A stretch of 64,000 nucleotides of DNA from positions 1,054,001 to 1,118,000 of the forward strand of contig NZ_CP035733.1 in NCBI RefSeq assembly GCF_009768975.1. Reading direction: 5' to 3'. Origin of the DNA: Sphingorhabdus lacus (GTDB taxonomy: Bacteria; Pseudomonadota; Alphaproteobacteria; Sphingomonadales; Sphingomonadaceae). This document shows, one piece after another, positions 1 through 64,000 of this stretch. The notes beneath the pieces are model-generated. The model worked only from the letters and a program-made list of their open reading frames with translations, was not told where the DNA came from and searched no databases. Positions within the stretch are counted from its first letter, which is position 1; the number at the start of each line of letters is the position of its first letter. The position numbers and the translations under genes were made by a program.

Positions 1-384
1 AAGGCGGCAAATTACGGCTATCCCAAGGTATCCAACGGCCGCAACTATGGTGCCGCAACCGACGACTTGCCTGATCATGCACCCGGGGACGGATTTGAAG
101 CACCCAAGGTTTTCTGGAACCCGGCAATTTCGCCGGGCGGTCTGATGATCTATTCAGGCGATCTGTTCAAAGACTGGAAAGGCAGCGCTTTCATAGGCGG
201 CCTAGGCGCAAAGGCGCTGGTCCGGGTCAAGCTGGATGGCGAAAGTGCCACCAAGGCCGACCAATGGGACATGGGCGCGCGTATACGCGAGGTCGAACAA
301 GGTCCCGATGGTGCGATCTGGGTGCTGGAAGACCAGCGCGCAGGTTCCGAAGGGCGGCTGTTGAAGCTCACCCCCAAGAAATAA
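1..384 (+). CDS. PQQ-dependent sugar dehydrogenase family protein, C-terminal fragment
   Basis: The reading frame is open from base 1 to a TAA at 382-384, so only the last 127 residues are in the window. The visible part reads FWNPAISPGGLMIYSG, then a stretch ending LEDQRAGSEGRLLKLTP. This is the last blade region of the soluble aldose/glucose-sorbosone dehydrogenase family (YliI/Gdh type), beta-propellers that oxidise sugars with PQQ, usually in the periplasm. The conserved FWNPAISPGG element and the final LLKL strand support the family. The N-terminus, any signal peptide and the catalytic histidine lie outside the window, so substrate and activity cannot be judged. The next gene converges from the minus strand after 23 bp. 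Confidence 0.8.
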   Translation, partial: KAANYGYPKVSNGRNYGAATDDLPDHAPGDGFEAPKVFWNPAISPGGLMIYSGDLFKDWKGSAFIGGLGAKALVRVKLDGESATKADQWDMGARIREVEQGPDGAIWVLEDQRAGSEGRLLKLTPKK

Positions 385-407
385 CAATAACCCGTGACGG
401 CGGCGCT

Positions 408-1280
408 TTAACGCGCTGCCGTCACTGTTCCTGTCAAATCACCTAAAAATGAGCGGACGCGCTTTGCGTTCATGCCAAGGTCGCTGACCCCGACGCGGCT
501 GACGGAGCGCATATCGACGACGCTGCCCTCACCCGTATCGGTCGGACGAACGCGAATGACGACATCGTCCTTGAACCGGAAAAAGGCACTTGTTTCGGTT
601 GCTTCCAACCTTCCCTCTTCGGGCAGAGATACCGCGATATCCCAGCCGCGGTCTTTGGCAAGACGCTCGGCTTTTGCAACTACCGTGGGTACTGGCTCGT
701 TAATCCGGACAGAGCGAATATCGCCATAGGATTTCTGGTGAACTGTCACCCAACGCTGCTGCGGTGTCAGGCCCTTCATTTCCGCATCATCGGCCCCGGG
801 GACATTATCCAGATTATCCGCGCGCAATTGCAGCGTCTGGAAGGATGGCGGGTCTGCCAAGTCGGTCGAGATATCGTGGATGGCCGGCACTGTCAGCGCC
901 GAGGCCAAAAAGGTGCCGACCCAGCCAACATAGATGAGAGCCGCCAGCATCCCGACCCAGCGGCGGGTGCGTGGCGGAGGCGAAATAGACTTACGTGCGC
1001 GCCATCCGAACAACAGGCCGAACAGGAGCGCACCGATGCCAAGGAAGAATGCCCAGGTGACGCCCTTTAGCCCGCTGGTATATTCCCAAAAACCCCAGCC
1101 CGTGCCAACGGCAGAGACAAGGCCCCACAAAAGTGCGCCGACACCGGCCACGAGAACAAGCGTTCCCTGAAAATCGAATTTCTTCTTTTCGGTTACCGGT
1201 GACGGGGCGGGTTGGGCTACCGTTACGGTCTCAACCGTTTCGGCTGGAATTTCCTGATCGTTCAAGGTCTGCTCCCTCAT
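408..1280 (-). CDS. DUF1499 domain membrane protein
   Basis: This is a 290-residue protein. A polar N-terminus rich in Val, Glu and Pro (1-35) precedes three predicted membrane helices at about 40-60, 75-93 and 108-130. A DUF1499 domain follows, starting near IHDISTDLADPPSF (about 134) and ending with MRSVSRVGVSDLG-type residues. Family members carry the IHDISTD and RSxSRxGxSDxG signatures, and both are seen. The function of DUF1499 is not established. It is a single gene, convergent with the sugar dehydrogenase and divergent from the MFS gene, with 123 bp between the divergent starts. The ATG at 1278-1280 is taken as the start. Confidence 0.8.
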   Translation of the reverse strand: MREQTLNDQEIPAETVETVTVAQPAPSPVTEKKKFDFQGTLVLVAGVGALLWGLVSAVGTGWGFWEYTSGLKGVTWAFFLGIGALLFGLLFGWRARKSISPPPRTRRWVGMLAALIYVGWVGTFLASALTVPAIHDISTDLADPPSFQTLQLRADNLDNVPGADDAEMKGLTPQQRWVTVHQKSYGDIRSVRINEPVPTVVAKAERLAKDRGWDIAVSLPEEGRLEATETSAFFRFKDDVVIRVRPTDTGEGSVVDMRSVSRVGVSDLGMNAKRVRSFLGDLTGTVTAAR

Positions 1281-1403
1281 GATTTCGGTATAACATCAGG
1301 ATGCTAATCGAAGTTCCCGTCCAAGGCAATTTTGCTCTACTGATATAATGTAAAGACATGACAATCCGTTGGACAAAATGGGGTCTAGCTGACAGTAGGC
1401 GGC

Positions 1404-2639
1404 ATGTTTACCGACCCCGTTCTGCAGAAACGTGCGCAACGCTTCGTCCTGTTGACGGTGTTCATATATGCCGTGGGCTTCGGCATAATTACACCGGTTT
1501 TACCCGAACTGATCCAGGAATTGAGCGGCGCCAGCCTGTCGGAAGCAACCCGTTTGGGGGCATGGATTGGCGCGGCATATGCGATCTTCCAGTTTCTTCT
1601 TGGCCCCTTGATGGGCAATCTGGGTGACCGCTTCGGTCGTCGCCCCGTGTTTTTGTTTTCCCTGTTCGGCTTCGGTGTCGACTTCCTTCTGATGGGGTTG
1701 GCACCCTCGATCATCTGGCTGTTCATCGGCCGTTCCATTGCGGGCGGCCTGGGTGCGATTTTTGGTCCCGCGAACGCCGCCATGGCCGATATGTCCCGCG
1801 CGGAGGATCGGGCGGCGAGTTTCGGTAAAGTAGGCGCAGCCTTTGGATTGGGGTTCATTTTGGGACCGGCCTTGGGCGGGCTGCTTGCCGATTATGGAAC
1901 CCGCCTACCTTTCATTCTTGCCGCGGCGCTTGCCTTTGCCAACGGGATCTATGGCTATTTCGTCTTCCCCGAAACGATGCCCAAAGAACGGCAGAGGCCC
2001 TTCCAATGGCGGCGCGCCAACCCGTTGGGGGCCTTGGCCAATCTGGCGAAGATCAAAGGCATATTGCCGATCGCATTGATCTATTTCCTGTGGGTGTGGG
2101 CGACCAATATCTACCCCGCGACATGGACCTTTTTCGCCCCCATCCAATTTGGTTGGGACAGCAAGATGGTCGGCATTTCCCTCACGCTGGTGGGGGTTTC
2201 GCTGCTGCTGTTCCAGTCGCTCGTGATCGGCCGCGCCGTGAAACGCTTTGGCGAGCGGAATACCGCGATCATCGGCATGGCGTTCGGTCTGGCAAGCTTC
2301 ACGATTACGGCATTTCTGACCAATGGTGCGATTGCGCTGCTGCTGAATGTGCTGAACGGATTTTCCGGTATGGCCATGCCCGCGATCAACGCCATGATGT
2401 CCCGCCGCACTCCGCCGAGCCAGCAAGGCGAATTACAGGGTCTGAACGGCAGCATGTCCGCCCTCGCCTTTTTGATGGCGCAACTGGTCTACAATAATAT
2501 TCTCGCGACCTTCACCGCCGACGGGGCGCCTGTCTATTTCCCGGGCGCGCCTTTTCTGGTGGCGGCGGGGTTGAGTGTGGCGACCTTGCTCGCCCTGTTA
2601 CTCGTGTCGAAACGCGAACCTGATCCCGAACAGAATTGA
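1404..2639 (+). CDS. MFS transporter, Tet/TCR family drug:H+ antiporter
   Basis: This 411-residue, 12-helix major-facilitator protein is of the TetA-like drug:proton antiporter type. MFS motif A between helices 2 and 3 is intact at about 71-81 (GNLGDRFGRRP). The antiporter-specific motif C in helix 5 is visible at about 150-160 (GFILGPALGG). The N-terminus FGIITPVLPEL is typical of TCR-family exporters. Length and both motifs indicate a functional export pump of the inner membrane; the substrate cannot be told. The GNAT gene follows immediately, its ATG lying 5 bp after this stop, which suggests co-transcription. No adjacent TetR-type repressor is present, so drug-inducible tetracycline resistance is not implied. 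Confidence 0.88.
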   Translation: MFTDPVLQKRAQRFVLLTVFIYAVGFGIITPVLPELIQELSGASLSEATRLGAWIGAAYAIFQFLLGPLMGNLGDRFGRRPVFLFSLFGFGVDFLLMGLAPSIIWLFIGRSIAGGLGAIFGPANAAMADMSRAEDRAASFGKVGAAFGLGFILGPALGGLLADYGTRLPFILAAALAFANGIYGYFVFPETMPKERQRPFQWRRANPLGALANLAKIKGILPIALIYFLWVWATNIYPATWTFFAPIQFGWDSKMVGISLTLVGVSLLLFQSLVIGRAVKRFGERNTAIIGMAFGLASFTITAFLTNGAIALLLNVLNGFSGMAMPAINAMMSRRTPPSQQGELQGLNGSMSALAFLMAQLVYNNILATFTADGAPVYFPGAPFLVAAGLSVATLLALLLVSKREPDPEQN

Positions 2640-2644
2640 CGACC

Positions 2645-3124
2645 ATGCCTTTGCTTTCCCTGAACCAAATCCCGTTTGAGGATGTTGAAACGCTTCTCGA
2701 CGACGCCTTCGGCACAGACCGGCACCTGCGCACGGCCTATAAGCTGCGTCAGGGGATGCCGGTCGTCGACCATCTTTCCTTTGGCATTGTCGAAGACCAG
2801 CAATGCATTGGCAGCATCCAGTGTTGGCCGATCGCCGTTAACACCACGCCGATCCTGTTGGTCGGCCCTGTGGCGGTTGCACCTGCCTGGCAAAATCGGG
2901 GGCTAGGCCACCAGTTGATGAACGCCATGCTCGCTGAGATCCGGCCGGATGATCCACCCATGGTGATGATTGGTGACCCCGAATATTATGGACGCTTCGG
3001 TTTTGATGCCGAAGGTACAGGGCATTGGACCCTGCCCGGGCCTTGGGAACCGCGCCGTTTGTTACTGCGCAACCCGAATGGCACGGCACTTCCTTTCCAT
3101 GCAGAATTGGGCCCTCGGCGTTAA
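2645..3124 (+). CDS. GNAT family N-acetyltransferase, YhbS-like
   Basis: This is a protein of about 159 residues of the GNAT acetyl-CoA-dependent acetyltransferase fold. The acetyl-CoA-binding motif is VAPAWQNRGLGHQLM, matching V-x-P-x-x-Q-x-x-G-x-G. Downstream, MIGDPEYYGRFGF is the hallmark of the YhbS subfamily. The substrate is unknown. I chose the ATG at 2645. A TTG at 2636 in the same frame overlaps the MFS stop codon and would add three residues. The position directly after the MFS exporter suggests a two-gene operon, though no shared function is evident. Confidence 0.85.
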   Translation: MPLLSLNQIPFEDVETLLDDAFGTDRHLRTAYKLRQGMPVVDHLSFGIVEDQQCIGSIQCWPIAVNTTPILLVGPVAVAPAWQNRGLGHQLMNAMLAEIRPDDPPMVMIGDPEYYGRFGFDAEGTGHWTLPGPWEPRRLLLRNPNGTALPFHAELGPRR

Positions 3125-3135
3125 TCTGACCGCAG

Positions 3136-3633
3136 TCAGCAACGGCAGGCCGGCTTCGGCGCCACTTTCGGGCGGGTGCGGACGAACTCCTTGCGGGTCA
3201 GCAAGCTGTCTCGATTGACATCCGCCACCGCAAAACGCTCGCCAGTTGCGACCGCCCATTCTTCAAATGTGAGCAGATTGTTTCCATCCCTGTCGAGCTG
3301 CCGGAAAGCTTTGGTCCGGCTGCCCATCATTTCGACCCGCGAGATGAGTTCGTCGCGGTTTCGGTCATAGCGGTTGAAACGCACCTCTTCCCGGCTCGCC
3401 TTGGGTGCCTCGGGCGGGATTGGCGGGGCGGGTCCGACGAGCGGCGCGTCTGGACCTGCGGAGGGTAGCGCATCATCCATAGCGGCGGGCGGCGGCGGGG
3501 CGATTGGTATCGCATTTTCTGTCGACGCTTGTATCTGCCAGAGCCAAAAACTACCCGCCATGAACAGCAGGGCGGCCAATCCACCAACTAAAATTCTGTG
3601 CAATTCCATACCCCTAGCATGAAATGACGTCAT
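3136..3633 (-). CDS. Membrane-anchored EF-hand protein
   Basis: This is a 165-residue protein. A hydrophobic segment at about 13-33 could be a signal anchor. A Pro/Ala-rich linker follows (40-80), then three EF-hand calcium-binding loops at about 90-101 (DRNRDELISRVE), 114-125 (DRDGNNLLTFEE) and 138-149 (DVNRDSLLTRKE). Each loop has acidic or polar ligands at positions 1, 3, 5 and 12. The C-terminus ends in CRC. The protein probably faces the periplasm. An internal ATG at 3609 (Met9) is an alternative start; an AGGGG element lies there, but only 1 nt before the codon, so the choice is open. It lies 10 bp downstream of the phytoene-synthase-like gene and may be co-transcribed with it. Confidence 0.75.
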   Translation of the reverse strand: MTSFHARGMELHRILVGGLAALLFMAGSFWLWQIQASTENAIPIAPPPPAAMDDALPSAGPDAPLVGPAPPIPPEAPKASREEVRFNRYDRNRDELISRVEMMGSRTKAFRQLDRDGNNLLTFEEWAVATGERFAVADVNRDSLLTRKEFVRTRPKVAPKPACRC

Positions 3634-3643
3634 GACCGCAAAA

Positions 3644-4243
3644 TCAGCGTCCCGTCAAGCCATGCCAAATTAGCCGGGGCCCAGACACACCCCTCGACAA
3701 CATCACCAGAAGGGTAAGTGGCCGCAACGGGCGCTGGCTCGGTAGTGTTTCTGTGTGAAGTAATAGGGTCGCGGGCATGGCTTTGGGATAGCGGGTCGCA
3801 AGATCGCGCTTGGCCCATTCCTGTGCCATGGCACCCACCAGTATATCCTTTGCCAACAGGCGCACATAACCGCCGAACACCGCCTCCCCCCGCGCAGACG
3901 CAAAGCTGTCGAGCAAGGCATCGGACCATTGCTCCTCCATCAACAGCATTTCCCATGCGTCGACCAGTCCGTGCGCAGCGGCGGTCAATTCCGGTCGGTC
4001 CATTTCCGATAGAGCCGACAGCAGCGGTTCCCCCTTCGGCCGCTGCCCCGGCGCAGCATTTAGCGCGTCCCGCCACCAAGCCAGTTTGAGCTGCCCGATC
4101 ATCGGTTCTGTGATCCGGCTCACAATATCCGACAGCCGCTCGTCAAACTGCAAAAGCAGCGCAAACGCATCTCTAACCTTTGCGGGTGCATAGACGATTG
4201 CGAGTCGCTGGGGCGGTGAAAGTTGGTCGAAAGATGCGGTCAT
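3644..4243 (-). CDS. Squalene/phytoene synthase-fold protein, probably non-catalytic
   Basis: This protein of about 199 residues has the all-helical trans-isoprenyl transferase fold. The core reads LLQFDERLSDIV and EPMIGQLKLAWWRDAL, matching the PF00494 segment with L-x-W-W-R-D. The usual catalytic family members have about 280-340 residues and two Asp-rich DxxxD motifs. Here only a weak first motif is seen and the second is absent. That resembles short sphingomonad paralogs and the mitochondrial assembly factor NDUFAF6. I therefore do not call it crtB or squalene synthase. The ATG at 4243 is preferred because it begins right before the conserved region; an in-frame ATG at 4300 would add 19 residues. 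Confidence 0.65.
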   Translation of the reverse strand: MTASFDQLSPPQRLAIVYAPAKVRDAFALLLQFDERLSDIVSRITEPMIGQLKLAWWRDALNAAPGQRPKGEPLLSALSEMDRPELTAAAHGLVDAWEMLLMEEQWSDALLDSFASARGEAVFGGYVRLLAKDILVGAMAQEWAKRDLATRYPKAMPATLLLHTETLPSQRPLRPLTLLVMLSRGVSGPRLIWHGLTGR

Positions 4244-4281
4244 TTTCCCAAAACCCAAGAGATCTGCAGGGCAAATCAAAG

Positions 4282-4297
4282 TTAACGGGCCACTAAC
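4282..4297. promoter_or_regulatory. Candidate CtrA-binding box upstream of the Tad cluster
   Basis: TTAA at 4282-4285, a 7-nt spacer, then CTAAC at 4293-4297. This is one mismatch from the alphaproteobacterial CtrA consensus TTAA-N7-TTAAC. It lies about 80 bp before the start of the TadG-like gene. Pilus and motility genes are classic CtrA targets in this class, and a DivL-like regulator is encoded at the far end of the window. The match could be chance in a locally AT-rich gap. Confidence 0.4.
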
Positions 4298-4378
4298 CAT
4301 TTAAATTTAAGAAGCACTTACTCTGATTTGGTAATCACTAACATTGAATTTTAATCTGTGGAACAGGGGAACGCCACA

Positions 4379-6721
4379 ATGTCTGCAAAGACCGACGCTG
4401 AAAAGCGGACCGGAATTCTCGCACGTCTGCGCAAGGACCAGTCTGGCAACACCGTAGCGATATTCGCGGCGGCTCTTTTTCCTATGGCCGGATTGGTCGG
4501 CGGCGCGGTCGACATGGCGCGCCTCTATTCCGTGAAAAACCGGCTTCAGGCTGGTTGCGACGCAGGATCGCTCGCCTCGCGCAAAATCATGGGCAATGGC
4601 CGCTGGGACGTCAACAATGACGGCAACCGCAACAACGACGCGACCTATCTGGGCGGGTTGCAGATGTTCGATTTCAACTTCGAAAATGGCTATCTGGGTT
4701 CCGAAAACCGGACGCGCAATTTTGTTGAATCCAACGGCACCGTAACGGGCACAGCATCAGCCGACGTCCCGATGACGCTGATGCGTATATTGGGTGAAGA
4801 AGAACGCACCGTATCAGTGACCTGCACCAGCCAGATGAAAATTCCGCACACCGACGTGATGTTCGTGTTCGACGTGACCGGATCGATGTCGAGCGCCATT
4901 CCAGGTGACCCTACTGGTCTGTCCAAGATCAACGGCCTGAAGCGAGCTACCAAATGCTTCTACGAAGCGCTTGCCCGCCAGAATATCGACGATGTTGCGC
5001 CGGCCGATTGCTACAAGACGTCCAACCCCATCGGCGACTTGTCGACCCTGACGCAGCTTCGCTTCGGCTTTGTGCCGTTCGACGAGCAGGTCAACATCGG
5101 CAACATCCTGCAGAATGGTTATTATAAGAACACGCAAACCTTCCAGTCGCGCGAAGCGAATCTGGAAAATGTGTGGACCTGGACCTTGGGCACGGCAAGC
5201 ACGATCACCGGCTGGCTGAATGACTGGTCGCCCTCTGCGCCGCCGACAAGTCCTTACCATACGCGGCAAAGCACAAGTAGTTGGACGAACGTGACGTCGG
5301 GGAGTGTAACTACGCTTCAAGGCTCGAAACCGTTCCGTCAAACTGGGGCGACCAACAGTTCAAACTGCAACAGTAATTACAACACCCTGTCCGGCAGCAG
5401 CAACCAGTTAACCGGGCTCACCGAAAGCGGCGGCAGCACGACAACCGTCGCGATTGGCACCACTAACAATCCGCCCGTCTATCCGGCGACGGAGCAGGTA
5501 ACCTCGCATGAACAGAGGCGCGCGTATACGGTCACACAATATCGCTATGTCTGGGAATCCCGTAGCGGCGTCACGGGTTGCTTTCTGGAAAGTCGGAACC
5601 ATACGACAACCTATAACAAAATCCAGACAGGCGGCACATCGACCCGTCCCATAGACTGGGTCCAGCGCCAACGGATTACCGGCTGGGTATATAAGCCTGT
5701 TACATTTGATGTATCGTCTCTCAAAGCAGGCGGCGGTGATGACACGAGCACGTCCTATAACGCGTCGATCGCCCTGCCGCTGAACGAAACTACGGTTGCC
5801 GTAAATCTTTCGGGCCAATCCAGTGCGTCCAACATCAAGATCATATCCAACGCGACCGTTGCCTGGAGTGGCTGCATCGAAGAACGGCAGACCGTTCGGG
5901 ATGAAGATGGCGATCCAAGCGACGACTTCAATCCGATTCCGGACGATGCGTTCGACCTCGATATCGACATGATTCCGGATACCGGCGATGAAGCGACCCG
6001 TTGGGGTTTCCAACTGGCGAATGCCGTCTGGGGCCGTCACGAGAACGTCTATAATGCCACACTGGGCTATAATGAGCCAGTCATCGGTGATGTCTGGCGT
6101 GCCACAACAAGCAGCAGCAACCCTGCTGGCATGTCACGCAACACCAGCCCAGGCTGCCCGACGGCCGCGGCCCGGAAATTGGCGACCTATCGCGATGCAA
6201 CCGGTGCTACCAACTATAAGAATTATGTGAATGCCTTGCCCACGGGTGGCAACACCTACCACGACATTGGCCTCATCTGGGGCGCGCGTTTGATGTCGCC
6301 GACCGGCATTTTCCAAGCCGAGAATGCGACAACGCCAGATGGTCAGGAAATCCAGCGTCACATGATTTTCATGACCGACGGGGAAACCTATAACGTCGGG
6401 AACAACTATACTCCTTACGGCATTGAAAGCTGGGATCGTCGGCGCACGGCATCGGGCTCGGCGCCTACATTGGCTGTGCTCAACGCCAATACTGATGCCC
6501 GCACGACCGCGTTGTGCACGGCTATCAAGAATATGGGGAATAACGGCGTGACGCTGTGGGTTGTCTATTACGGAACAACCGATTTCGCGACGACCGAACG
6601 GATGAAGAACTGCGCAACATCACGCAACAACCACTTCTTCCAGGCGTCCAACACGCAGTTGCTGATCGAGTCCTTCAACAAGATCGCTGAATCGATTTCC
6701 GAACTCAAGCTGACGGGGTAA
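4379..6721 (+). CDS. TadG-like pilus-associated protein with interrupted von Willebrand A domain
   Basis: This is a 780-residue protein. Residues 1-25 are cytoplasmic and basic, and one TM helix at about 26-47 belongs to a TadE/TadG-like N-terminal pseudopilin segment. The vWA domain begins at about 158 with the MIDAS motif DVTGS (165-169). A Ser/Thr/Asn-rich insertion of roughly 400 residues follows. The domain then resumes with GGNTYHDIGL and FMTDGE near residue 667. TadG proteins are envelope components of Tad/Flp pili, and the vWA part probably faces outwards. The start is the ATG at 4379 because AGGGGA lies 8-9 nt upstream; a GTG at 4358 is also in frame. A D-x-N-x-D-G calcium-type loop (DVNNDGNRNN) sits near residue 77. 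Confidence 0.82.
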   Translation: MSAKTDAEKRTGILARLRKDQSGNTVAIFAAALFPMAGLVGGAVDMARLYSVKNRLQAGCDAGSLASRKIMGNGRWDVNNDGNRNNDATYLGGLQMFDFNFENGYLGSENRTRNFVESNGTVTGTASADVPMTLMRILGEEERTVSVTCTSQMKIPHTDVMFVFDVTGSMSSAIPGDPTGLSKINGLKRATKCFYEALARQNIDDVAPADCYKTSNPIGDLSTLTQLRFGFVPFDEQVNIGNILQNGYYKNTQTFQSREANLENVWTWTLGTASTITGWLNDWSPSAPPTSPYHTRQSTSSWTNVTSGSVTTLQGSKPFRQTGATNSSNCNSNYNTLSGSSNQLTGLTESGGSTTTVAIGTTNNPPVYPATEQVTSHEQRRAYTVTQYRYVWESRSGVTGCFLESRNHTTTYNKIQTGGTSTRPIDWVQRQRITGWVYKPVTFDVSSLKAGGGDDTSTSYNASIALPLNETTVAVNLSGQSSASNIKIISNATVAWSGCIEERQTVRDEDGDPSDDFNPIPDDAFDLDIDMIPDTGDEATRWGFQLANAVWGRHENVYNATLGYNEPVIGDVWRATTSSSNPAGMSRNTSPGCPTAAARKLATYRDATGATNYKNYVNALPTGGNTYHDIGLIWGARLMSPTGIFQAENATTPDGQEIQRHMIFMTDGETYNVGNNYTPYGIESWDRRRTASGSAPTLAVLNANTDARTTALCTAIKNMGNNGVTLWVVYYGTTDFATTERMKNCATSRNNHFFQASNTQLLIESFNKIAESISELKLTG

Positions 6722-6726
6722 TCACA

Positions 6727-7353
6727 ATGCTTACCAAATTGCACAAGCCATTTTTGAAGTTCGTAAATGACCGCGAAGGTACGTCCATCGTCGAGTTCGC
6801 GGTTATTTCACCGGTGATGTTCACGCTGCTCTTTGGCGGCTTCGACTTCGGCCATACGCTCTATATGCAGTCTGTTCTGCAAGGTGCCATCAACAAGGCG
6901 GCGCGTGACTCCGCCCTGGAAACCGGCACAGTTGCGGAAATACAGGCCGCAGTCGATCAAAAGGTGATCGACCAGGTGACCGCTGTCCATCGCACCGCTG
7001 AATTCGACGCGGATAGCTTCAGCCGCTCTTATTTCCGGACGTTCACCGATGCAGCTTTCCCGGAAAGCGAAGTGTGGGATGATACCAACAGCGATGGCGA
7101 ATGTAATAATGACGAAAATTACATCGACGAAAACAACAACAGCTCATTCGATGAAGACGGTATCGCCGATGGTCAGGGTTATACCCGCGACGCGGTGAAA
7201 TATTCCGCGACGATCAGCTATGATCGCCTGTTTCCATTGGCCGGATTGCTGGGTGTCAGCGACCGCGTGGAACTGTCTGCGTCGACCGTGATTGCAAACC
7301 AGCCCTATGGGCAAAAGGCTGCGGCCATTACGCGAAAGTGTGAAGATGCGTAA
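6727..7353 (+). CDS. TadE-like pseudopilin
   Basis: This is a 208-residue protein with a TadE-type N-terminus: a basic stretch, then GTSIVEFAVISPVMF, the pseudopilin segment with a conserved Glu inside a hydrophobic helix. Such minor pilins prime or scaffold Flp pili in the inner membrane and periplasm. Residues about 117-152 are strongly acidic and contain two loops spaced like EF-hands (DTNSDGECNNDE and DENNNSSFDEDG), which suggests calcium binding. It begins 5 bp after the TadG-like stop and overlaps the next gene, so the three genes form one operon. Confidence 0.83.
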   Translation: MLTKLHKPFLKFVNDREGTSIVEFAVISPVMFTLLFGGFDFGHTLYMQSVLQGAINKAARDSALETGTVAEIQAAVDQKVIDQVTAVHRTAEFDADSFSRSYFRTFTDAAFPESEVWDDTNSDGECNNDENYIDENNNSSFDEDGIADGQGYTRDAVKYSATISYDRLFPLAGLLGVSDRVELSASTVIANQPYGQKAAAITRKCEDA

Positions 7354-8050
7354 GAAACTCCGGAAATTTTTGGGCAACTCGCCTTCGATAGCGAAGAATG
7401 AAAGCGGGCTCGCGTTGATCGAATTCGCGTTCATCGCGCCTGTCTTCATGGTGTTTGTGGCTTCCGGCGCGGAGTTGGCCAATTACGCCAATGATTCGAC
7501 GCAGGTATCGCAATTGGCCTTGCAGGTCGCGGACAACGCCGCACGTATCGGCGAAGGCGACCCGCTCGCCAACAAGAAGATCACCGAAACGCAGATCAAT
7601 GACTTGTTCACCGGTGCCGAAATTCACGCGGGCGAACTCGACATCTATGGCAGCCATGAAGAAGACGGAAATATGGTGCCGAACGGTCGGATCGTGTTGT
7701 CCAGTCTGGAAACCGTGGCCAACCCGAACCCTACCGGCAAATTGAAAATTGCCTGGCAACGGTGCCGCGGCCTTGCGACCACCTATACGCCGCAATATGG
7801 CGTAGCTGGTCAGCCAAGCGGTCTAAATATGAATGCGATGGGTCCTGCTGGCCGTCAGGTCACGGCTCCTGCCGGGACACCGGTCATGTTTGCCGAAGTG
7901 CATTACCGCTATCGGCCGTTGTTCCTGAATGGCTTTGCCATCAAGGACTATGAAAATATCAACGCAATTGCCGCAATGATGGTTCGCGACGCGCGCGACT
8001 TGACCCAGGTCTACAATACCGAGGCTGCTCCAGCCGCGACCTGCACCTGA
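7346..8050 (+). CDS. Second TadE/TadG-like pseudopilin
   Basis: This is a 234-residue protein. The N-terminus is basic (MRKKLRKFLGN) and is followed by SGLALIEFAFIAPVFMVF, the TadE-like processing and membrane segment with Glu in the helix. The rest is probably periplasmic. The start is the ATG at 7346, which overlaps the stop of the preceding gene (ATGCGTAA), indicating translational coupling. A longer frame beginning at 7292 is unlikely because it would lie inside the upstream coding sequence. It is the third gene of a Tad-like cluster with no assembly ATPase, prepilin peptidase or secretin in the window. Confidence 0.8.
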   Translation: MRKKLRKFLGNSPSIAKNESGLALIEFAFIAPVFMVFVASGAELANYANDSTQVSQLALQVADNAARIGEGDPLANKKITETQINDLFTGAEIHAGELDIYGSHEEDGNMVPNGRIVLSSLETVANPNPTGKLKIAWQRCRGLATTYTPQYGVAGQPSGLNMNAMGPAGRQVTAPAGTPVMFAEVHYRYRPLFLNGFAIKDYENINAIAAMMVRDARDLTQVYNTEAAPAATCT

Positions 8051-8063
8051 TTAAAATGCGTGC

Positions 8064-8086
8064 TGCTGGGTCTTAACGACCCAGCA
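8064..8086. terminator. Hairpin between convergent tadE-like and pdhB genes
   Basis: A perfect 9-bp stem (TGCTGGGTC with GACCCAGCA) and 5-nt loop span the pdhB stop codon, 13 bp after the tadE-like stop. There is no U-tract on the plus strand and only a short T-run (TTTTAA) about 8 nt after the stem on the minus strand. It may end transcription from either side, but it is not a textbook terminator. Confidence 0.4.
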
Positions 8087-9437
8087 CCTTGCGCACCCCT
8101 GCCGCGATTTTGGCAGGATTGACGAGCGCCGCCTTTTCCAGATTGGCCGCATAAGGCATCGGCACATCTTCGTTGGTCACGCGGATCACAGGTGCGTCGA
8201 GGTCGTCGAACCCGTCTTCCATACAAATGGCGACGATTTCGCTCCCGATCGAGCAGACCGGCCAGCCTTCTTCCGCAATGACGAGACGGTTTGTCTTCGC
8301 AAGGCTTGCAAGAATGGTTGCCTTGTCGAGCGGGCGGATAGTGCGCAGGTCGATGACTTCAACACTAATGCCTTCGCCAGCCAGAACTTCCGCTGCCTCC
8401 AAGGACATGCCTACCCCGATAGAATAGCTGACGAGGGTGACATCGGTCCCTTCCCGCATGATGCGCGCCTTGCCGATGGGCAAAACATGGTCATCGAGAT
8501 CGGGAATGTCGAATGTGCGGCCATACAGCAGCTCGTTTTCAAGGAATACGACCGGATCTTCGCACCGGATCGCGGCCTTCAACAGACCCTTTGCATCGGC
8601 CGCATCATAGGGACTGATAACAATCAGGCCGGGGACGCTTGCGTACCATGGCGCATAATTCTGGCTGTGCTGTGCGCCCACACGTGCAGCTGCACCGTTC
8701 GGGCCACGGAAGACAATCGGGCACCGCATCTGGCCACCCGACATATAATTGGTCTTGGCAGCCGAGTTGATGATGTGGTCGATAGCCTGCATCGCGAAGT
8801 TGAAGGTCATGAACTCGATAACCGGCCGCAATCCGCCCATCGCCGCGCCGGTTCCGATACCGGCAAAGCCATATTCGGTAATCGGCGTGTCGATGACACG
8901 GCGCGCGCCAAATTCGGCGAGCAAGCCTTGGGTGACCTTATACGCGCCTTGATATTCGGCGACTTCCTCGCCCATCACAAAGACACGGTCGTCGCGGCGC
9001 ATTTCCTCCGCCATCGCGTCGCGTAGGGCTTCGCGTAAGGTTAGTGATACCATCGCGGTTCCTGCAGGTACCGCAGGATCAGATTTTGCAACGGTCGCAA
9101 CCGGTGCCGGGGCGGCAACTACAGGCGCCGCAACAGGCGTCACGGCAACCGGAGCGGGTGCGGCAGCGGGCGGTGGCGGCGGGGTGGCCGCTTCGTCATC
9201 GCCGGCGATCAACGCGATCACCGTACCGACCTTTACGCCATCGGTGCCCTCAGGGATGGTGATCGAAGAAATGACACCTTCATCCACCGCCTCAAATTCC
9301 ATTGTCGCCTTGTCGGTTTCAATCTCAGCAAGAATATCGCCCGATTTGACGCTGTCGCCTTCTTTCACAAGCCATTTGGCGAGTGTGCCTTCTTCCATTG
9401 TTGGCGAAAGCGCAGGCATTTTAAGTTCGATTGCCAT
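8073..9437 (-). CDS. pdhB: Pyruvate dehydrogenase E1 component subunit beta with N-terminal lipoyl domain
   Basis: This is a 454-residue protein. Residues 1-78 form a biotinyl/lipoyl domain with the lipoylation lysine at K43 in [12 protein letters not shown]. An Ala/Pro/Val-rich flexible linker follows (about 88-125). The E1-beta transketolase-like domain then runs to the end ([41 protein letters not shown]). With PdhA it decarboxylates pyruvate and passes the acetyl group to E2. The lipoyl-E1beta fusion is characteristic of alphaproteobacterial PDH. The start is the ATG at 9435-9437, which overlaps the pdhA stop by one base (TGATG). E2 and E3 genes are not adjacent in the window. Confidence 0.96.
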
Positions 9438-10507
9438 CAATATTGCTCCACCAGCACGTCGGTATAAAGTTCGTTCAATTCGGGTTCGGGCGAGCTTTCC
9501 GCAAAGTCGGCTGACTCGTTCACGATGGTCCGTATTTCTTTTTCAAGCGCTTTCAATTCGTCCTCACCAACGCCCATTTCCGCGAGATAGACCTTGCAGC
9601 CTTCGATAGGATCGCTGTTGTCGCGAACCGACTGGACTTCGTCACGGCTGCGATATTTGGCCGGATCGGACATGGAATGGCCGCGGTAGCGATAGGTTTT
9701 CATTTCCAGCAAGACAGGGCCATTGCCGCCGCGTACCCATTCGAGCGCGACCTCAGCCGCGCCGCGCACGGCAAGCACGTCCATCCCGTCGACCTGAATA
9801 CCGGGAATGCGGAAGCTTTCGCCGCGGCGATACAACTGGTCTTCGGACGATGCGCGGTTGACGCTGGTACCCATGGCATATTGGTTATTTTCGATCACGA
9901 AGATGATCGGCAGTTTCCAAAGCTCGGCCATGTTGAAGCTTTCGTAGACCTGCCCCTGGTTGGAGGCACCGTCGCCGAAATAGGCAAGGCAAACGCCGCC
10001 ATCGCCGGAATATTTATGGCCAAAGGCAAGCCCCGCGCCCAGCGAGACCTGCGCGCCGACAATGCCGTGGCCGCCGTAGAATTTGTGGTCGGTCGAAAAC
10101 ATGTGCATCGACCCGCCCTTCCCGCGCGAAATCCCAGCCGCGCGGCCGGTGAGTTCGGCCATGATCACATTGGGGTCTATGCCATAAGCAAGCATATGGC
10201 CATGGTCGCGGTAGCCGGTAATCACGCTATCCTTGCCGGGCGTCAACGCCGACTGGAGCCCAATCGCGACCGCTTCCTGTCCGATGTACAAATGGCAAAA
10301 GCCGCCGATCAGCCCCAAACCGTAAAGCTGCCCCGCCTTTTCTTCAAACCGGCGGATCAGCAGCATATCGCGGTAGAATTTCAGAAGTTCTTCTTTGGTC
10401 GCCTTATAGGGAACAGGCTCGGCTGGACGCTCCCGGTTTGCGCGGGATAGATCCTCGCTGACACTCGCTTTCTTGGGGGCGGATTTCTTCGCGGGGGTCT
10501 TGGCCAA
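9437..10507 (-). CDS. pdhA: Pyruvate dehydrogenase E1 component subunit alpha
   Basis: This 356-residue protein has a Lys/Ala-rich N-terminal tail, then the E1-alpha thiamine-diphosphate domain. The ThDP/Mg signature runs from GDG (178-180) to ENN (206-208). The loop [15 protein letters not shown] is the conserved active-site loop homologous to the phosphorylated loop of the mitochondrial enzyme. Together with PdhB it catalyses the first, rate-limiting step of pyruvate conversion to acetyl-CoA. It starts 126 bp downstream of the ftsB stop, and this gap may hold its own promoter. The order eno-ftsB-pdhA-pdhB is a conserved alphaproteobacterial arrangement. Confidence 0.97.
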
Positions 10508-10633
10508 AGCGTAATCCTCTGCTGCTATATTCAGGCGTTAAGTGTTTCCCGCCTAGTCAAATTCATGCGAGGTGAAAAGCAGTTTTCCGCTACGAAACAG
10601 GGTGCATAGCTATTCATTATGCGTTCCGGGCTA

Positions 10634-10945
10634 TTACTTTAGCGGAACGACGACCTCGTCCGGCGCGACTACGTTCAGTTCTTTGCGCATCAATTCGCCG
10701 GCAAGATCGGGATCGACATTGTCGCGGTCCAGCAAAAGTTGCCGGTTGCGCAAGGCGTCCCGCTCCTTTTTCAACTGGGCCAACTCGATTTTCCGTTCGC
10801 TCAAGGCAGCGCGATAATCGGTCCAGGCGATGATCCCCGTAGGTCCGAGCAGCGCATATGATGCGATCCCCAGCAACGCGACAAGCGCCAGCCCCGGTCC
10901 GATGACCGTTTTGACATATTGGGGATTCTTCTTGCCTTGGGCCAT
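10634..10945 (-). CDS. ftsB: Septum formation initiator family protein FtsB
   Basis: This 103-residue protein has a short cytoplasmic N-terminus, one membrane helix at about 16-36 and a coiled-coil segment at about 45-75 (LSERKIELAQLKKERDALR). A C-terminal part, DPDLAGELMRKEL, corresponds to the conserved DPxxxExxAR-type box of FtsB/DivIC. FtsB links FtsL and FtsQ in the divisome at the inner membrane. It lies 44 bp downstream of eno and upstream of pdhA, the usual alphaproteobacterial context. Sequence identity is low in this family, so the call rests on architecture plus synteny. Confidence 0.85.
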   Translation of the reverse strand: MAQGKKNPQYVKTVIGPGLALVALLGIASYALLGPTGIIAWTDYRAALSERKIELAQLKKERDALRNRQLLLDRDNVDPDLAGELMRKELNVVAPDEVVVPLK

Positions 10946-10989
10946 GCCGAATTAGAACACCATTTTCAGCGCCAAGGCAAGAATGTGGA

Positions 10990-12351
<1,362 letters not shown>

Positions 12352-12449
12352 TTATAATCTATTTTGTGGTGCTATAGTTGACTAAGGCACCTTGAATACA
12401 AATATCTGATCTGTGTAACGCCCCACCCCTAACCCCAAGGAGTTCCGAA

Positions 12450-12971
12450 ATGGTCGAAACCGCAAAACCCAAAGCTGCTGCCAAACCAGCGCCAAAGCCC
12501 AAAGCTGCCCCTAAAAAGACCACCGCCAAGACCGCTACCGCCGCAAAGCCGGCTGCAACATCCAAGGCGGTCGCCAAGGCAACACCGCCCAAGGGCAAGA
12601 CAGAGAATGTTACCGCAAAGGTGAAAACCGACATGAATGATTTCAAGGCGAAAGCCACCGACAGCGCGAAGGCTGCCGCTGAAAAGGGCAAAGAACGCGC
12701 CACCGAAGCGGTTGGCAGCATCGGCAAGCTCATCCGCGACAGCGCCGCGACGATCGATGAAAATGTAGGCAAGCAATATGGCGACTACGCTCGTGGCGCC
12801 GCCGACGCAGTCGACGGCTTTGCAACCAAGCTCGACGCAAAGGATGTCGATGCCCTCGCAGAAGATGCCCGGCAGTTCGTCCGCAAAAGCCCGGCAGTTG
12901 CCATTGGCGCAGCGGCAGCGGTAGGCTTTGTTCTGGCCCGTCTGTTCCGTTCAGGTGGCAAAGACGCCTGA
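12450..12971 (+). CDS. DUF883/YqjD-like membrane protein with histone H1-like Lys/Ala/Pro tail
   Basis: This is a 173-residue protein. Residues 1-60 are almost entirely Lys, Ala, Pro and Thr, like bacterial histone H1 tails. Residues 60-145 form amphipathic helices (ATDSAKAAAEKGKERATEAV and similar). The C-terminus has a glycine-zipper membrane segment, SPAVAIGAAAAVGFVLARLF, typical of the ElaB/YqjD/DUF883 family. E. coli members sit in the inner membrane and bind ribosomes in stationary phase. The basic tail could bind RNA or DNA; this is inference. AAGGAG lies 8 nt before the ATG. It heads a run of five small same-strand genes. Confidence 0.7.
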   Translation: MVETAKPKAAAKPAPKPKAAPKKTTAKTATAAKPAATSKAVAKATPPKGKTENVTAKVKTDMNDFKAKATDSAKAAAEKGKERATEAVGSIGKLIRDSAATIDENVGKQYGDYARGAADAVDGFATKLDAKDVDALAEDARQFVRKSPAVAIGAAAAVGFVLARLFRSGGKDA

Positions 12972-13024
12972 TTTCCATAACAGTGGCATTGCCATAGACG
13001 GCCATTGGCCGTTAAGCGGGTGGA

Positions 13025-13420
13025 ATGACGGACGAGCATCAGAACACAGACAAGGACGTGACGGACACCCAGTCCGAACCATCGCCCGTGGAACAGGTCA
13101 CACTGGTCCTCGACGATCTGCGTGCGCTTGTCCGGGCTGAGGTCGATTATTATCAGTCCCGGCTGGATTACAGCCGCCACGTGCTTCGATGGTCCTTCCG
13201 GTTCGGCGCCATCGCGGCCTTCGCGTTTAGCGGGGCGGCCATAGCGCTCGTGATCGGACTCGTGCTGACATTGTCGCCCGTGATTGGACCCGGCTGGGCC
13301 ACATTAACGGTTACGGCGGCATTCATCATCATCGGAATAATCTGCGGGTTCAAGGCACGAAAATGGCTGCGGAAGGTTTACTTCCCGGAGATTGAACGCG
13401 ATGACGACCCTATTACCTAA
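13025..13420 (+). CDS. YqjE-like phage-holin superfamily membrane protein
   Basis: This is a 131-residue protein. The acidic N-terminus (1-30) is followed by an amphipathic helix, DLRALVRAEVDYYQSRLDY. Two membrane helices follow at about 55-80 and 88-110, then a short basic tail. This matches the DUF1469/YqjE group (PF07332), which carries a holin-superfamily name but is a chromosomal membrane protein, not a phage lysis gene. In E. coli yqjE lies directly after yqjD, as here. The last 20 bases overlap the start of the next gene, indicating translational coupling. Confidence 0.72.
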   Translation: MTDEHQNTDKDVTDTQSEPSPVEQVTLVLDDLRALVRAEVDYYQSRLDYSRHVLRWSFRFGAIAAFAFSGAAIALVIGLVLTLSPVIGPGWATLTVTAAFIIIGIICGFKARKWLRKVYFPEIERDDDPIT

Positions 13421-13736
13421 GGATCCCGAGGTGACCGATCGGAAATCCGTAATCCTATCCGATGCGGAACGGCGCAACTTGCGCCGCAAGCTGCGGGGAA
13501 CTGTCGAGGTCGCGCAGGATGTTCTGCACCCGCGCAACCAGATCCGGCGGTTTCTGCAGCGGAAAAAAACGCAAGCGGTGAAGGTGTCGGAAGACGCCAC
13601 GCAACTTGCCCGCAAAAATGCACCGCTAATCGGGGCGGTCGGCTTGGGGGCAATTATATTTGCCGCCCGCCGTCCTATTTCCAATTGGCTTTCAAAGCTG
13701 CGAAAGAGTAAAAGCAACTTGCCTGACGGCAACTGA
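13401..13736 (+). CDS. Small basic protein, YqjK-like position
   Basis: This is a 111-residue basic protein starting at the ATG at 13401 inside the end of the YqjE-like gene. Residues 20-60 are highly charged (DAERRNLRRKLRG, RRFLQRKKTQ). One hydrophobic segment lies at about 76-92 (APLIGAVGLGAIIFAARR), close in style to the DUF883 C-terminal helix. It occupies the place of yqjK in the E. coli yqjDEK operon. Sequence similarity to YqjK cannot be established by eye, so the link is positional. A TTG nine bases upstream is an alternative start. Confidence 0.6.
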   Translation: MTTLLPKDPEVTDRKSVILSDAERRNLRRKLRGTVEVAQDVLHPRNQIRRFLQRKKTQAVKVSEDATQLARKNAPLIGAVGLGAIIFAARRPISNWLSKLRKSKSNLPDGN

Positions 13737-13750
13737 GACAGGAACGATAT

Positions 13751-14257
13751 ATGAGCAAGATCGGCGACAGCATCAAAACCGCGACCCACAGCGCGAAAGA
13801 AGGTCTGGCATCGGCCAAGGCCACGACAAGCAAGAAAAGTGCGGCCGCCCGTGAAAAGGCTGCAGATGCTTATGAAAAGGGCCGTGAAGCCGCCGCGCGC
13901 GGTGTTCAGCAATCGTGCGATTACGCGCATAAGGCTGCCGAGAAGACGTCGCAGGGCATCGATAAGAACCCGCTTGCCATCGTGCTGGGCGGCGTAGCGA
14001 TTGGCGCCATCGTCGGCGCCTTGCTGCCCCGCACCGAACGCGAAACCAAATTGATGGGCAAGACCGGCAAGAAGCTGAACAAAAAAGCCAAGGAAATGGC
14101 GAAGGCCGCAAAGTCGGCGGGTAAAGAGAAAGTGGACAGTCTGGGCCTGAACGGCGATGCGGTCCGTGATCAATTTAGGGACCTTGTCAGCAAAGCAGCA
14201 GAAGCGGTAAAGGCGGCGGGCGTGGCCGCTACGGAAGCGGCCAAAAAAAAGGATTAA
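13751..14257 (+). CDS. Second YqjD/DUF883-like Lys/Ala-rich protein
   Basis: This is a 168-residue protein dominated by Ala, Lys and Glu heptad-like repeats (SAKEGLASAKATTSKKSAAA, AADAYEKGREAAARG). A central membrane segment, NPLAIVLGGVAIGAIVGALL, lies at about 73-92, directly before RTERE. A second helical Lys/Ala region runs to the end. The NP-x-glycine-zipper segment is the DUF883-type anchor, here internal instead of terminal. AGGAAC precedes the ATG. It follows the YqjK-like gene by 14 bp. The composition also resembles LEA-type stress proteins, and a membrane or nucleoid tether role is only inference. Confidence 0.62.
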   Translation: MSKIGDSIKTATHSAKEGLASAKATTSKKSAAAREKAADAYEKGREAAARGVQQSCDYAHKAAEKTSQGIDKNPLAIVLGGVAIGAIVGALLPRTERETKLMGKTGKKLNKKAKEMAKAAKSAGKEKVDSLGLNGDAVRDQFRDLVSKAAEAVKAAGVAATEAAKKKD

Positions 14258-14268
14258 GGGGCAAGAAT

Positions 14269-14487
14269 TTGAGCGAAGCTAAATTGCATCTGGTGTTCGG
14301 GGGCCGGGTCAAAGACCCGCAGACACTGGAATTCACGGATCTTGAAAAGCTCGACATCGTCGGCATGTTCCCGGACTATGCATCCGCGGAAGAGGCATGG
14401 CGTGCCGCAGCACAAAAAACGGTCGACGACGCCGAAATGAAATATGTCGTCGTGCATCTGCACAAATTGCTGCAACCTCAGGAATAA
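14269..14487 (+). CDS. DUF4170 family small protein
   Basis: This is a 72-residue soluble protein. It contains FGGRVKDPQTLEFTDLEKLDIVGMFPDYASAEEAWRAAAQ and then a beta-rich end, YVVVHLHKLL, the pattern of alphaproteobacterial DUF4170 proteins. Their function is unknown. The initiation codon is TTG at 14269, chosen because AAGGGG lies about 8 nt upstream and no ATG is available before the conserved region. It is the last gene of the yqjDEK-like run, 11 bp after the preceding stop. Confidence 0.75.
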   Translation: MSEAKLHLVFGGRVKDPQTLEFTDLEKLDIVGMFPDYASAEEAWRAAAQKTVDDAEMKYVVVHLHKLLQPQE

Positions 14488-14535
14488 GGCTGCTCGGGGC
14501 GCTGCCCTTGTGCGGCGCTCCACCTATTTTGCAGT

Positions 14536-15201
14536 TCAGGCTTTGCGGTAACGCCACAAAAGCAAAGGGCGCGCCAGAAACAGGCCAGCCACAAAACCGC
14601 CGATATGCGACCAGATGGCAATAGCTATGCCCAGGCCCGGTCCGACAAATCCCAAAGCAAGATTAAGCGCAACCCATGCAAGGGTGAGGTGGATTGGTCG
14701 TGCAATATGCGCAGGCAATGGCCCCCACGCCGTTGGAGGCTTGTTGGGAAAAAGCAGAACATAGGCGCCGATAATTGCGGAAATGGCCCCGCTAGCACCG
14801 ATGGCAGGGGCCATCATATCCGCCGATAGTGGCCATTGCATCACCGCCGCCAGCCATTCTGTGCCCGCGGCAGCATAAGCGCCAATCAGATATAAGAAGA
14901 TATAGATTCCGCCGCCCAGCACACGCTCGACCATTTTTCCGATCAGCAGGAGCATGACCATATTCAATATCGCGTGCATCAGTCCGCCATGCAGGAATGC
15001 CGCCGTCAACGGCGTCAGAAATGCTGGAACAAGGAACCGAATGGCTTCAAATTGGGAGCTGTCGCCGCTCAGCCGGATCGGCCAGAGCCCGCCGGATATA
15101 ACGGCATATTCCCACCAATGCGGCACGAGCAACAGCAGCGCGATCACCAGATTGATAACCACAAGTGCGTTGGTAACAGGACCGCGCGGGAACTGCATCA
15201 T
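14536..15201 (-). CDS. Rhomboid family intramembrane serine protease
   Basis: This is a 221-residue polytopic protein. The rhomboid signatures are complete: HGGLMHAILNM in the second helix (H71, H76, N80), GASGAIS with the nucleophile S137, and the catalytic H199 in WSHIGGFVAG. Rhomboids cleave substrate transmembrane helices in the inner membrane. The gene lies downstream of greA on the same strand with 111 bp between. The start ATG at 15199-15201 gives the first helix a short cytoplasmic lead. The substrate is unknown. Confidence 0.9.
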   Translation of the reverse strand: MMQFPRGPVTNALVVINLVIALLLLVPHWWEYAVISGGLWPIRLSGDSSQFEAIRFLVPAFLTPLTAAFLHGGLMHAILNMVMLLLIGKMVERVLGGGIYIFLYLIGAYAAAGTEWLAAVMQWPLSADMMAPAIGASGAISAIIGAYVLLFPNKPPTAWGPLPAHIARPIHLTLAWVALNLALGFVGPGLGIAIAIWSHIGGFVAGLFLARPLLLWRYRKA

Positions 15202-15312
15202 CGGTCTCCCAATGGAACTACGGCGTATCGCATTCCAGAAACCTCATTCAAAACCAGGCCGCTCTGCTCTTGGGCGGAAAAGGCGGCATGATTTTGATGT
15301 GTCGGGGTCAAA

Positions 15313-15789
15313 TCAGATAAACTCGATCTTCGACACGAGATAATATTTGTCGCCTGACGGCACGGTCAACTCGATTTCGTCTTCGACGACACGGCCGATC
15401 AACGCACGGCCCAATGGCGAATTATAGGAAATCCGGCCAGCCTTTGCGTCGGCTTCGGTTTCGCCCACCAACTGGTAGCGTACAGGCTTATCGTCTTCGT
15501 CCAGCAAGGTGACGGTGGCGCCAAAAACGATCTTGTCGCCCGACAAGGTCGTGGGATCGATAATTTGCGCACGGCCAATCTTGTCCTCGATTTCGGAAAT
15601 CGCGGCTTCAACCTGACCCTGACGTTCCTTGGCAGCGTGATACTCGGCATTTTCCGACAAATCGCCATGCGCACGCGCTTCCTCGATTGCTTCCACAATC
15701 ATAGGGCGCTCATCGCGGAGGCGCTTCAGGTCGGTCGTCAGCTTTTCATAGCCTTCGGCCAACATCGGATATTTTTCAAAACTCGCCAT
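15313..15789 (-). CDS. greA: Transcription elongation factor GreA
   Basis: This is a 158-residue protein with an N-terminal coiled coil and a C-terminal FKBP-like domain. The coil tip carries [16 protein letters not shown], with the acidic residues D43 and E46 that insert into the RNA polymerase secondary channel and stimulate cleavage of backtracked RNA. Length matches E. coli GreA. It is 96 bp downstream of carB on the same strand, giving the carA-carB-greA order common in alphaproteobacteria. Confidence 0.96.
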
Positions 15790-15885
15790 TTTGGCTGCCC
15801 TTCGTCACAAAAACTTCCCCACCGGAGGAGCGGTCAAACCCATCCGATATGCAGTTTCAAATTTAGGGGAGAGATACTGCTTCCC

Positions 15886-19206
<3,321 letters not shown>

Positions 19207-19209
19207 TCT

Positions 19210-19551
19210 CTATTCCATGCTCACATAGGCTTCGGCGCCCATGCGCTCAAACTCTTCCGTTATGCATGAAAAGGCCGATGTGCCCTCTGCCTGGCTGAGC
19301 TTGATCATTACGCCACTGGTGCCTTTTGTTTCTTCTACGGTCATGGTCACGCCATCAACGACAGACGTTTCGGATGTTGTCGAGGGGCCGAAACGCGCGG
19401 TCTGCAGCTTGCAGTTGGCCTTTAACTCGGCAAATTGCGCTTCGGTCATCGCCGTTTTGGGCCCCGAACTGCCACTGCCCGCCCCCCCGCACGCGCCGAG
19501 GAGCAGCGTCGCGCTGGAAATAAAGACGATGTTGGCGCGTTCGAAGCTCAA
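19210..19551 (-). CDS. Small lipoprotein encoded between carA and carB
   Basis: This is a 113-residue protein with a hydrophobic N-terminus and a lipobox, LLLGACGG, with acylation at C21, so it is exported and lipid-anchored. A Gly/Ser-rich linker follows, then a small domain with two cysteines (C47 and C95) that could pair. I do not recognise the domain. The only plausible start is TTG at 19549-19551, which overlaps the carA stop as TTGA. The gene is therefore translationally coupled to carA and ends 3 bp before carB. Insertion of an envelope lipoprotein between the subunits of a cytosolic enzyme is unexpected. Confidence 0.72.
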   Translation of the reverse strand: MSFERANIVFISSATLLLGACGGAGSGSSGPKTAMTEAQFAELKANCKLQTARFGPSTTSETSVVDGVTMTVEETKGTSGVMIKLSQAEGTSAFSCITEEFERMGAEAYVSME

Positions 19552-20792
19552 CCCATCATCCCCGCAAATTTCTCGAACAGATAATGGCTATCCTGCGGCC
19601 CAGGAGAGGCCTCGGGGTGATATTGCACGCTGAACGCGGGCTGATCGACGAGTTCAAAGCCGCAATTTGACCCGTCAAACAGACTGGTATGCGTCGCTTT
19701 GGCATTGGCTGGGAGCGTGTCCGCATCGACAGCAAAGCCGTGGTTCATGCTCGTAATCTCGACCCCGCCGTCGGACAGGCGCTTGACCGGATGGTTCGCG
19801 CCGCGGTGGCCCTGATGCATCTTCTCCGTCGTCGCGCCGACCGCGAGGGCGAGCATCTGGTGGCCGAGGCAAATGCCGAACAGCGGCTTTTTCGTGGCCA
19901 ACCATTGCTGAATGACCGGCACCGCATAGACGCCGGTTGCTGCAGGGTCGCCAGGGCCGTTGGACAGGAACAAGCCATCCGGCGCGTGCGCCATGATCTC
20001 GTCAAAGGCTGCCGTCGCCGGTACCACCGTCACGTCACAACCGACATCGACCAGATTGCGCAGGATATTGTGCTTGATGCCATAATCGATGGCAACGACC
20101 TTGGGTTTTTGCCTTCGGGGTGTCTCGACTTCGCTCGACACGAACGGAGTTATAGAACTGCCATCACCTTCACCGTTCGTGTCGAGCGAAGTCGAGACAC
20201 CCATCGGCCCTGCATAACCCTCGCCAAGCTTCCACAAACCCTGGTCCCAGCCATAGGTCTGCAAGGCCGTGACATCTTTCGCCAGATCCATTCCTTCCAG
20301 CCCGGCCCAGGCCTTGGCCTGCGCGAGCAAAGCGGGAATGTCGAACTTGCCGCTCGAAGAATGCGCAATGACGGCATTCGGCGCTCCATTGATGCGGATC
20401 AGGCGGGTCAGCGCGCGGGTGTCGACGCCGGAGATACCGATGCGGCCATTGGCCTTCATCCAGGCATCAAAATGCTGCGTGCTGCGGAAATTCGACGGAT
20501 CGGTCACATCCTGACGCACGATCGCGCCCAGCGCATGGGGGTTCAGCGCCTCCACATCCTCTGGGTTGGCACCGACATTGCCGATATGGGGAAAGGTGAA
20601 GTTGATGATCTGCCCGGCATAGGACGGGTCGGTCATGACCTCTTGATAGCCGGTCATAGCGGTGTTGAAGCAGACTTCGCCCACCGCCTGTCCTTCGGCG
20701 CCAAAGCCCCTACCCCAGACAACCTCGCCAGACGCCAATACCAATACGCCTGTCGCTCCGGTGGGCGCGCGCGTAGAGGTGGGGTCGGCCAT
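19548..20792 (-). CDS. carA: Carbamoyl-phosphate synthase small subunit (glutaminase)
   Basis: This 414-residue protein has an N-terminal CarA-specific domain (about 14-190) and a C-terminal class I glutamine amidotransferase domain (about 231-412). The triad is C308 in GICLGHQML and H392/E394 in YHPEASPGP. The oxyanion strand LSNGPGDP is intact. It supplies ammonia to CarB. The protein is about 25-30 residues longer than usual. The extra part, residues 198-227 between the domains, is encoded by a perfect palindromic repeat (20118-20202) read in frame. Both catalytic halves look intact, so the enzyme is probably active with a longer linker. Confidence 0.95.
   Translation of the reverse strand: MADPTSTRAPTGATGVLVLASGEVVWGRGFGAEGQAVGEVCFNTAMTGYQEVMTDPSYAGQIINFTFPHIGNVGANPEDVEALNPHALGAIVRQDVTDPSNFRSTQHFDAWMKANGRIGISGVDTRALTRLIRINGAPNAVIAHSSSGKFDIPALLAQAKAWAGLEGMDLAKDVTALQTYGWDQGLWKLGEGYAGPMGVSTSLDTNGEGDGSSITPFVSSEVETPRRQKPKVVAIDYGIKHNILRNLVDVGCDVTVVPATAAFDEIMAHAPDGLFLSNGPGDPAATGVYAVPVIQQWLATKKPLFGICLGHQMLALAVGATTEKMHQGHRGANHPVKRLSDGGVEITSMNHGFAVDADTLPANAKATHTSLFDGSNCGFELVDQPAFSVQYHPEASPGPQDSHYLFEKFAGMMG
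20118..20202. repeat. 30-bp perfect inverted repeat inserted inside carA
   Basis: The left arm 20118-20147 and right arm 20173-20202 are exact reverse complements (30 of 30), separated by 25 nt. Each arm also contains a short internal hairpin (GTGTC with GACAC). The arm core CTCGACTTCGCTCGAC resembles a dispersed palindrome I recall from sphingomonad intergenic regions. Length is compatible with the carA frame and no stop codon is introduced. The element encodes CarA residues 198-227. Confidence 0.9.
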
Positions 20793-20908
20793 GATTGGGG
20801 TCGCTCCGGTCAGAAGATTGCAGCAATGTCGCTAAGGCACCGCGCCTAGACATGGCGGGCGGAGGCGTCAATGCGGAAAACGAGAAAGTTGTGGAATAGT
20901 CGCCGGAG

Positions 20909-20923
20909 AAGTTCAGGGTGACG
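20909..20923 (+). repeat. Half-site of the dispersed palindrome seen at 39.4 kb
   Basis: Fifteen bases, AAGTTCAGGGTGACG, are identical to 39482-39496, the right end of the double palindrome between sdhE and mfd. No matching left half is seen nearby. It lies in the 184-bp divergent gap between carA and the yqeY-like gene and may be a decayed copy of the same element. Confidence 0.5.
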
Positions 20924-20976
20924 AAAAATGGATGTTCGTCTAACGCACTTCTTCTTCAAAAATTCGGAAAACAAAA

Positions 20977-21429
20977 ATGATTCGTGACACCATTAAAGCC
21001 GCCCAAATCTCCGCGATGAAGGCCGGCGAAAAAGACCGCCTTGCCGCCGTCCGCCTGATCCTTGCCAAGGTAAAGGACCGCGATATCGAACTGCGCACTG
21101 CGTCGCAGCTGCCCGATGATGACGCGCTTGTCGTCGAAGTGCTGCAGAAAATGGTGAAACAACGCCGCGAATCCATCGCCCTTTACGAACAAGGTGGCCG
21201 TGCAGAACTTGCCGCAGTCGAGGCGGCGGAACTTACCGTGATCGAAGAATTCCTGCCCGCGCAAATGACCGAGGCTGAAACCAGCGCCGCCATCGAAGCG
21301 ATCAAGGCCGAACTCGGCGCCTCCACCGTCAAGGATATGGGCCGCGTCATGGCAACCCTTAAAGAACGCCACGGCCCTCAACTCGACATGAGCAAGGCCA
21401 GCGGGTTGGTGAAAGCGGCGCTGGCTTGA
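20977..21429 (+). CDS. GatB/YqeY domain protein
   Basis: This is a 150-residue helical protein of the YqeY family, which corresponds to the C-terminal tail domain of the GatB subunit of tRNA amidotransferase. Typical elements are AMKAGEKDRLAAVRLILAKV near the start and AELTVIEEFLPAQMTEAE in the middle. The stand-alone YqeY role is not well defined; tRNA interaction is assumed from homology. It is 1 bp upstream of dnaG, a frequent neighbour in Gram-negative and Gram-positive genomes, so it belongs to the dnaG-rpoD operon. Confidence 0.9.
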   Translation: MIRDTIKAAQISAMKAGEKDRLAAVRLILAKVKDRDIELRTASQLPDDDALVVEVLQKMVKQRRESIALYEQGGRAELAAVEAAELTVIEEFLPAQMTEAETSAAIEAIKAELGASTVKDMGRVMATLKERHGPQLDMSKASGLVKAALA

Positions 21430-21430
21430 A

Positions 21431-23296
21431 GTGTCTCTAACCCCGCAATGGCTTGATGAACTCCGTTCCCGGATCACGCTTTCCGCGTTGATCGGCCGTA
21501 CGGTGAAGGTCACGCGTGCGGGGCGGGAGTTTAAGGCCTGTTGCCCGTTCCATAATGAAAAGACGCCCAGCTTCACGATCAACGATGAAAAGGGCTTCTA
21601 CCATTGTTTCGGCTGTTCCGCGCATGGCGATGCCATAAGGTGGATGACCGACCAGCGCGGCCTGTCGTTCATGGACGCGATCAAGGAACTCGCGGCCGAA
21701 GCTGGCATGGAAGTGCCGGCTGCAGACCCAAGGGCGGCGCAACGCGCTGAAAAAGCGAATAATTTATATGACGTCATGACGGCAGCGCAGGACTGGTTCG
21801 TCCAGCAATTGCAAGGCGTCGAGGGTGCAGGTGCGCGGGCCTATCTGCAAAAGCGCGGCTTTTCGGCCAAGACCATCCAGGAGTTCGGCTTCGGCCTCGC
21901 GCCTGACAGCCGCACCGCGCTCAAATCCGCGCTGCTGAAATTCGGCGTCCCCATGCTGGTCGAGGCAGGCCTGCTGATCGCGGTCGACGACAAGGAACCT
22001 TATGACCGGTTCCGCGGCCGCCTGATGATCCCGATCCGCGACCCGCGCGGACGCGTCATCGCCTTTGGCGGGCGGATCTTAGGGGATGGCGAGCCGAAAT
22101 ATCTCAACTCCCCCGATACGCCGTTGTTCGATAAGGGGCGTACACTCTACAATCTCGACAAATGCTCACCCGCCTCGCGCAAGACAGGCCGGGTGATCGT
22201 TGTCGAAGGCTATATGGACGTCATCGCCATCGCACAGGCGGGGTTTGCCGACGCTGTTGCGCCGCTGGGCACCGCGCTGACGGAGCAACAGATCCAGATG
22301 CTGTGGCGCATGACCGAAAAGCCCCTGCTCTGCTTTGATGGCGACAGCGCCGGGCAGAAGGCCGCCATGCGCGCCGCCTTGCGGGCGTTGCCCTTGCTCA
22401 AACCCGGCCACAGCCTGCAATTTGTGACCTTACCGGAGGGGCAAGACCCGGACGATCTCGTCAAGAAATCAGGGCCAAAGGCGCTCGCCGAACTATTGGA
22501 TGCGTCCGAACCGCTTGTCGAGCGCCTCTGGCGCAGCGAAGTGGCCGCAGGCCCGCTGGACACCCCCGAAGACCGCGCGGGCCTGAAACAGCGGTTGGGC
22601 GGGCATATGGCGAATATCGCCGATGCCGAAATTCGTCGCCATTATGCCGATGCCTTCCGCGAACGGTTTGACAGCCTGTTCGCACCCAAGCCCCGTGCGC
22701 CATTTCAACCAAGCGCCGCCCCGCGCAAAGGCAAGGCCCGCGATTGGCGCGCGCCGCAAATCCTGCCGCCGGGCGCAGAAACCAAAAGCTTCAACGCCAA
22801 AAATTCCGATTTTCTGGTGCAAGGCGTGCTGGGCGCTCTTCTGCGAAATCCGGCCCTGATTCTACAGCACCAGGAGGCGCTCAGTGACTTCGTTCCGCCC
22901 GACCCGAATCACGCAAAATTGCTGGGTGCGATACTTGATGCAAGTTTTGCCAAAGAATCGCTTGATACGGAGGGGTTAATTACCATATTGGACGAGAAGT
23001 TGTATAATGTCGCTATATCGCTTCTCCACAGCAACGGCAAAGTCTTTGCCTTTAACCGTGGGGATGTCGGGGTTGGAAGCGACGGATTGTCCAACGCTTC
23101 AAAGGAATTGGGTGAAGCAATCAGGCTTATGAAGCAGCGTCCTGCGCTGGAAGAAGCTCTGGAACGCGCCACATTGCGGGCAAGTTCAGAGATGACCGAC
23201 GAGACTTTTGCGGAACAGCAACGATTGCGCGCCGAGAAAAAGGCATTTGACGATCGCATCATCGCATTTTTTCGGCGCGATGCGGACGGTTTATAG
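21431..23296 (+). CDS. dnaG: DNA primase
   Basis: This 621-residue enzyme makes the RNA primers of DNA replication. The CHC2 zinc finger uses C38, H41, C59 and C62. The Toprim catalytic core has EGYMD (259-263) and DGDSAG (303-308). The C-terminal region from about 450 is the DnaB-helicase-binding part. The initiation codon is GTG at 21431, one base after the yqeY-like stop, giving MSLTPQWLDELRSRI, the usual DnaG start. rpoD follows 25 bp downstream, as in the macromolecular-synthesis operon. Confidence 0.96.
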   Translation: MSLTPQWLDELRSRITLSALIGRTVKVTRAGREFKACCPFHNEKTPSFTINDEKGFYHCFGCSAHGDAIRWMTDQRGLSFMDAIKELAAEAGMEVPAADPRAAQRAEKANNLYDVMTAAQDWFVQQLQGVEGAGARAYLQKRGFSAKTIQEFGFGLAPDSRTALKSALLKFGVPMLVEAGLLIAVDDKEPYDRFRGRLMIPIRDPRGRVIAFGGRILGDGEPKYLNSPDTPLFDKGRTLYNLDKCSPASRKTGRVIVVEGYMDVIAIAQAGFADAVAPLGTALTEQQIQMLWRMTEKPLLCFDGDSAGQKAAMRAALRALPLLKPGHSLQFVTLPEGQDPDDLVKKSGPKALAELLDASEPLVERLWRSEVAAGPLDTPEDRAGLKQRLGGHMANIADAEIRRHYADAFRERFDSLFAPKPRAPFQPSAAPRKGKARDWRAPQILPPGAETKSFNAKNSDFLVQGVLGALLRNPALILQHQEALSDFVPPDPNHAKLLGAILDASFAKESLDTEGLITILDEKLYNVAISLLHSNGKVFAFNRGDVGVGSDGLSNASKELGEAIRLMKQRPALEEALERATLRASSEMTDETFAEQQRLRAEKKAFDDRIIAFFRRDADGL

Positions 23297-23321
23297 AATT
23301 TAGAGTTATCGGGGAATTATT

Positions 23322-25358
23322 TTGGCAAGTCGCGCAAACGAAAATGAAGAAGATATGTCCGAAAACGGTGATGCACCGCTGATCGACCTCAATGATGCGA
23401 CCGTCAAAAAGCTGCTCGCCAAGGCGAAGCGCCGGGGTTTCCTGACCTATGACGAACTGAATGCTGCCCTGCCGCAGGACCAGATGTCTTCGGAGCAGAT
23501 CGAAGATGTCATGTCTGCGATCAACGACATGGGCGTACAGATTGTCGAAAATGACGAAGCTGGCGAAGATGGCGATGAGCCTGAGGAAGAAGTCGAAACC
23601 ATCGACAATATTTCCGAGAATGATCCCCGCTCGCTGACCAACACGACCAAGAAGACCGGCACGGGCGAACGCACCGATGACCCTGTGCGCATGTACCTGC
23701 GCGAAATGGGCGCCGTCGAGCTGCTGAGCCGCGAAGGCGAAATCGCGATTGCAAAGCGCATCGAATCCGGCCGCGACACCATGATCCTCGGCCTGTGCGA
23801 AAGCCCGATCACGTTCCACGCCATCATCGACTGGTCCAACGCGCTGAACGACGGCAATATGCAGTTGCGCGAAATTCTCGATCTGGACGCCATGTTGTCC
23901 AAGGAACCAGCGCCCGAAAGCCTGACCGAAGATGGTGAGGAAGAAGGCGATGGCGAAATCAGCGAGAAGACCGCTGGTCCTTCCTACAAGGAAGAAGAAG
24001 AAGTCGAGGATGAACCGGAATCGTCGGATGATGACGATGACGATATGACCGAGCGCCGCGCGCGTCCTGTCGAGGAAGAAGAAGAGGACAACACCCTCAG
24101 TCTCGCACAGATGGAAGAAGCCCTGAAGCCTGCGGCTTTGGAGCGTTTTGCCAAGATCGCATCGCTGTTCAAGAAATTTTCCAATATTCAGCTCGACCGT
24201 ATGCGCGCGCTGAATGCCGGTGAAGACTTTTCCACAGCTTCGGAAAATAAATATCACAAATTACGCGAAGAATTGACCGCCGAGGTAGAATCGGTCCAGT
24301 TTCACGCGAACAAGATCGAATATCTTGTCGACCAGCTTTATTCGTTCAACCGTCGTTTGACCGCCCTTGGCGGCCAGATGCTGCGCTTGGCCGAACGGCA
24401 TAAGGTACCGCGCAAGGCGTTTCTCGACAGCTATATGGGCCATGAGCTTGACGAAAACTGGCTGACCGACGTCGCCAATATCGACAAGAAATGGAATGCC
24501 TTTGCAACCAACGAAGCCGATGGCGTAGAGCGCATCCGTGCCGAAATCGCCGATATTGCGGCGAATACCGGCATGAGCCTTGGCGAATTCCGCCGCATCG
24601 TGAACATGGTGCAAAAGGGTGAGCGCGAGGCACGTATCGCCAAGAAGGAAATGGTCGAAGCCAATCTGCGCCTCGTGATTTCCATCGCCAAAAAATATAC
24701 CAACCGCGGACTTCAGTTCCTCGACCTCATTCAGGAAGGCAATATCGGCCTGATGAAAGCGGTCGATAAGTTCGAATATCGCCGCGGCTACAAGTTCAGC
24801 ACCTATGCCACCTGGTGGATCCGGCAGGCCATTACACGCTCGATCGCCGATCAGGCGCGGACCATTCGTATTCCGGTGCATATGATCGAAACGATCAACA
24901 AGCTGGTCCGCACAAGCCGCCAGTTCCTGCACGAACAGGGTCGTGAACCGACACCGGAGGAAATGGCCGAGCGTCTTTCCATGCCGCTCGAAAAGGTCCG
25001 CAAGGTGATGAAAATCGCCAAGGAACCGATCAGCCTTGAAACCCCGATCGGGGATGAGGAAGACAGCCATCTGGGTGACTTCATCGAGGACAAGAATGCG
25101 ATCATCCCTGTGGATGCTGCTATTCAGGCGAACCTCAAGGAAACGGTGACCCGTGTCCTTGCGTCACTCACCCCGCGTGAAGAACGCGTTTTGCGTATGC
25201 GATTCGGGATCGGCATGAACACCGACCATACGCTGGAAGAAGTCGGCCAGCAGTTCAGCGTTACCCGCGAACGTATCCGTCAGATCGAGGCAAAGGCGCT
25301 GCGCAAGCTCAAGCACCCGAGCCGCAGCCGCAAGATGCGGTCGTTCCTCGACCAATAA
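23322..25358 (+). CDS. rpoD: RNA polymerase primary sigma factor RpoD
   Basis: This 678-residue housekeeping sigma factor has region 1.1 at about 18-75. Region 1.2 starts near [12 protein letters not shown] (119-130). A long non-conserved, very acidic segment follows (about 195-265), with the rest of the spacer up to about 430. Regions 2.1-2.4 run from about 444 to 515 ([32 protein letters not shown]). Region 4.2 carries the helix-turn-helix [18 protein letters not shown] near the end. I accept TTG at 23322 as start because GGGGA lies 6 nt upstream; an ATG at 23355 is possible. It is the last gene of the yqeY-dnaG-rpoD operon and is followed by an intrinsic terminator. Confidence 0.97.
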
Positions 25359-25378
25359 AAACAGAGCTAACGCTATTC

Positions 25379-25413
25379 AATGGCTGTCCTTCGATGAAGG
25401 GCAGCCATTTTTT
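25379..25413 (+). terminator. Intrinsic terminator after rpoD
   Basis: Inverted repeat ATGGCTG-T-CCTT with AAGG-G-CAGCCAT around a CGATG-type loop, followed directly by TTTTTT on the plus strand. It starts 21 nt after the rpoD stop. Because the 5' flank is A-rich only weakly and the stem reaches the stop of the convergent acyltransferase gene (25412-25414), it may also help to end that transcript. Confidence 0.8.
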
Positions 25414-27421
25414 ATGCCTGCGGCACCCGGTTGATCGCCTCTTCAATAGGCTGTTTCAACATAAGTGCACCCGGAACGCTGAGATGATGGCTATCAAAAT
25501 AGAGCGGCGATCCATGGGCAAAGGTCATGCAGCGCGAGGTGGGACAGAATATCCGTGCCGGATAGATACGGGTCAGCAGCCTGTGATGGCCGAGATCTTC
25601 CAAAATCTTGGTCGCCCGCCATTGCCGCTCTACATAGAGATCACGCGACACGGTGAAATTGGCGGGGTCTTCACCACGAGAGCTGAGTATCGCAAGGGTT
25701 TTCGGAATGTCATATCCGGTTTCCGGCACCGGATAGACCAGAACGACATGCTTGCCGTTCGCTATTAGGATTTGCACCAGATTGCGGATGCCGTCGCGGA
25801 AATGATGGCGCGCGGCATCGCTGAACAGCGGATAGGGTTCGCCATCCGGGCCGATAAGCTTCGGCGCGCCATTGTTGGTTTCGGCCTCTCCGGTCGAAAC
25901 AAAGCGCCCTTCCAAATAAAGCGACCAACGCGCTGCCAATATGACGGTGTGGATGTTTTTGTTCGCGAGAACATAGTCCAGCCTTTTGCGGTTGCCCTCA
26001 ACACATCCCGGACTTGTTCCTGCCCCCAACAGCGGCGGGCATTGCGGGGACGCGCCGTAAATGATGCCTGAACCTGTATCTTTGGCGACCTGATCAAGCG
26101 CACCGAAAAGCGCCCCTGCATGGGAATCGCCCCACAGAAAGACCGAAGCATCCGTCGGATCGCCAATGGTGCACCGGGAATTGGGTTCCAGTTGCAAGTC
26201 GACTTTCCCGCACATATCCGATTCCGGGTTCATCGACTGTCCGTAAGAGGCCAGTTCCACGGTCCGGTCCTTGAACCTGTCCGGTAAACCTCCGCTAAAG
26301 TAGATAGCGGCCGAGACGCAGGACACGACGAAAATCGACGCACCGCCCAACGCGAACACCGAACGTTGCGGTGTCTCATCATAGGGCCGCCGGAACGGCA
26401 GCTCGACAAAGCGCCAGGACAGATAGCCTAGACCGATCGAGATGCCAGTCAATCCGGCGTTCTCGAGCAGGGTCAACTTCCCGATGTTGACATAATTGAC
26501 GAATACAAAGAGCGGCCAGTGCCACAGATAGACGGAGTAGGAGATTTTACCGACGAACTGCATGGGCGCGATGGAAAGCATCCGTCCGGTCAGCACGTCC
26601 TTGCCAGCCCAGATCAGCAATGCGGTGCCCAGACAGGGGATCAACGCTGCGGCCCCGGGAAAAACGGTTAGATCATCGAAAATGGCAAAGGTGGCGATCA
26701 GCAACGCCAGCCCCGCAAAGCCCGCGAAGGTTGCCATCTGCCTGCTCTCTGGTGCCTTGAACAGGCCTACAGCCAGCAGCGCACCAATCAGAAACTCCCA
26801 CGCGCGGAATGGCATCAGGTAAAAGGCCGTCGACTGGTCGATACCGGTCATCCAGACGCAAGCGGCAAAGGACAGTCCTGCGAGGCACAGCAATATGCTT
26901 TTGATGTGCAACGCCCATTTCCTGAGGATGACCATCAGGATGATCGGATAAATGATGTACACCTGCTCTTCGACAGCGAGCGACCATGTGTGCAGCAGAA
27001 CGCGTACCTTGGCATCGCCTTCGAAATAGCCTGTCTGCGTCCAATAGGCGATGTTCGATACAAAAGCCGCCGCGCCAAAGGTATTGCGCGACATATAGGT
27101 AAAGTCCTGCGGCAACAGGATCAGCGCGCCGGCGACCAGCGAAACGAAGAGAACGAGGAACAGCGCCGGAAACAGCCGCCTGATCCGCCGCTCGTAAAAG
27201 CGCATCAGCGAGAAATTGTCTTCGTCAATTTCGCCGACGATTAACCGGGTAATCAGATAGCCGGAAATGACAAAGAAGATATCGACGCCGGCATAACCAC
27301 CGGGGACAAAGCCCAGATCGGCATGGAAGAACAGGACCGCCAGCACGGCAATCGCCCGCAACCCGTCAATATCGGGGCGATAGGATGGCGCCGACGCGGT
27401 CGTTTTGCCGTGTGCACTCAT
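25412..27421 (-). CDS. OafA/YrhL-type acyltransferase with SGNH domain
   Basis: This is a 669-residue integral membrane protein. Residues 12-360 form the acyltransferase-3 domain with about ten helices. It begins YRPDIDGLRAIAVLAVLFFH and includes the conserved R/H and GGYAGVDIFFVISGYLI elements. The C-terminal part is an SGNH hydrolase-like periplasmic domain with FLWGDSHAG as block I and a late DSHHLSVPG carrying the Asp-His pair. Such fusions O-acetylate lipopolysaccharide O-antigen, exopolysaccharide or peptidoglycan. Both catalytic parts look intact. No glycosyltransferase genes are nearby, so the target polymer cannot be inferred. Confidence 0.9.
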   Translation of the reverse strand: MSAHGKTTASAPSYRPDIDGLRAIAVLAVLFFHADLGFVPGGYAGVDIFFVISGYLITRLIVGEIDEDNFSLMRFYERRIRRLFPALFLVLFVSLVAGALILLPQDFTYMSRNTFGAAAFVSNIAYWTQTGYFEGDAKVRVLLHTWSLAVEEQVYIIYPIILMVILRKWALHIKSILLCLAGLSFAACVWMTGIDQSTAFYLMPFRAWEFLIGALLAVGLFKAPESRQMATFAGFAGLALLIATFAIFDDLTVFPGAAALIPCLGTALLIWAGKDVLTGRMLSIAPMQFVGKISYSVYLWHWPLFVFVNYVNIGKLTLLENAGLTGISIGLGYLSWRFVELPFRRPYDETPQRSVFALGGASIFVVSCVSAAIYFSGGLPDRFKDRTVELASYGQSMNPESDMCGKVDLQLEPNSRCTIGDPTDASVFLWGDSHAGALFGALDQVAKDTGSGIIYGASPQCPPLLGAGTSPGCVEGNRKRLDYVLANKNIHTVILAARWSLYLEGRFVSTGEAETNNGAPKLIGPDGEPYPLFSDAARHHFRDGIRNLVQILIANGKHVVLVYPVPETGYDIPKTLAILSSRGEDPANFTVSRDLYVERQWRATKILEDLGHHRLLTRIYPARIFCPTSRCMTFAHGSPLYFDSHHLSVPGALMLKQPIEEAINRVPQA

Positions 27422-27712
27422 TTACTCTGTTCCGGCTCTTGCCCTGCAAAAATACAGAAATTCGCCACATCACCTTAGCGAGGCAGCGCACCAAGTCATT
27501 TAAGCAAAGGTAGTACCCAGAAATAGCTAGGTTTTAAGCAAAAACGGGACAATCCGGTCCCATTTTGGGACTCCGCCCCGCCATGGCATCGCTCCGGATA
27601 AATGGTTCAACAGAAACTTTTATCCTCGTAAACATGTCATTTAGGACTTTTTGCTACCCCTCCTCAATCAAGCGCTGTGAAAAGGCCGCTTGATCGTCAT
27701 GCGGAGTGGGCA
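27422..27712. other. Intergenic region between divergent genes, with an imperfect hairpin
   Basis: This 291-bp gap lies between the divergent acyltransferase gene and the unknown gene at 27.7 kb. It is more AT-rich than its surroundings and probably holds promoters for both. The only structure noted is an imperfect hairpin at 27541-27566: GGGAC and GTCCC separated by 6 nt, flanked by AAAA and TTTT. I see no coding signal, RNA gene or direct repeat. Confidence 0.5.
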
Positions 27713-28414
27713 ATGGACAATCTGGCGCGGCCGGACACAGTACGTGATTTTGGATCACTATTTACCGACGCCGTTCTGGCGGACGGCAGTGTGTCCATTA
27801 TCGAACCGCTCGCCAGCTTTATCAGCGAAGGGTCGACCCGGCCCGATTTGCGCTCACCGTTCAAATATGCGCGCGGCGCTTTGGTTGCCGATATCGCGCA
27901 TTTCATCAATATCTCGCACGGACGGCACCCGGGCATTGTGGACCATGCGGCCCACAAGATTGTCGACGATGCCGCGCGCAAATGGCTGATCAAGGCCATT
28001 GACGGATTTGCAGTGGAGCGCAGCTTCATGAATGCGCTGACCGTGGCCGCAGGGCCAGAGCGCCGCCACAATGGTGAAAACAAGGTCGCCGCGCTTATCA
28101 CCGGACAGGCGCGCAATTTTGAGATGCTGGCAACATCCGACCGCAAAGGCTGCCCTGCAGGCGCGGCTCTGGCCTTCGTTATCGATTGGCACCGCAGCCG
28201 CCCCTTGCTTTCCGCAGTCGCCCTGCATGTCGGCATGGATGTGCCTCCACTGGCACTGCCCGACATCAGCGAATGCACCGATGTAGCCGACAAACTAGGC
28301 GCAACCGACAATTACCGGCGCGCGATGCGCTTTGGTGCGGAGCAAATTCTCGCGCAGCAACGCGGCCTATGGCGTCTGATCGCCGCCCGTCACGCCGAGG
28401 CGCTGGCCGGCTAA
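27713..28414 (+). CDS. Uncharacterised protein (sphingomonad-type, DUF6975-like)
   Basis: This is a soluble protein of about 233 residues with no signal peptide, membrane helix or metal motif. It is mostly helical. A segment AALVADIAHFINISHGRHPGIVDHAAHKIVDD is the most conserved-looking part, and a second region PAGAALAFVIDWHRSRPLL follows. I recall sphingomonad proteins of this kind listed as a domain of unknown function (DUF6975) but cannot confirm it here. The ATG at 27713 has GGAG 6 nt upstream; a GTG at 27677 would add 12 residues. It is on the same strand as the MoxR gene, 84 bp upstream, and may share its transcript. Confidence 0.6.
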   Translation: MDNLARPDTVRDFGSLFTDAVLADGSVSIIEPLASFISEGSTRPDLRSPFKYARGALVADIAHFINISHGRHPGIVDHAAHKIVDDAARKWLIKAIDGFAVERSFMNALTVAAGPERRHNGENKVAALITGQARNFEMLATSDRKGCPAGAALAFVIDWHRSRPLLSAVALHVGMDVPPLALPDISECTDVADKLGATDNYRRAMRFGAEQILAQQRGLWRLIAARHAEALAG

Positions 28415-28455
28415 ACCCCCTGCCCGATATAGTGGCTTGCATATAACAGCATCCG

Positions 28456-28485
28456 CACTTAACGAATTAACCGTTCGATTAAGTG
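28456..28485 (+). promoter_or_regulatory. Hairpin upstream of the MoxR-type gene
   Basis: CACTTAA at 28456-28462 pairs with TTAAGTG at 28479-28485. CGAA at 28463-28466 pairs with TTCG at 28474-28477 around a 7-nt loop, with one bulged A. The stem ends 13 nt before the chosen start codon and covers the stretch just before the ribosome-binding site (GATGGG). It could be a repressor site or a leader hairpin; there is no T-tract for termination. Confidence 0.35.
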
Positions 28486-28498
28486 ATGGGATTTGATG

Positions 28499-29344
28499 AT
28501 GCGTTTTGAAGGCACCGACAAATATGTGGCAACCGATGATCTGAAGGTTGCGGTCAACGCGGCGACGAAGCTGCGCCGTCCGCTGCTGGTCAAGGGTGAA
28601 CCGGGCACCGGTAAAACCGTGCTGGCCCAGGAAATCGCAACCGCCCTGGGCGCGCCGCTGATCGAATGGAACATCAAATCCACCACTAAGGCGCATCAGG
28701 GCCTCTATGAATATGACGCCGTGGCTCGCCTTCGCGACAGCCAATTGGGTGACGAGCGGGTGCACGACATCCGCAACTACATCAAGAAAGGCAAATTGTG
28801 GGAGGCATTTACCAGCCCGCAACTGCCCGTGCTGCTGATCGACGAAATCGACAAGGCTGACATCGAATTCCCGAACGATCTGTTGCAGGAACTCGACCGG
28901 ATGGAGTTCTTCGTTTACGAAACGCAGGAGACGATCAAGGCGGTCGAACGGCCCATCGTCATCATCACCTCGAACAATGAAAAAGAATTGCCCGACGCAT
29001 TTCTGCGCCGCTGTTTCTTCCACTATATCAAATTCCCGGACCGCGACACGATGCAGTCCATCATCGACGTCCACTTCCCCGACATCCAGAAAATCCTGGT
29101 CTCCAAGGCGATGGATATCTTCTACGAAGTCCGCGATGTGCCGGGCCTGAAGAAAAAGCCGTCGACGTCAGAACTGCTCGACTGGCTCAAGCTGCTCCTG
29201 CACGAAGATATGCCGCTCGACGTTCTGCAATCGCGCGACCCGACCAAGGCGATCCCGCCGTTGCACGGTGCGCTGCTGAAGAACGAACAGGACGTGATGC
29301 TGTTCGAACGCCTTGCCTTCATGGCACGACGTCAGGGCAGCTAA
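28499..29344 (+). CDS. MoxR-family AAA+ ATPase
   Basis: This 281-residue ATPase has Walker A GEPGTGKT (33-40), Walker B LLIDEIDKAD, sensor-1 ITSNNEKELPDAFLRRC with the arginine finger, and a short helical lid. MoxR ATPases act as chaperones that activate or insert metal cofactors together with a partner von Willebrand protein. The matching CoxE-type VWA gene lies at 30880, separated by an oppositely oriented chemoreceptor gene. Three start codons in a row (TTG 28493, ATG 28496, ATG 28499) are possible; the last gives the family-like MRFEGTDKYVAT. Confidence 0.92.
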   Translation: MRFEGTDKYVATDDLKVAVNAATKLRRPLLVKGEPGTGKTVLAQEIATALGAPLIEWNIKSTTKAHQGLYEYDAVARLRDSQLGDERVHDIRNYIKKGKLWEAFTSPQLPVLLIDEIDKADIEFPNDLLQELDRMEFFVYETQETIKAVERPIVIITSNNEKELPDAFLRRCFFHYIKFPDRDTMQSIIDVHFPDIQKILVSKAMDIFYEVRDVPGLKKKPSTSELLDWLKLLLHEDMPLDVLQSRDPTKAIPPLHGALLKNEQDVMLFERLAFMARRQGS

Positions 29345-29347
29345 GCC

Positions 29348-30748
29348 CTAAATCACATAGGCTATTTCAAGGTCGCCCCAGCGGCGGCCATTGATGCGCA
29401 GCGGAACATAGACGTTGCGGACGATCTTGTACGTCTTGCCATCGCCTTCATGCCGGTACACCGCCATGGTGAAGTCCTTTTCGCTCGCCTTGGCCGTGAT
29501 GTCGCATCCTTCGAACAGGACGCGGCCGTTGCGGCAATATTTGGTGTCATGGGCAATTTCGCCCGTGGGCTCCCGCGAAAATTCCTTGAGGTGAATGGGG
29601 AGGAAGCCTTTGTTGCTGCTGCACACCACCGACATGATCGCTTCCGGGTCCATTGCCTTTACCGATTCCAGAACCGGCTGCCAGTTACGCTCCGCCCAAT
29701 CTGTCAGACGGGTGCGGTAACGGGGCGGGTTGCTGCCCTCGATAAGCTGGAGGTCCGCGTCGAACAGCGCATCCATGGAGAGCGTACCCTGCCCGATTGC
29801 ATTTTCGGTCAACGACTCGACCTTGCGCGCCTGTTCGGTGGCAAGCTCGACATATTTCAGATCGTCGAGCGACAGTCCGCTGTGGACGATGGAATCAAAC
29901 ATTCCATTCGCCAGCGCTTCCAGTTCGACAAGCTGGTGATGCGCTTTGCCCACGGCGCTGAACATCGCGCCATTGGCTTCGGCCACCGCGTCGCGGACAC
30001 GTTGTGATTCAATCAAACTCTGGTGCACATCGGCGGTGTTCGAAGCGATTTCGCGGCTCCGGTCGCCCATTTGGCCGATGATGTCGCTAACCCCGTGAAT
30101 CAGGTCCTGAAGGCTGGAAAACTGCTGCTGCGCTTCGCTGCTGGTCGCGATGCCATCCTCGATCTGGCCAACAAATTTTGCTGCCTCGTTCGACAGCGAA
30201 TTGACTGTCCCGGTAATTTCCACGGCTGCGGCGCGCGAATCCAGCGCCAGCTTTTTGACCTCTGCGGCAACCACCGAAAATGTCTGCCCGGCATCTCCGG
30301 CCTTCTCGGCCTCGATGGCGGCATTCAGCGCCAGCATATTCGTTGTGCGCGCAATGGTATCGATAGATTGCGACACCCGCTTCACCTGCTCCATTGCCGC
30401 GGCAAAGCCCGTGATATGCGCTCCCAGATTTTCGATCAGTCCGATCAGCGCCGAAAAGCTCGCAATCGACATTTTGATGGTATCGTTCCCGCCCATTAGA
30501 CGGGTCACCGCGGCTTCGGACAAAGCACTTGCTTCAGACGTGGCCTGCGTGACTTCGGCTATATCCGAATCCAGACGCAGCGTCAGTTCGGTCAGCTCCG
30601 AATGCCGGGTTTTCAGCCAGTCGGCAGAATCGAGCGCCTGCTCCAAAACGCCTGCGGCACCGGCACATCCTACCGTCACATCGCCACAGATTTTTGCCGT
30701 TTCCCGTATCCACGCATTTTCGGGAACGTCGATCTTTTCCATCTTCAT
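29348..30748 (-). CDS. Soluble methyl-accepting chemotaxis protein
   Basis: This cytoplasmic chemoreceptor has about 466 residues. No membrane helix is present. Residues 30-330 form the coiled-coil signalling domain, with the hairpin tip [20 protein letters not shown] that binds CheA and CheW. The C-terminal 130 residues form a sensor-like domain ending [19 protein letters not shown]. It contains [18 protein letters not shown] and CRNGRVLF, a pattern known from alphaproteobacterial MCPs with a C-terminal PAS/cache-like module. I prefer the ATG at 30746-30748, because GAGGG lies 8 nt upstream; starts at 30763 (ATG) or 30766 (GTG) are also in frame. Convergent with MoxR, with 3 bp between stops. 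Confidence 0.85.
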
Positions 30749-30794
30749 GCAGGCGACCCTCATCACAGTTGCAAAGCCGTGTAACCTGTTTTGG

Positions 30795-30810
30795 TTAGCG
30801 CTTCGTTAAC
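30795..30810. promoter_or_regulatory. Candidate CtrA box between the chemoreceptor and VWA genes
   Basis: TTAG at 30795-30798, exactly 7 nt, then TTAAC at 30806-30810, one mismatch from TTAA-N7-TTAAC. The flanks make it nearly palindromic (GGTTA with TAACC). It lies 47 bp before the chemoreceptor start on the minus strand and 70 bp before the VWA gene on the plus strand. Chemotaxis genes are typical CtrA-regulated genes in alphaproteobacteria. Confidence 0.45.
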
Positions 30811-30879
30811 CCTCTTTAGTTGACGTGAAGCATCCAAATCGGCACAAGCCCAAGATAGAGTTTTGCGAGGATAGAGCCG

Positions 30880-32064
30880 GTGTTTTTTTCTTTCATGGAC
30901 GAGTTGCGAACTGCAGGGATTTCCGCATCGCTTAAAGAACATCTGGCCCTGCTCGAGGCGCTAGAAGCCGACGTAATCGCCCAGAATCCGGAAGAATTCT
31001 ACTATCTCGCTCGCGCCACCCTGGTAAAGGACGAGGCGCTGCTGGATCGGTTTGACCAGGTGTTTGGTAAAGTCTTCAAAGGCATTTTCACCGAATATGG
31101 CCAAGAACCGATCGACATCCCGTCCGAATGGCTGAAGGCAATTGCCGAAAAATATCTGACCCCCGAAGAGATGGCGGAAATCAACAAGCTGGGCAGCTGG
31201 GACGAGTTGATGGATACGCTGAAAAAGCGGCTCGAAGAGCAGCAAAAGCGTCATCAGGGTGGGAGTAAATGGATCGGTACCGGCGGAACTTCGCCCTATG
31301 GCAATTCCGGTTACAATCCCGAAGGCGTCCGCATCGGCGGAGAATCGAAGCATAAACGCGCTGTCAAAGTGTGGGAAAAGCGCGAGTTCCAGAATCTCGA
31401 CAACACCCGCGAACTGGGCACCCGCAATATCAAGATCGCCATGCGCCGCCTTCGCCGCTTTGCCCGCGACGGGGCGGCCGAAGAGCTGGATATTGATGGC
31501 ACCATCAACGGCACGGCGCGCAAAGGATGGCTCGATATCCAGATGCGGCCCGAAAGGCGCAATGCCATTAAGCTGTTGCTGCTTCTTGACGTGGGCGGGT
31601 CCATGGACCCCTTCATCAAATTATGTGAAGAACTGTTCAGCGCGGCGACAAGCGAGTTTAAAAATCTCGAATTTTTCTATTTCCACAACTGCCCCTATGA
31701 GGGCCTGTGGAAAGACAATAAGCGCCGCTTTAGTGAACGCACGCCCACCTGGGAAGTCCTGCACAAATTCCCGCACGACTATAAAGTCGTCATCGTCGGC
31801 GACGCGTCGATGAGCCCCTATGAAATCACCCATCCGGGCGGTTCCGTCGAACATTTCAACGAAGAGTCGGGCGCGGTCTGGCTGCACCGGATCAGCAATA
31901 CCTACCCGGCGACCGTATGGCTGAACCCGGTGCCGGAAAAGCAATGGGGCTATTCACAGTCGACGAAGATCATCAAGGAAGTGATGAACGACCGGATGTA
32001 TCCCCTGACGCTGGAGGGTCTGGACGATGCCATGCGGGAATTGAGCCGGAAGCATGGGCATTGA
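30880..32064 (+). CDS. CoxE-type von Willebrand A domain protein (MoxR partner)
   Basis: This is a 394-residue soluble protein. The N-terminal helical region begins FFSFMDELRTAGISASLKEH, typical of COG3552/CoxE-like proteins. A middle KRAVKVWEKREFQNLDNTRELGTRNIKIAMRRLRRFAR region follows. The vWA domain is at about 225-390, with a MIDAS of the DxGGS type (LLDVGGSMDPFIKLCEELF). These proteins work with MoxR ATPases in cofactor insertion or complex maturation. GTG at 30880 is the start; it restores the conserved MFF start, and GAGG lies upstream. The usual adjacent moxR gene is 1.5 kb upstream, with a chemoreceptor gene placed between them. Confidence 0.88.
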   Translation: MFFSFMDELRTAGISASLKEHLALLEALEADVIAQNPEEFYYLARATLVKDEALLDRFDQVFGKVFKGIFTEYGQEPIDIPSEWLKAIAEKYLTPEEMAEINKLGSWDELMDTLKKRLEEQQKRHQGGSKWIGTGGTSPYGNSGYNPEGVRIGGESKHKRAVKVWEKREFQNLDNTRELGTRNIKIAMRRLRRFARDGAAEELDIDGTINGTARKGWLDIQMRPERRNAIKLLLLLDVGGSMDPFIKLCEELFSAATSEFKNLEFFYFHNCPYEGLWKDNKRRFSERTPTWEVLHKFPHDYKVVIVGDASMSPYEITHPGGSVEHFNEESGAVWLHRISNTYPATVWLNPVPEKQWGYSQSTKIIKEVMNDRMYPLTLEGLDDAMRELSRKHGH

Positions 32065-32212
32065 GCGATCCATTTCGCAACAACAGTGTCGACCATGTGT
32101 GCAGTTGTAAAATAATTTGCATTAATCCCGATAGCCTTTAGCCTTTGCCCACTTCATCAGGAAGGCGGACCAGTATCGCTCTCTTGTGCGAACCAACGGT
32201 AAGGGGGATGCC

Positions 32213-33523
32213 ATGGTCATCGAAGAAGCCAGAAGTGAGGCATTATCGCCACTGGTCCAAACCGAACGGATCGGGTCGCTCGATATCTTGCGGGGAATTG
32301 CCGTTCTCGGAATATTGCTGATGAACATCATCGGCTTTGGCTTGCCCTGGGCATATGACAATCCCACCGTCGCCGGCGGTATGGACCCACCCAATTACTG
32401 GGCATGGGTCATTCCGACCCTGTTTTTTGAAGGCACAATGCGCGGAATATTTTCGCTGCTGTTCGGCGCCAGCATTGTCCTGCTGACCGACCGGATGGAA
32501 AAGTCCGGCGCTGGGCTGAAAACAGCCGACATCCATTTCCGCCGGATGCTCTGGATGCTTCTTTTCGGAATAATACACTGGGCGCTACTGCTATGGATCG
32601 GCGAGATATTATTTGCCTATTCGATCGGCGGACTCCTTCTCTTCGCTTTTCGGAAAATGGCGCCAAAGCATCTTCTGATGATCGCAGGCGCCTTGTTGCT
32701 CACAAGCGTTGCGATTTCTGCCGTTGAACATCGCGACATGGTCGAAACCAGCACTGCCGCCGAAAAGGCATCTGAAGCGAAAACCGCCGGAGTAAAATTG
32801 ACGGAGGAACAACAGGCGTCCGTTACAGAATGGGAAGAAGCTCAGAGTGAATTTTCTCCAAAGATGGAAGATCTCGAGTCCATTTTGAAAATTCACCGCG
32901 AAGGATATTTCGAAGCGGTGAAGGATCAGTTCCCCATAGCTTATGAGTTCCAGTGGACCCATTTACCTTGGTGGCTTGTGTTCGACATGATGTCATTCAT
33001 GATGATTGGCATGGCCTTTCTGGGTCTTGGAATACTGGGCGCGTACAAAAGCCGGGCATATTATTTCAGCATGATGGTCGTAGGCTATGTGGTAGGCTTA
33101 CCGCTCAACTATATGGAATTACATATCTTCCAGCATAGCGGTTTCACCGTTCTGGGGTATAGCGAAGCGGCCATTACCTATGAAATTAGCAGGCTCGCTA
33201 TGGTCATCGGACATCTTGGACTGTTTTTGAGCATCATTAAGGGCGGATGGTTGAAGCCTTTGCAGCGCGTCCTTGCCGCGACCGGCCAAATGGCGCTGAC
33301 AAACTACATTGCACAGACACTCATCTGCACCATGCTATTTTACGGATTTGGCTTTGGTCTATTCAACAGGTTGGAACGCCATGAACTATTTTATGTGGTA
33401 GCTGCAATCTGGGCTATCGAGCTCATTTGGAGCCCGATTTGGCTTCGCTTTTTCCGCTTCGGTCCGATGGAGTGGCTATGGAGATCATTGACCTATTGGG
33501 AACGACAACCGATGCGGAGATAG
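32213..33523 (+). CDS. DUF418 family membrane protein
   Basis: This is a polytopic membrane protein of about 436 residues. It begins with a DUF418-type entry, SLDILRGIAVLGILLMNI, then GTMRGIFSLLFGAS and FRRMLWMLLFGIIHWALLLW. The C-terminal DUF418 domain contains GQMALTNYIAQTLICTMLFYGFGFGL. A long hydrophilic loop at about 175-240 is rich in Glu, Lys and Ala. Function is unknown; the fold is related to acyltransferase-3-like membrane proteins. The ATG at 32213 is chosen because AAGGGGG lies 5-6 nt upstream; a GTG at 32186 adds nine residues. The stretch appears somewhat more AT-rich than neighbouring genes. Confidence 0.85.
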   Translation: MVIEEARSEALSPLVQTERIGSLDILRGIAVLGILLMNIIGFGLPWAYDNPTVAGGMDPPNYWAWVIPTLFFEGTMRGIFSLLFGASIVLLTDRMEKSGAGLKTADIHFRRMLWMLLFGIIHWALLLWIGEILFAYSIGGLLLFAFRKMAPKHLLMIAGALLLTSVAISAVEHRDMVETSTAAEKASEAKTAGVKLTEEQQASVTEWEEAQSEFSPKMEDLESILKIHREGYFEAVKDQFPIAYEFQWTHLPWWLVFDMMSFMMIGMAFLGLGILGAYKSRAYYFSMMVVGYVVGLPLNYMELHIFQHSGFTVLGYSEAAITYEISRLAMVIGHLGLFLSIIKGGWLKPLQRVLAATGQMALTNYIAQTLICTMLFYGFGFGLFNRLERHELFYVVAAIWAIELIWSPIWLRFFRFGPMEWLWRSLTYWERQPMRR

Positions 33524-33562
33524 ACCCCACGGGCCAATGACTTAAGACCAAGGAACCGCCGG

Positions 33563-34762
33563 TCAGTATAAGAGATAGGGGCGTCGGTCGGTAACCCAAG
33601 CCTCCTCATCCGGCCCGGTCACCGCATCCAACTCATCCGCTGTCGACCCATCCCGATCCACCCACTCGCGCAGGCCGGGACCGCCATTGATCACATCAAT
33701 CGCCAGTTTCCCGAATTCATATTCATAAGGAAAATCACGCCACAGATCATAGTCGGGATACAGGCTCCGGATCGCCTTGAACGCCAGTGCCTGCACGCGC
33801 CATGGACGGAACGCCTGATGGTCATAGGCCGCGCCTTCGGCATGAATATGCACGCCGTGGCAGAGGCTGTGGACATGTTTGTGGAAAGTCGGTTCAAACC
33901 ATATTTCGCGCAACGTGCAGCCTGTGAGCCATTGGGGGGCAAAGCGGCGCATTTCGGCGATGACCGCGCGGGCGTCGATGTCGGGTGCACCGAAAATTTC
34001 CAAGGGCCGCGTGGTGCCGCGTCCCTCTGACAATGTGGTGCCCTCCAGCATCACCGTCCCTGCATAGGCACGCGCCATGTTGATGTTGGGCGCATTGGGG
34101 CTGGGGTTGATCCACAAACGGTCTGCTGGCCAGCCATAGCCCGGCGCGGCATCGGGTTGATACCCTTCCATCGCAACAACATGGTAATCCACATCGATCT
34201 TATAATGGTCAATGAACCACTGCCCCAGTTCGCCCAGGGTCAGGCCGTGACGCATGGGAATTGGCCCCGCGCCCACAAAACTTTCCCAACCGGGCAACAA
34301 TGTCAGACCTTCAACCGGCCGTCCCGCCGGATTGGGGCGGTCGAGCACCCAGACCGACTTTCCATGTTCGGCGGCGGCCTCCAGCATGTAGAGCAGCGTC
34401 GTAATGAAGGTATAGATGCGGCAGCCCAGATCCTGCATGTCGATCAGGATGACATCAAATGTCCCCATCGATTGTCCGGTAGGACGACGCACTTCGCCAT
34501 AGAGACTGAACACCGGCACACCGTGGACAGGATCGGTGAAATCAGGCGATTCCATCATATTGTCCTGCTTGTCGCCACGCAGTCCATGTTGCGGCCCGAA
34601 CGCCGCGGTGATGTTGATATCGTCCAACGCCGCAAGCGCATCGAAGCTATGTGTCAGGTCCGATGTGACCGAGGCGGGATGGGCGAGAAGCGCAACGCGC
34701 TTACCCTTTAACGGTGCACGCAGCGAAGGCTCGGTGAGCAGGCGATCTATTCCAAATTTCAT
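33563..34762 (-). CDS. namZ: DUF1343 exo-beta-N-acetylmuramidase (NamZ-like)
   Basis: This 399-residue protein belongs to the DUF1343 family, whose studied member NamZ removes MurNAc from the non-reducing ends of peptidoglycan fragments. Landmarks are GKRVALLAHPASV near the start, FGPQHGLRGDKQDNM, FDVILIDMQDLGCRIYT, VLDRPNPAGR and LSEGRGTTRPLEIFGAP. No signal peptide is seen, so the cytosol is possible. The start is the ATG at 34760-34762, overlapping the upstream stop as ATGA. Together with AmgK and MurU at 60 kb it could feed MurNAc into recycling. The symbol is by family assignment only. Confidence 0.8.
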   Translation of the reverse strand: MKFGIDRLLTEPSLRAPLKGKRVALLAHPASVTSDLTHSFDALAALDDINITAAFGPQHGLRGDKQDNMMESPDFTDPVHGVPVFSLYGEVRRPTGQSMGTFDVILIDMQDLGCRIYTFITTLLYMLEAAAEHGKSVWVLDRPNPAGRPVEGLTLLPGWESFVGAGPIPMRHGLTLGELGQWFIDHYKIDVDYHVVAMEGYQPDAAPGYGWPADRLWINPSPNAPNINMARAYAGTVMLEGTTLSEGRGTTRPLEIFGAPDIDARAVIAEMRRFAPQWLTGCTLREIWFEPTFHKHVHSLCHGVHIHAEGAAYDHQAFRPWRVQALAFKAIRSLYPDYDLWRDFPYEYEFGKLAIDVINGGPGLREWVDRDGSTADELDAVTGPDEEAWVTDRRPYLLY

Positions 34763-35319
34763 GCCGCGCTTGGTGCCTCCAGATAAAGCGCAAAGCAATC
34801 CCTATGATGAAAATCAGGCTTTCCTTCGGGGTGCGCCAAGGCCCAATAGGATTTCGTGTCCCCGCTTTCCGCAATGACCGCAGTCAGTCCGATCCACAAA
34901 GCCGCATCGCGCCATTGGTCGGGCAATGAGATTTCGACCTCCAGCGCGAAATGGGTTTCACTGGCATCCCCGTTAATTTCCGGGCGATAGGTCATGAGTT
35001 CGGTCATCCCTGCCCGATAACCGGCAAAGCTGTATGCGGCCCATTGGGTCGAGGGGGCGAAATTATACTCGAGATACGCCTCGTCATCGTCGCGCCTGAC
35101 GAACAGTTCAAAACAGGTCGTTTTCCACAATTCATCTGTTCGCATGGGTGGCAATGTGCGGGGAATTTCCAGCGCATTCAGATCGCAATCGACATGGTAG
35201 CGCAGCCACAGCGCACCGCCCTCTGCACGGGTAACCGACACCAGAATTGTGTCGACCATGAAGGGCGGGGTTGCGGGATGGCAGGTGAGCGCGATTTCCT
35301 CTATCGAAATATTGGCCAA
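34759..35319 (-). CDS. DOMON-like domain protein
   Basis: This 186-residue beta-rich protein matches the bacterial DOMON-like type 9 group. Signatures are [14 protein letters not shown], then [21 protein letters not shown], and near the end [24 protein letters not shown] folds bind haem or sugars; the ligand of this group is not known. The initiation codon is TTG at 35317-35319, supported by GGAG about 8 nt upstream and the lack of an in-frame ATG. It is divergent from tyrS with only 32 bp between starts, and its stop overlaps the namZ-like start, forming a two-gene operon. Confidence 0.8.
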
Positions 35320-35351
35320 TCTCGAAACTCCATGCTAGGCGCTGCCGCGTT

Positions 35352-36578
35352 ATGACTGCTTACAAATCCGACCTCCTCCGCCTGCTTGATGAGCGTGGCT
35401 ACATTCACCAGGCAACCGATGCCGCCGGGCTTGATGCCTTGGCGACGAAAGAAGTTGTCCCGGGCTATATCGGCTTCGATCCGACTGCGCCATCGCTTCA
35501 TGTCGGCAGCCTTGTGCAGATCATGCTGCTGCGCCGTCTACAACAGACAGGGCACAAGCCGATCGTCCTGATGGGCGGTGGCACCGGCAAGATTGGCGAC
35601 CCCAGCTTCAAGGATGAAGCGCGCAAATTGCTGACCAACGAGGTCATTCAGGAAAACTGCGCCTCGATCAGGCGGATTTTCGAACGCTTCCTCACCTTTG
35701 GTGACGGGCCGTCCGATGCGATCATGCTGGATAACAGCGAATGGCTCGATGCTTTGGAGTATATCCCTTTCCTGCGTGAAGTCGGGCAGCATTTCTCGAT
35801 CAACCGGATGCTCAGCTTTGATTCGGTCAAACTGCGCCTCGACCGCGAACAATCGCTCTCCTTCCTAGAATTCAACTATATGATTTTGCAGGCCTATGAC
35901 TTCATGGAATTGTCACGCCGTGCCGCGTGCCGCCTGCAAATGGGCGGGTCCGATCAATGGGGCAATATCGTCAACGGCATTGAGCTTGCCCGCCGCATGG
36001 ACGGCACCGAAGTATATGGCGTCACAACCCCGCTGATCACCACGGCAGACGGTGGCAAGATGGGCAAGACGATGTCGGGCGCTGTCTGGCTGCATGAGGA
36101 CCAGTTGCCTGCCTATGATTACTGGCAGTTCTGGCGCAACACGGATGACCGCGATGTGGGCCGTTTTCTGCGGTTGTTTACCGATGTGCCGCTCGACGAA
36201 ATCGCACGGCTTGAGGCTTTGCAGGGCTCCGAAATCAACGCGGCCAAGATTGCGCTCGCCAATGCGGCGACCGAAATGTGCCGGGGTGCAGAGGCCTCGG
36301 CGCTCGCCGAGGAAACCGCGCGCAAGACTTTTGAAGAGGGCGCGACGGGCGACAATCTGCCGATTTTCGAAGCCTCTGGCGCTGTATCGATAATTGATGC
36401 CCTAATTGGACTTAATTTTGTTGCGTCGAAGAAAGAGGCCCGGCGTCTGATCGAAGGCGGCGGCGCACGCATCAATGGGGAGGCAGTTGCTGACGAAAAT
36501 GCTTTAATTTCGGTAACTTCGGATGATGTAAAGCTGTCGGCGGGGAAGAAAAAGCACGGAATTTTGCGCTTTAGCTAA
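35352..36578 (+). CDS. tyrS: Tyrosyl-tRNA synthetase
   Basis: This 408-residue class I aminoacyl-tRNA synthetase charges tRNA-Tyr. The HIGH signature is HVGS at 50-53. YMILQAYDF and [10 protein letters not shown] mark the tyrosine pocket and dimer core. The KMSKS loop is KMGKT at 236-240, an accepted TyrRS variant. The C-terminal S4-like RNA-binding domain is visible at about 340-405 ([20 protein letters not shown]). Length is normal. The 32-bp gap to the divergent DOMON-like gene must hold both initiation regions. Confidence 0.97.
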
Positions 36579-36675
36579 GGCCGCAGGGTAAACGTGCAGC
36601 CCCAACTATTTTACCATTTATTTGTAACTTCATGTCATGTTGCGGCTATCGAAAATAAAACAAAGGCCGCACTGA

Positions 36676-36999
36676 ATGGCGCAACCCGCACCGAATAACG
36701 ACATGGATCTCCGCCGCGCGGCTCGCCATCGTGCGAACCACAAGGTTATCGCGGAAAGCAAGTTTCATGGTGACCAGACGATCCACATCGTCAACGTGTC
36801 CGCCCATGGGTTCATGATCGACGACAACACGGTGTTCGAACGTGGCGACCGCGTGGAATTGCGCTTGCCTGTCGTTGGCCGGTTGGAGGCTCTGGTCATC
36901 TGGACCGTAGAAAACCGTGCCGGATTCCAGTTCGAGCGCGTGGTTCGCCTGCCCGATTTCCTTGCGCTTCTGGAGCATGTAAGCCCCAAGTTGCGGTAA
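36676..36999 (+). CDS. PilZ domain protein
   Basis: This 107-residue single-domain protein has both c-di-GMP-binding signatures: RxxxR at about 13-17 (RRAARHR) and N-x-S-x-x-G at 40-45 (NVSAHG). PilZ proteins act as cyclic-di-GMP receptors controlling motility, polysaccharide or cell-cycle functions. The downstream target is unknown. It ends one base before the stop of recG, which converges from the other strand. An EAL-domain phosphodiesterase that could lower the ligand is encoded about 6 kb further on. Confidence 0.85.
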   Translation: MAQPAPNNDMDLRRAARHRANHKVIAESKFHGDQTIHIVNVSAHGFMIDDNTVFERGDRVELRLPVVGRLEALVIWTVENRAGFQFERVVRLPDFLALLEHVSPKLR

Positions 37000-37000
37000 A

Positions 37001-39073
37001 CTAACCGCCGCGCAGGGTCGCGATCCCGGCGTCCCGTTCAAACAGATAAAGACACAAGCGCGCAGCCTCCCCACGGGGGCCCGCCAGTCCGCCGTCGCGG
37101 TCGAGCAACAGCCGCGCGTCGTCGGCCGCCACGCTGATCAACGCGCGCACCTGTTCGGGCGTTGCGACGCGGAACGGACTGTCGCCCGACTGCCGCGTCC
37201 CCAATAGCTCACCTGCCCCGCGCAGCTTCAGATCCTCCTCGGCAATACGAAAGCCGTCATTGGTCTCCCGCATCAGCGCCAGCCGCGCCCGCGCCGTCTC
37301 GCCAATCTGGGCGCTGCGGATCAGCAGGCACACGGATTTTTCCGCCCCGCGCCCCACTCGCCCGCGTAACTGGTGCAGCTGTGCAAGGCCGAAGCGGTCG
37401 GCGGCTTCGACGATCATCAGGCTGGCATTTGGCACATCGACCCCGACCTCGATCACCGTGGTCGCCACCAGCAACCGGGTTTCGCCGCGGATGAAGCGTT
37501 CCATGACCGCATCCTTTTCCGGCCCCTTCATCCGCCCATGCACGACCGCCACCTGCTCGCCAAAGCGTAGCCGCAGCATTTCGGCGCGCTGTTCGGCGGC
37601 GGCGAGGTCGCTATTCTCGCTTTCCTCGACCAGCGGACAGACCCAGAAAGCCTGCTTCCCCGCCGAAAGATGCCTTGCCACACCGTCAACAATCTCGGGC
37701 AGCCGTTCCTGCGAAATCACCCGTGTTTCCACCGGTGTGCGCCCCGGTGGTAGTTCGTCAATCTGCGACGAATCCATCTCGCCATAGGCCGCAAGCGCAA
37801 GGCTGCGCGGGATAGGCGTCGCGGTCATCACCAGCAGATGCGGCACGCCCCTGCCCTTGCGCGACAGCATCAGCCGCTGCGACACACCAAAGCGGTGCTG
37901 TTCGTCAATCACCGCGAGCGCGAGCGCCTTATAGGTCACCGCCTCCTGAAATATCGCGTGTGTGCCGACCAAAATATGGATGCTGCCATCGGCTAGCCCC
38001 ATCAGCGTCGCTTCACGCAACTTCCCCTTTTCGCGGCCGGTCAGGATGGCGATATTGATGGGTAGTCCCGCCAAAAGCTTTTGCAGTCCCGCAAAATGCT
38101 GCCGCGCCAATATTTCGGTCGGGGCGAGCATTGCGCCCTGCATCCCGGCCTCAACCGCGCGGAGCAGCGCACGCAGCGCGACCATCGTTTTGCCCGCGCC
38201 GACATCACCTTGCAAAAGCCGCAGCATCGGGCGCGATTGGGCAATGTCGCCTTCAATTTCCGCAATCACCCGCTGCTGCGCGCCGGTCAGCGCAAAGGGC
38301 AGTTGCAGCCGGTCCACAAGTTGCCCCGTCCCCGCGATCGGCACCGCCTTGCGCTGGTCCATCGCCGCCCGCACCAACCGCATGGCGAGCTGGTTGGAAA
38401 ACAGTTCATCATAGGCCAGCCGGTCCCGGTTGGCCTCATCATCCTTATGGTGGACTTGATTCACCGCGGAGTTCCACCCCGCCCAATTGCGCGCCGTCAG
38501 CAAGCTGGGCTCAATCCATTCGGGCAGGTCCGGCAAATGCTCGAGCGCCGCCGTCGCAAGCTGCCCCATCCGCTTGTTAGTCAATCCTTCCGACAACGGA
38601 TAGACCGGTTCGGCAAGGCCGGGGGAGCCTGCCTCGCCCACAGCAACAATATGGTCGGGGTGCACCATCTGCAATTCATCGCCATAGCGGTCGAGCTTGC
38701 CGGAGATGATCCGCGCTTCCCCCACCGGTAACTGCTTGCGCGCCCAGCCTCCATTACGGCCGAAGAAAGTCAACGTGATGTAATTGCCCTCCGCATCGGC
38801 GGCATATATCCGCAAAGGTGCCCGCGCGCTGCCGCTGCTGCGATGGTCCATCACGGTGACGGCGAGAATGATGTTGCTGCCAACATCCGCAACATCGAGC
38901 CGCTGAACAGCCTTGCGGTAGGTCCAGCTTGCGGGAAAATGGTACAGCACATCCTTGATCCGCACCAAACCGAGCTTCTCAAGCGGTTTGGCCAGCCCCG
39001 GTCCAACGCCTTTCATCGCGCGCACTTCTGCAAATAACGGATTGAGAATATCTGGACGCATGGCTAGGGCCAT
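37001..39073 (-). CDS. recG: ATP-dependent DNA helicase RecG
   Basis: This 690-residue helicase reverses stalled replication forks. The N-terminal wedge/OB domain lies at about 20-150 (GVGPGLAKPLEKLG). The helicase motor has motif I GDVGAGKT (289-296), motif II VIDEQHRFG, motif III TATPIPRSLA and motif VI QLRGRVGRG. Length and motifs are complete. The ATG at 39071-39073 was taken; an in-frame ATG at 39061 is also possible. It is divergent from sdhE with 48 bp between starts, an arrangement common in alphaproteobacteria. Confidence 0.96.
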   Translation of the reverse strand: MALAMRPDILNPLFAEVRAMKGVGPGLAKPLEKLGLVRIKDVLYHFPASWTYRKAVQRLDVADVGSNIILAVTVMDHRSSGSARAPLRIYAADAEGNYITLTFFGRNGGWARKQLPVGEARIISGKLDRYGDELQMVHPDHIVAVGEAGSPGLAEPVYPLSEGLTNKRMGQLATAALEHLPDLPEWIEPSLLTARNWAGWNSAVNQVHHKDDEANRDRLAYDELFSNQLAMRLVRAAMDQRKAVPIAGTGQLVDRLQLPFALTGAQQRVIAEIEGDIAQSRPMLRLLQGDVGAGKTMVALRALLRAVEAGMQGAMLAPTEILARQHFAGLQKLLAGLPINIAILTGREKGKLREATLMGLADGSIHILVGTHAIFQEAVTYKALALAVIDEQHRFGVSQRLMLSRKGRGVPHLLVMTATPIPRSLALAAYGEMDSSQIDELPPGRTPVETRVISQERLPEIVDGVARHLSAGKQAFWVCPLVEESENSDLAAAEQRAEMLRLRFGEQVAVVHGRMKGPEKDAVMERFIRGETRLLVATTVIEVGVDVPNASLMIVEAADRFGLAQLHQLRGRVGRGAEKSVCLLIRSAQIGETARARLALMRETNDGFRIAEEDLKLRGAGELLGTRQSGDSPFRVATPEQVRALISVAADDARLLLDRDGGLAGPRGEAARLCLYLFERDAGIATLRGG

Positions 39074-39121
39074 CTATAACCGGAAACCCTCATAAAAGCA
39101 CAAGCATAAAGGATGCGCGCG

Positions 39122-39400
39122 ATGGACGCCGACCCCTATCTTCGCAAATTACACTTTCGCGCGCACCACCGTGGCACGCGGGAGGCGGACGCCATGGTCG
39201 GCGGCTTTTTTGACACTTACCACGCCCAGTGGAGCGAAGCGGATTTCGCCTGGTTCGAACGGCTGTTGGAAGAGCAGGATGTCGACATCATGGCCTGGGC
39301 GCTGCAAACCGCAGCACCCGACCCGAATTTGGCAGGACCGATGATGGACCTGCTCCAACGGCTCGATTTCATCTCCTTGCCGGAAGGACTTGGGAAATGA
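39122..39400 (+). CDS. sdhE: Succinate dehydrogenase assembly factor 2 (SdhE)
   Basis: This 92-residue protein of the SdhE/SDHAF2 family promotes covalent FAD attachment to succinate dehydrogenase flavoprotein. The essential RGxxE motif is at 17-21 (RGTRE). The five-helix pattern continues with DADFAWFERLLEEQD-like residues and W/D positions typical of the family. The ATG at 39122 has AAGG 9 nt upstream; an ATG at 39113 would add three residues without a usable ribosome-binding site. It lies between divergent recG and co-oriented mfd, the usual alphaproteobacterial neighbours. Confidence 0.92.
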   Translation: MDADPYLRKLHFRAHHRGTREADAMVGGFFDTYHAQWSEADFAWFERLLEEQDVDIMAWALQTAAPDPNLAGPMMDLLQRLDFISLPEGLGK

Positions 39401-39421
39401 TTTCCCCCGCTTTTCGCCGTC

Positions 39422-39492
39422 ATGCTGAACTTGTTTCAGCATCTTATTTTACAACCTGGCAAAATACTAAGACCCTGAAACAAGTTCAGGGT
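39422..39492. repeat. Double palindromic repeat between sdhE and mfd
   Basis: Two hairpins lie 29 nt apart. ATGCTGAA pairs with TTCAGCAT (39422-39442), and ACCCTGAA pairs with TTCAGGGT (39472-39492). The central 15-mers CTGAACTTGTTTCAG (39425-39439) and CTGAAACAAGTTCAG (39475-39489) are exact reverse complements, so the whole also folds as one long inverted repeat. This is a REP/BIME-like layout. No T-tract follows either hairpin. Confidence 0.8.
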
Positions 39493-39549
39493 GACGTAGT
39501 GATGTGCGACTGGCTTGATTTGCAGATTGATGCGGTTCGATAGGTTTTC

Positions 39550-42500
39550 ATGCCCGACATCCAAAGAATCATAACGGCCAAGTCACCTCTCACCCTGTCG
39601 TCGGTGCCGTCCGGCTTCGCGCCGCTGCTGCTTGCCGATCTGACACGTGCTGCAAAAGGGCGGACATTGTACATCGCGCCCGACGATAGCGCGATGCGCG
39701 CCCTTGCCGATGCGGTTCCCTTCTTTGCCCCCGAAGTCGAAATCTTGCAGCTTCCGGCGTGGGATTGCCTCCCCTATGACCGCGCCTCGCCTTCCGTCGC
39801 GGTCACATCGCAACGTATGTCCACCCTGCAAGCTTTGCAGCAACCGACATCCAAAAAGCAGTTGGTGCTGACCACCATCGGTGCGGTCATCCAGAAATAT
39901 GTGACGCCCTTCCGCATCCGCCAAACGGGCGAGCGGCTGACGGCAGGACGCGAGATCACACGCGAACGGCTGGCCTCGCTGCTGCAATCCAACGGCTATT
40001 TCCGCGTCGATACCGTTGCCGAAGCGGGCGAGTTTGCGATCCGCGGCAGTATCGTCGACCTGTTTCCGGCGGGCAGCGAATTTGGCCTGCGCCTCGATTT
40101 CTTTGGCGACGAGATTGAAAGCATCCGCCGTTTCAACCCGTCGGACCAACGCAGTATCGATCGGGTCGAGCATTTCGATATCCTGCCCGCTGTTGAAGCG
40201 TTGATGGACGAGGAAGCAATCAAGCGGTTCCGCGTCGGCTACCGTGAACGATTCGGCGTCACTGCCACCGGCGATCCTCTTTATCAGGCCGTGTCCGAAG
40301 GCCGCCGCTTGTCCGGTATGGACCATTGGTTGCCGCTATTCGAAGAACGCATGGCGACGATCTTCGACCATGTAGGTGCAGATGCGCTGGTTATCCGCGA
40401 TGCGGGCGCTATCGCCGCAGGGCAATCACGGCTGGATGCAATCGCCGATTATTACGACAACCGCGTCAAGGCGCAGGTCGCCGAACCCGGCAGCTACCGT
40501 CCCTTGCCACCCGAAATGCTCTATCTTTCAGGCGATGAAGTTGAAAAGGTGTTGGCCGACAATGCCGCACATCTTCTGACCCCGTTCGCGCAGCCGGATT
40601 CCGACCGGACCATCGATTTTGCGATCGCCGCCGCCCGCGATTTTGCCCCCGAACGCACGCAAAAGGCAAATGTGTACGAGGCTGTCGCTGGCCATCTGAA
40701 ATCACTTTTGAAGGCGGGAAGCCGCCCCATCATCGCCAGCTATTCCAACGGCGCGCGGGAACGGCTGAAGGGTTTGCTGAAAGATCATGGTGCCCCGCCC
40801 CTTGCCGATGCCGATGGTTGGCAAGCGGCGCTCGGGCTTGCTGCCCCGGCCAGTGGACGCGGTACCGTTGCCATGGTCGTCCTGCCCATCGACCATGGAT
40901 TCACGTCGAGCGATATCGCGCTGATCAGTGAGCAGGATATGCTCGGCGACCGGCTTGTGCGCCGTCACAAAAAACGCAAATCCGCAGATGCCTTCCTCGC
41001 CGAACTGGCCGCGCTCAGCCCCGGCGATCTGGTTGTGCATCAGGATCACGGGATTGGCCGCTATGAAGGGCTGATATCTATCCCCGTCGGCAACAGCCCG
41101 CACGACTGTGTGGCGTTGAGCTATTCGGGTGGGGACAAGCTCTATGTTCCTGTTGAAAATATCGATGTCCTGTCGCGCTATGGCTCGGATAGCGAGAATG
41201 TTACGCTCGACAAATTGGGCGGCGAAGCATGGCAACGGCGCAAGTCGAAGCTGAAAGAACGCATTAGGGCCATTGCGCACGAACTGCTGAAAACCGCTGC
41301 CGAACGGGCCCTGCGCCCCGGTGCGGTCATCGAAGTTGATGATCAGGCTTATGCCAGCTTTGTCGACCGTTTCCCCTATGAAGAAACCGAAGACCAGTTG
41401 CGCGTCATTGACGAGGTGCTGGAAGACCTGTCGGCGGGCAAGCCCATGGACCGTCTGGTCTGCGGCGATGTCGGCTTTGGCAAGACAGAGGTCGCGATGC
41501 GCGCCGCCTTTGCCGTGGCATTGGCCGGGCATCAGGTTGCCGTCATAGCGCCCACAACCTTGCTGGCGCGGCAGCATTATACCAACTTCGTTGAACGATT
41601 CCGCGACCTGCCGCTGAAACTCGGACGGCTTTCGCGTCTTGTGCCCGCCGCCGAAGCCACCACCACGCGCGACGGTCTGGCAGATGGCACGGTCGACATC
41701 GTGATCGGTACCCATGCTGTCCTTGCCAAATCGCTGAAGTTCAAGCGGCTCGGTCTGGTCATCGTGGATGAAGAACAGCGCTTTGGCGTCAATCATAAGG
41801 AACAGTTGAAGGCGCTGAAGACCGACGTCCATATGCTGACCCTGACCGCGACCCCCATTCCCAGGACCTTGCAGATGGCGATGTCGGGCTTGCGCGAATT
41901 GTCGGTAATCCAGACCCCGCCGGTCGACCGGCTCGCCGTACGCACCTATGTCATGCCATGGGATCCCGTTGTCCTGCGCGAGGCATTGCTGCGCGAACAT
42001 TATCGCGGCGGGCAAAGCTTTTTCGTGGTGCCGCGCATTGCCGACCTGACCGAGATTGAAGAATTCCTGCGCACCGAAGTGCCCGAAATCAAATATGTCA
42101 CCGCGCACGGCCAGATGTCGGCAACGCAGGTCGAAGAGCGGATGAGCGCCTTTTACGAAAAGCGTTATGACGTCCTGCTGTCGACGACCATCGTCGAAAG
42201 CGGTCTTGATATCCCCAGCGCCAACACACTCATCATCCACCGGGCCGACCGCTTCGGCCTCGCGCAGCTTTACCAGTTACGTGGACGTGTTGGCCGGTCC
42301 AAGACGCGTGCCTATGCCTATATGACGCATGAGGCGAACCGCGTGTTGACCGAAACGGCGGAAAAACGGCTCAAGGTGTTGGGCGATCTGGACAGCCTTG
42401 GCGCCGGATTCCAACTTGCCAGCCATGACCTCGACATTCGCGGCGCAGGCAATCTGGTGGGCGACGAACAGTCGGGGCATATCAAGGAAGTCGGTTTCGA

Positions 42501-43035
42501 ACTGTACCAGTCGATGCTGGAGGATGCGATTTTGGAAGCGCGGGCGGATTCGCAAGGGCTCGCCAAACCGCGCGGCAGCTTCTCGCCGCAGATCACCATC
42601 GATGCACCGATCCTGATCCCCGACGATTATGTCCCCGACCTCTCAGTCCGCATGGCGCTTTACCGCCGCTTGAACGAACTGGAAGAAGGTCAGGATATCG
42701 AAGGCTTTGCCGCCGAAATCACCGATCGTTTCGGTACCATTCCGGAACCGACGCAAAATCTGCTCAAGCTTATCCAGATCAAGCAAAATGCGCTTGTCGC
42801 ACAGGTCGCCAAGATCGAAGTTGGCGCACGCGGAACGCTGGTCAGCTTCCACGAAGACACCCCGCCCAATGTTCCGGGCCTGCTCGCCTATGTCGCCAAA
42901 TTGGGCGAAACGGCAAAGCTGCGACCCGACAGCAAACTCGTCATCAACCGCGTGTGGGGCGACCCTGCGTCACGGTTGAACGGATGTTTGCAGCTGTCGA
43001 AGGGCCTTGCCAATCTGGCGCGCAAGGCGGGGTAG
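39550..43035 (+). CDS. mfd: Transcription-repair coupling factor Mfd
   Basis: This 1161-residue ATPase removes RNA polymerase stalled at DNA damage and recruits UvrA. The N-terminal UvrB-like part lies at 10-340. The CarD-like RNA-polymerase-interaction domain is at about 490-560 (GDLVVHQDHGIGRYEGL). The RecG-like motor has Walker A GDVGFGKTE (about 639-646), DEEQRFGV and QLRGRVGRS. The C-terminal TRCF domain lies at about 1010-1110 (IPDDYVPDLSVRMALYRRL). Domain order and length are normal. Confidence 0.97.
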   Translation: MPDIQRIITAKSPLTLSSVPSGFAPLLLADLTRAAKGRTLYIAPDDSAMRALADAVPFFAPEVEILQLPAWDCLPYDRASPSVAVTSQRMSTLQALQQPTSKKQLVLTTIGAVIQKYVTPFRIRQTGERLTAGREITRERLASLLQSNGYFRVDTVAEAGEFAIRGSIVDLFPAGSEFGLRLDFFGDEIESIRRFNPSDQRSIDRVEHFDILPAVEALMDEEAIKRFRVGYRERFGVTATGDPLYQAVSEGRRLSGMDHWLPLFEERMATIFDHVGADALVIRDAGAIAAGQSRLDAIADYYDNRVKAQVAEPGSYRPLPPEMLYLSGDEVEKVLADNAAHLLTPFAQPDSDRTIDFAIAAARDFAPERTQKANVYEAVAGHLKSLLKAGSRPIIASYSNGARERLKGLLKDHGAPPLADADGWQAALGLAAPASGRGTVAMVVLPIDHGFTSSDIALISEQDMLGDRLVRRHKKRKSADAFLAELAALSPGDLVVHQDHGIGRYEGLISIPVGNSPHDCVALSYSGGDKLYVPVENIDVLSRYGSDSENVTLDKLGGEAWQRRKSKLKERIRAIAHELLKTAAERALRPGAVIEVDDQAYASFVDRFPYEETEDQLRVIDEVLEDLSAGKPMDRLVCGDVGFGKTEVAMRAAFAVALAGHQVAVIAPTTLLARQHYTNFVERFRDLPLKLGRLSRLVPAAEATTTRDGLADGTVDIVIGTHAVLAKSLKFKRLGLVIVDEEQRFGVNHKEQLKALKTDVHMLTLTATPIPRTLQMAMSGLRELSVIQTPPVDRLAVRTYVMPWDPVVLREALLREHYRGGQSFFVVPRIADLTEIEEFLRTEVPEIKYVTAHGQMSATQVEERMSAFYEKRYDVLLSTTIVESGLDIPSANTLIIHRADRFGLAQLYQLRGRVGRSKTRAYAYMTHEANRVLTETAEKRLKVLGDLDSLGAGFQLASHDLDIRGAGNLVGDEQSGHIKEVGFELYQSMLEDAILEARADSQGLAKPRGSFSPQITIDAPILIPDDYVPDLSVRMALYRRLNELEEGQDIEGFAAEITDRFGTIPEPTQNLLKLIQIKQNALVAQVAKIEVGARGTLVSFHEDTPPNVPGLLAYVAKLGETAKLRPDSKLVINRVWGDPASRLNGCLQLSKGLANLARKAG

Positions 43036-43066
43036 TCGGGCGTTGGGGATAGGGTCCAATGCCTAG

Positions 43067-43226
43067 CCTCTCCCCTTTAGGGGAGAGGATACGAAGACTT
43101 AGCCATCAGGCTTAGGCGAAGTTGGTGAGGGGGAGTTCGGGCACAAACCTCACCGTCCAGCCCCTCTCCGCTGCGACTAGGCGGCAAGCCGCCAAGTCTC
43201 GCACCTCTCCCCTAAAGGAGAGAGGT
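43067..43226. repeat. Composite palindromic repeat between mfd and the EAL gene
   Basis: The left end is a 22-bp near-perfect palindrome (43067-43088, 10-bp arms CCTCTCCCCT/AGGGGAGAGG). The right end, 43203-43226, is a related palindrome with 7-bp arms. The two ends are also imperfect reverse complements of each other. The interior holds GGTGAGG/CCTCACC and GGCGGC-AA-GCCGCC stems. The whole 160-bp element fills the gap between two convergent genes. It looks like a dispersed mobile palindrome, not a terminator or CRISPR, and encodes nothing convincing. Confidence 0.75.
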
Positions 43227-43261
43227 AATGTCGTTGGGACTGTCCCCTTAAGCCCCCAACC

Positions 43262-44557
43262 TCAATTCGCCCTCAACGCAAACCGCTCGAACTCGGCTGG
43301 CGCCAGCGGAGGCGACCTCAGGAATCCTTGAAAATAGTCGCACCCTTCGGCCTTCAACATCTCCAGCTCCTCGGCCTTTTCCACGCCCTCGGCGATAATC
43401 GCCATTCCGAGCGCCTTCGCCATCGCGATGATCGCGCGCATGATGATCCGGTCTTTGCCGGTGCCGACAATATCCGGCGTCATGCCCTTGTCGATTTTGA
43501 GATAATCAAGCGGCAAGGATTTGAGATACGCCAGGCTGGAATAGCCGGTCCCGAAATCATCAACCGCGATCCGCATGCCCTTTGCGCGCAGCAATTCCAA
43601 CTGCGCTGCCGTCCGCTCCAGATCGCGGATCAGGCTTTCTTCGGTCAACTCCAGCGTTAAGCGTTCGGGTGCAAAACCGGCTTGAGCCAACAATTCCAAC
43701 AGGTGCGCGCCATAATATTCGGTCAGCTCCTCCGCACCCAGATTGACCGCAAGGCGCAGGTCACTCAACGCGGCAGGCCATGCGGCGGCGATGTTGATGG
43801 CCTTGTCCTGTATCAGATGCGACAATTCCTCGCGCAAATCGCACCGGTCCGCTGAGGCGAACAGGTCGCCGGCGCTGATTTCCCCCAATTGGGGATGGTT
43901 CAGCCGGGCAAGTGCCTCGGCGCCGACAAGCCGACCGGACGACACTTCGAACTGCGGTTGCAGCAATATCACGATCTCGCGCGCCGCAAGCGCCGAACGC
44001 AGCGCGACATCGACCTGCTCCATGGCGGGGTTGAACGGGGCCTGCGCCTCGGCAACGACATAGCGTTTGCCCTTGCGGCCATAGGCTTTGGCAAGCGCGT
44101 CGGCAGCACGGGCAGCTAGGTTTGGGCGGCTTTCGGTGGGCCGCGACAAGGCGATTCCCAACCGCGCGTTGATGTGCAGCGGGGCATCGCCCTCGCCAAG
44201 ATCAACCGATACCATTTCGAGCAGTTTTTGCGCGGCGAGCTCAAGCTGTTTCCCGCCCGCATTGCCATCGACCACCAGCATGAATTCCCGCCCCGGCATC
44301 TTGGCCATGAGGCGGATGGGCGATAGCTGTTGCTCGGCAAAGGCTCGGATTTGCTGGCCCACACGCCGGATAACCGCATCGCCCACGGCGCGGCCCAAGC
44401 GGTCGTTAATCTGCTTCAGATCCTTGATACCGAGCAGCAGCACCGTCACCGGTTCCTGCGACGCTTCGGCCAGCCATTCGCGCACATGGCGTGCACGGCG
44501 CATAGTAAGTGCGCCATGCGGCCGTATCTTGGTCTGTGTGTCGCGCAAAGAGTGCAT
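43262..44557 (-). CDS. Cyclic-di-GMP phosphodiesterase, degenerate GGDEF plus EAL
   Basis: This is a 431-residue soluble protein. The N-terminal GGDEF-like domain (about 35-170) has PGREF (88-92) instead of GGDEF, so cyclase activity is not expected. The EAL domain (about 180-425) keeps the residues needed for c-di-GMP hydrolysis: E214 in EALAR, the Asn in AVNLGAEEL, Glu in ELTEES, DDFGTGYSSL, the Lys/Asp in LKIDKG, and E/Q in AEGVEK and YFQGF. It is therefore probably an active phosphodiesterase with a regulatory GGDEF remnant. No sensor or membrane domain is visible. It is divergent from moaA with 82 bp between starts. Confidence 0.9.
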   Translation of the reverse strand: MHSLRDTQTKIRPHGALTMRRARHVREWLAEASQEPVTVLLLGIKDLKQINDRLGRAVGDAVIRRVGQQIRAFAEQQLSPIRLMAKMPGREFMLVVDGNAGGKQLELAAQKLLEMVSVDLGEGDAPLHINARLGIALSRPTESRPNLAARAADALAKAYGRKGKRYVVAEAQAPFNPAMEQVDVALRSALAAREIVILLQPQFEVSSGRLVGAEALARLNHPQLGEISAGDLFASADRCDLREELSHLIQDKAINIAAAWPAALSDLRLAVNLGAEELTEYYGAHLLELLAQAGFAPERLTLELTEESLIRDLERTAAQLELLRAKGMRIAVDDFGTGYSSLAYLKSLPLDYLKIDKGMTPDIVGTGKDRIIMRAIIAMAKALGMAIIAEGVEKAEELEMLKAEGCDYFQGFLRSPPLAPAEFERFALRAN

Positions 44558-44639
44558 CCTGCGGCTTTAGCGCGAATATCTTTAGCAACTCTTGCGATTT
44601 TCGCATTTCGGCTTTGTAAGCCCTTAGATTTCCGCTTAC

Positions 44640-45635
44640 ATGACCAGCATGATTGACGGTCAAGGGCGCCACATCGACTATCTCCGTATCTCGGTGACTG
44701 ACCGGTGCAATTTCCGGTGCCATTATTGCATGCCCGAAAAGCAGACCTTTCTGCCCCATGGCGACCTGCTGGATTATAGCGAAATCGCGCTTTTGGCGAA
44801 CCGGTTCATCGCCCACGGCATCCGCAAAATCCGCCTGACAGGCGGCGAACCGCTGGTTCGGCGGGATATTGAGATATTGTTGAAGGAGCTTGGCGGGCAT
44901 GTCGCGGCGGGCCGTCTGGACGAGCTGACTTTGACCACTAATGGCAGCCGGCTGGCCCAATTCGCACCGATATTGGCCGCGGCGCATTTCCGCCGGATTA
45001 ATGTGAGCCTCGACAGCCTGAACCCCGAAACGTTCCGCACCATCACCCGCGGGGGTGATCTGGCTCAGGTTTTGGAAGGAATCGCGGCGGCAGCAGCGCA
45101 GGGAATAGGCATCAAAATCAACATGGTGGCGCTGAAAGGCGAGAATGAAGCCGAATTGCTCGCCCTGGCCGAATTTTGCTCTGCGAATGGCTATGACTTG
45201 TCGCTGATCGAGACCATGCCCTTGGGCGAAGGTGTCGCGAACCGGCAAGACCGCTATATCGCCATGGATGACTTCATCGCACCGTTGCGCGAACGCTATG
45301 CCTTGTCGCCGCTGGCGCATCGCAGTTCCGGCCCCGCGCGTTACTGGAATGTCGCGCCGCTGGGCCTGCGATTGGGGCTGATTACGCCGCTCAGCCATAA
45401 TTTCTGTGACGATTGCAACCGTCTACGACTGACGACCGATGGCAAGATTTATATGTGCCTGGGGTCCTCCATGCATGTCGATTTCCGCAAGGCGCTGCGC
45501 GAGGATGGTATGGCGGCGGTTGACAAATTGCTGCAGCAGGCGCTGCGTCTGAAGCCGGCGCGGCATGATTTCGAACGGCAACTGGCCGATCCCGAACTTC
45601 GCCTGTCCCGCCATATGAATGCGACCGGCGGATGA
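44640..45635 (+). CDS. moaA: GTP 3',8-cyclase MoaA (molybdenum cofactor synthesis)
   Basis: This 331-residue radical-SAM enzyme makes the first intermediate of molybdenum cofactor from GTP together with MoaC. The N-terminal 4Fe-4S motif is C23-x3-C27-x2-C30 (CNFRCHYC). The C-terminal cluster motif FCDDCNRLRLTTDGKIYMC lies at about 253-272. The protein ends in Gly-Gly, which is required for activity in the family. LTGGEPLVRRDI is the SAM-binding GGE segment. The stop overlaps the NAD kinase start (ATGA). I see no Moco-riboswitch-like structure in the short upstream gap, and no other moa genes are nearby. Confidence 0.96.
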   Translation: MTSMIDGQGRHIDYLRISVTDRCNFRCHYCMPEKQTFLPHGDLLDYSEIALLANRFIAHGIRKIRLTGGEPLVRRDIEILLKELGGHVAAGRLDELTLTTNGSRLAQFAPILAAAHFRRINVSLDSLNPETFRTITRGGDLAQVLEGIAAAAAQGIGIKINMVALKGENEAELLALAEFCSANGYDLSLIETMPLGEGVANRQDRYIAMDDFIAPLRERYALSPLAHRSSGPARYWNVAPLGLRLGLITPLSHNFCDDCNRLRLTTDGKIYMCLGSSMHVDFRKALREDGMAAVDKLLQQALRLKPARHDFERQLADPELRLSRHMNATGG

Positions 45636-46408
45636 CGGACTATACCCGCCTCGCCGTGCTCGCGTCCGCCACACCCACCGCGCGGGAGGCAGAGGCCATT
45701 TTGCGCGAGCAGATCGACTTTGTCCCGCTGGACGATGCGGAAGCGGTAATCGTGCTGGGCGGAGACGGCCATATGCTGCAGGTTTTGCACCGGCTGCACG
45801 AGGATAGGCGCGACATTCCCGCCTACGGCATGAACCGGGGGACCATCGGCTTTCTGATGAACGGATGGCAGCCGGGCGAGCTGTTGAACCGCCTGTCCCG
45901 CGCCAAGGCCTTTCAGGTCCGACCGCTGGTCGCGACGATCACGACTGTCGGTGGACAGAGCTTCACCCTGCCCGCGATCAACGAAGTATCCCTGCTGCGC
46001 GAAACCCGGCAGGCGGCAAAGCTGGAGATTTCGGTGAATGGCCGGGCGGTCATACCCGAGCTGATTTGCGACGGCATATTGGTGTCCACACCCGCAGGAT
46101 CAACAGCCTATAATCTGTCGGCCAATGGCCCGATCCTGCCGCTTGATTCGTCGCTGCTTGCGCTCACCCCCATCAGTCCGTTCCGGCCCCGCAGGTGGAA
46201 AGGCGCGATCTTGCCCGACCGCTATGTCATCAAGCTGAAGATATTGGAGGCCGGCAAACGCCCCGTCAGCGCCGTCGCCGACCAGCGGGAAATCCGCGAC
46301 ATTTCGCATGTCGAGGTGGCCCTCGACCGCAACCGCGCACTCACACTTTTGTTCGATCCGGAACATGCATTGGACGACCGGATTGCGATGGAACAATTTA
46401 TTGTCTGA
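45632..46408 (+). CDS. nadK: NAD kinase
   Basis: This 258-residue enzyme phosphorylates NAD to NADP with ATP. GGDGHML (43-49) is the conserved GGDG motif. NEVSLLRE and TPAGSTAYNLSANGPILP are the substrate and catalytic segments. Length is typical for alphaproteobacteria, which have a short N-terminus. It overlaps moaA by four bases, so the two are co-translated. A tRNA gene follows 73 bp downstream. Confidence 0.95.
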   Translation: MTDYTRLAVLASATPTAREAEAILREQIDFVPLDDAEAVIVLGGDGHMLQVLHRLHEDRRDIPAYGMNRGTIGFLMNGWQPGELLNRLSRAKAFQVRPLVATITTVGGQSFTLPAINEVSLLRETRQAAKLEISVNGRAVIPELICDGILVSTPAGSTAYNLSANGPILPLDSSLLALTPISPFRPRRWKGAILPDRYVIKLKILEAGKRPVSAVADQREIRDISHVEVALDRNRALTLLFDPEHALDDRIAMEQFIV

Positions 46409-46481
46409 ATTTGCAAAGGGTGCTTGCCAAAGTTTAAAAAGCGCTGCTATAGGCGCGCCTCTGCCCGAGCAATCGGGCTGC

Positions 46482-46556
46482 TCCCTGGTAGCTCAGTGGT
46501 AGAGCAGTTGACTGTTAATCAATTGGTCGGGGGTTCGAATCCCTCCCGGGGAGCCA
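46482..46556 (+). tRNA. tRNA-Asn (anticodon GTT)
   Basis: A 75-nt gene with a full cloverleaf. The acceptor stem TCCCTGG pairs with CCGGGGA (one T-G wobble). The D-arm is around AGTGGTA, the anticodon stem GTTGA/TCAAT has the loop CTGTTAA, and the anticodon GTT is at 46514-46516. The T-arm carries GGTTCGAATCC. The discriminator base is G and the CCA end is encoded. The gene ends 7 bp before the stop of the convergent permease. No integrase or duplicated tRNA 3' end is seen, so it is not obviously used as an attachment site. Confidence 0.97.
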
Positions 46557-46563
46557 TTTTCAT

Positions 46564-47310
46564 CTACATCAGGCCCCAGCCCTGCCACAGCAGACGCAGC
46601 GCGGCATAGCCCACCAAAAGCGCAGTCAAAGTCTTGAGCAGGCGCGGTGTCAGGATCTTCATCCCCAACATGCTGCCAATCTGGCCGCCCACAAAAACAG
46701 CGATCAGCAATGGCCAATACTGCCCCGCCGGTTCCGCCAGCGATTGCGGCCCAGCCTTGATAAGCTGCCCCGCCAATCCGGTGACCGAGTTGATCAGGAT
46801 ATATAATGACGCAAAGGCCGCAATCCGGCGGGCATTGGACCAACGGATCAGGTGCAGCACCGGCGCCATGAATATACCGCCGCCAATACCGGACAGGCCG
46901 GCCAGCAAGCCCACGCCGCCCGAAAGGACCAACAACATCCGCTTGGAGATACGCCGCGGCGCCATTTTATCGGGCTGCACCAGTAACGCCGCCGCCGACA
47001 ACAGCAACGCGGTGCCCAATATCATCAGGAACAGCCACTGCTTAAGCGGCACAAGCCCGCCAATGAAGGCCAGCGGCGCAGAAACAAGCAACAACGGCAT
47101 GACCTGCGGCCACTTCACCAGCCCCGCCCGTACAAAGCGCGCGCTGCCACCGGTTACAACGATGATGTTGCACAGCAAGGAAATGATAGGGATCAGGGCA
47201 TAGTCAACGCCCCAGAGACCCAGCAGGGCTGTATAGGTCGAACCGCCACCAAAACCCACCGAGGCGTATACCAACGCAACGATGGCGAATAATCCGGTTA
47301 GCCAAAACAT
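46564..47310 (-). CDS. TSUP family permease (TauE/SafE-type)
   Basis: This 248-residue membrane protein has about eight helices in two homologous halves. The half-repeat motifs are FGGGSTYTALLGLWG near residue 20 and GLLAGLSGIGGGIFMAPVLHL in the second half, the G-x-G-G-G pattern of sulfite exporter TauE/SafE (TSUP) proteins. They move sulfur-containing or organic anions across the inner membrane; the substrate is not deducible. The ATG at 47310 is preferred: a GGGGGAGGG stretch lies about 7-10 nt upstream, and the alternative at 47340 reaches into a repeat. It is downstream of secA on the same strand. Confidence 0.87.
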   Translation of the reverse strand: MFWLTGLFAIVALVYASVGFGGGSTYTALLGLWGVDYALIPIISLLCNIIVVTGGSARFVRAGLVKWPQVMPLLLVSAPLAFIGGLVPLKQWLFLMILGTALLLSAAALLVQPDKMAPRRISKRMLLVLSGGVGLLAGLSGIGGGIFMAPVLHLIRWSNARRIAAFASLYILINSVTGLAGQLIKAGPQSLAEPAGQYWPLLIAVFVGGQIGSMLGMKILTPRLLKTLTALLVGYAALRLLWQGWGLM

Positions 47311-47337
47311 TCCTGCCCTCCCCCATATCGGCACGGC

Positions 47338-47400
47338 CATCCTGAACCATTTTCAGGATGTCCTGCAACTATGCTTTTCCATCCCGGCCTAACCGGGATG
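47338..47400. repeat. Two adjacent palindromes between secA and the TSUP gene
   Basis: CATCCTGAA and TTCAGGATG form a 9-bp stem (47338-47360). CATCCCGG and CCGGGATG form an 8-bp stem (47380-47400). Both begin with CATCC, and the pair is spaced 19 nt apart. The first contains the CTGAA/TTCAG core also found in the repeat at 39.4 kb. Neither is followed by a T-tract in the secA direction. Confidence 0.65.
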
Positions 47401-47432
47401 CGGGATGATCAGGCGGAACGCCCCATCATTCC

Positions 47433-50162
47433 TCAATAGGCGCCATGGCAATGCTTGTACTTGTCCCCGGAACCACAGGGGCAAGGATCATTGCGGCGAA
47501 TATCGGGATTGCCCGCGAAAGGATCACCACCTTGCGGCGCCGGTGTCTGGCGAACCGCACGCGTCGTCACAAGGCCCAAAGACCCGCCATCCACATCATC
47601 ACTGTCATCTTCGCCCGTAAAGGGGTCGATATGGGTGGTCAGGAAGTCAGGCAGTTCAGGTAATTCCGGCGGCGTAAATTCCTGTTCGGCACGGAATTCA
47701 TTGGTCGCGATGGTTTTTGTGACACCTTCACGAATAGCGGCAAGCATGCGTTCAAACAGTCCGAACGCTTCCTGCTTATATTCGTTGATCGGGTTCTTTT
47801 GCGCATAGGCGCGCAGGTAAATCACCTGCCGCAAGGCATCGAGCGTGGACAGATGCTCTTTCCAGTGATGGTCGAGTGTCTGCAGCAATATGCTCTTTTC
47901 AACCTGACGCCAGACGGTCTCGTCAAGCTCAACGCCCTTGGCGGCAAATTTCGCCGTCGCCATTTCGGCCAAACGCGATTCAATGATCTCGGGCTCGATT
48001 GCCTCTTCCTGCAACCAGCTGTCGATGTCGGGTGCCAGACCCAAAACCTCGGCGCATTTCTGTTTCAGTCCGTCAATATCCCATTGTTCGGGATAGGTGC
48101 CGACGGGGCAATGGTCGCCCACAAGCATATTGACCGTATCGTTACGCATATCCTCGATGATGTCATCGACAGCTTCGGCGTCCATGATGTCGCTGCGCTG
48201 GTCATAAATGACCTTGCGCTGGTCGTTCATGACGTTGTCATATTCCACAAGCTGCTTGCGGATATCATAGTTGCGGGCTTCGACCTTTTTCTGCGCGGTT
48301 TCGATCGCCTTTGACAGCCATTTGCCGCCAATCGCTTCGCCATCTTCCAGGCTGGAATTCATCATGCGCGAGAACAGTGTTTCCGAACCGAAGATGCGCA
48401 AAAGATCGTCGTCCAGCGACAGATAGAAACGCGAAAGACCGGGATCGCCCTGACGACCCGAACGGCCGCGCAACTGGTTATCGATACGACGGCTTTCATG
48501 GCGCTCGGTCGCCAGAACGAACAAGCCACCGGCGTCGATGACTTTTGCCTTTTCGGCGGCAATCTCCGCCTTCAAGGCCGCAACGGCGGCATCGCGCTCG
48601 GGCCCCTCGGGCATATCGCCAATTTCATCTTCCAGGCGGAATTCATAGTTGCCGCCCAGCTGGATGTCGGTGCCGCGTCCAGCCATGTTGGTTGCAATGG
48701 TTACGCTGCCGAACCGTCCGGCCTGCGCCACGATATGCGCTTCGCTTTCGTGGAAACGTGCGTTCAAGACGCTATGCTTCACGCCTTCCTTTTCAAGGAA
48801 TTCGGACAGAAGTTCCGACTTTTCGATCGAAACCGTACCGACTAGCACAGGTTGGCCGCGATCATTGGCTTCCTTGATCGTCTTGGCAATCGCCCCGAAC
48901 TTATCCTGCGTATTCTTGTAGAATTGGTCGTCTTCGTCGATGCGCTGCACAGGCAGGTTCGTCGGGATTTCAACGACGTTCAGCTTGTAAATCTCGAAAA
49001 ATTCGCCCGCTTCGGTGGCGGCGGTTCCGGTCATACCGGACAATTTCGGATACATGCGGAAATAATTCTGGAAGGTAATCGTCGCTAGCGTCTGGTTCTC
49101 CGGCTCGATCTGGACGCCTTCCTTGGCTTCAACCGCCTGATGCAGGCCATTCGACCAACGGCGGCCATCCATCATGCGGCCGGTAAACTCATCAATGATG
49201 ATGACCTTGCCGTCCTTAACGATGTAATCAATGTCGCGCTTGAACATGACATTGGCTTTCAGTGCCTGGTCAAGATGGTGCACAACCAATGTATTTTCAT
49301 AATCATACAGATTGGAACCAGTCAGCAAACCAGCGGACTCCAGCAGGCGTTCTGCCTTTTCTGTGCCGTCTTCGGTCAAGGTGACGTTGCGGCTCTTTTC
49401 GTCCTTTTCGTAATCGCCGTCGTCCAACTGCAGCACGACCGCATGCACTTGCATATATAATTCGGACTTGTCGTCGGTCGGACCTGAAATGATCAGCGGC
49501 GTGCGCGCTTCGTCCACCAAAATGGAGTCGACTTCATCGACGATGGCGAAATTGAAGGGGCGCTGCACCATCTGGGCACGTTCATATTTCATATTATCGC
49601 GCAGATAATCGAAACCCAGTTCGTTGTTGGTTGCATAGGTGATGTCGCATTCATAGGCGGCACGACGCTCATGCTCGGATACATTGGGAACGACCACACC
49701 CGTGGTCAGGCCCAGGAACCCGTATATCCGGCCCATCCATTCGGCGTCGCGTCGCGCCAGATAGTCGTTGACCGTCACAACATGGACACCCTTGCCTTCA
49801 AGGGCGTTCAGATAGCAGGCCAGGGTTTCGGTCAGGGTCTTACCTTCACCAGTCCGCATTTCGGCAATTTCACCACGGTGAAGCACAATGCCACCAACCA
49901 TCTGGACGTCGAAATGGCGCATCCCCATGACGCGCTTGGATGCTTCACGAACCGTTGCAAATGCTTCCGGCAATATATCGTCCAGCGTTTCACCCGCCGT
50001 CAAACGGTCACGGAACAATTGTGTTTGCTGCGTCAGACGTTCGTCCGTCATTGCGGAGATTTCAGGCTCCAACGCATTGATTTTTTGCACGATCTTCATG
50101 ACCGATTTTACGTAACGGTCGTTCGACGATCCGAATAAAGCTTTGGCAACTCCACCGAGCAT
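47433..50162 (-). CDS. secA: Preprotein translocase ATPase SecA
   Basis: This 909-residue motor drives proteins through SecYEG. Walker A lies in [11 protein letters not shown] (102-112). [19 protein letters not shown] marks nucleotide-binding domain 1 with the DEVD box. The preprotein cross-linking domain, NBD2 ([14 protein letters not shown]), helical wing and scaffold domains follow. The C-terminal zinc tail [18 protein letters not shown], which binds SecB and ribosomes, is intact. AAAAGGA precedes the ATG. A small secreted protein gene lies 98 bp upstream on the same strand. Confidence 0.98.
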
Positions 50163-50194
50163 GGGTGTTTCCTTTTAATTTTACATGTGATTGC

Positions 50195-50270
50195 GTCGCT
50201 TTTTCAGCGACAATAGAATTGGTTTTGTGTGGCGCGGAGTGACGCCGCGCAGGCGGCTATCTAGAGCCGC
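50195..50270 (-). promoter_or_regulatory. Three hairpins in the secA leader
   Basis: Read on the minus strand, three 6-bp stems follow one another. GCGGCT/AGCCGC (50253-50270) overlaps the stop codon of the small secreted protein. GCGCGG/CCGCGC lies at 50232-50250, and GTCGCT/AGCGAC at 50195-50211. The secA ribosome-binding site (about 50166-50175) is not inside a hairpin. The group could be attenuation or coupling structure between the two genes, or remnants of transcription-termination signals without T-tracts. Confidence 0.4.
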
Positions 50271-50542
50271 AAAACATCATGTGCCGTGACCGGGGTCGGA
50301 AAGCTGAAGATGTCGCGATCAAACGCGGGCCAGACAATAGCTTTCGCACTCTGCACAGTTGTTTCATAGGTGCGCAGCGGACGTGTTGTTTCGTGACGCT
50401 CCGCAATCGACACGGATGCGGCAACGATTGCCGCCGAAGAGACCGCCGAACCAAGCGTAGCAGGCGTTGCTGACACCGGACGCGCAGCTTCCGCCGCGGA
50501 AAATCCGGTCAACATCGCCAAAAGATAAATCAGCAAACGCAT
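50261..50542 (-). CDS. Small secreted protein directly upstream of secA
   Basis: This is a 93-residue protein with a clear signal peptide (MRLLIYLLAMLTGFSAAEA, cleavage after residue 19) and a mature part of about 74 residues without cysteines. The mature part is Ala/Ser/Thr-rich and ends AFDRDIFSFPTPVTAHDVLRL. CAGGG lies 6-7 nt before the ATG, which supports translation. I do not recognise a family. Its position mirrors secM in E. coli, a secreted arrest peptide controlling secA, but no known arrest motif (for example RAGP or RAPP) is present. Confidence 0.6.
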   Translation of the reverse strand: MRLLIYLLAMLTGFSAAEAARPVSATPATLGSAVSSAAIVAASVSIAERHETTRPLRTYETTVQSAKAIVWPAFDRDIFSFPTPVTAHDVLRL

Positions 50543-50614
50543 GGTGGGCCCTGTTTCGTGCTCTGGCGCATATAGGGATGCCCCGCAGTAAAGTCTATCC
50601 CGAACGCGGAAATG

Positions 50615-51694
50615 CTATTTCGCCTTTTCGGGAAGAACGGCATCGGCATGTTCCACACCCATGCGGAAAATGACCCTTCGGGCCTCTGGCTTGCCTTCGG
50701 CGTCGATGAAGGGTTTGATATTCGGTGACCTCATTTCGGAACACACATTTTCCATACGACTTGGGTTTAGCGGTCCCATGGGCATATTATCGCCTGTTTT
50801 TTCAAACGCACAATCTGCCATTTTGCCTTGCGCATCAAAATCCATCGTCAGTGTAAAACTGCCCGATTTTTCAAAGGGGTTATATGTTGGCCGGGCTGGC
50901 CCAGCAGTAACGCGCGGCGTACCTTTCGGCAGTCGCCAGACAAGATTGTGCTTTGTCCGGCCATAGGTCGGCTTTCCATTCACGTCGCGCGCCGGTTGGA
51001 ATTTCCATCGGGCGGAAAAGACACAGGCCTTTTGGTCCAAGGCCAACGAACCGCTCGACGTTGTGATGCTGCATCCCTGCACTTTTCCGGTGTCATCAAT
51101 ATCAAGAGTAAATATGCTCGTGCCCTCTTCCCCTGATGCCAAAGCAGCCGCGGGATAATCTTCCGTGGCAACTTGCAGCTCTGCGCGGTTTGCCGGTTGC
51201 GGGGGATAGGGATAGCTTTCGGACCGCATTGGACCAGTTGCATAGCTTGCCACAACGGGTATCTGCCAGCGGATGCGGTTGGCGTAGGTACCGCTCGTAA
51301 CCTTTCCCTTTTTATCCTGTGCCGGATAGAAGACCGCGCGCCGCGTTACATTTGCGCAGGTTGCTTCATCCAGATCACGATGCCCGCTGGACTCGGTGAT
51401 TTCACAAGCGGTAACGCGTCCGCCTACACCGACAGTCACGCGAAATGCGGATATCCCCTCACGCTCTTCTTTGAGGGCAAGCGTAGGATAGTCGCCGGTA
51501 TTTGCCCAAAAGCCTGGACTGCCTCTAGGAATTGGCGGACTTTCCACACCCTTTTTGGGTGGAGGAGCGAATGGCGTTGGACCATCAACTGTCGACACTG
51601 GGACTACCATTGGCGGCGGAGCGGGTGGAGCCGTCGTTTCCACATTTGTTTCGACAGAAATTGCTGCTAGCGCCACAAGGACGTAAATAGACAT
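50615..51694 (-). CDS. TonB family protein with tandem TonB-C-like repeats
   Basis: This is a 359-residue protein with a short hydrophobic N-terminus (1-14), probably a signal or anchor, then a Pro-rich segment (23-60). Two clearly duplicated TonB-C-like units follow, 66-146 and 177-256. They share DYP-x(3)-L, a CxIT-SSG centre, LD-x(2)-x-C and a final RW-x-P or VWRLP. A third, more divergent unit lies at about 270-350. TonB C-terminal domains transmit energy to outer-membrane transporters; duplicated forms without an ExbBD partner are of unknown role. It is divergent from argJ with 46 bp between starts. Confidence 0.75.
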   Translation of the reverse strand: MSIYVLVALAAISVETNVETTAPPAPPPMVVPVSTVDGPTPFAPPPKKGVESPPIPRGSPGFWANTGDYPTLALKEEREGISAFRVTVGVGGRVTACEITESSGHRDLDEATCANVTRRAVFYPAQDKKGKVTSGTYANRIRWQIPVVASYATGPMRSESYPYPPQPANRAELQVATEDYPAAALASGEEGTSIFTLDIDDTGKVQGCSITTSSGSLALDQKACVFSARWKFQPARDVNGKPTYGRTKHNLVWRLPKGTPRVTAGPARPTYNPFEKSGSFTLTMDFDAQGKMADCAFEKTGDNMPMGPLNPSRMENVCSEMRSPNIKPFIDAEGKPEARRVIFRMGVEHADAVLPEKAK

Positions 51695-51740
51695 TCGATA
51701 CTCCCTTTCGATGCCTGATATTTAATGAAAGTTTCCGGAA

Positions 51741-52964
51741 GTGTTAGCAAAATCGCCTCTCGCCCTGCCCTTTCCTGCAATGCCATCGATTGCAGGGGCA
51801 ACGCCGCGTATTGCGCGGGCGGGTTACAAGGATTGGGGGCGGTGCGATTTGACATTTGTCGAACTCGACGAGGGCACGACAGTCGCCGGTGTGACGACCC
51901 AGAACATATGTTGTTCGTCCGAAGTCGAATTATGCCGCCAGAATATCAAGGGCGGACAGGCGCGTGCGCTGGTCGTCAATGCCGGTAACAGCAACGCCTT
52001 TACCGGACGGCGCGGTCTGGAAGCCGTCGAAGCCATTACCTCCAAAGTCGCGGCACATCTGGGATGTACGCAAGGCGCGGTGTTTGTGTCATCGACGGGC
52101 GTCATCGGCGTCCCCCTACCCAAAGACAAAGCCGAAGCCGGTCTGGACGCTGTATTCAAGGCCGAGCCCTGTTCATGGGAAGATGCAACGAACACGATTG
52201 GAACGACGGACACTTTTGCAAAAGGTGCCACGGCCAGCGCGATGATTGACGGGGTCAAGGTGAACCTGGTGGGGATCATCAAAGGGTCGGGCATGATCGC
52301 GCCCGATATGGCCACCATGCTGGGCTATATCTTCACCGATGCCGCCGTCGAGGCACCCTTTCTTCAACAACTCTTGTCCGAAGCAAATAGTAGCAGCTTT
52401 AGCTGCATCACGGTGGATAGCGATACGTCGACCAGCGATACCGTGCTCGCCTTTGCAACCGGCAAGGCCGGAAACGCGCCGCTTGGCTCCTATGCCGATG
52501 CAGGTGCCGATGCCTTCGCCGCCGCGCTGCGCGATATTTGCCTTCAGCTTGCACATCTGGTCGTCCGCGATGGCGAAGGCGCGCAGAAATTTATCGCGAT
52601 CCATGTCAGCGGTGCCGCACATGATGACAGCGCGCGCCGCGTCGGTTTGGCTATCGCCAACTCGCCGCTCGTTAAAACAGCGATTGCCGGTGAGGATGCC
52701 AATTGGGGACGCGTCGTGATGGCGGTCGGGAAAGCGGGCGAACCTGCAGATCGTGATTTGCTGTCGATCAGCTTTGGTTCAACCCAGGTCGCGCGGCACG
52801 GGTTGCCGGTGGACGGTTATGATGAAACCCCGGTGGCAGCGCATCTGAAGGGGCAGGAAATCGAAATCGGCGTTGATCTGGGGCTCGGCACTGGCCGGGC
52901 GAGCGTGTGGACGTGCGACCTCACCCACGGCTATATCAGCATCAACGCCGATTATCGAAGTTAG
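51741..52964 (+). CDS. argJ: Bifunctional glutamate N-acetyltransferase / amino-acid acetyltransferase ArgJ
   Basis: This 407-residue arginine-biosynthesis enzyme transfers acetyl from N-acetylornithine to glutamate. The precursor self-cleaves before the nucleophile T192 in KGSGMIAPDMATMLGYIFTD, giving alpha and beta chains. VVNAGNSNAFTG, the SSTGVIGVPLP loop and the C-terminal GYISINADYRS are all family signatures. The initiation codon is GTG at 51741, for lack of an upstream in-frame ATG; the mature start is therefore less certain. The carbamoyl phosphate made by CarAB elsewhere in the window feeds the same pathway. Confidence 0.95.
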   Translation: MLAKSPLALPFPAMPSIAGATPRIARAGYKDWGRCDLTFVELDEGTTVAGVTTQNICCSSEVELCRQNIKGGQARALVVNAGNSNAFTGRRGLEAVEAITSKVAAHLGCTQGAVFVSSTGVIGVPLPKDKAEAGLDAVFKAEPCSWEDATNTIGTTDTFAKGATASAMIDGVKVNLVGIIKGSGMIAPDMATMLGYIFTDAAVEAPFLQQLLSEANSSSFSCITVDSDTSTSDTVLAFATGKAGNAPLGSYADAGADAFAAALRDICLQLAHLVVRDGEGAQKFIAIHVSGAAHDDSARRVGLAIANSPLVKTAIAGEDANWGRVVMAVGKAGEPADRDLLSISFGSTQVARHGLPVDGYDETPVAAHLKGQEIEIGVDLGLGTGRASVWTCDLTHGYISINADYRS

Positions 52965-53021
52965 GGTCGAAACCCTATTTGACGGCATCGAAGGGATAAC
53001 CCCGCGATGCCGCAAATTTCT

Positions 53022-53342
53022 CTAAAGTGCGGCTTCGAGCCAGCCTTTGATCTGCGCCTTGGGTGCGGCGCCAACTTTGGTGTCGGCAACTTCGCCGCCC
53101 TTGAACAGGATCATCGTCGGAATACCGCGCACGCCATATTTGGCTGGGGTATCTGGATGGTCGTCGATATTCAGCTTCACGATATCGACCTGACCGCCCA
53201 GTTCTTCGCTGATTTCTTCGAGGCTGGGGCCAATCATTTTACACGGGCCGCACCATTCTGCCCAGAAATCGACGAGAACGGGACGTTCGGATTGCAGCAC
53301 CTGAGCGCTGAAATCGCTATCGCCTACGGATTTGGTAGCCAT
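53022..53342 (-). CDS. trxA: Thioredoxin
   Basis: This 106-residue thioredoxin has the redox-active WCGPC motif at 30-34 (C31 and C34). The cis-proline is in GIPTMILFKGGE. It is a general cytosolic disulfide reductase. The ATG at 53340-53342 has AAAGGAG 7 nt upstream. A longer frame reaching into addA lacks such support and has no thioredoxin sequence. It is the last gene of the addB-addA-trxA run, 76 bp after the addA stop. Confidence 0.97.
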   Translation of the reverse strand: MATKSVGDSDFSAQVLQSERPVLVDFWAEWCGPCKMIGPSLEEISEELGGQVDIVKLNIDDHPDTPAKYGVRGIPTMILFKGGEVADTKVGAAPKAQIKGWLEAAL

Positions 53343-53418
53343 AATAATCTCCTTTGTTGACCCGCAATCTATGCGTTGCAGGGCGGACTGACAAGGCAGC
53401 GGCGCGATAGAATTGCTT

Positions 53419-56400
53419 TTAAACGGTAGAGGCAGGTTTGTGGGGCTGCAAAACGGCATCCGGCAAGCGGACCAGGCGCGGGGCGTGGGTGAAGAGCAGT
53501 GATGCCTCCACCGAGGAATCCGGGAATATCGTCTCCAATGCGGCGACATAGTGCGCCATTTGCCGCAGATACGGTGTGATAACGCCCTGCGCATCTTCGG
53601 GGACAGAGCGGCCGGTCTTGAAGTCGATAATGCGCACGCGTCCGGGTTCGACGATCATACGGTCGATCCGGCCTGTAATCACCGTTTCGCCGACCAGCGC
53701 CGCCAAGGGCACCTCTGCTTGCGCTTCGGGTTTGAAGAAATCCGCCCATTCGGGGTTGCGAACAACAGCTGTCACCGCTTCGAGGATTTGGCGCTTGTCG
53801 ATGGCTGCGTCGCGCACCGTGATGTCCAGCCATTTCGCCGCAGCATCTAGGGACGCCTCGTCCGTTATCCGTTCGAACAGCGCGTGCAACAATTTCCCCC
53901 GCGCCGCCGCCGCCTGCATCGCGAGGCTGGGCGGGGCGTCGCCATAGTCGTCATCCTCAAGCCGTGAGGGCACCAGAGGCCTTGGCGGGCGGGATTCCTG
54001 CGGAGCTGCGGTGAAGAGCCAAGCAGGTGCTTCCAGCGGCGCGGGGTCGTCCTTTGCGCTTTGATCGCGGGTGGCGGGCGGCGCGGCCGAGACGCCATCT
54101 TCACCCACATGCCGCATGACCTGGCCCCAGCGCGCGTTATCCTCCCATTCATGGCCAAGGGCGCGCATCGCGCTTTCCATCATCGCGAACCAGCTGTCCG
54201 CCGGGGGAACGCCCTTATTCTGTCCGCTCAACGCCCCGCCCATGATCAACCGCTCCTCGGCGCGGGTGACGGCGACGTAGAGGAGGCGGCGGTGCTCTTC
54301 CAGTTCGCGGGTTTCCTGCAGCTCCACAATCTCCTGCAACCGCCCGGATTTTTCAGCGCTTCGGATGGCGAGCAGCGGCACATTCTTGCCTTCATCCATG
54401 ACCAACGCCGACGTCCGGTCGGGCTTCTTACGTGGATCGGAGGTGGCGTCGGCCAGTATGACGACCGGTGCCTGCAGCCCCTTGGAGCCATGCACCGTCA
54501 TCACCCGCACCTCGTTCGCACCACCCTCGCCTTCGCGCTTGATGATATTCTCGCCCTTTTCGAACCAATGCAGAAAACTCTGTAGCCCGCCGCCCTGCTG
54601 TTGCTGGAACAGCAGCGCAGTGTTCAGCATTTCCTCCATCGGCACCAACGCCTCGGTCCCCAGCCGCGCCACAAACTTCCGGCGCGCACCGATGGAGCCG
54701 GACAGGATCTGTTCGAGGAAATCATAGACGGTCACAAAATCCGCCGCATCCAGCATGGCGCGCAGCGGCTCCAGTTCATCGGCAATTGCCTCCTGCCCCC
54801 GCAGATGCTGCCACAGGCTGACCTTGCGCTCCCCCCGGTAGCCATATTCGAGCAACTTTTCCTGCGTCCAGCCGATGATCGGCGACACCATGATGCACGC
54901 AAGGCTGAGGTCGTCGAGCGGCTGCAGCACGAAGCGGATAACCGCAAGCAGGTCCTGCACCACCAAGGGCTGAGCGAGCCGCAGGCGGTCTACACCGGCG
55001 ACCGGAACCCGACGCTCATGCAATTGCGCGACAAGCAGCGAGGCCACATCGCCGCGGCTGCGCAGGAGGAACATGATATCCCTAGGCTCCAACGGCCGCT
55101 TCTGCGTCGCAAGCCACGGCTTCTGGTCGATCAGTTCCTTCGCATAATCCGCCAGCCTTTCGGCAAGGTCGCGCTTTTGATTGGGGACCCAGCTTTCCTC
55201 GTCATCATCCCCCTCCTCGTCAGCGGACTTCGGCGATACAGGTGCGAGGAGTTCGACCATCCCGACCTCGGCCGGCATGCGACTATAATGGTCGGGGACT
55301 GGGTCCAAGATACCGAAATTCGCATGCCCTGCTTCGTCGATCAGCGCATTGACGAATTGCAGAACCGGTGTCGTTGACCGGAAACTTTGCGACAGGGTCA
55401 GGCGGGCAAGTTCGCCCCCTGCACCTTTTATATCCTCGCCGAATTTATTCCCTGCCTCTTCGTAGCGTTCGGGCGCGGTGCCTTGAAAACCGTAAATGGC
55501 TTGCTTGAAATCGCCGACCGAGAATATGGTCCGGATGCTATCGGCATTCTGGCCAAAGCCGCTGAAAAAGTCCGACGCGAGCGCGGCCACAATGTCCCAT
55601 TGCGCCTTATTTGTATCTTGCGCTTCGTCGACGAGAATATGGTCGATCTGCTTATCCAGCTTGAACCGAACCCATTGGGCCATCGCGCCGCTGTTGAGCA
55701 GCGCGGCCGTACGCCGGATCATATCGTCAAAGTCGATCACACCCCGCGCATGCTTGGCGTGTGTGTAAAATTGGGCCAGCCTCTTCCCGACGAGCAAGGC
55801 GCTGGCGAGACGTTCGGCATAGTCAGCGCGTGTCAGAGTCTCCAACAGCGGTTTGGTCCAGTTTGCCAGGTCGAGAGCTAATTCAGGATACTCATCGACT
55901 TGAGGAACCTGACCTTTTGTTTGTGTCTGCGGTTCGTCTTTCGACTTGTTCCACCAGCAGAAATGCAGCTTTTCAAGGGTCGCACCACGTTGTGCCACAT
56001 CAGATTCAAGCCACTCCGATATGGTGGCAGCACGTTTCAAACCAGTCGCGGTTCCCCAGACTTTGTTTAACGCAACGACGGATTCTAACGCACTGCGGTC
56101 TATCGCGCCATCGGACAACGCCGATGCGATCCACTCGTCTAACGGCTCATCAAACTCAACCCCCGCCACACGCCGTGCCCATGAAATAGCCCCCGCCCCA
56201 TCGGGAATACCCTCCATAACATCGGGAACCGCCGCACATTTGGCGAGGAATTTCTCTGCCGCCTCTTCGCCCATGGCAAGGCTCAGCTTTTGCAGGCTGC
56301 GGATCAGGTCCTGATCATCTGCCTCTTCAGCCGCGATGACCATGCTGGCAAGCGCTTCGCGCAAAAGCGCCTGCTGCTCGGCTCCTTCGATCGGCTTAAA

Positions 56401-56850
56401 ACCCGGGACCAGCCCCGCCTCTTCGGGAAAGCTTCCCAAAAGCGATTGGCAGAAACTGTGGATGGTCAAAATCTGCAAACCGCCACCCGGCGCGTCCAAT
56501 ACTTTGGCGAATAATTCGCTGGCGCGCTGGCGGTATTCCGGGCCCGACTTGGCCCCGATCGCCTCCATATCTTTGAACAGCGCGGTATCTTCCAACTGGA
56601 CCCAGGAGGCGAGCCGCTGGTTGATACGTTCCGCCATTTCCGCTGCACCCGCCTTGGTAAAGGTGATGCACAACAGATTTTCAGGCTCGACGCCTTCTTC
56701 GAGCAGCAACCGGATAACGCGTGCTGTAAGAACCTGCGTTTTGCCGGTGCCAGCCGACGCGCTCAGCCAGACATTCTCCTCCGGCTGCACCGCAGCAAGT
56801 TGCGCGGGGATGAGCGGATAGAGCGGCGTAAGGGACGTGTCTTCGCTCAT
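53419..56850 (-). CDS. addA: Double-strand break repair helicase-nuclease AddA
   Basis: This protein of about 1143 residues is the UvrD-type helicase and nuclease subunit of AddAB, which processes double-strand breaks for RecA loading. Walker A is ASAGTGKT (31-38). LVDEAQDTNKAQW is motif II. VMTVHGSKGLQAPVVILAD and YVAVTRAEERL are motifs V and VI. The C-terminal RecB-like nuclease shows GRIDRMIVEPGRVRIIDFKTG near residue 1075. The start is the ATG at 56848-56850, overlapping the addB stop as ATGA. Confidence 0.95.
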   Translation of the reverse strand: MSEDTSLTPLYPLIPAQLAAVQPEENVWLSASAGTGKTQVLTARVIRLLLEEGVEPENLLCITFTKAGAAEMAERINQRLASWVQLEDTALFKDMEAIGAKSGPEYRQRASELFAKVLDAPGGGLQILTIHSFCQSLLGSFPEEAGLVPGFKPIEGAEQQALLREALASMVIAAEEADDQDLIRSLQKLSLAMGEEAAEKFLAKCAAVPDVMEGIPDGAGAISWARRVAGVEFDEPLDEWIASALSDGAIDRSALESVVALNKVWGTATGLKRAATISEWLESDVAQRGATLEKLHFCWWNKSKDEPQTQTKGQVPQVDEYPELALDLANWTKPLLETLTRADYAERLASALLVGKRLAQFYTHAKHARGVIDFDDMIRRTAALLNSGAMAQWVRFKLDKQIDHILVDEAQDTNKAQWDIVAALASDFFSGFGQNADSIRTIFSVGDFKQAIYGFQGTAPERYEEAGNKFGEDIKGAGGELARLTLSQSFRSTTPVLQFVNALIDEAGHANFGILDPVPDHYSRMPAEVGMVELLAPVSPKSADEEGDDDEESWVPNQKRDLAERLADYAKELIDQKPWLATQKRPLEPRDIMFLLRSRGDVASLLVAQLHERRVPVAGVDRLRLAQPLVVQDLLAVIRFVLQPLDDLSLACIMVSPIIGWTQEKLLEYGYRGERKVSLWQHLRGQEAIADELEPLRAMLDAADFVTVYDFLEQILSGSIGARRKFVARLGTEALVPMEEMLNTALLFQQQQGGGLQSFLHWFEKGENIIKREGEGGANEVRVMTVHGSKGLQAPVVILADATSDPRKKPDRTSALVMDEGKNVPLLAIRSAEKSGRLQEIVELQETRELEEHRRLLYVAVTRAEERLIMGGALSGQNKGVPPADSWFAMMESAMRALGHEWEDNARWGQVMRHVGEDGVSAAPPATRDQSAKDDPAPLEAPAWLFTAAPQESRPPRPLVPSRLEDDDYGDAPPSLAMQAAAARGKLLHALFERITDEASLDAAAKWLDITVRDAAIDKRQILEAVTAVVRNPEWADFFKPEAQAEVPLAALVGETVITGRIDRMIVEPGRVRIIDFKTGRSVPEDAQGVITPYLRQMAHYVAALETIFPDSSVEASLLFTHAPRLVRLPDAVLQPHKPASTV

Positions 56851-59822
56851 GCCCCGTCCGCCTCGGCAATCGACTGGCGACCGTCCCATTCCTGAAGACG
56901 CATCAAATGGTCATAGTCGGCATAGTTGGAATATTCGGGGTGCAGTTTCGCCGTGAAAGGTGCTTCACCCAATATCCACATGTTCAACGCTTCTTCGGCC
57001 TGGCCCGCAATGAAGGTCACAAATTCATCGGCAGCCTTCTTTTTGTCGCTAGCCTTCGTTGCCGTGGCATGGGCGATATATCCAAAGGCACCACGCTTCT
57101 GGTCTTTGCCTAAACTCCAATATTCGAAGCCCAGCGCCTCGCCGCGTACGCCCTTTATCGCGCCGCGTTCGGCCATCAAACCGATCAGCCCCAACTGCAA
57201 CGCAAAGCCCGCATTGATCTGCTTCGGCTTGGGCGATCCGCCGGTTTTATAGTCCATGATGATCAGGCTGCCATCGGCGGCGGCATCGATACGGTCGGCG
57301 CGGCCGGTAATGGTGATGCCGGACAGTTCAAACGATCCCTTTTCTTCGGCGATCAACAGCTGTCGACCATCTTCGTCGCGCAGCTTTTGCGTTTGTTCGG
57401 CAATCCAGCGCAGCCCGTCCGCAATACGGGGCTGCCAAAGCGTCCGGAGGATGGGATCAAGCGCGCCATTGGTCAGCAGAGCTTCCGCCCGTGCGACCAG
57501 CTTTTCCGGGGCGCATTTGTCGTCGCGAAACCATTTTTCCAATATGTCGTGCACAAGGATGCCGCGCCATTTATGGTCGGGTTCGGCATCAACCGGGTCC
57601 ATAGGACGTAACCGCAAAACACGCTTGGCGTAAAAGGAATAGGGGTCCGACTTGAGCTGGTCGAAATCGGTCACCGAAATGCGGACGCGACGCTGCTCCG
57701 CCGCGGGCATGGGTTTGGGCCGGGGCGCGAAGTCCAGCTTTTTAGGCGCATCGTCTAATAGCGCGGCAAGTTGCGGCGTGGTTGCATCTTGCTGCAACGC
57801 CTCACCAAGATAGGCACGCATCCGAAGCAGGAAGCGCGATGCAACGCCCGGCCCTCCACGATCACGGCGTGCCCGCGTGAGCACCACATCTTTTGCGCCG
57901 AGCGCGGTCGCCAGATCGTGCGCCGAAAGGCCGACATTGCGATCGAGCGTGGCCAGACCCAAATGGCGACGGATGGCAGATGCCAGCCAAGGATCCGGCT
58001 GCGCAATTTGCGGCCAGACTGTTTCGTTCAACCCTGCACAGATGACAAGATCCGCCTGTTGCAAGCGGGCTTCCAGCAAACCGTATATGGCGACCCGTGG
58101 ATGGCCACCATAGGGTGGACGAACGACAGCACCGGAAAGCAGTTCGGTTATGATTGCAGGCAACGCGCTGCTATCGTCCATGGGAATGGCGGACAGGTTG
58201 CACTCACCCAATTCGGCCAAGGCCCTCGCCAGCTCCCGGCCTGCGGTACCTTTCCAGATCTGGCCGTCCGTCAACGTGTCGGCGACCGTCTTCAGGGCGT
58301 CGAGCGCAGCGACCAGCCCGCCCTTTGCACCATCGTCCAACGCTGAGAGCTGAGCGCTATAGTCCGTCCACCACAGGTTCAACGCGTCATCCGCCGCCTT
58401 GGCAATTTCATCCGCAAAAGCAAAAATGCCGACGCCGACACTTGGCCCACGCATACGGGCATCGAGAGAGCGCGCCTGATTTAGCCATTCCAGACGGTCC
58501 ATTTTCATTCGGACAAGCGGATGCTTCGCGATCTCCAATATGTCGGTCGCCGCAAAACGTCGTGCCACGGCATTAGCCAGCCCCAGAAACAAGGCCCCCT
58601 CGGGCGACTGCAGCAAAGGCTTGCCCGCACTGTCATCGACGGAAATGCCCCAGCGACGCAGCTGTGATGTTACCCGTGCGGCAATTTCACGATCGGGGGT
58701 AATCAATGCCGTGCGTTGTCCAGGGTGTTCGAGCCTTTGCCGAATATGGACGGCAATGATTTTTGCTTCCTGCGCGCTATCGTCGGCTTCGATCAGGCGT
58801 ACATGCGCCAATTTTTTCCGGTTGGGCGGAAGTTCACGCCAATGCGTGCTTCGTTCGGGAACGCAGAAAATATCGGTGATGCTGTCGGCCATTGCGGGCG
58901 CTGCACCGGATGAAATCGTTGCAACTTCGTCCCGCGCAATCGCCATGCGATCAAGCAACAGGCGTAGATGGAATTGCGGATGCACTTCGGCATTGCGACG
59001 GGGCTTGGAAACACCATCCTCGCTCTTCGGTGGACGCAGCGCATCCCAATCTGCCTCAGGCATATTCAGGTCAACGCCTGGCAGGATCACCGACCCGTTC
59101 GGAAGGCGGGCAACACGGCGCAACAGATTGGACACCGCGATAGCCGATGTTGTTATCCCCGCGGCAATCAGGGGCGAAGACGGCGGATTTTCGCGCAAAC
59201 GCTGTTCGAGCCTGCCCAGCAAAATATTCCTGCGTTCGGCAGGGCCCAGAAGCTTTCGATTGGCAAGCTCGGTTCGGTAGGCAGGGATAATTTCGCTGAT
59301 CTGCCCGTATGCGCTGAGCCAATGTTCGGGCAGTTCAGCTACCGCCTCTAGGGACTTGAGCCGTTCAAAATCGACCTGCTCGATTTCCAGCTCGTCGATC
59401 ATTTCCGCCAATTTGCGCGCAAGCCGCAGGGATTCTGCCGCGGTGACCGATTGCCCTGTTGGACGGTTCTTTACAACCAGATCGGCCAACAACAGGATGC
59501 GGCTGGCAGGGCTGATAACCGGCCATACGACATCATCGTCCGACAGCGGGTCCAAAATTGGCCCCAATGCTTCGTCCAGTGCGAGGTCACCAATCGCCAC
59601 CATTTTCGGCAGCAGCAATCCCGGCGAAACCGTGCGCACAAAGGCTTCGGTCATCGCCTTGATCGCGCGGTTGTTCGGCAACAGCAGCGTCATCCGCGTT
59701 ATGCCAAGCGGATCATCGCCGCAGTTCGCCAGAACAAATCCGACCGTCGCGTCGCAAAAATCCGAGCCGAGAGGAACCGTGAAGACGCGTGTCGCCCGAT
59801 GTGCGGGTTCAGCGCTGGGCAT
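56847..59822 (-). CDS. addB: Double-strand break repair protein AddB
   Basis: This is a 991-residue alphaproteobacterial AddB. The N-terminal helicase-like region lacks a Walker A lysine: the sequence VFTVPLGSDFCDATVGFV replaces GxxGxGKT. The C-terminal PD-(D/E)XK nuclease is present as GRADRIDAAADGSLIIMDYKTG near residue 875. I do not see the four-cysteine iron-sulfur staple of Bacillus AddB. It partners AddA in break resection, probably as a second nuclease with a structural helicase fold. Its start overlaps the murU stop by 14 bases. Confidence 0.93.
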   Translation of the reverse strand: MPSAEPAHRATRVFTVPLGSDFCDATVGFVLANCGDDPLGITRMTLLLPNNRAIKAMTEAFVRTVSPGLLLPKMVAIGDLALDEALGPILDPLSDDDVVWPVISPASRILLLADLVVKNRPTGQSVTAAESLRLARKLAEMIDELEIEQVDFERLKSLEAVAELPEHWLSAYGQISEIIPAYRTELANRKLLGPAERRNILLGRLEQRLRENPPSSPLIAAGITTSAIAVSNLLRRVARLPNGSVILPGVDLNMPEADWDALRPPKSEDGVSKPRRNAEVHPQFHLRLLLDRMAIARDEVATISSGAAPAMADSITDIFCVPERSTHWRELPPNRKKLAHVRLIEADDSAQEAKIIAVHIRQRLEHPGQRTALITPDREIAARVTSQLRRWGISVDDSAGKPLLQSPEGALFLGLANAVARRFAATDILEIAKHPLVRMKMDRLEWLNQARSLDARMRGPSVGVGIFAFADEIAKAADDALNLWWTDYSAQLSALDDGAKGGLVAALDALKTVADTLTDGQIWKGTAGRELARALAELGECNLSAIPMDDSSALPAIITELLSGAVVRPPYGGHPRVAIYGLLEARLQQADLVICAGLNETVWPQIAQPDPWLASAIRRHLGLATLDRNVGLSAHDLATALGAKDVVLTRARRDRGGPGVASRFLLRMRAYLGEALQQDATTPQLAALLDDAPKKLDFAPRPKPMPAAEQRRVRISVTDFDQLKSDPYSFYAKRVLRLRPMDPVDAEPDHKWRGILVHDILEKWFRDDKCAPEKLVARAEALLTNGALDPILRTLWQPRIADGLRWIAEQTQKLRDEDGRQLLIAEEKGSFELSGITITGRADRIDAAADGSLIIMDYKTGGSPKPKQINAGFALQLGLIGLMAERGAIKGVRGEALGFEYWSLGKDQKRGAFGYIAHATATKASDKKKAADEFVTFIAGQAEEALNMWILGEAPFTAKLHPEYSNYADYDHLMRLQEWDGRQSIAEADGA

Positions 59823-60537
59823 GGCTCATCAATTTAGCCTCGGTTGCTGCGATTGCGTCGGGATATCCGACATCAAACCACAGTCCCTCATGCACCAAAC
59901 CATAGCAACGCCCCCTAGCAATGGCGCGATCCCAAAAGACATTGGTGGAAAATACTTCCGACGGCGGATCGATAATGAGACGTTTGGACAGCATCTGGAT
60001 TCCGGTCCAGACATAAGCGGCCTGCTGGTCGGCTTTCCGGCGGGACAAGCGTCCATCCACATCAAGATCAAAGTCGCCCTGCCCTTGGGTGTTATTTGCC
60101 TCTGCATAGGGGATCAGCAGCATGAGGACATCCATAGCGCTGTCATCCCATGCCGCCATCAACCGGGTGAAGGCGTTTTCGCCGTCATTAGTCCACCAAT
60201 TGTCGGCATTGACGCAAATGAAAGGGTCGTCGGGAATGAACGGCAGTGCCCGCACCAGCCCGCCACCTGTATCCAGCAGCAGATCGCGCTCGTCCGAGAT
60301 GGCGACTTTAAAATCGGCGGCATGGTCGGCCATATGGTCTTCGACCTGCGACGCGCGATAATGGGCATTGATGACAATCTGGCCGACGCCTGCGTCGCGC
60401 AGGTGGTCGAGCACATGGTCGAGCAACGCGGTGCCCGCGACCGCAACCAGCGGCTTGGGCCGGTCTGCCGTCAACGGCATCATCCGGGTCCCCTTGCCCG
60501 CCGCCATGATCATGGCGGTGTTCACATGATGGCTCAT
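59809..60537 (-). CDS. murU: N-acetylmuramate alpha-1-phosphate uridylyltransferase MurU
   Basis: This 242-residue sugar-phosphate nucleotidyltransferase has the N-terminal signature AMIMAAGKGTRMMPLTADRPKP (residues 8-29), with the G-x-G-T-R and K-P nucleotide-binding residues. Later, FICVNADNWW carries the metal-binding Asp, and GLWFDVGYPDAI closes the active site. In organisms using the AmgK/MurU route it makes UDP-MurNAc from MurNAc-1-P. The adjacent amgK gene overlaps it by four bases (ATGA), which strongly supports this role over a generic mannose-1-P guanylyltransferase. The start is the ATG at 60535-60537. Confidence 0.88.
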   Translation of the reverse strand: MSHHVNTAMIMAAGKGTRMMPLTADRPKPLVAVAGTALLDHVLDHLRDAGVGQIVINAHYRASQVEDHMADHAADFKVAISDERDLLLDTGGGLVRALPFIPDDPFICVNADNWWTNDGENAFTRLMAAWDDSAMDVLMLLIPYAEANNTQGQGDFDLDVDGRLSRRKADQQAAYVWTGIQMLSKRLIIDPPSEVFSTNVFWDRAIARGRCYGLVHEGLWFDVGYPDAIAATEAKLMSHAQR

Positions 60538-61526
60538 TCCGGCGCCAGCATATTGGGGGCGATCCGGCGGACTTCCTGCGGGATATATGTGTCGAACCAG
60601 CTTTTCAGCGGCGCTAGCCCAGGATGATCCAGATCGCGTTCGAGCAATGTCCACATGCGCGGCAAGAAGTCGAGGTAACGCTCCTTCCCATCACGCTTCC
60701 ACAACCGCGTGAAGATACCGATGATCTTGGTATTCCGCTGCGCACCAACGAGAGCATAATGATAGCGGAAATCGGCGTCCGGATGGGCTGTCTGAATATA
60801 ATGATCCAGCATTTCCGCCTCCAGTTCCGCGGACACCTCACGCCGTGCATCTTGCAAGAGCGACACCAGATCATAGGCGGGGTGTCCGATCAAGGCGTCC
60901 TGAAAATCAATAAGGCCCTGATCGCCATCGTCGAGGAGCATGACATTTTCGGCGTGATAATCGCGCAAGACGGTCACCATATGAGCATTGGCAATCGGTG
61001 CGAGTGCTTCACTCCAAATCCGGTCAAATTCGGCCGGATCGAAATCGAGCCGCATGGCCGGCATATACCACTCCGCGAGCAGGCGCACTTCGCGCAAATA
61101 GACGGCTTCGTCATAAGGCGGCAGGTCGGCACGTGTGCTTTTCGACAGGGCAATGATCGTGTCGATGGCTTGCTTATATATTTTCGCTTCATCCGACGGA
61201 CATTCGTCCAAATGCTCGCGCATCCGCCGGTCGCCGAAATCCTCTATCAAGACGAACCCGCGTTTCAGGTCATGCCCATAGATGATCGGCGCGCGAAATC
61301 CCTGACCGGTCAGATATTGGGCGACATCGATAAAGGGCTTGGGGTCTTCATGGGGCGGCGGGGCGTCCATCAAAATGGCCTTCCCCTTGTCGGCATGCGA
61401 CACCCGGAAGTAGCGGCGGAACGAGGCATCGCCCGGCATCGGGTACACGCGCGCGGCGCTCCAGCCTGTCTGGTGCAGAAATTCATCCAGCCCGGCGGGC
61501 ATGACAGGGTCAATCTGTTGCGTCAT
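60534..61526 (-). CDS. amgK: N-acetylmuramate/N-acetylglucosamine kinase AmgK
   Basis: This 330-residue kinase of the aminoglycoside-phosphotransferase fold has the catalytic motif LRDYHAENVML with D189. The metal-binding Asp is in LIDFQDALIGHPAYDLVSLLQDAR (D207). The N-terminal GDASFRRYFRV segment is the nucleotide-binding strand pair. AmgK phosphorylates MurNAc at the anomeric position so that MurU can make UDP-MurNAc, bypassing de novo, fosfomycin-sensitive synthesis. The assignment combines the fold with linkage to murU and tsaE. Its first 17 bases overlap the end of tsaE. Confidence 0.9.
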   Translation of the reverse strand: MTQQIDPVMPAGLDEFLHQTGWSAARVYPMPGDASFRRYFRVSHADKGKAILMDAPPPHEDPKPFIDVAQYLTGQGFRAPIIYGHDLKRGFVLIEDFGDRRMREHLDECPSDEAKIYKQAIDTIIALSKSTRADLPPYDEAVYLREVRLLAEWYMPAMRLDFDPAEFDRIWSEALAPIANAHMVTVLRDYHAENVMLLDDGDQGLIDFQDALIGHPAYDLVSLLQDARREVSAELEAEMLDHYIQTAHPDADFRYHYALVGAQRNTKIIGIFTRLWKRDGKERYLDFLPRMWTLLERDLDHPGLAPLKSWFDTYIPQEVRRIAPNMLAPE

Positions 61527-61941
61527 TTTCTTCCGTCTTCATCTGTACCGTACGCGAACCGTCCGGCTGAGGCTGTATGTCGATCGAGAGGGTGGGCACC
61601 GTATATTCGGGGCCTGCCCGACCCGCCCATTCCACCAAGGTGATCCGGTCGGACCGTTCGTCCGCAAGGCCGAGTTCCTCCAGGTCGGCGACACCGTCCA
61701 ACCGATACAAATCTGCATGGGCGACGGCAATCGATACTTCGGGGGGCTCATATTGATGCACGATGGCATAGGACGGGCTCGCGACTTCGCCTCTGAAACC
61801 CAGACCTTGCAATATGCCGGCGCACAGCACTGTTTTTCCGGCGCCCAAGGGACCGTCAATCGATACCCAGTCGCCCGCGTGCAGCGTCCCCGCCAACTCC
61901 CGGCCAAAGGCGCGCATATCCTCTTCGGTCTTCAGGATCAT
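61510..61941 (-). CDS. tsaE: tRNA threonylcarbamoyladenosine synthesis ATPase TsaE
   Basis: This 143-residue ATPase is needed, with TsaB and TsaD, for t6A modification of ANN-decoding tRNAs. Walker A is GPLGAGKT (30-37). SPSYAIVHQY is the family SPT-type switch. HADLYRLDGVADLEELGL and ITLVEWAGR contain the Walker B-like Glu and the conserved EW. Length is usual. The start ATG overlaps the stop of the divL-like gene (ATGA), and its end overlaps amgK. Confidence 0.95.
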   Translation of the reverse strand: MILKTEEDMRAFGRELAGTLHAGDWVSIDGPLGAGKTVLCAGILQGLGFRGEVASPSYAIVHQYEPPEVSIAVAHADLYRLDGVADLEELGLADERSDRITLVEWAGRAGPEYTVPTLSIDIQPQPDGSRTVQMKTEENDATD

Positions 61942-64000
61942 CGGCTCGGGATCGTCATGATGATGGTAGAACCTTCGCCCGGTTTGGACTCGATCCGGAA
62001 CGTGCCATGATGCGTTTCGATCAACTGCTTGGCGAGCGGTAGGCCGAGCCCTTGCAAAATGGGATCGTCGGAAAGCTGCAACGCTTTCTTGCCATCGCCC
62101 TGGACGATTTTCTGGTTTTCCTCACTGATGCCAGGGCCATTATCGGAGACGATGATCTCGAGAAGGTCCTTGCTCGTGCGGGCGAACAGGAGTACTTCGC
62201 CACCCTCTTTATGATAACGAATTGCATTATCAAGAATTTGCCCAACCGCCTGCCCGATCCGCTTGGAATCCAAGGAAAAAAGCCCTTTTGCCTCCTCCAA
62301 CCGAAGATGCAATTCAACCCCCCGCTCCCTGGCAAAAGCCGACTTAGCTTCAGCCGAGTTAACAAGTAGGGTCCGAACGTCGACTTTCTCCCTAGCAATC
62401 GGCATCGCTCCGGCTTCGCTCTGACTGTAATCAAGGACCGTATTGATCTGCTCCGACAACCGCTCAGCCGAAGTCAGGATCGCATCGACATATTCCAGCG
62501 CCTGCCCGTTCAACTCCCCGGCAACGCCCGCTTTCAAAAGATCGGCAAAGCCGCTGATCGAGGTAAGCGGCGTCCGGAACTCATAGCTCATATTGGCTAG
62601 GAACTTGGCTTTGATACCGTCCGCCTCCTGCAGCGCCGCATTCCGATCCCGAAGCGCTTGCTCGATCTTCAGGCTGTCGGACATATCCAGCATCGTAAAC
62701 AGTGCATTGCCGTCGGGTAGCGGAATGGTGGCAATCTGGAATATCCGCTCGTCGGCAAAAACGGCCTTGCTACGACGCTGCTCCCGATTGGCAGTAGTCA
62801 TCCGGACCAGTTCACCGATGATAGATATCTGCGATTGCTTCTTGAGGTGCTTGGACATCAACGGCAGAATTTCGTCAAGGCGCGGATGCCGGATCAATAT
62901 CTCGTCCGGCAAGCCCCATGTTTCGGCAAACAGGCGGTTCCAGATGCTGAGACGACCATCGGCGGCAAATACCGCGATCGCCTCAAACAGATTGTCAAAG
63001 GTTGCCGTCCGCACCCGCAGCAAGATATCCCGCGCACTCGCCAGCTGCGCCTGTTCGGTCCGGTCCTCAAATATCAGCAAAAGCCCGCCATCGGGTACCG
63101 GTTGTGCCAATACGCGCAAATGCGTCCCGTCAGGCAACAGCCAGTTTTCCTCGCTTGGTTCGGGATTCCGAAACCAATTTTCCCTCTCACCACGCCATGC
63201 CGGAAAATCACGAACTTCCGGGAGCTTGCCATTTTCACGCATCCGATCAAGCACCCGTGCAAACTCCGGTTTTTCGGTCAGCCACTGGTCGCGAAAAGCA
63301 AATAGCCTTTGAAAAGGAAGATTTGCAAAAATTAGCGAATAGTCCGAACCGAATTGCACGACACCCGCCGACATCATGTTCAACAGATGCCGTTGCGCAT
63401 CGGACAACTGGCGAAACTCCGTCCGCGCTGCGGTCAGATCCTGAACATCAATGGCCATCCCAGCAACTCCTGACGCACCGTCCGTTCCGAGCGGGATGTC
63501 GAACACGCGCAGTTGCCGTCGTTCGGCACCCAAAGTTGCCGATACAATTCGCTCTGTCTTTAGGCCACTCTGCATCGCTTCGGCGGCAAAAGACGCTGCA
63601 GTTTTGCCATTTTCCGGTTCGAGAAGCTCAATGCCATCCTGCACGACCTGAAATCCGTCCGAAGCACCGACAGCGTCAACATAAGCCTGATTCACGAAGT
63701 TCAGCGACATATCCGGACTGCGGTGCCACATCGGCAAAGGCGCGGATTCGATCAAACCGGCCAAGGCAGAAAAGGCGGCTTTTGCCTTTTCGGACTCCTC
63801 AGTCCGCGCCTCCAATTCACGCAGACTTTCAGTGGAGTCGAAAAACCACAGTAACGCTGCGCCATTCGGATAGATTACGGTGTCGGCGATCTCGCCCATA
63901 ACAAGCAAACGGCGGGGCGAACCCGTGATCGCCAAGGGCAGAACAAAATCTTTGCCCGTCCTCTGCGTTTCTCGGACTTTTTCTTCAAGCCGAGAAAGAT
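61938..64000 (-). CDS. divL: DivL-like PAS sensor (pseudo)kinase with Tyr in the H-box, N-terminus cut by window edge
   Basis: The frame stays open to the window end, so the N-terminus is missing; a TTG at 63935 is not a likely start. Visible are several PAS-like segments (for example SALAGLIESAPLPMWHRSP; NLFEAIAVFAADGRLSIWNR). A HisKA domain reads FLANMSYEFRTPLTSISGF, with tyrosine (codon 62583-62585) where histidine kinases have the phospho-acceptor His. A HATPase domain follows with DNAIRYH, DNGPGIS and QGLGLPLAK. Tyr in this position is the hallmark of DivL, the essential alphaproteobacterial regulator acting on CckA and thus CtrA. Coupling to tsaE by an ATGA overlap starts the tsaE-amgK-murU-addB-addA series. 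Confidence 0.82.
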   Translation of the reverse strand, partial: LSRLEEKVRETQRTGKDFVLPLAITGSPRRLLVMGEIADTVIYPNGAALLWFFDSTESLRELEARTEESEKAKAAFSALAGLIESAPLPMWHRSPDMSLNFVNQAYVDAVGASDGFQVVQDGIELLEPENGKTAASFAAEAMQSGLKTERIVSATLGAERRQLRVFDIPLGTDGASGVAGMAIDVQDLTAARTEFRQLSDAQRHLLNMMSAGVVQFGSDYSLIFANLPFQRLFAFRDQWLTEKPEFARVLDRMRENGKLPEVRDFPAWRGERENWFRNPEPSEENWLLPDGTHLRVLAQPVPDGGLLLIFEDRTEQAQLASARDILLRVRTATFDNLFEAIAVFAADGRLSIWNRLFAETWGLPDEILIRHPRLDEILPLMSKHLKKQSQISIIGELVRMTTANREQRRSKAVFADERIFQIATIPLPDGNALFTMLDMSDSLKIEQALRDRNAALQEADGIKAKFLANMSYEFRTPLTSISGFADLLKAGVAGELNGQALEYVDAILTSAERLSEQINTVLDYSQSEAGAMPIAREKVDVRTLLVNSAEAKSAFARERGVELHLRLEEAKGLFSLDSKRIGQAVGQILDNAIRYHKEGGEVLLFARTSKDLLEIIVSDNGPGISEENQKIVQGDGKKALQLSDDPILQGLGLPLAKQLIETHHGTFRIESKPGEGSTIIMTIPSR

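Follow-up and report, generated by a model that had tools for sequence, protein, structure and literature searches.

How does a long and perfect palindrome come to lie inside the reading frame of carA in Sphingorhabdus lacus, and where would the peptide that it encodes have come from? The locus belongs to a stretch of 64,000 nucleotides analysed here as a whole (the window; contig NZ_CP035733.1, positions 1,054,001 to 1,118,000), and the features that matter, numbered from its first letter, are the following.

19548..20792, minus strand: carA, carbamoyl-phosphate synthase small subunit (414 aa), an open reading frame that runs through the palindrome
20118..20147, plus strand: left arm of the palindrome, from repeat finding, member of a dispersed arm family
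20148..20172, unstranded: spacer of the palindrome, 25 nt, from repeat finding
20173..20202, minus strand: right arm of the palindrome, from repeat finding, exact reverse complement of the left arm
15886..19206, minus strand: carB, an open reading frame on the same strand downstream of carA, used as control gene in the survey of relatives

The initial annotation of this DNA reported an exact 30-bp inverted repeat with a 25-nt spacer in the carA frame, and this is borne out: the arms are 30 nt each and 100% complementary, they head the inverted-repeat list of the window, and the 22-bp core of the palindrome, with up to 3 mismatches allowed, matches twice within the window where 0 matches are expected. 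The element corresponds in frame to CarA residues 197-225, a correction of the 198-227 first given, and it does fall in the linker between the two domains, being flanked by the Pfam matches CPSase_sm_chain (17-142) and GATase (234-410). The stretch from MDLA to VVAI comprises 68 residues in this CarA and 39 in most genus members read, therefore the insert amounts to 29 codons, within the 25-30 extra residues originally estimated. Both domains and the fold are those of CarA as judged from Pfam, a PDB sequence and structure; E. coli CarA (PDB sequence) aligns on either side of the insert, leaving window residues 193-230 unaligned, and in the AlphaFold model the only internal segment with pLDDT below 50 is 198-218. 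The model has a normal CarA fold with the insert as a disordered loop, and translation of the palindrome is predicted to yield about 29 disordered, hydrophilic residues. The genome forms a single contig and the relatives G016 and G025 have a related insert, which makes an assembly artefact unlikely. An RNA gene was also considered and rejected, as the Rfam matches are only hairpin look-alikes (microRNA families), all below the gathering score.

The palindrome is not confined to carA. A search of the single-contig genome (3,458,643 bp) with a degenerate pattern of the arm, which reads CCGTTCG...GACACC, returned 16 arms, with 0 for the reversed-pattern control, so that the repeat sought by the genome search proposed earlier is present elsewhere. 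We call this type class A; the class labels A-D used below are our own. The 16 arms comprise the carA pair and 7 other pairs, the latter with a constant offset of 51 nt and with CGTTCG (once CGTTCC) outermost, whereas the carA copy is inside-out, with the opposite arm order and an offset of 54. This reversal sets carA apart from all seven other pairs of the genome (L001, L004-L009); among the relatives described below, the inside-out order is found in 8 of 9 class-A CarA inserts and the usual order in all 5 class-A inserts of valyl-tRNA synthetase (ValRS).

One of the other pairs (genome position about 330401-330478; L004 735-1682, minus strand) also lies inside an open frame, at the start of cysH. 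The frame encodes phosphoadenylyl-sulfate reductase (NF002537, 8e-80, from frame residue 75; Pfam PF01507) and the pair spans about frame residues 37-63. Because no in-frame ATG, GTG or TTG occurs between the pair and the conserved part, at least the second arm seems, from the sequence, to be translated, with an uncertain start codon. Another pair (L007 308-1543, minus strand) shares the CarA phase and lies in the open frame that precedes a FemAB-like gene (PF04339), although the start codon of this gene possibly follows the pair. For the other five pairs no gene-like frame was found, one of their frames (in L006) having been scanned with Pfam. Open frames over class-A arms in L006, L170 (one place with L175), L180, L184 (overlapped by L189 and L194) and L190 have no Pfam match and were taken as spurious, while in L181 and L196 the frames continue into recognisable proteins that, by inspection, likely start after the arms.

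CarA linkers were then compared among relatives. A CarA profile search matched 41 of 45 genomes of the genus, 145 of 149 of the family and 140 of 147 of the order, or by hand count 212 distinct genomes in the family group of the window (the Sphingomonadaceae group, f1) and 76 others. Palindromic or palindrome-derived (decayed) linker inserts of at least four classes were found in 22 of the 212 family-group genomes, the linkers having been read where the match spans at least 1140 bp, in the split gene of G107 and in some shorter matches, so that small inserts may be missed. In the other families of the order, none of the 76 genomes has a CarA match long enough for an insert. Most Rhizobiales-type loci read have the 39-residue MDLA..VVAI stretch, as do most genus members. 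The alignment of close relatives first proposed as a check therefore finds the insert absent from most of them, and there is neither one linker common to sphingomonad CarA nor a palindrome restricted to carA, either of which would have spoken against a mobile element. The inserts by class are:

class A (window type): G000, G016, G025, G085, G089, G096, G158, G175, G238
class B (CCCCTCCC...GGGAGGGG type): G027, G029, G036, G063, G084, G148, G189, G286
class C (CTGAGC.TGTCGAAG): G066, G107, G122, G291
class D: G228

Twenty of the 22 inserts entered a shuffle test (G096 and G107 were left out), and 17 of these 20 have an inverted repeat that is reached by at most 1 in 100 shuffles; G029, G066 and G286 miss this threshold and are called decayed from the encoded peptide. 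Class B-like inserts occur in three further loci outside the count (L062, L070, L076), and longer linkers in which no palindrome was found are present in L129, L133, L138-L141, L144-L146 and L150. In the carA gene of G107 (L147), an N and a duplicated stretch stand beside the class-C insert, which looks like an assembly scar and suggests that assemblers stumble on such hairpins. Plasmid copies were seen at 10 places in 8 Sphingobium records, and the 8 places listed fall under no annotated feature of a gene table that is incomplete. As a control, CarB (1106 aa) was matched in 117 of 119 family genomes, some matches being partial, and by match length inserts of more than about 30 nt occur in just two, G167 and G137 (L199, L200), near residue 150; these were read and are non-palindromic. 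The window itself holds other palindromes: a dispersed-looking one of the CGTCATGCTGAACTTGTTTCAG type at 39418-39496, just upstream of the open reading frame 39550-43035, with similar sequence in L001 and in the ValRS insert of L221, and a class-B-like pair (CCTCTCCCC..GGGGAGAGG) at 43067-43225, between the open reading frames ending at 43035 and 43262.

A second enzyme carries inserts of the same kind. In G085 the frame of valyl-tRNA synthetase runs through a class-A element, at a gap of Thermus ValRS (1gax). A valS search matched 146 of 149 genomes, many of the matches breaking at about profile position 471, and 40 genes, picked mostly for a split or long match, were examined together with L191; the sample is biased, and its counts give no frequency. 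The loop, located after TLGWP (L203-L242, L191) and within the catalytic domain match, was measurable in 40 of the 41 genes, that of G096 being excluded as it offers no left anchor. It has 8-11 residues in 15 of the 40 and an insert of 20-58 residues in the other 25, of which 21 are palindromic at no more than 1 in 100 shuffles (not G191, G094, G089 and G130). Classes A, B and C and further types are represented, and some genes have class B or C-like inserts at a second point (FCDWYLELIK). The ValRS loop of S. lacus itself is empty. In valS of G130 (L232) a third position holds the segment RHSGASRNP..DPGLRRGD, which looks, as we take it, like a translated CGTC-type repeat.

The class-A elements of CarA (9) and ValRS (5) share a single phase for each arm in 14 of 14 cases: plus arms read PFVSSEVET-like and minus arms VSTSLDTNG-like in either arm order, and the cysH copy is in this phase as well. 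Three A+ and two A- fuzzy matches outside inserts, left out of the phase table, also follow it. The other class-A phases are arginine-rich and open in the consensus, except for one plus-arm variant. With close relatives merged into about 11 lineages, the chance of such agreement would be about 2e-5 if phases were equal. Over six other pairs of the genome, open strand readings number 9 in the phase used, compared with 8 and 4 in the two alternatives; real copies are therefore unequally open, about 1e-4 (0.43 to the 11th power, by hand arithmetic) is the fairer figure, and the phase argument is weakened accordingly. Class C plus arms keep one phase in 8 of 8 cases, where one alternative has a stop, and class C minus arms have mixed phases (5, 2, 2). 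Selection may act on the phase. A bolder proposal, to which we give tentative and clearly minority credence, is that sphingomonad repeat families are shaped to be safe when translated, with a stop-free arm phase that yields a flexible acidic/hydroxylated peptide and is kept by selection, the enzyme loops being sockets in which unrelated palindromes plug in and exchange.

REPINs, which are associated with RAYT transposases, are dispersed inverted pairs of short imperfect palindromes, and the pairs described here resemble them in being dispersed and inverted. They differ in that the S. lacus genome has no Y1 transposase (PF01797) over the cut-off, and hence no REP-flanked Y1/RAYT gene. The domain was detected in 4 of 45 genus genomes and in 5 of 12 chosen genomes, and the core patterns of classes A-D are absent from 11 Y1 loci fetched from relatives.

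Our preferred reading, to which we assign a probability of roughly 0.8, is that the carA feature is a REP-like pair whose insertion was tolerated at a permissive loop, and that the ValRS loop has likewise been occupied repeatedly by unrelated families. A non-autonomous REP-like palindromic pair would enter CarA at the surface loop that immediately precedes the amidotransferase domain, presumably by transposition. Such pairs would insert in many places, insertions within genes normally being purged, and would be tolerated at this loop where the insert is in frame, free of stops and read in the acidic/hydroxylated phase, presumably with near-neutral effect on the enzyme. A tolerated insert would later decay through point mutation, and the CarA and ValRS loops may be so permissive that unrelated palindrome families occupy them repeatedly. 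The idea in the initial annotation that a mobile palindrome can create new protein sequence at a tolerant linker gains support from the dispersed copies, the empty relatives and the disordered-loop model.

It is conceivable, although we consider it rather doubtful, that the class-A insert goes back to a single old event, passed on by descent or through homologous recombination and repeatedly lost. The window and G025 inserts agree at 19 of 25 spacer positions and have the left junction CCGATGGGTGTC in common, and the same inside-out arm order in eight of the nine class-A CarA inserts fits common descent. Against this, the insert state changes at least 21 times in a tree built from 96 CarA proteins with the linker removed (a quick tree with many weak branches, from which L072, L094 and L147 were dropped), and some inserts match arms elsewhere in their own genomes. 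In G089, which has 154 class-A arms, and in G175, the arm variant of the CarA copy equals a variant listed elsewhere in the same genome, as it does in G158 in the 4 matches listed of 125; in G175 the arms and outer flanks, CACCCTCTC and GGGTTT, equal those of another copy, the spacer being partly different. A single old insertion also leaves classes B, C and D unexplained. Repeated insertion at a permissive loop is nevertheless unlikely to be the whole history. Genus inserts of classes A and B have a common right flank (K.PRVVAI or KPKVVAI) that is absent from the empty linkers of the crown, and no clean pair of empty and filled linkers was found, the linker beside the palindrome of G063 also differing from that of its nearest empty relatives; replacement, recombination or loss therefore also took part, and gain, recombination and loss were probably all involved. 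No target-site duplication was established for the inserts.

The clustering of several unrelated classes at the same few codons, with 5 of the 104 class-A arms of 45 genus genomes in the CarA loop and a right flank common to class A and B inserts, could also mean that the CarA and ValRS loops are true insertion hot spots, where a target feature attracts palindromes or where resident and new ones recombine or swap. We regard this as unlikely, as inspection, rather than a program search, revealed no common target sequence, and local tolerance combined with purging elsewhere also yields clustering. Far less probable still is a function that maintains the palindrome, such as a hairpin in the mRNA at which ribosomes slow down ahead of the folding of the second domain. 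With 30 bp the window copy forms a perfect stem, and linker RNA with an insert has a folding energy between -0.40 and -0.61 kcal/mol per nt (23 rows), compared with an average of -0.39 (sd 0.05; the most stable at -0.49) for the 72 rows without a classified insert, L130 having been dropped; but stable folding follows from palindromy and the ranges overlap. Moreover, the palindrome is missing in most relatives, decayed copies persist in G029, G066 and G286, and the ValRS site lies within the catalytic domain match.

Intragenic REPs, in Rickettsia and in sphingomonad tRNA synthetases, are already established. According to the main text of one report, REPs of the GTAG and CGTC families, frequently as head-head or tail-tail dimers 20-30 codons long, lie in frame in many conserved genes, including tRNA synthetases of S. 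alaskensis and E. litoralis, and in recB two Xanthomonas species have different REPs at approximately one position (PMC3733652). The elements studied here are similarly short palindromic units repeated in the genome, paired in inverted orientation and in frame in conserved genes, sphingomonads included, and the inside-out arm order of carA resembles the tail-tail dimers of that text. They differ in the arm, which begins with CCGTTCG and has neither the GTAG nor the CGTC tag at one end. The words carbamoyl and valyl are absent from this main text, whose gene list is in the supplement, and neither many classes at one site family-wide nor a fixed phase was found in the part of it consulted. The available text on Rickettsia palindromic elements describes in-frame fusions in conserved protein genes, with 19 reading frames mentioned and the guanylate kinase element described as neutral (PMC2229807). 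The comparison with Rickettsia drawn in the initial annotation holds as a way of working, a palindrome in frame in a conserved protein gene; those elements are of 105-146 bp and hosted by Rickettsia, the present ones by a sphingomonad (PMC2229807). In nematomorph mitochondria, as far as the accessible part of the report goes, inverted repeats are likewise translated within protein genes, both arms encoding conserved residues and seemingly actively maintained, whereas the carA segment is an insert absent from most relatives and able to decay (PMC6649704). Beyond these three sources, no account for sphingomonads, CarA or ValRS was found among open-licence papers, and no description came to light there of a fixed phase or of unrelated palindromes converging on single sites.

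Different inserts at one position of two enzymes, set against empty relatives, constitute a natural experiment on repeat DNA making new protein sequence, in which tolerance, phase selection and decay are measurable. They also carry a warning, as a palindrome within a sphingomonad coding frame may encode part of the real protein and may leave an assembly scar. The different palindromes at one CarA spot in related genomes suggest how repeat DNA can supply proteins with new sequence at tolerant sites.
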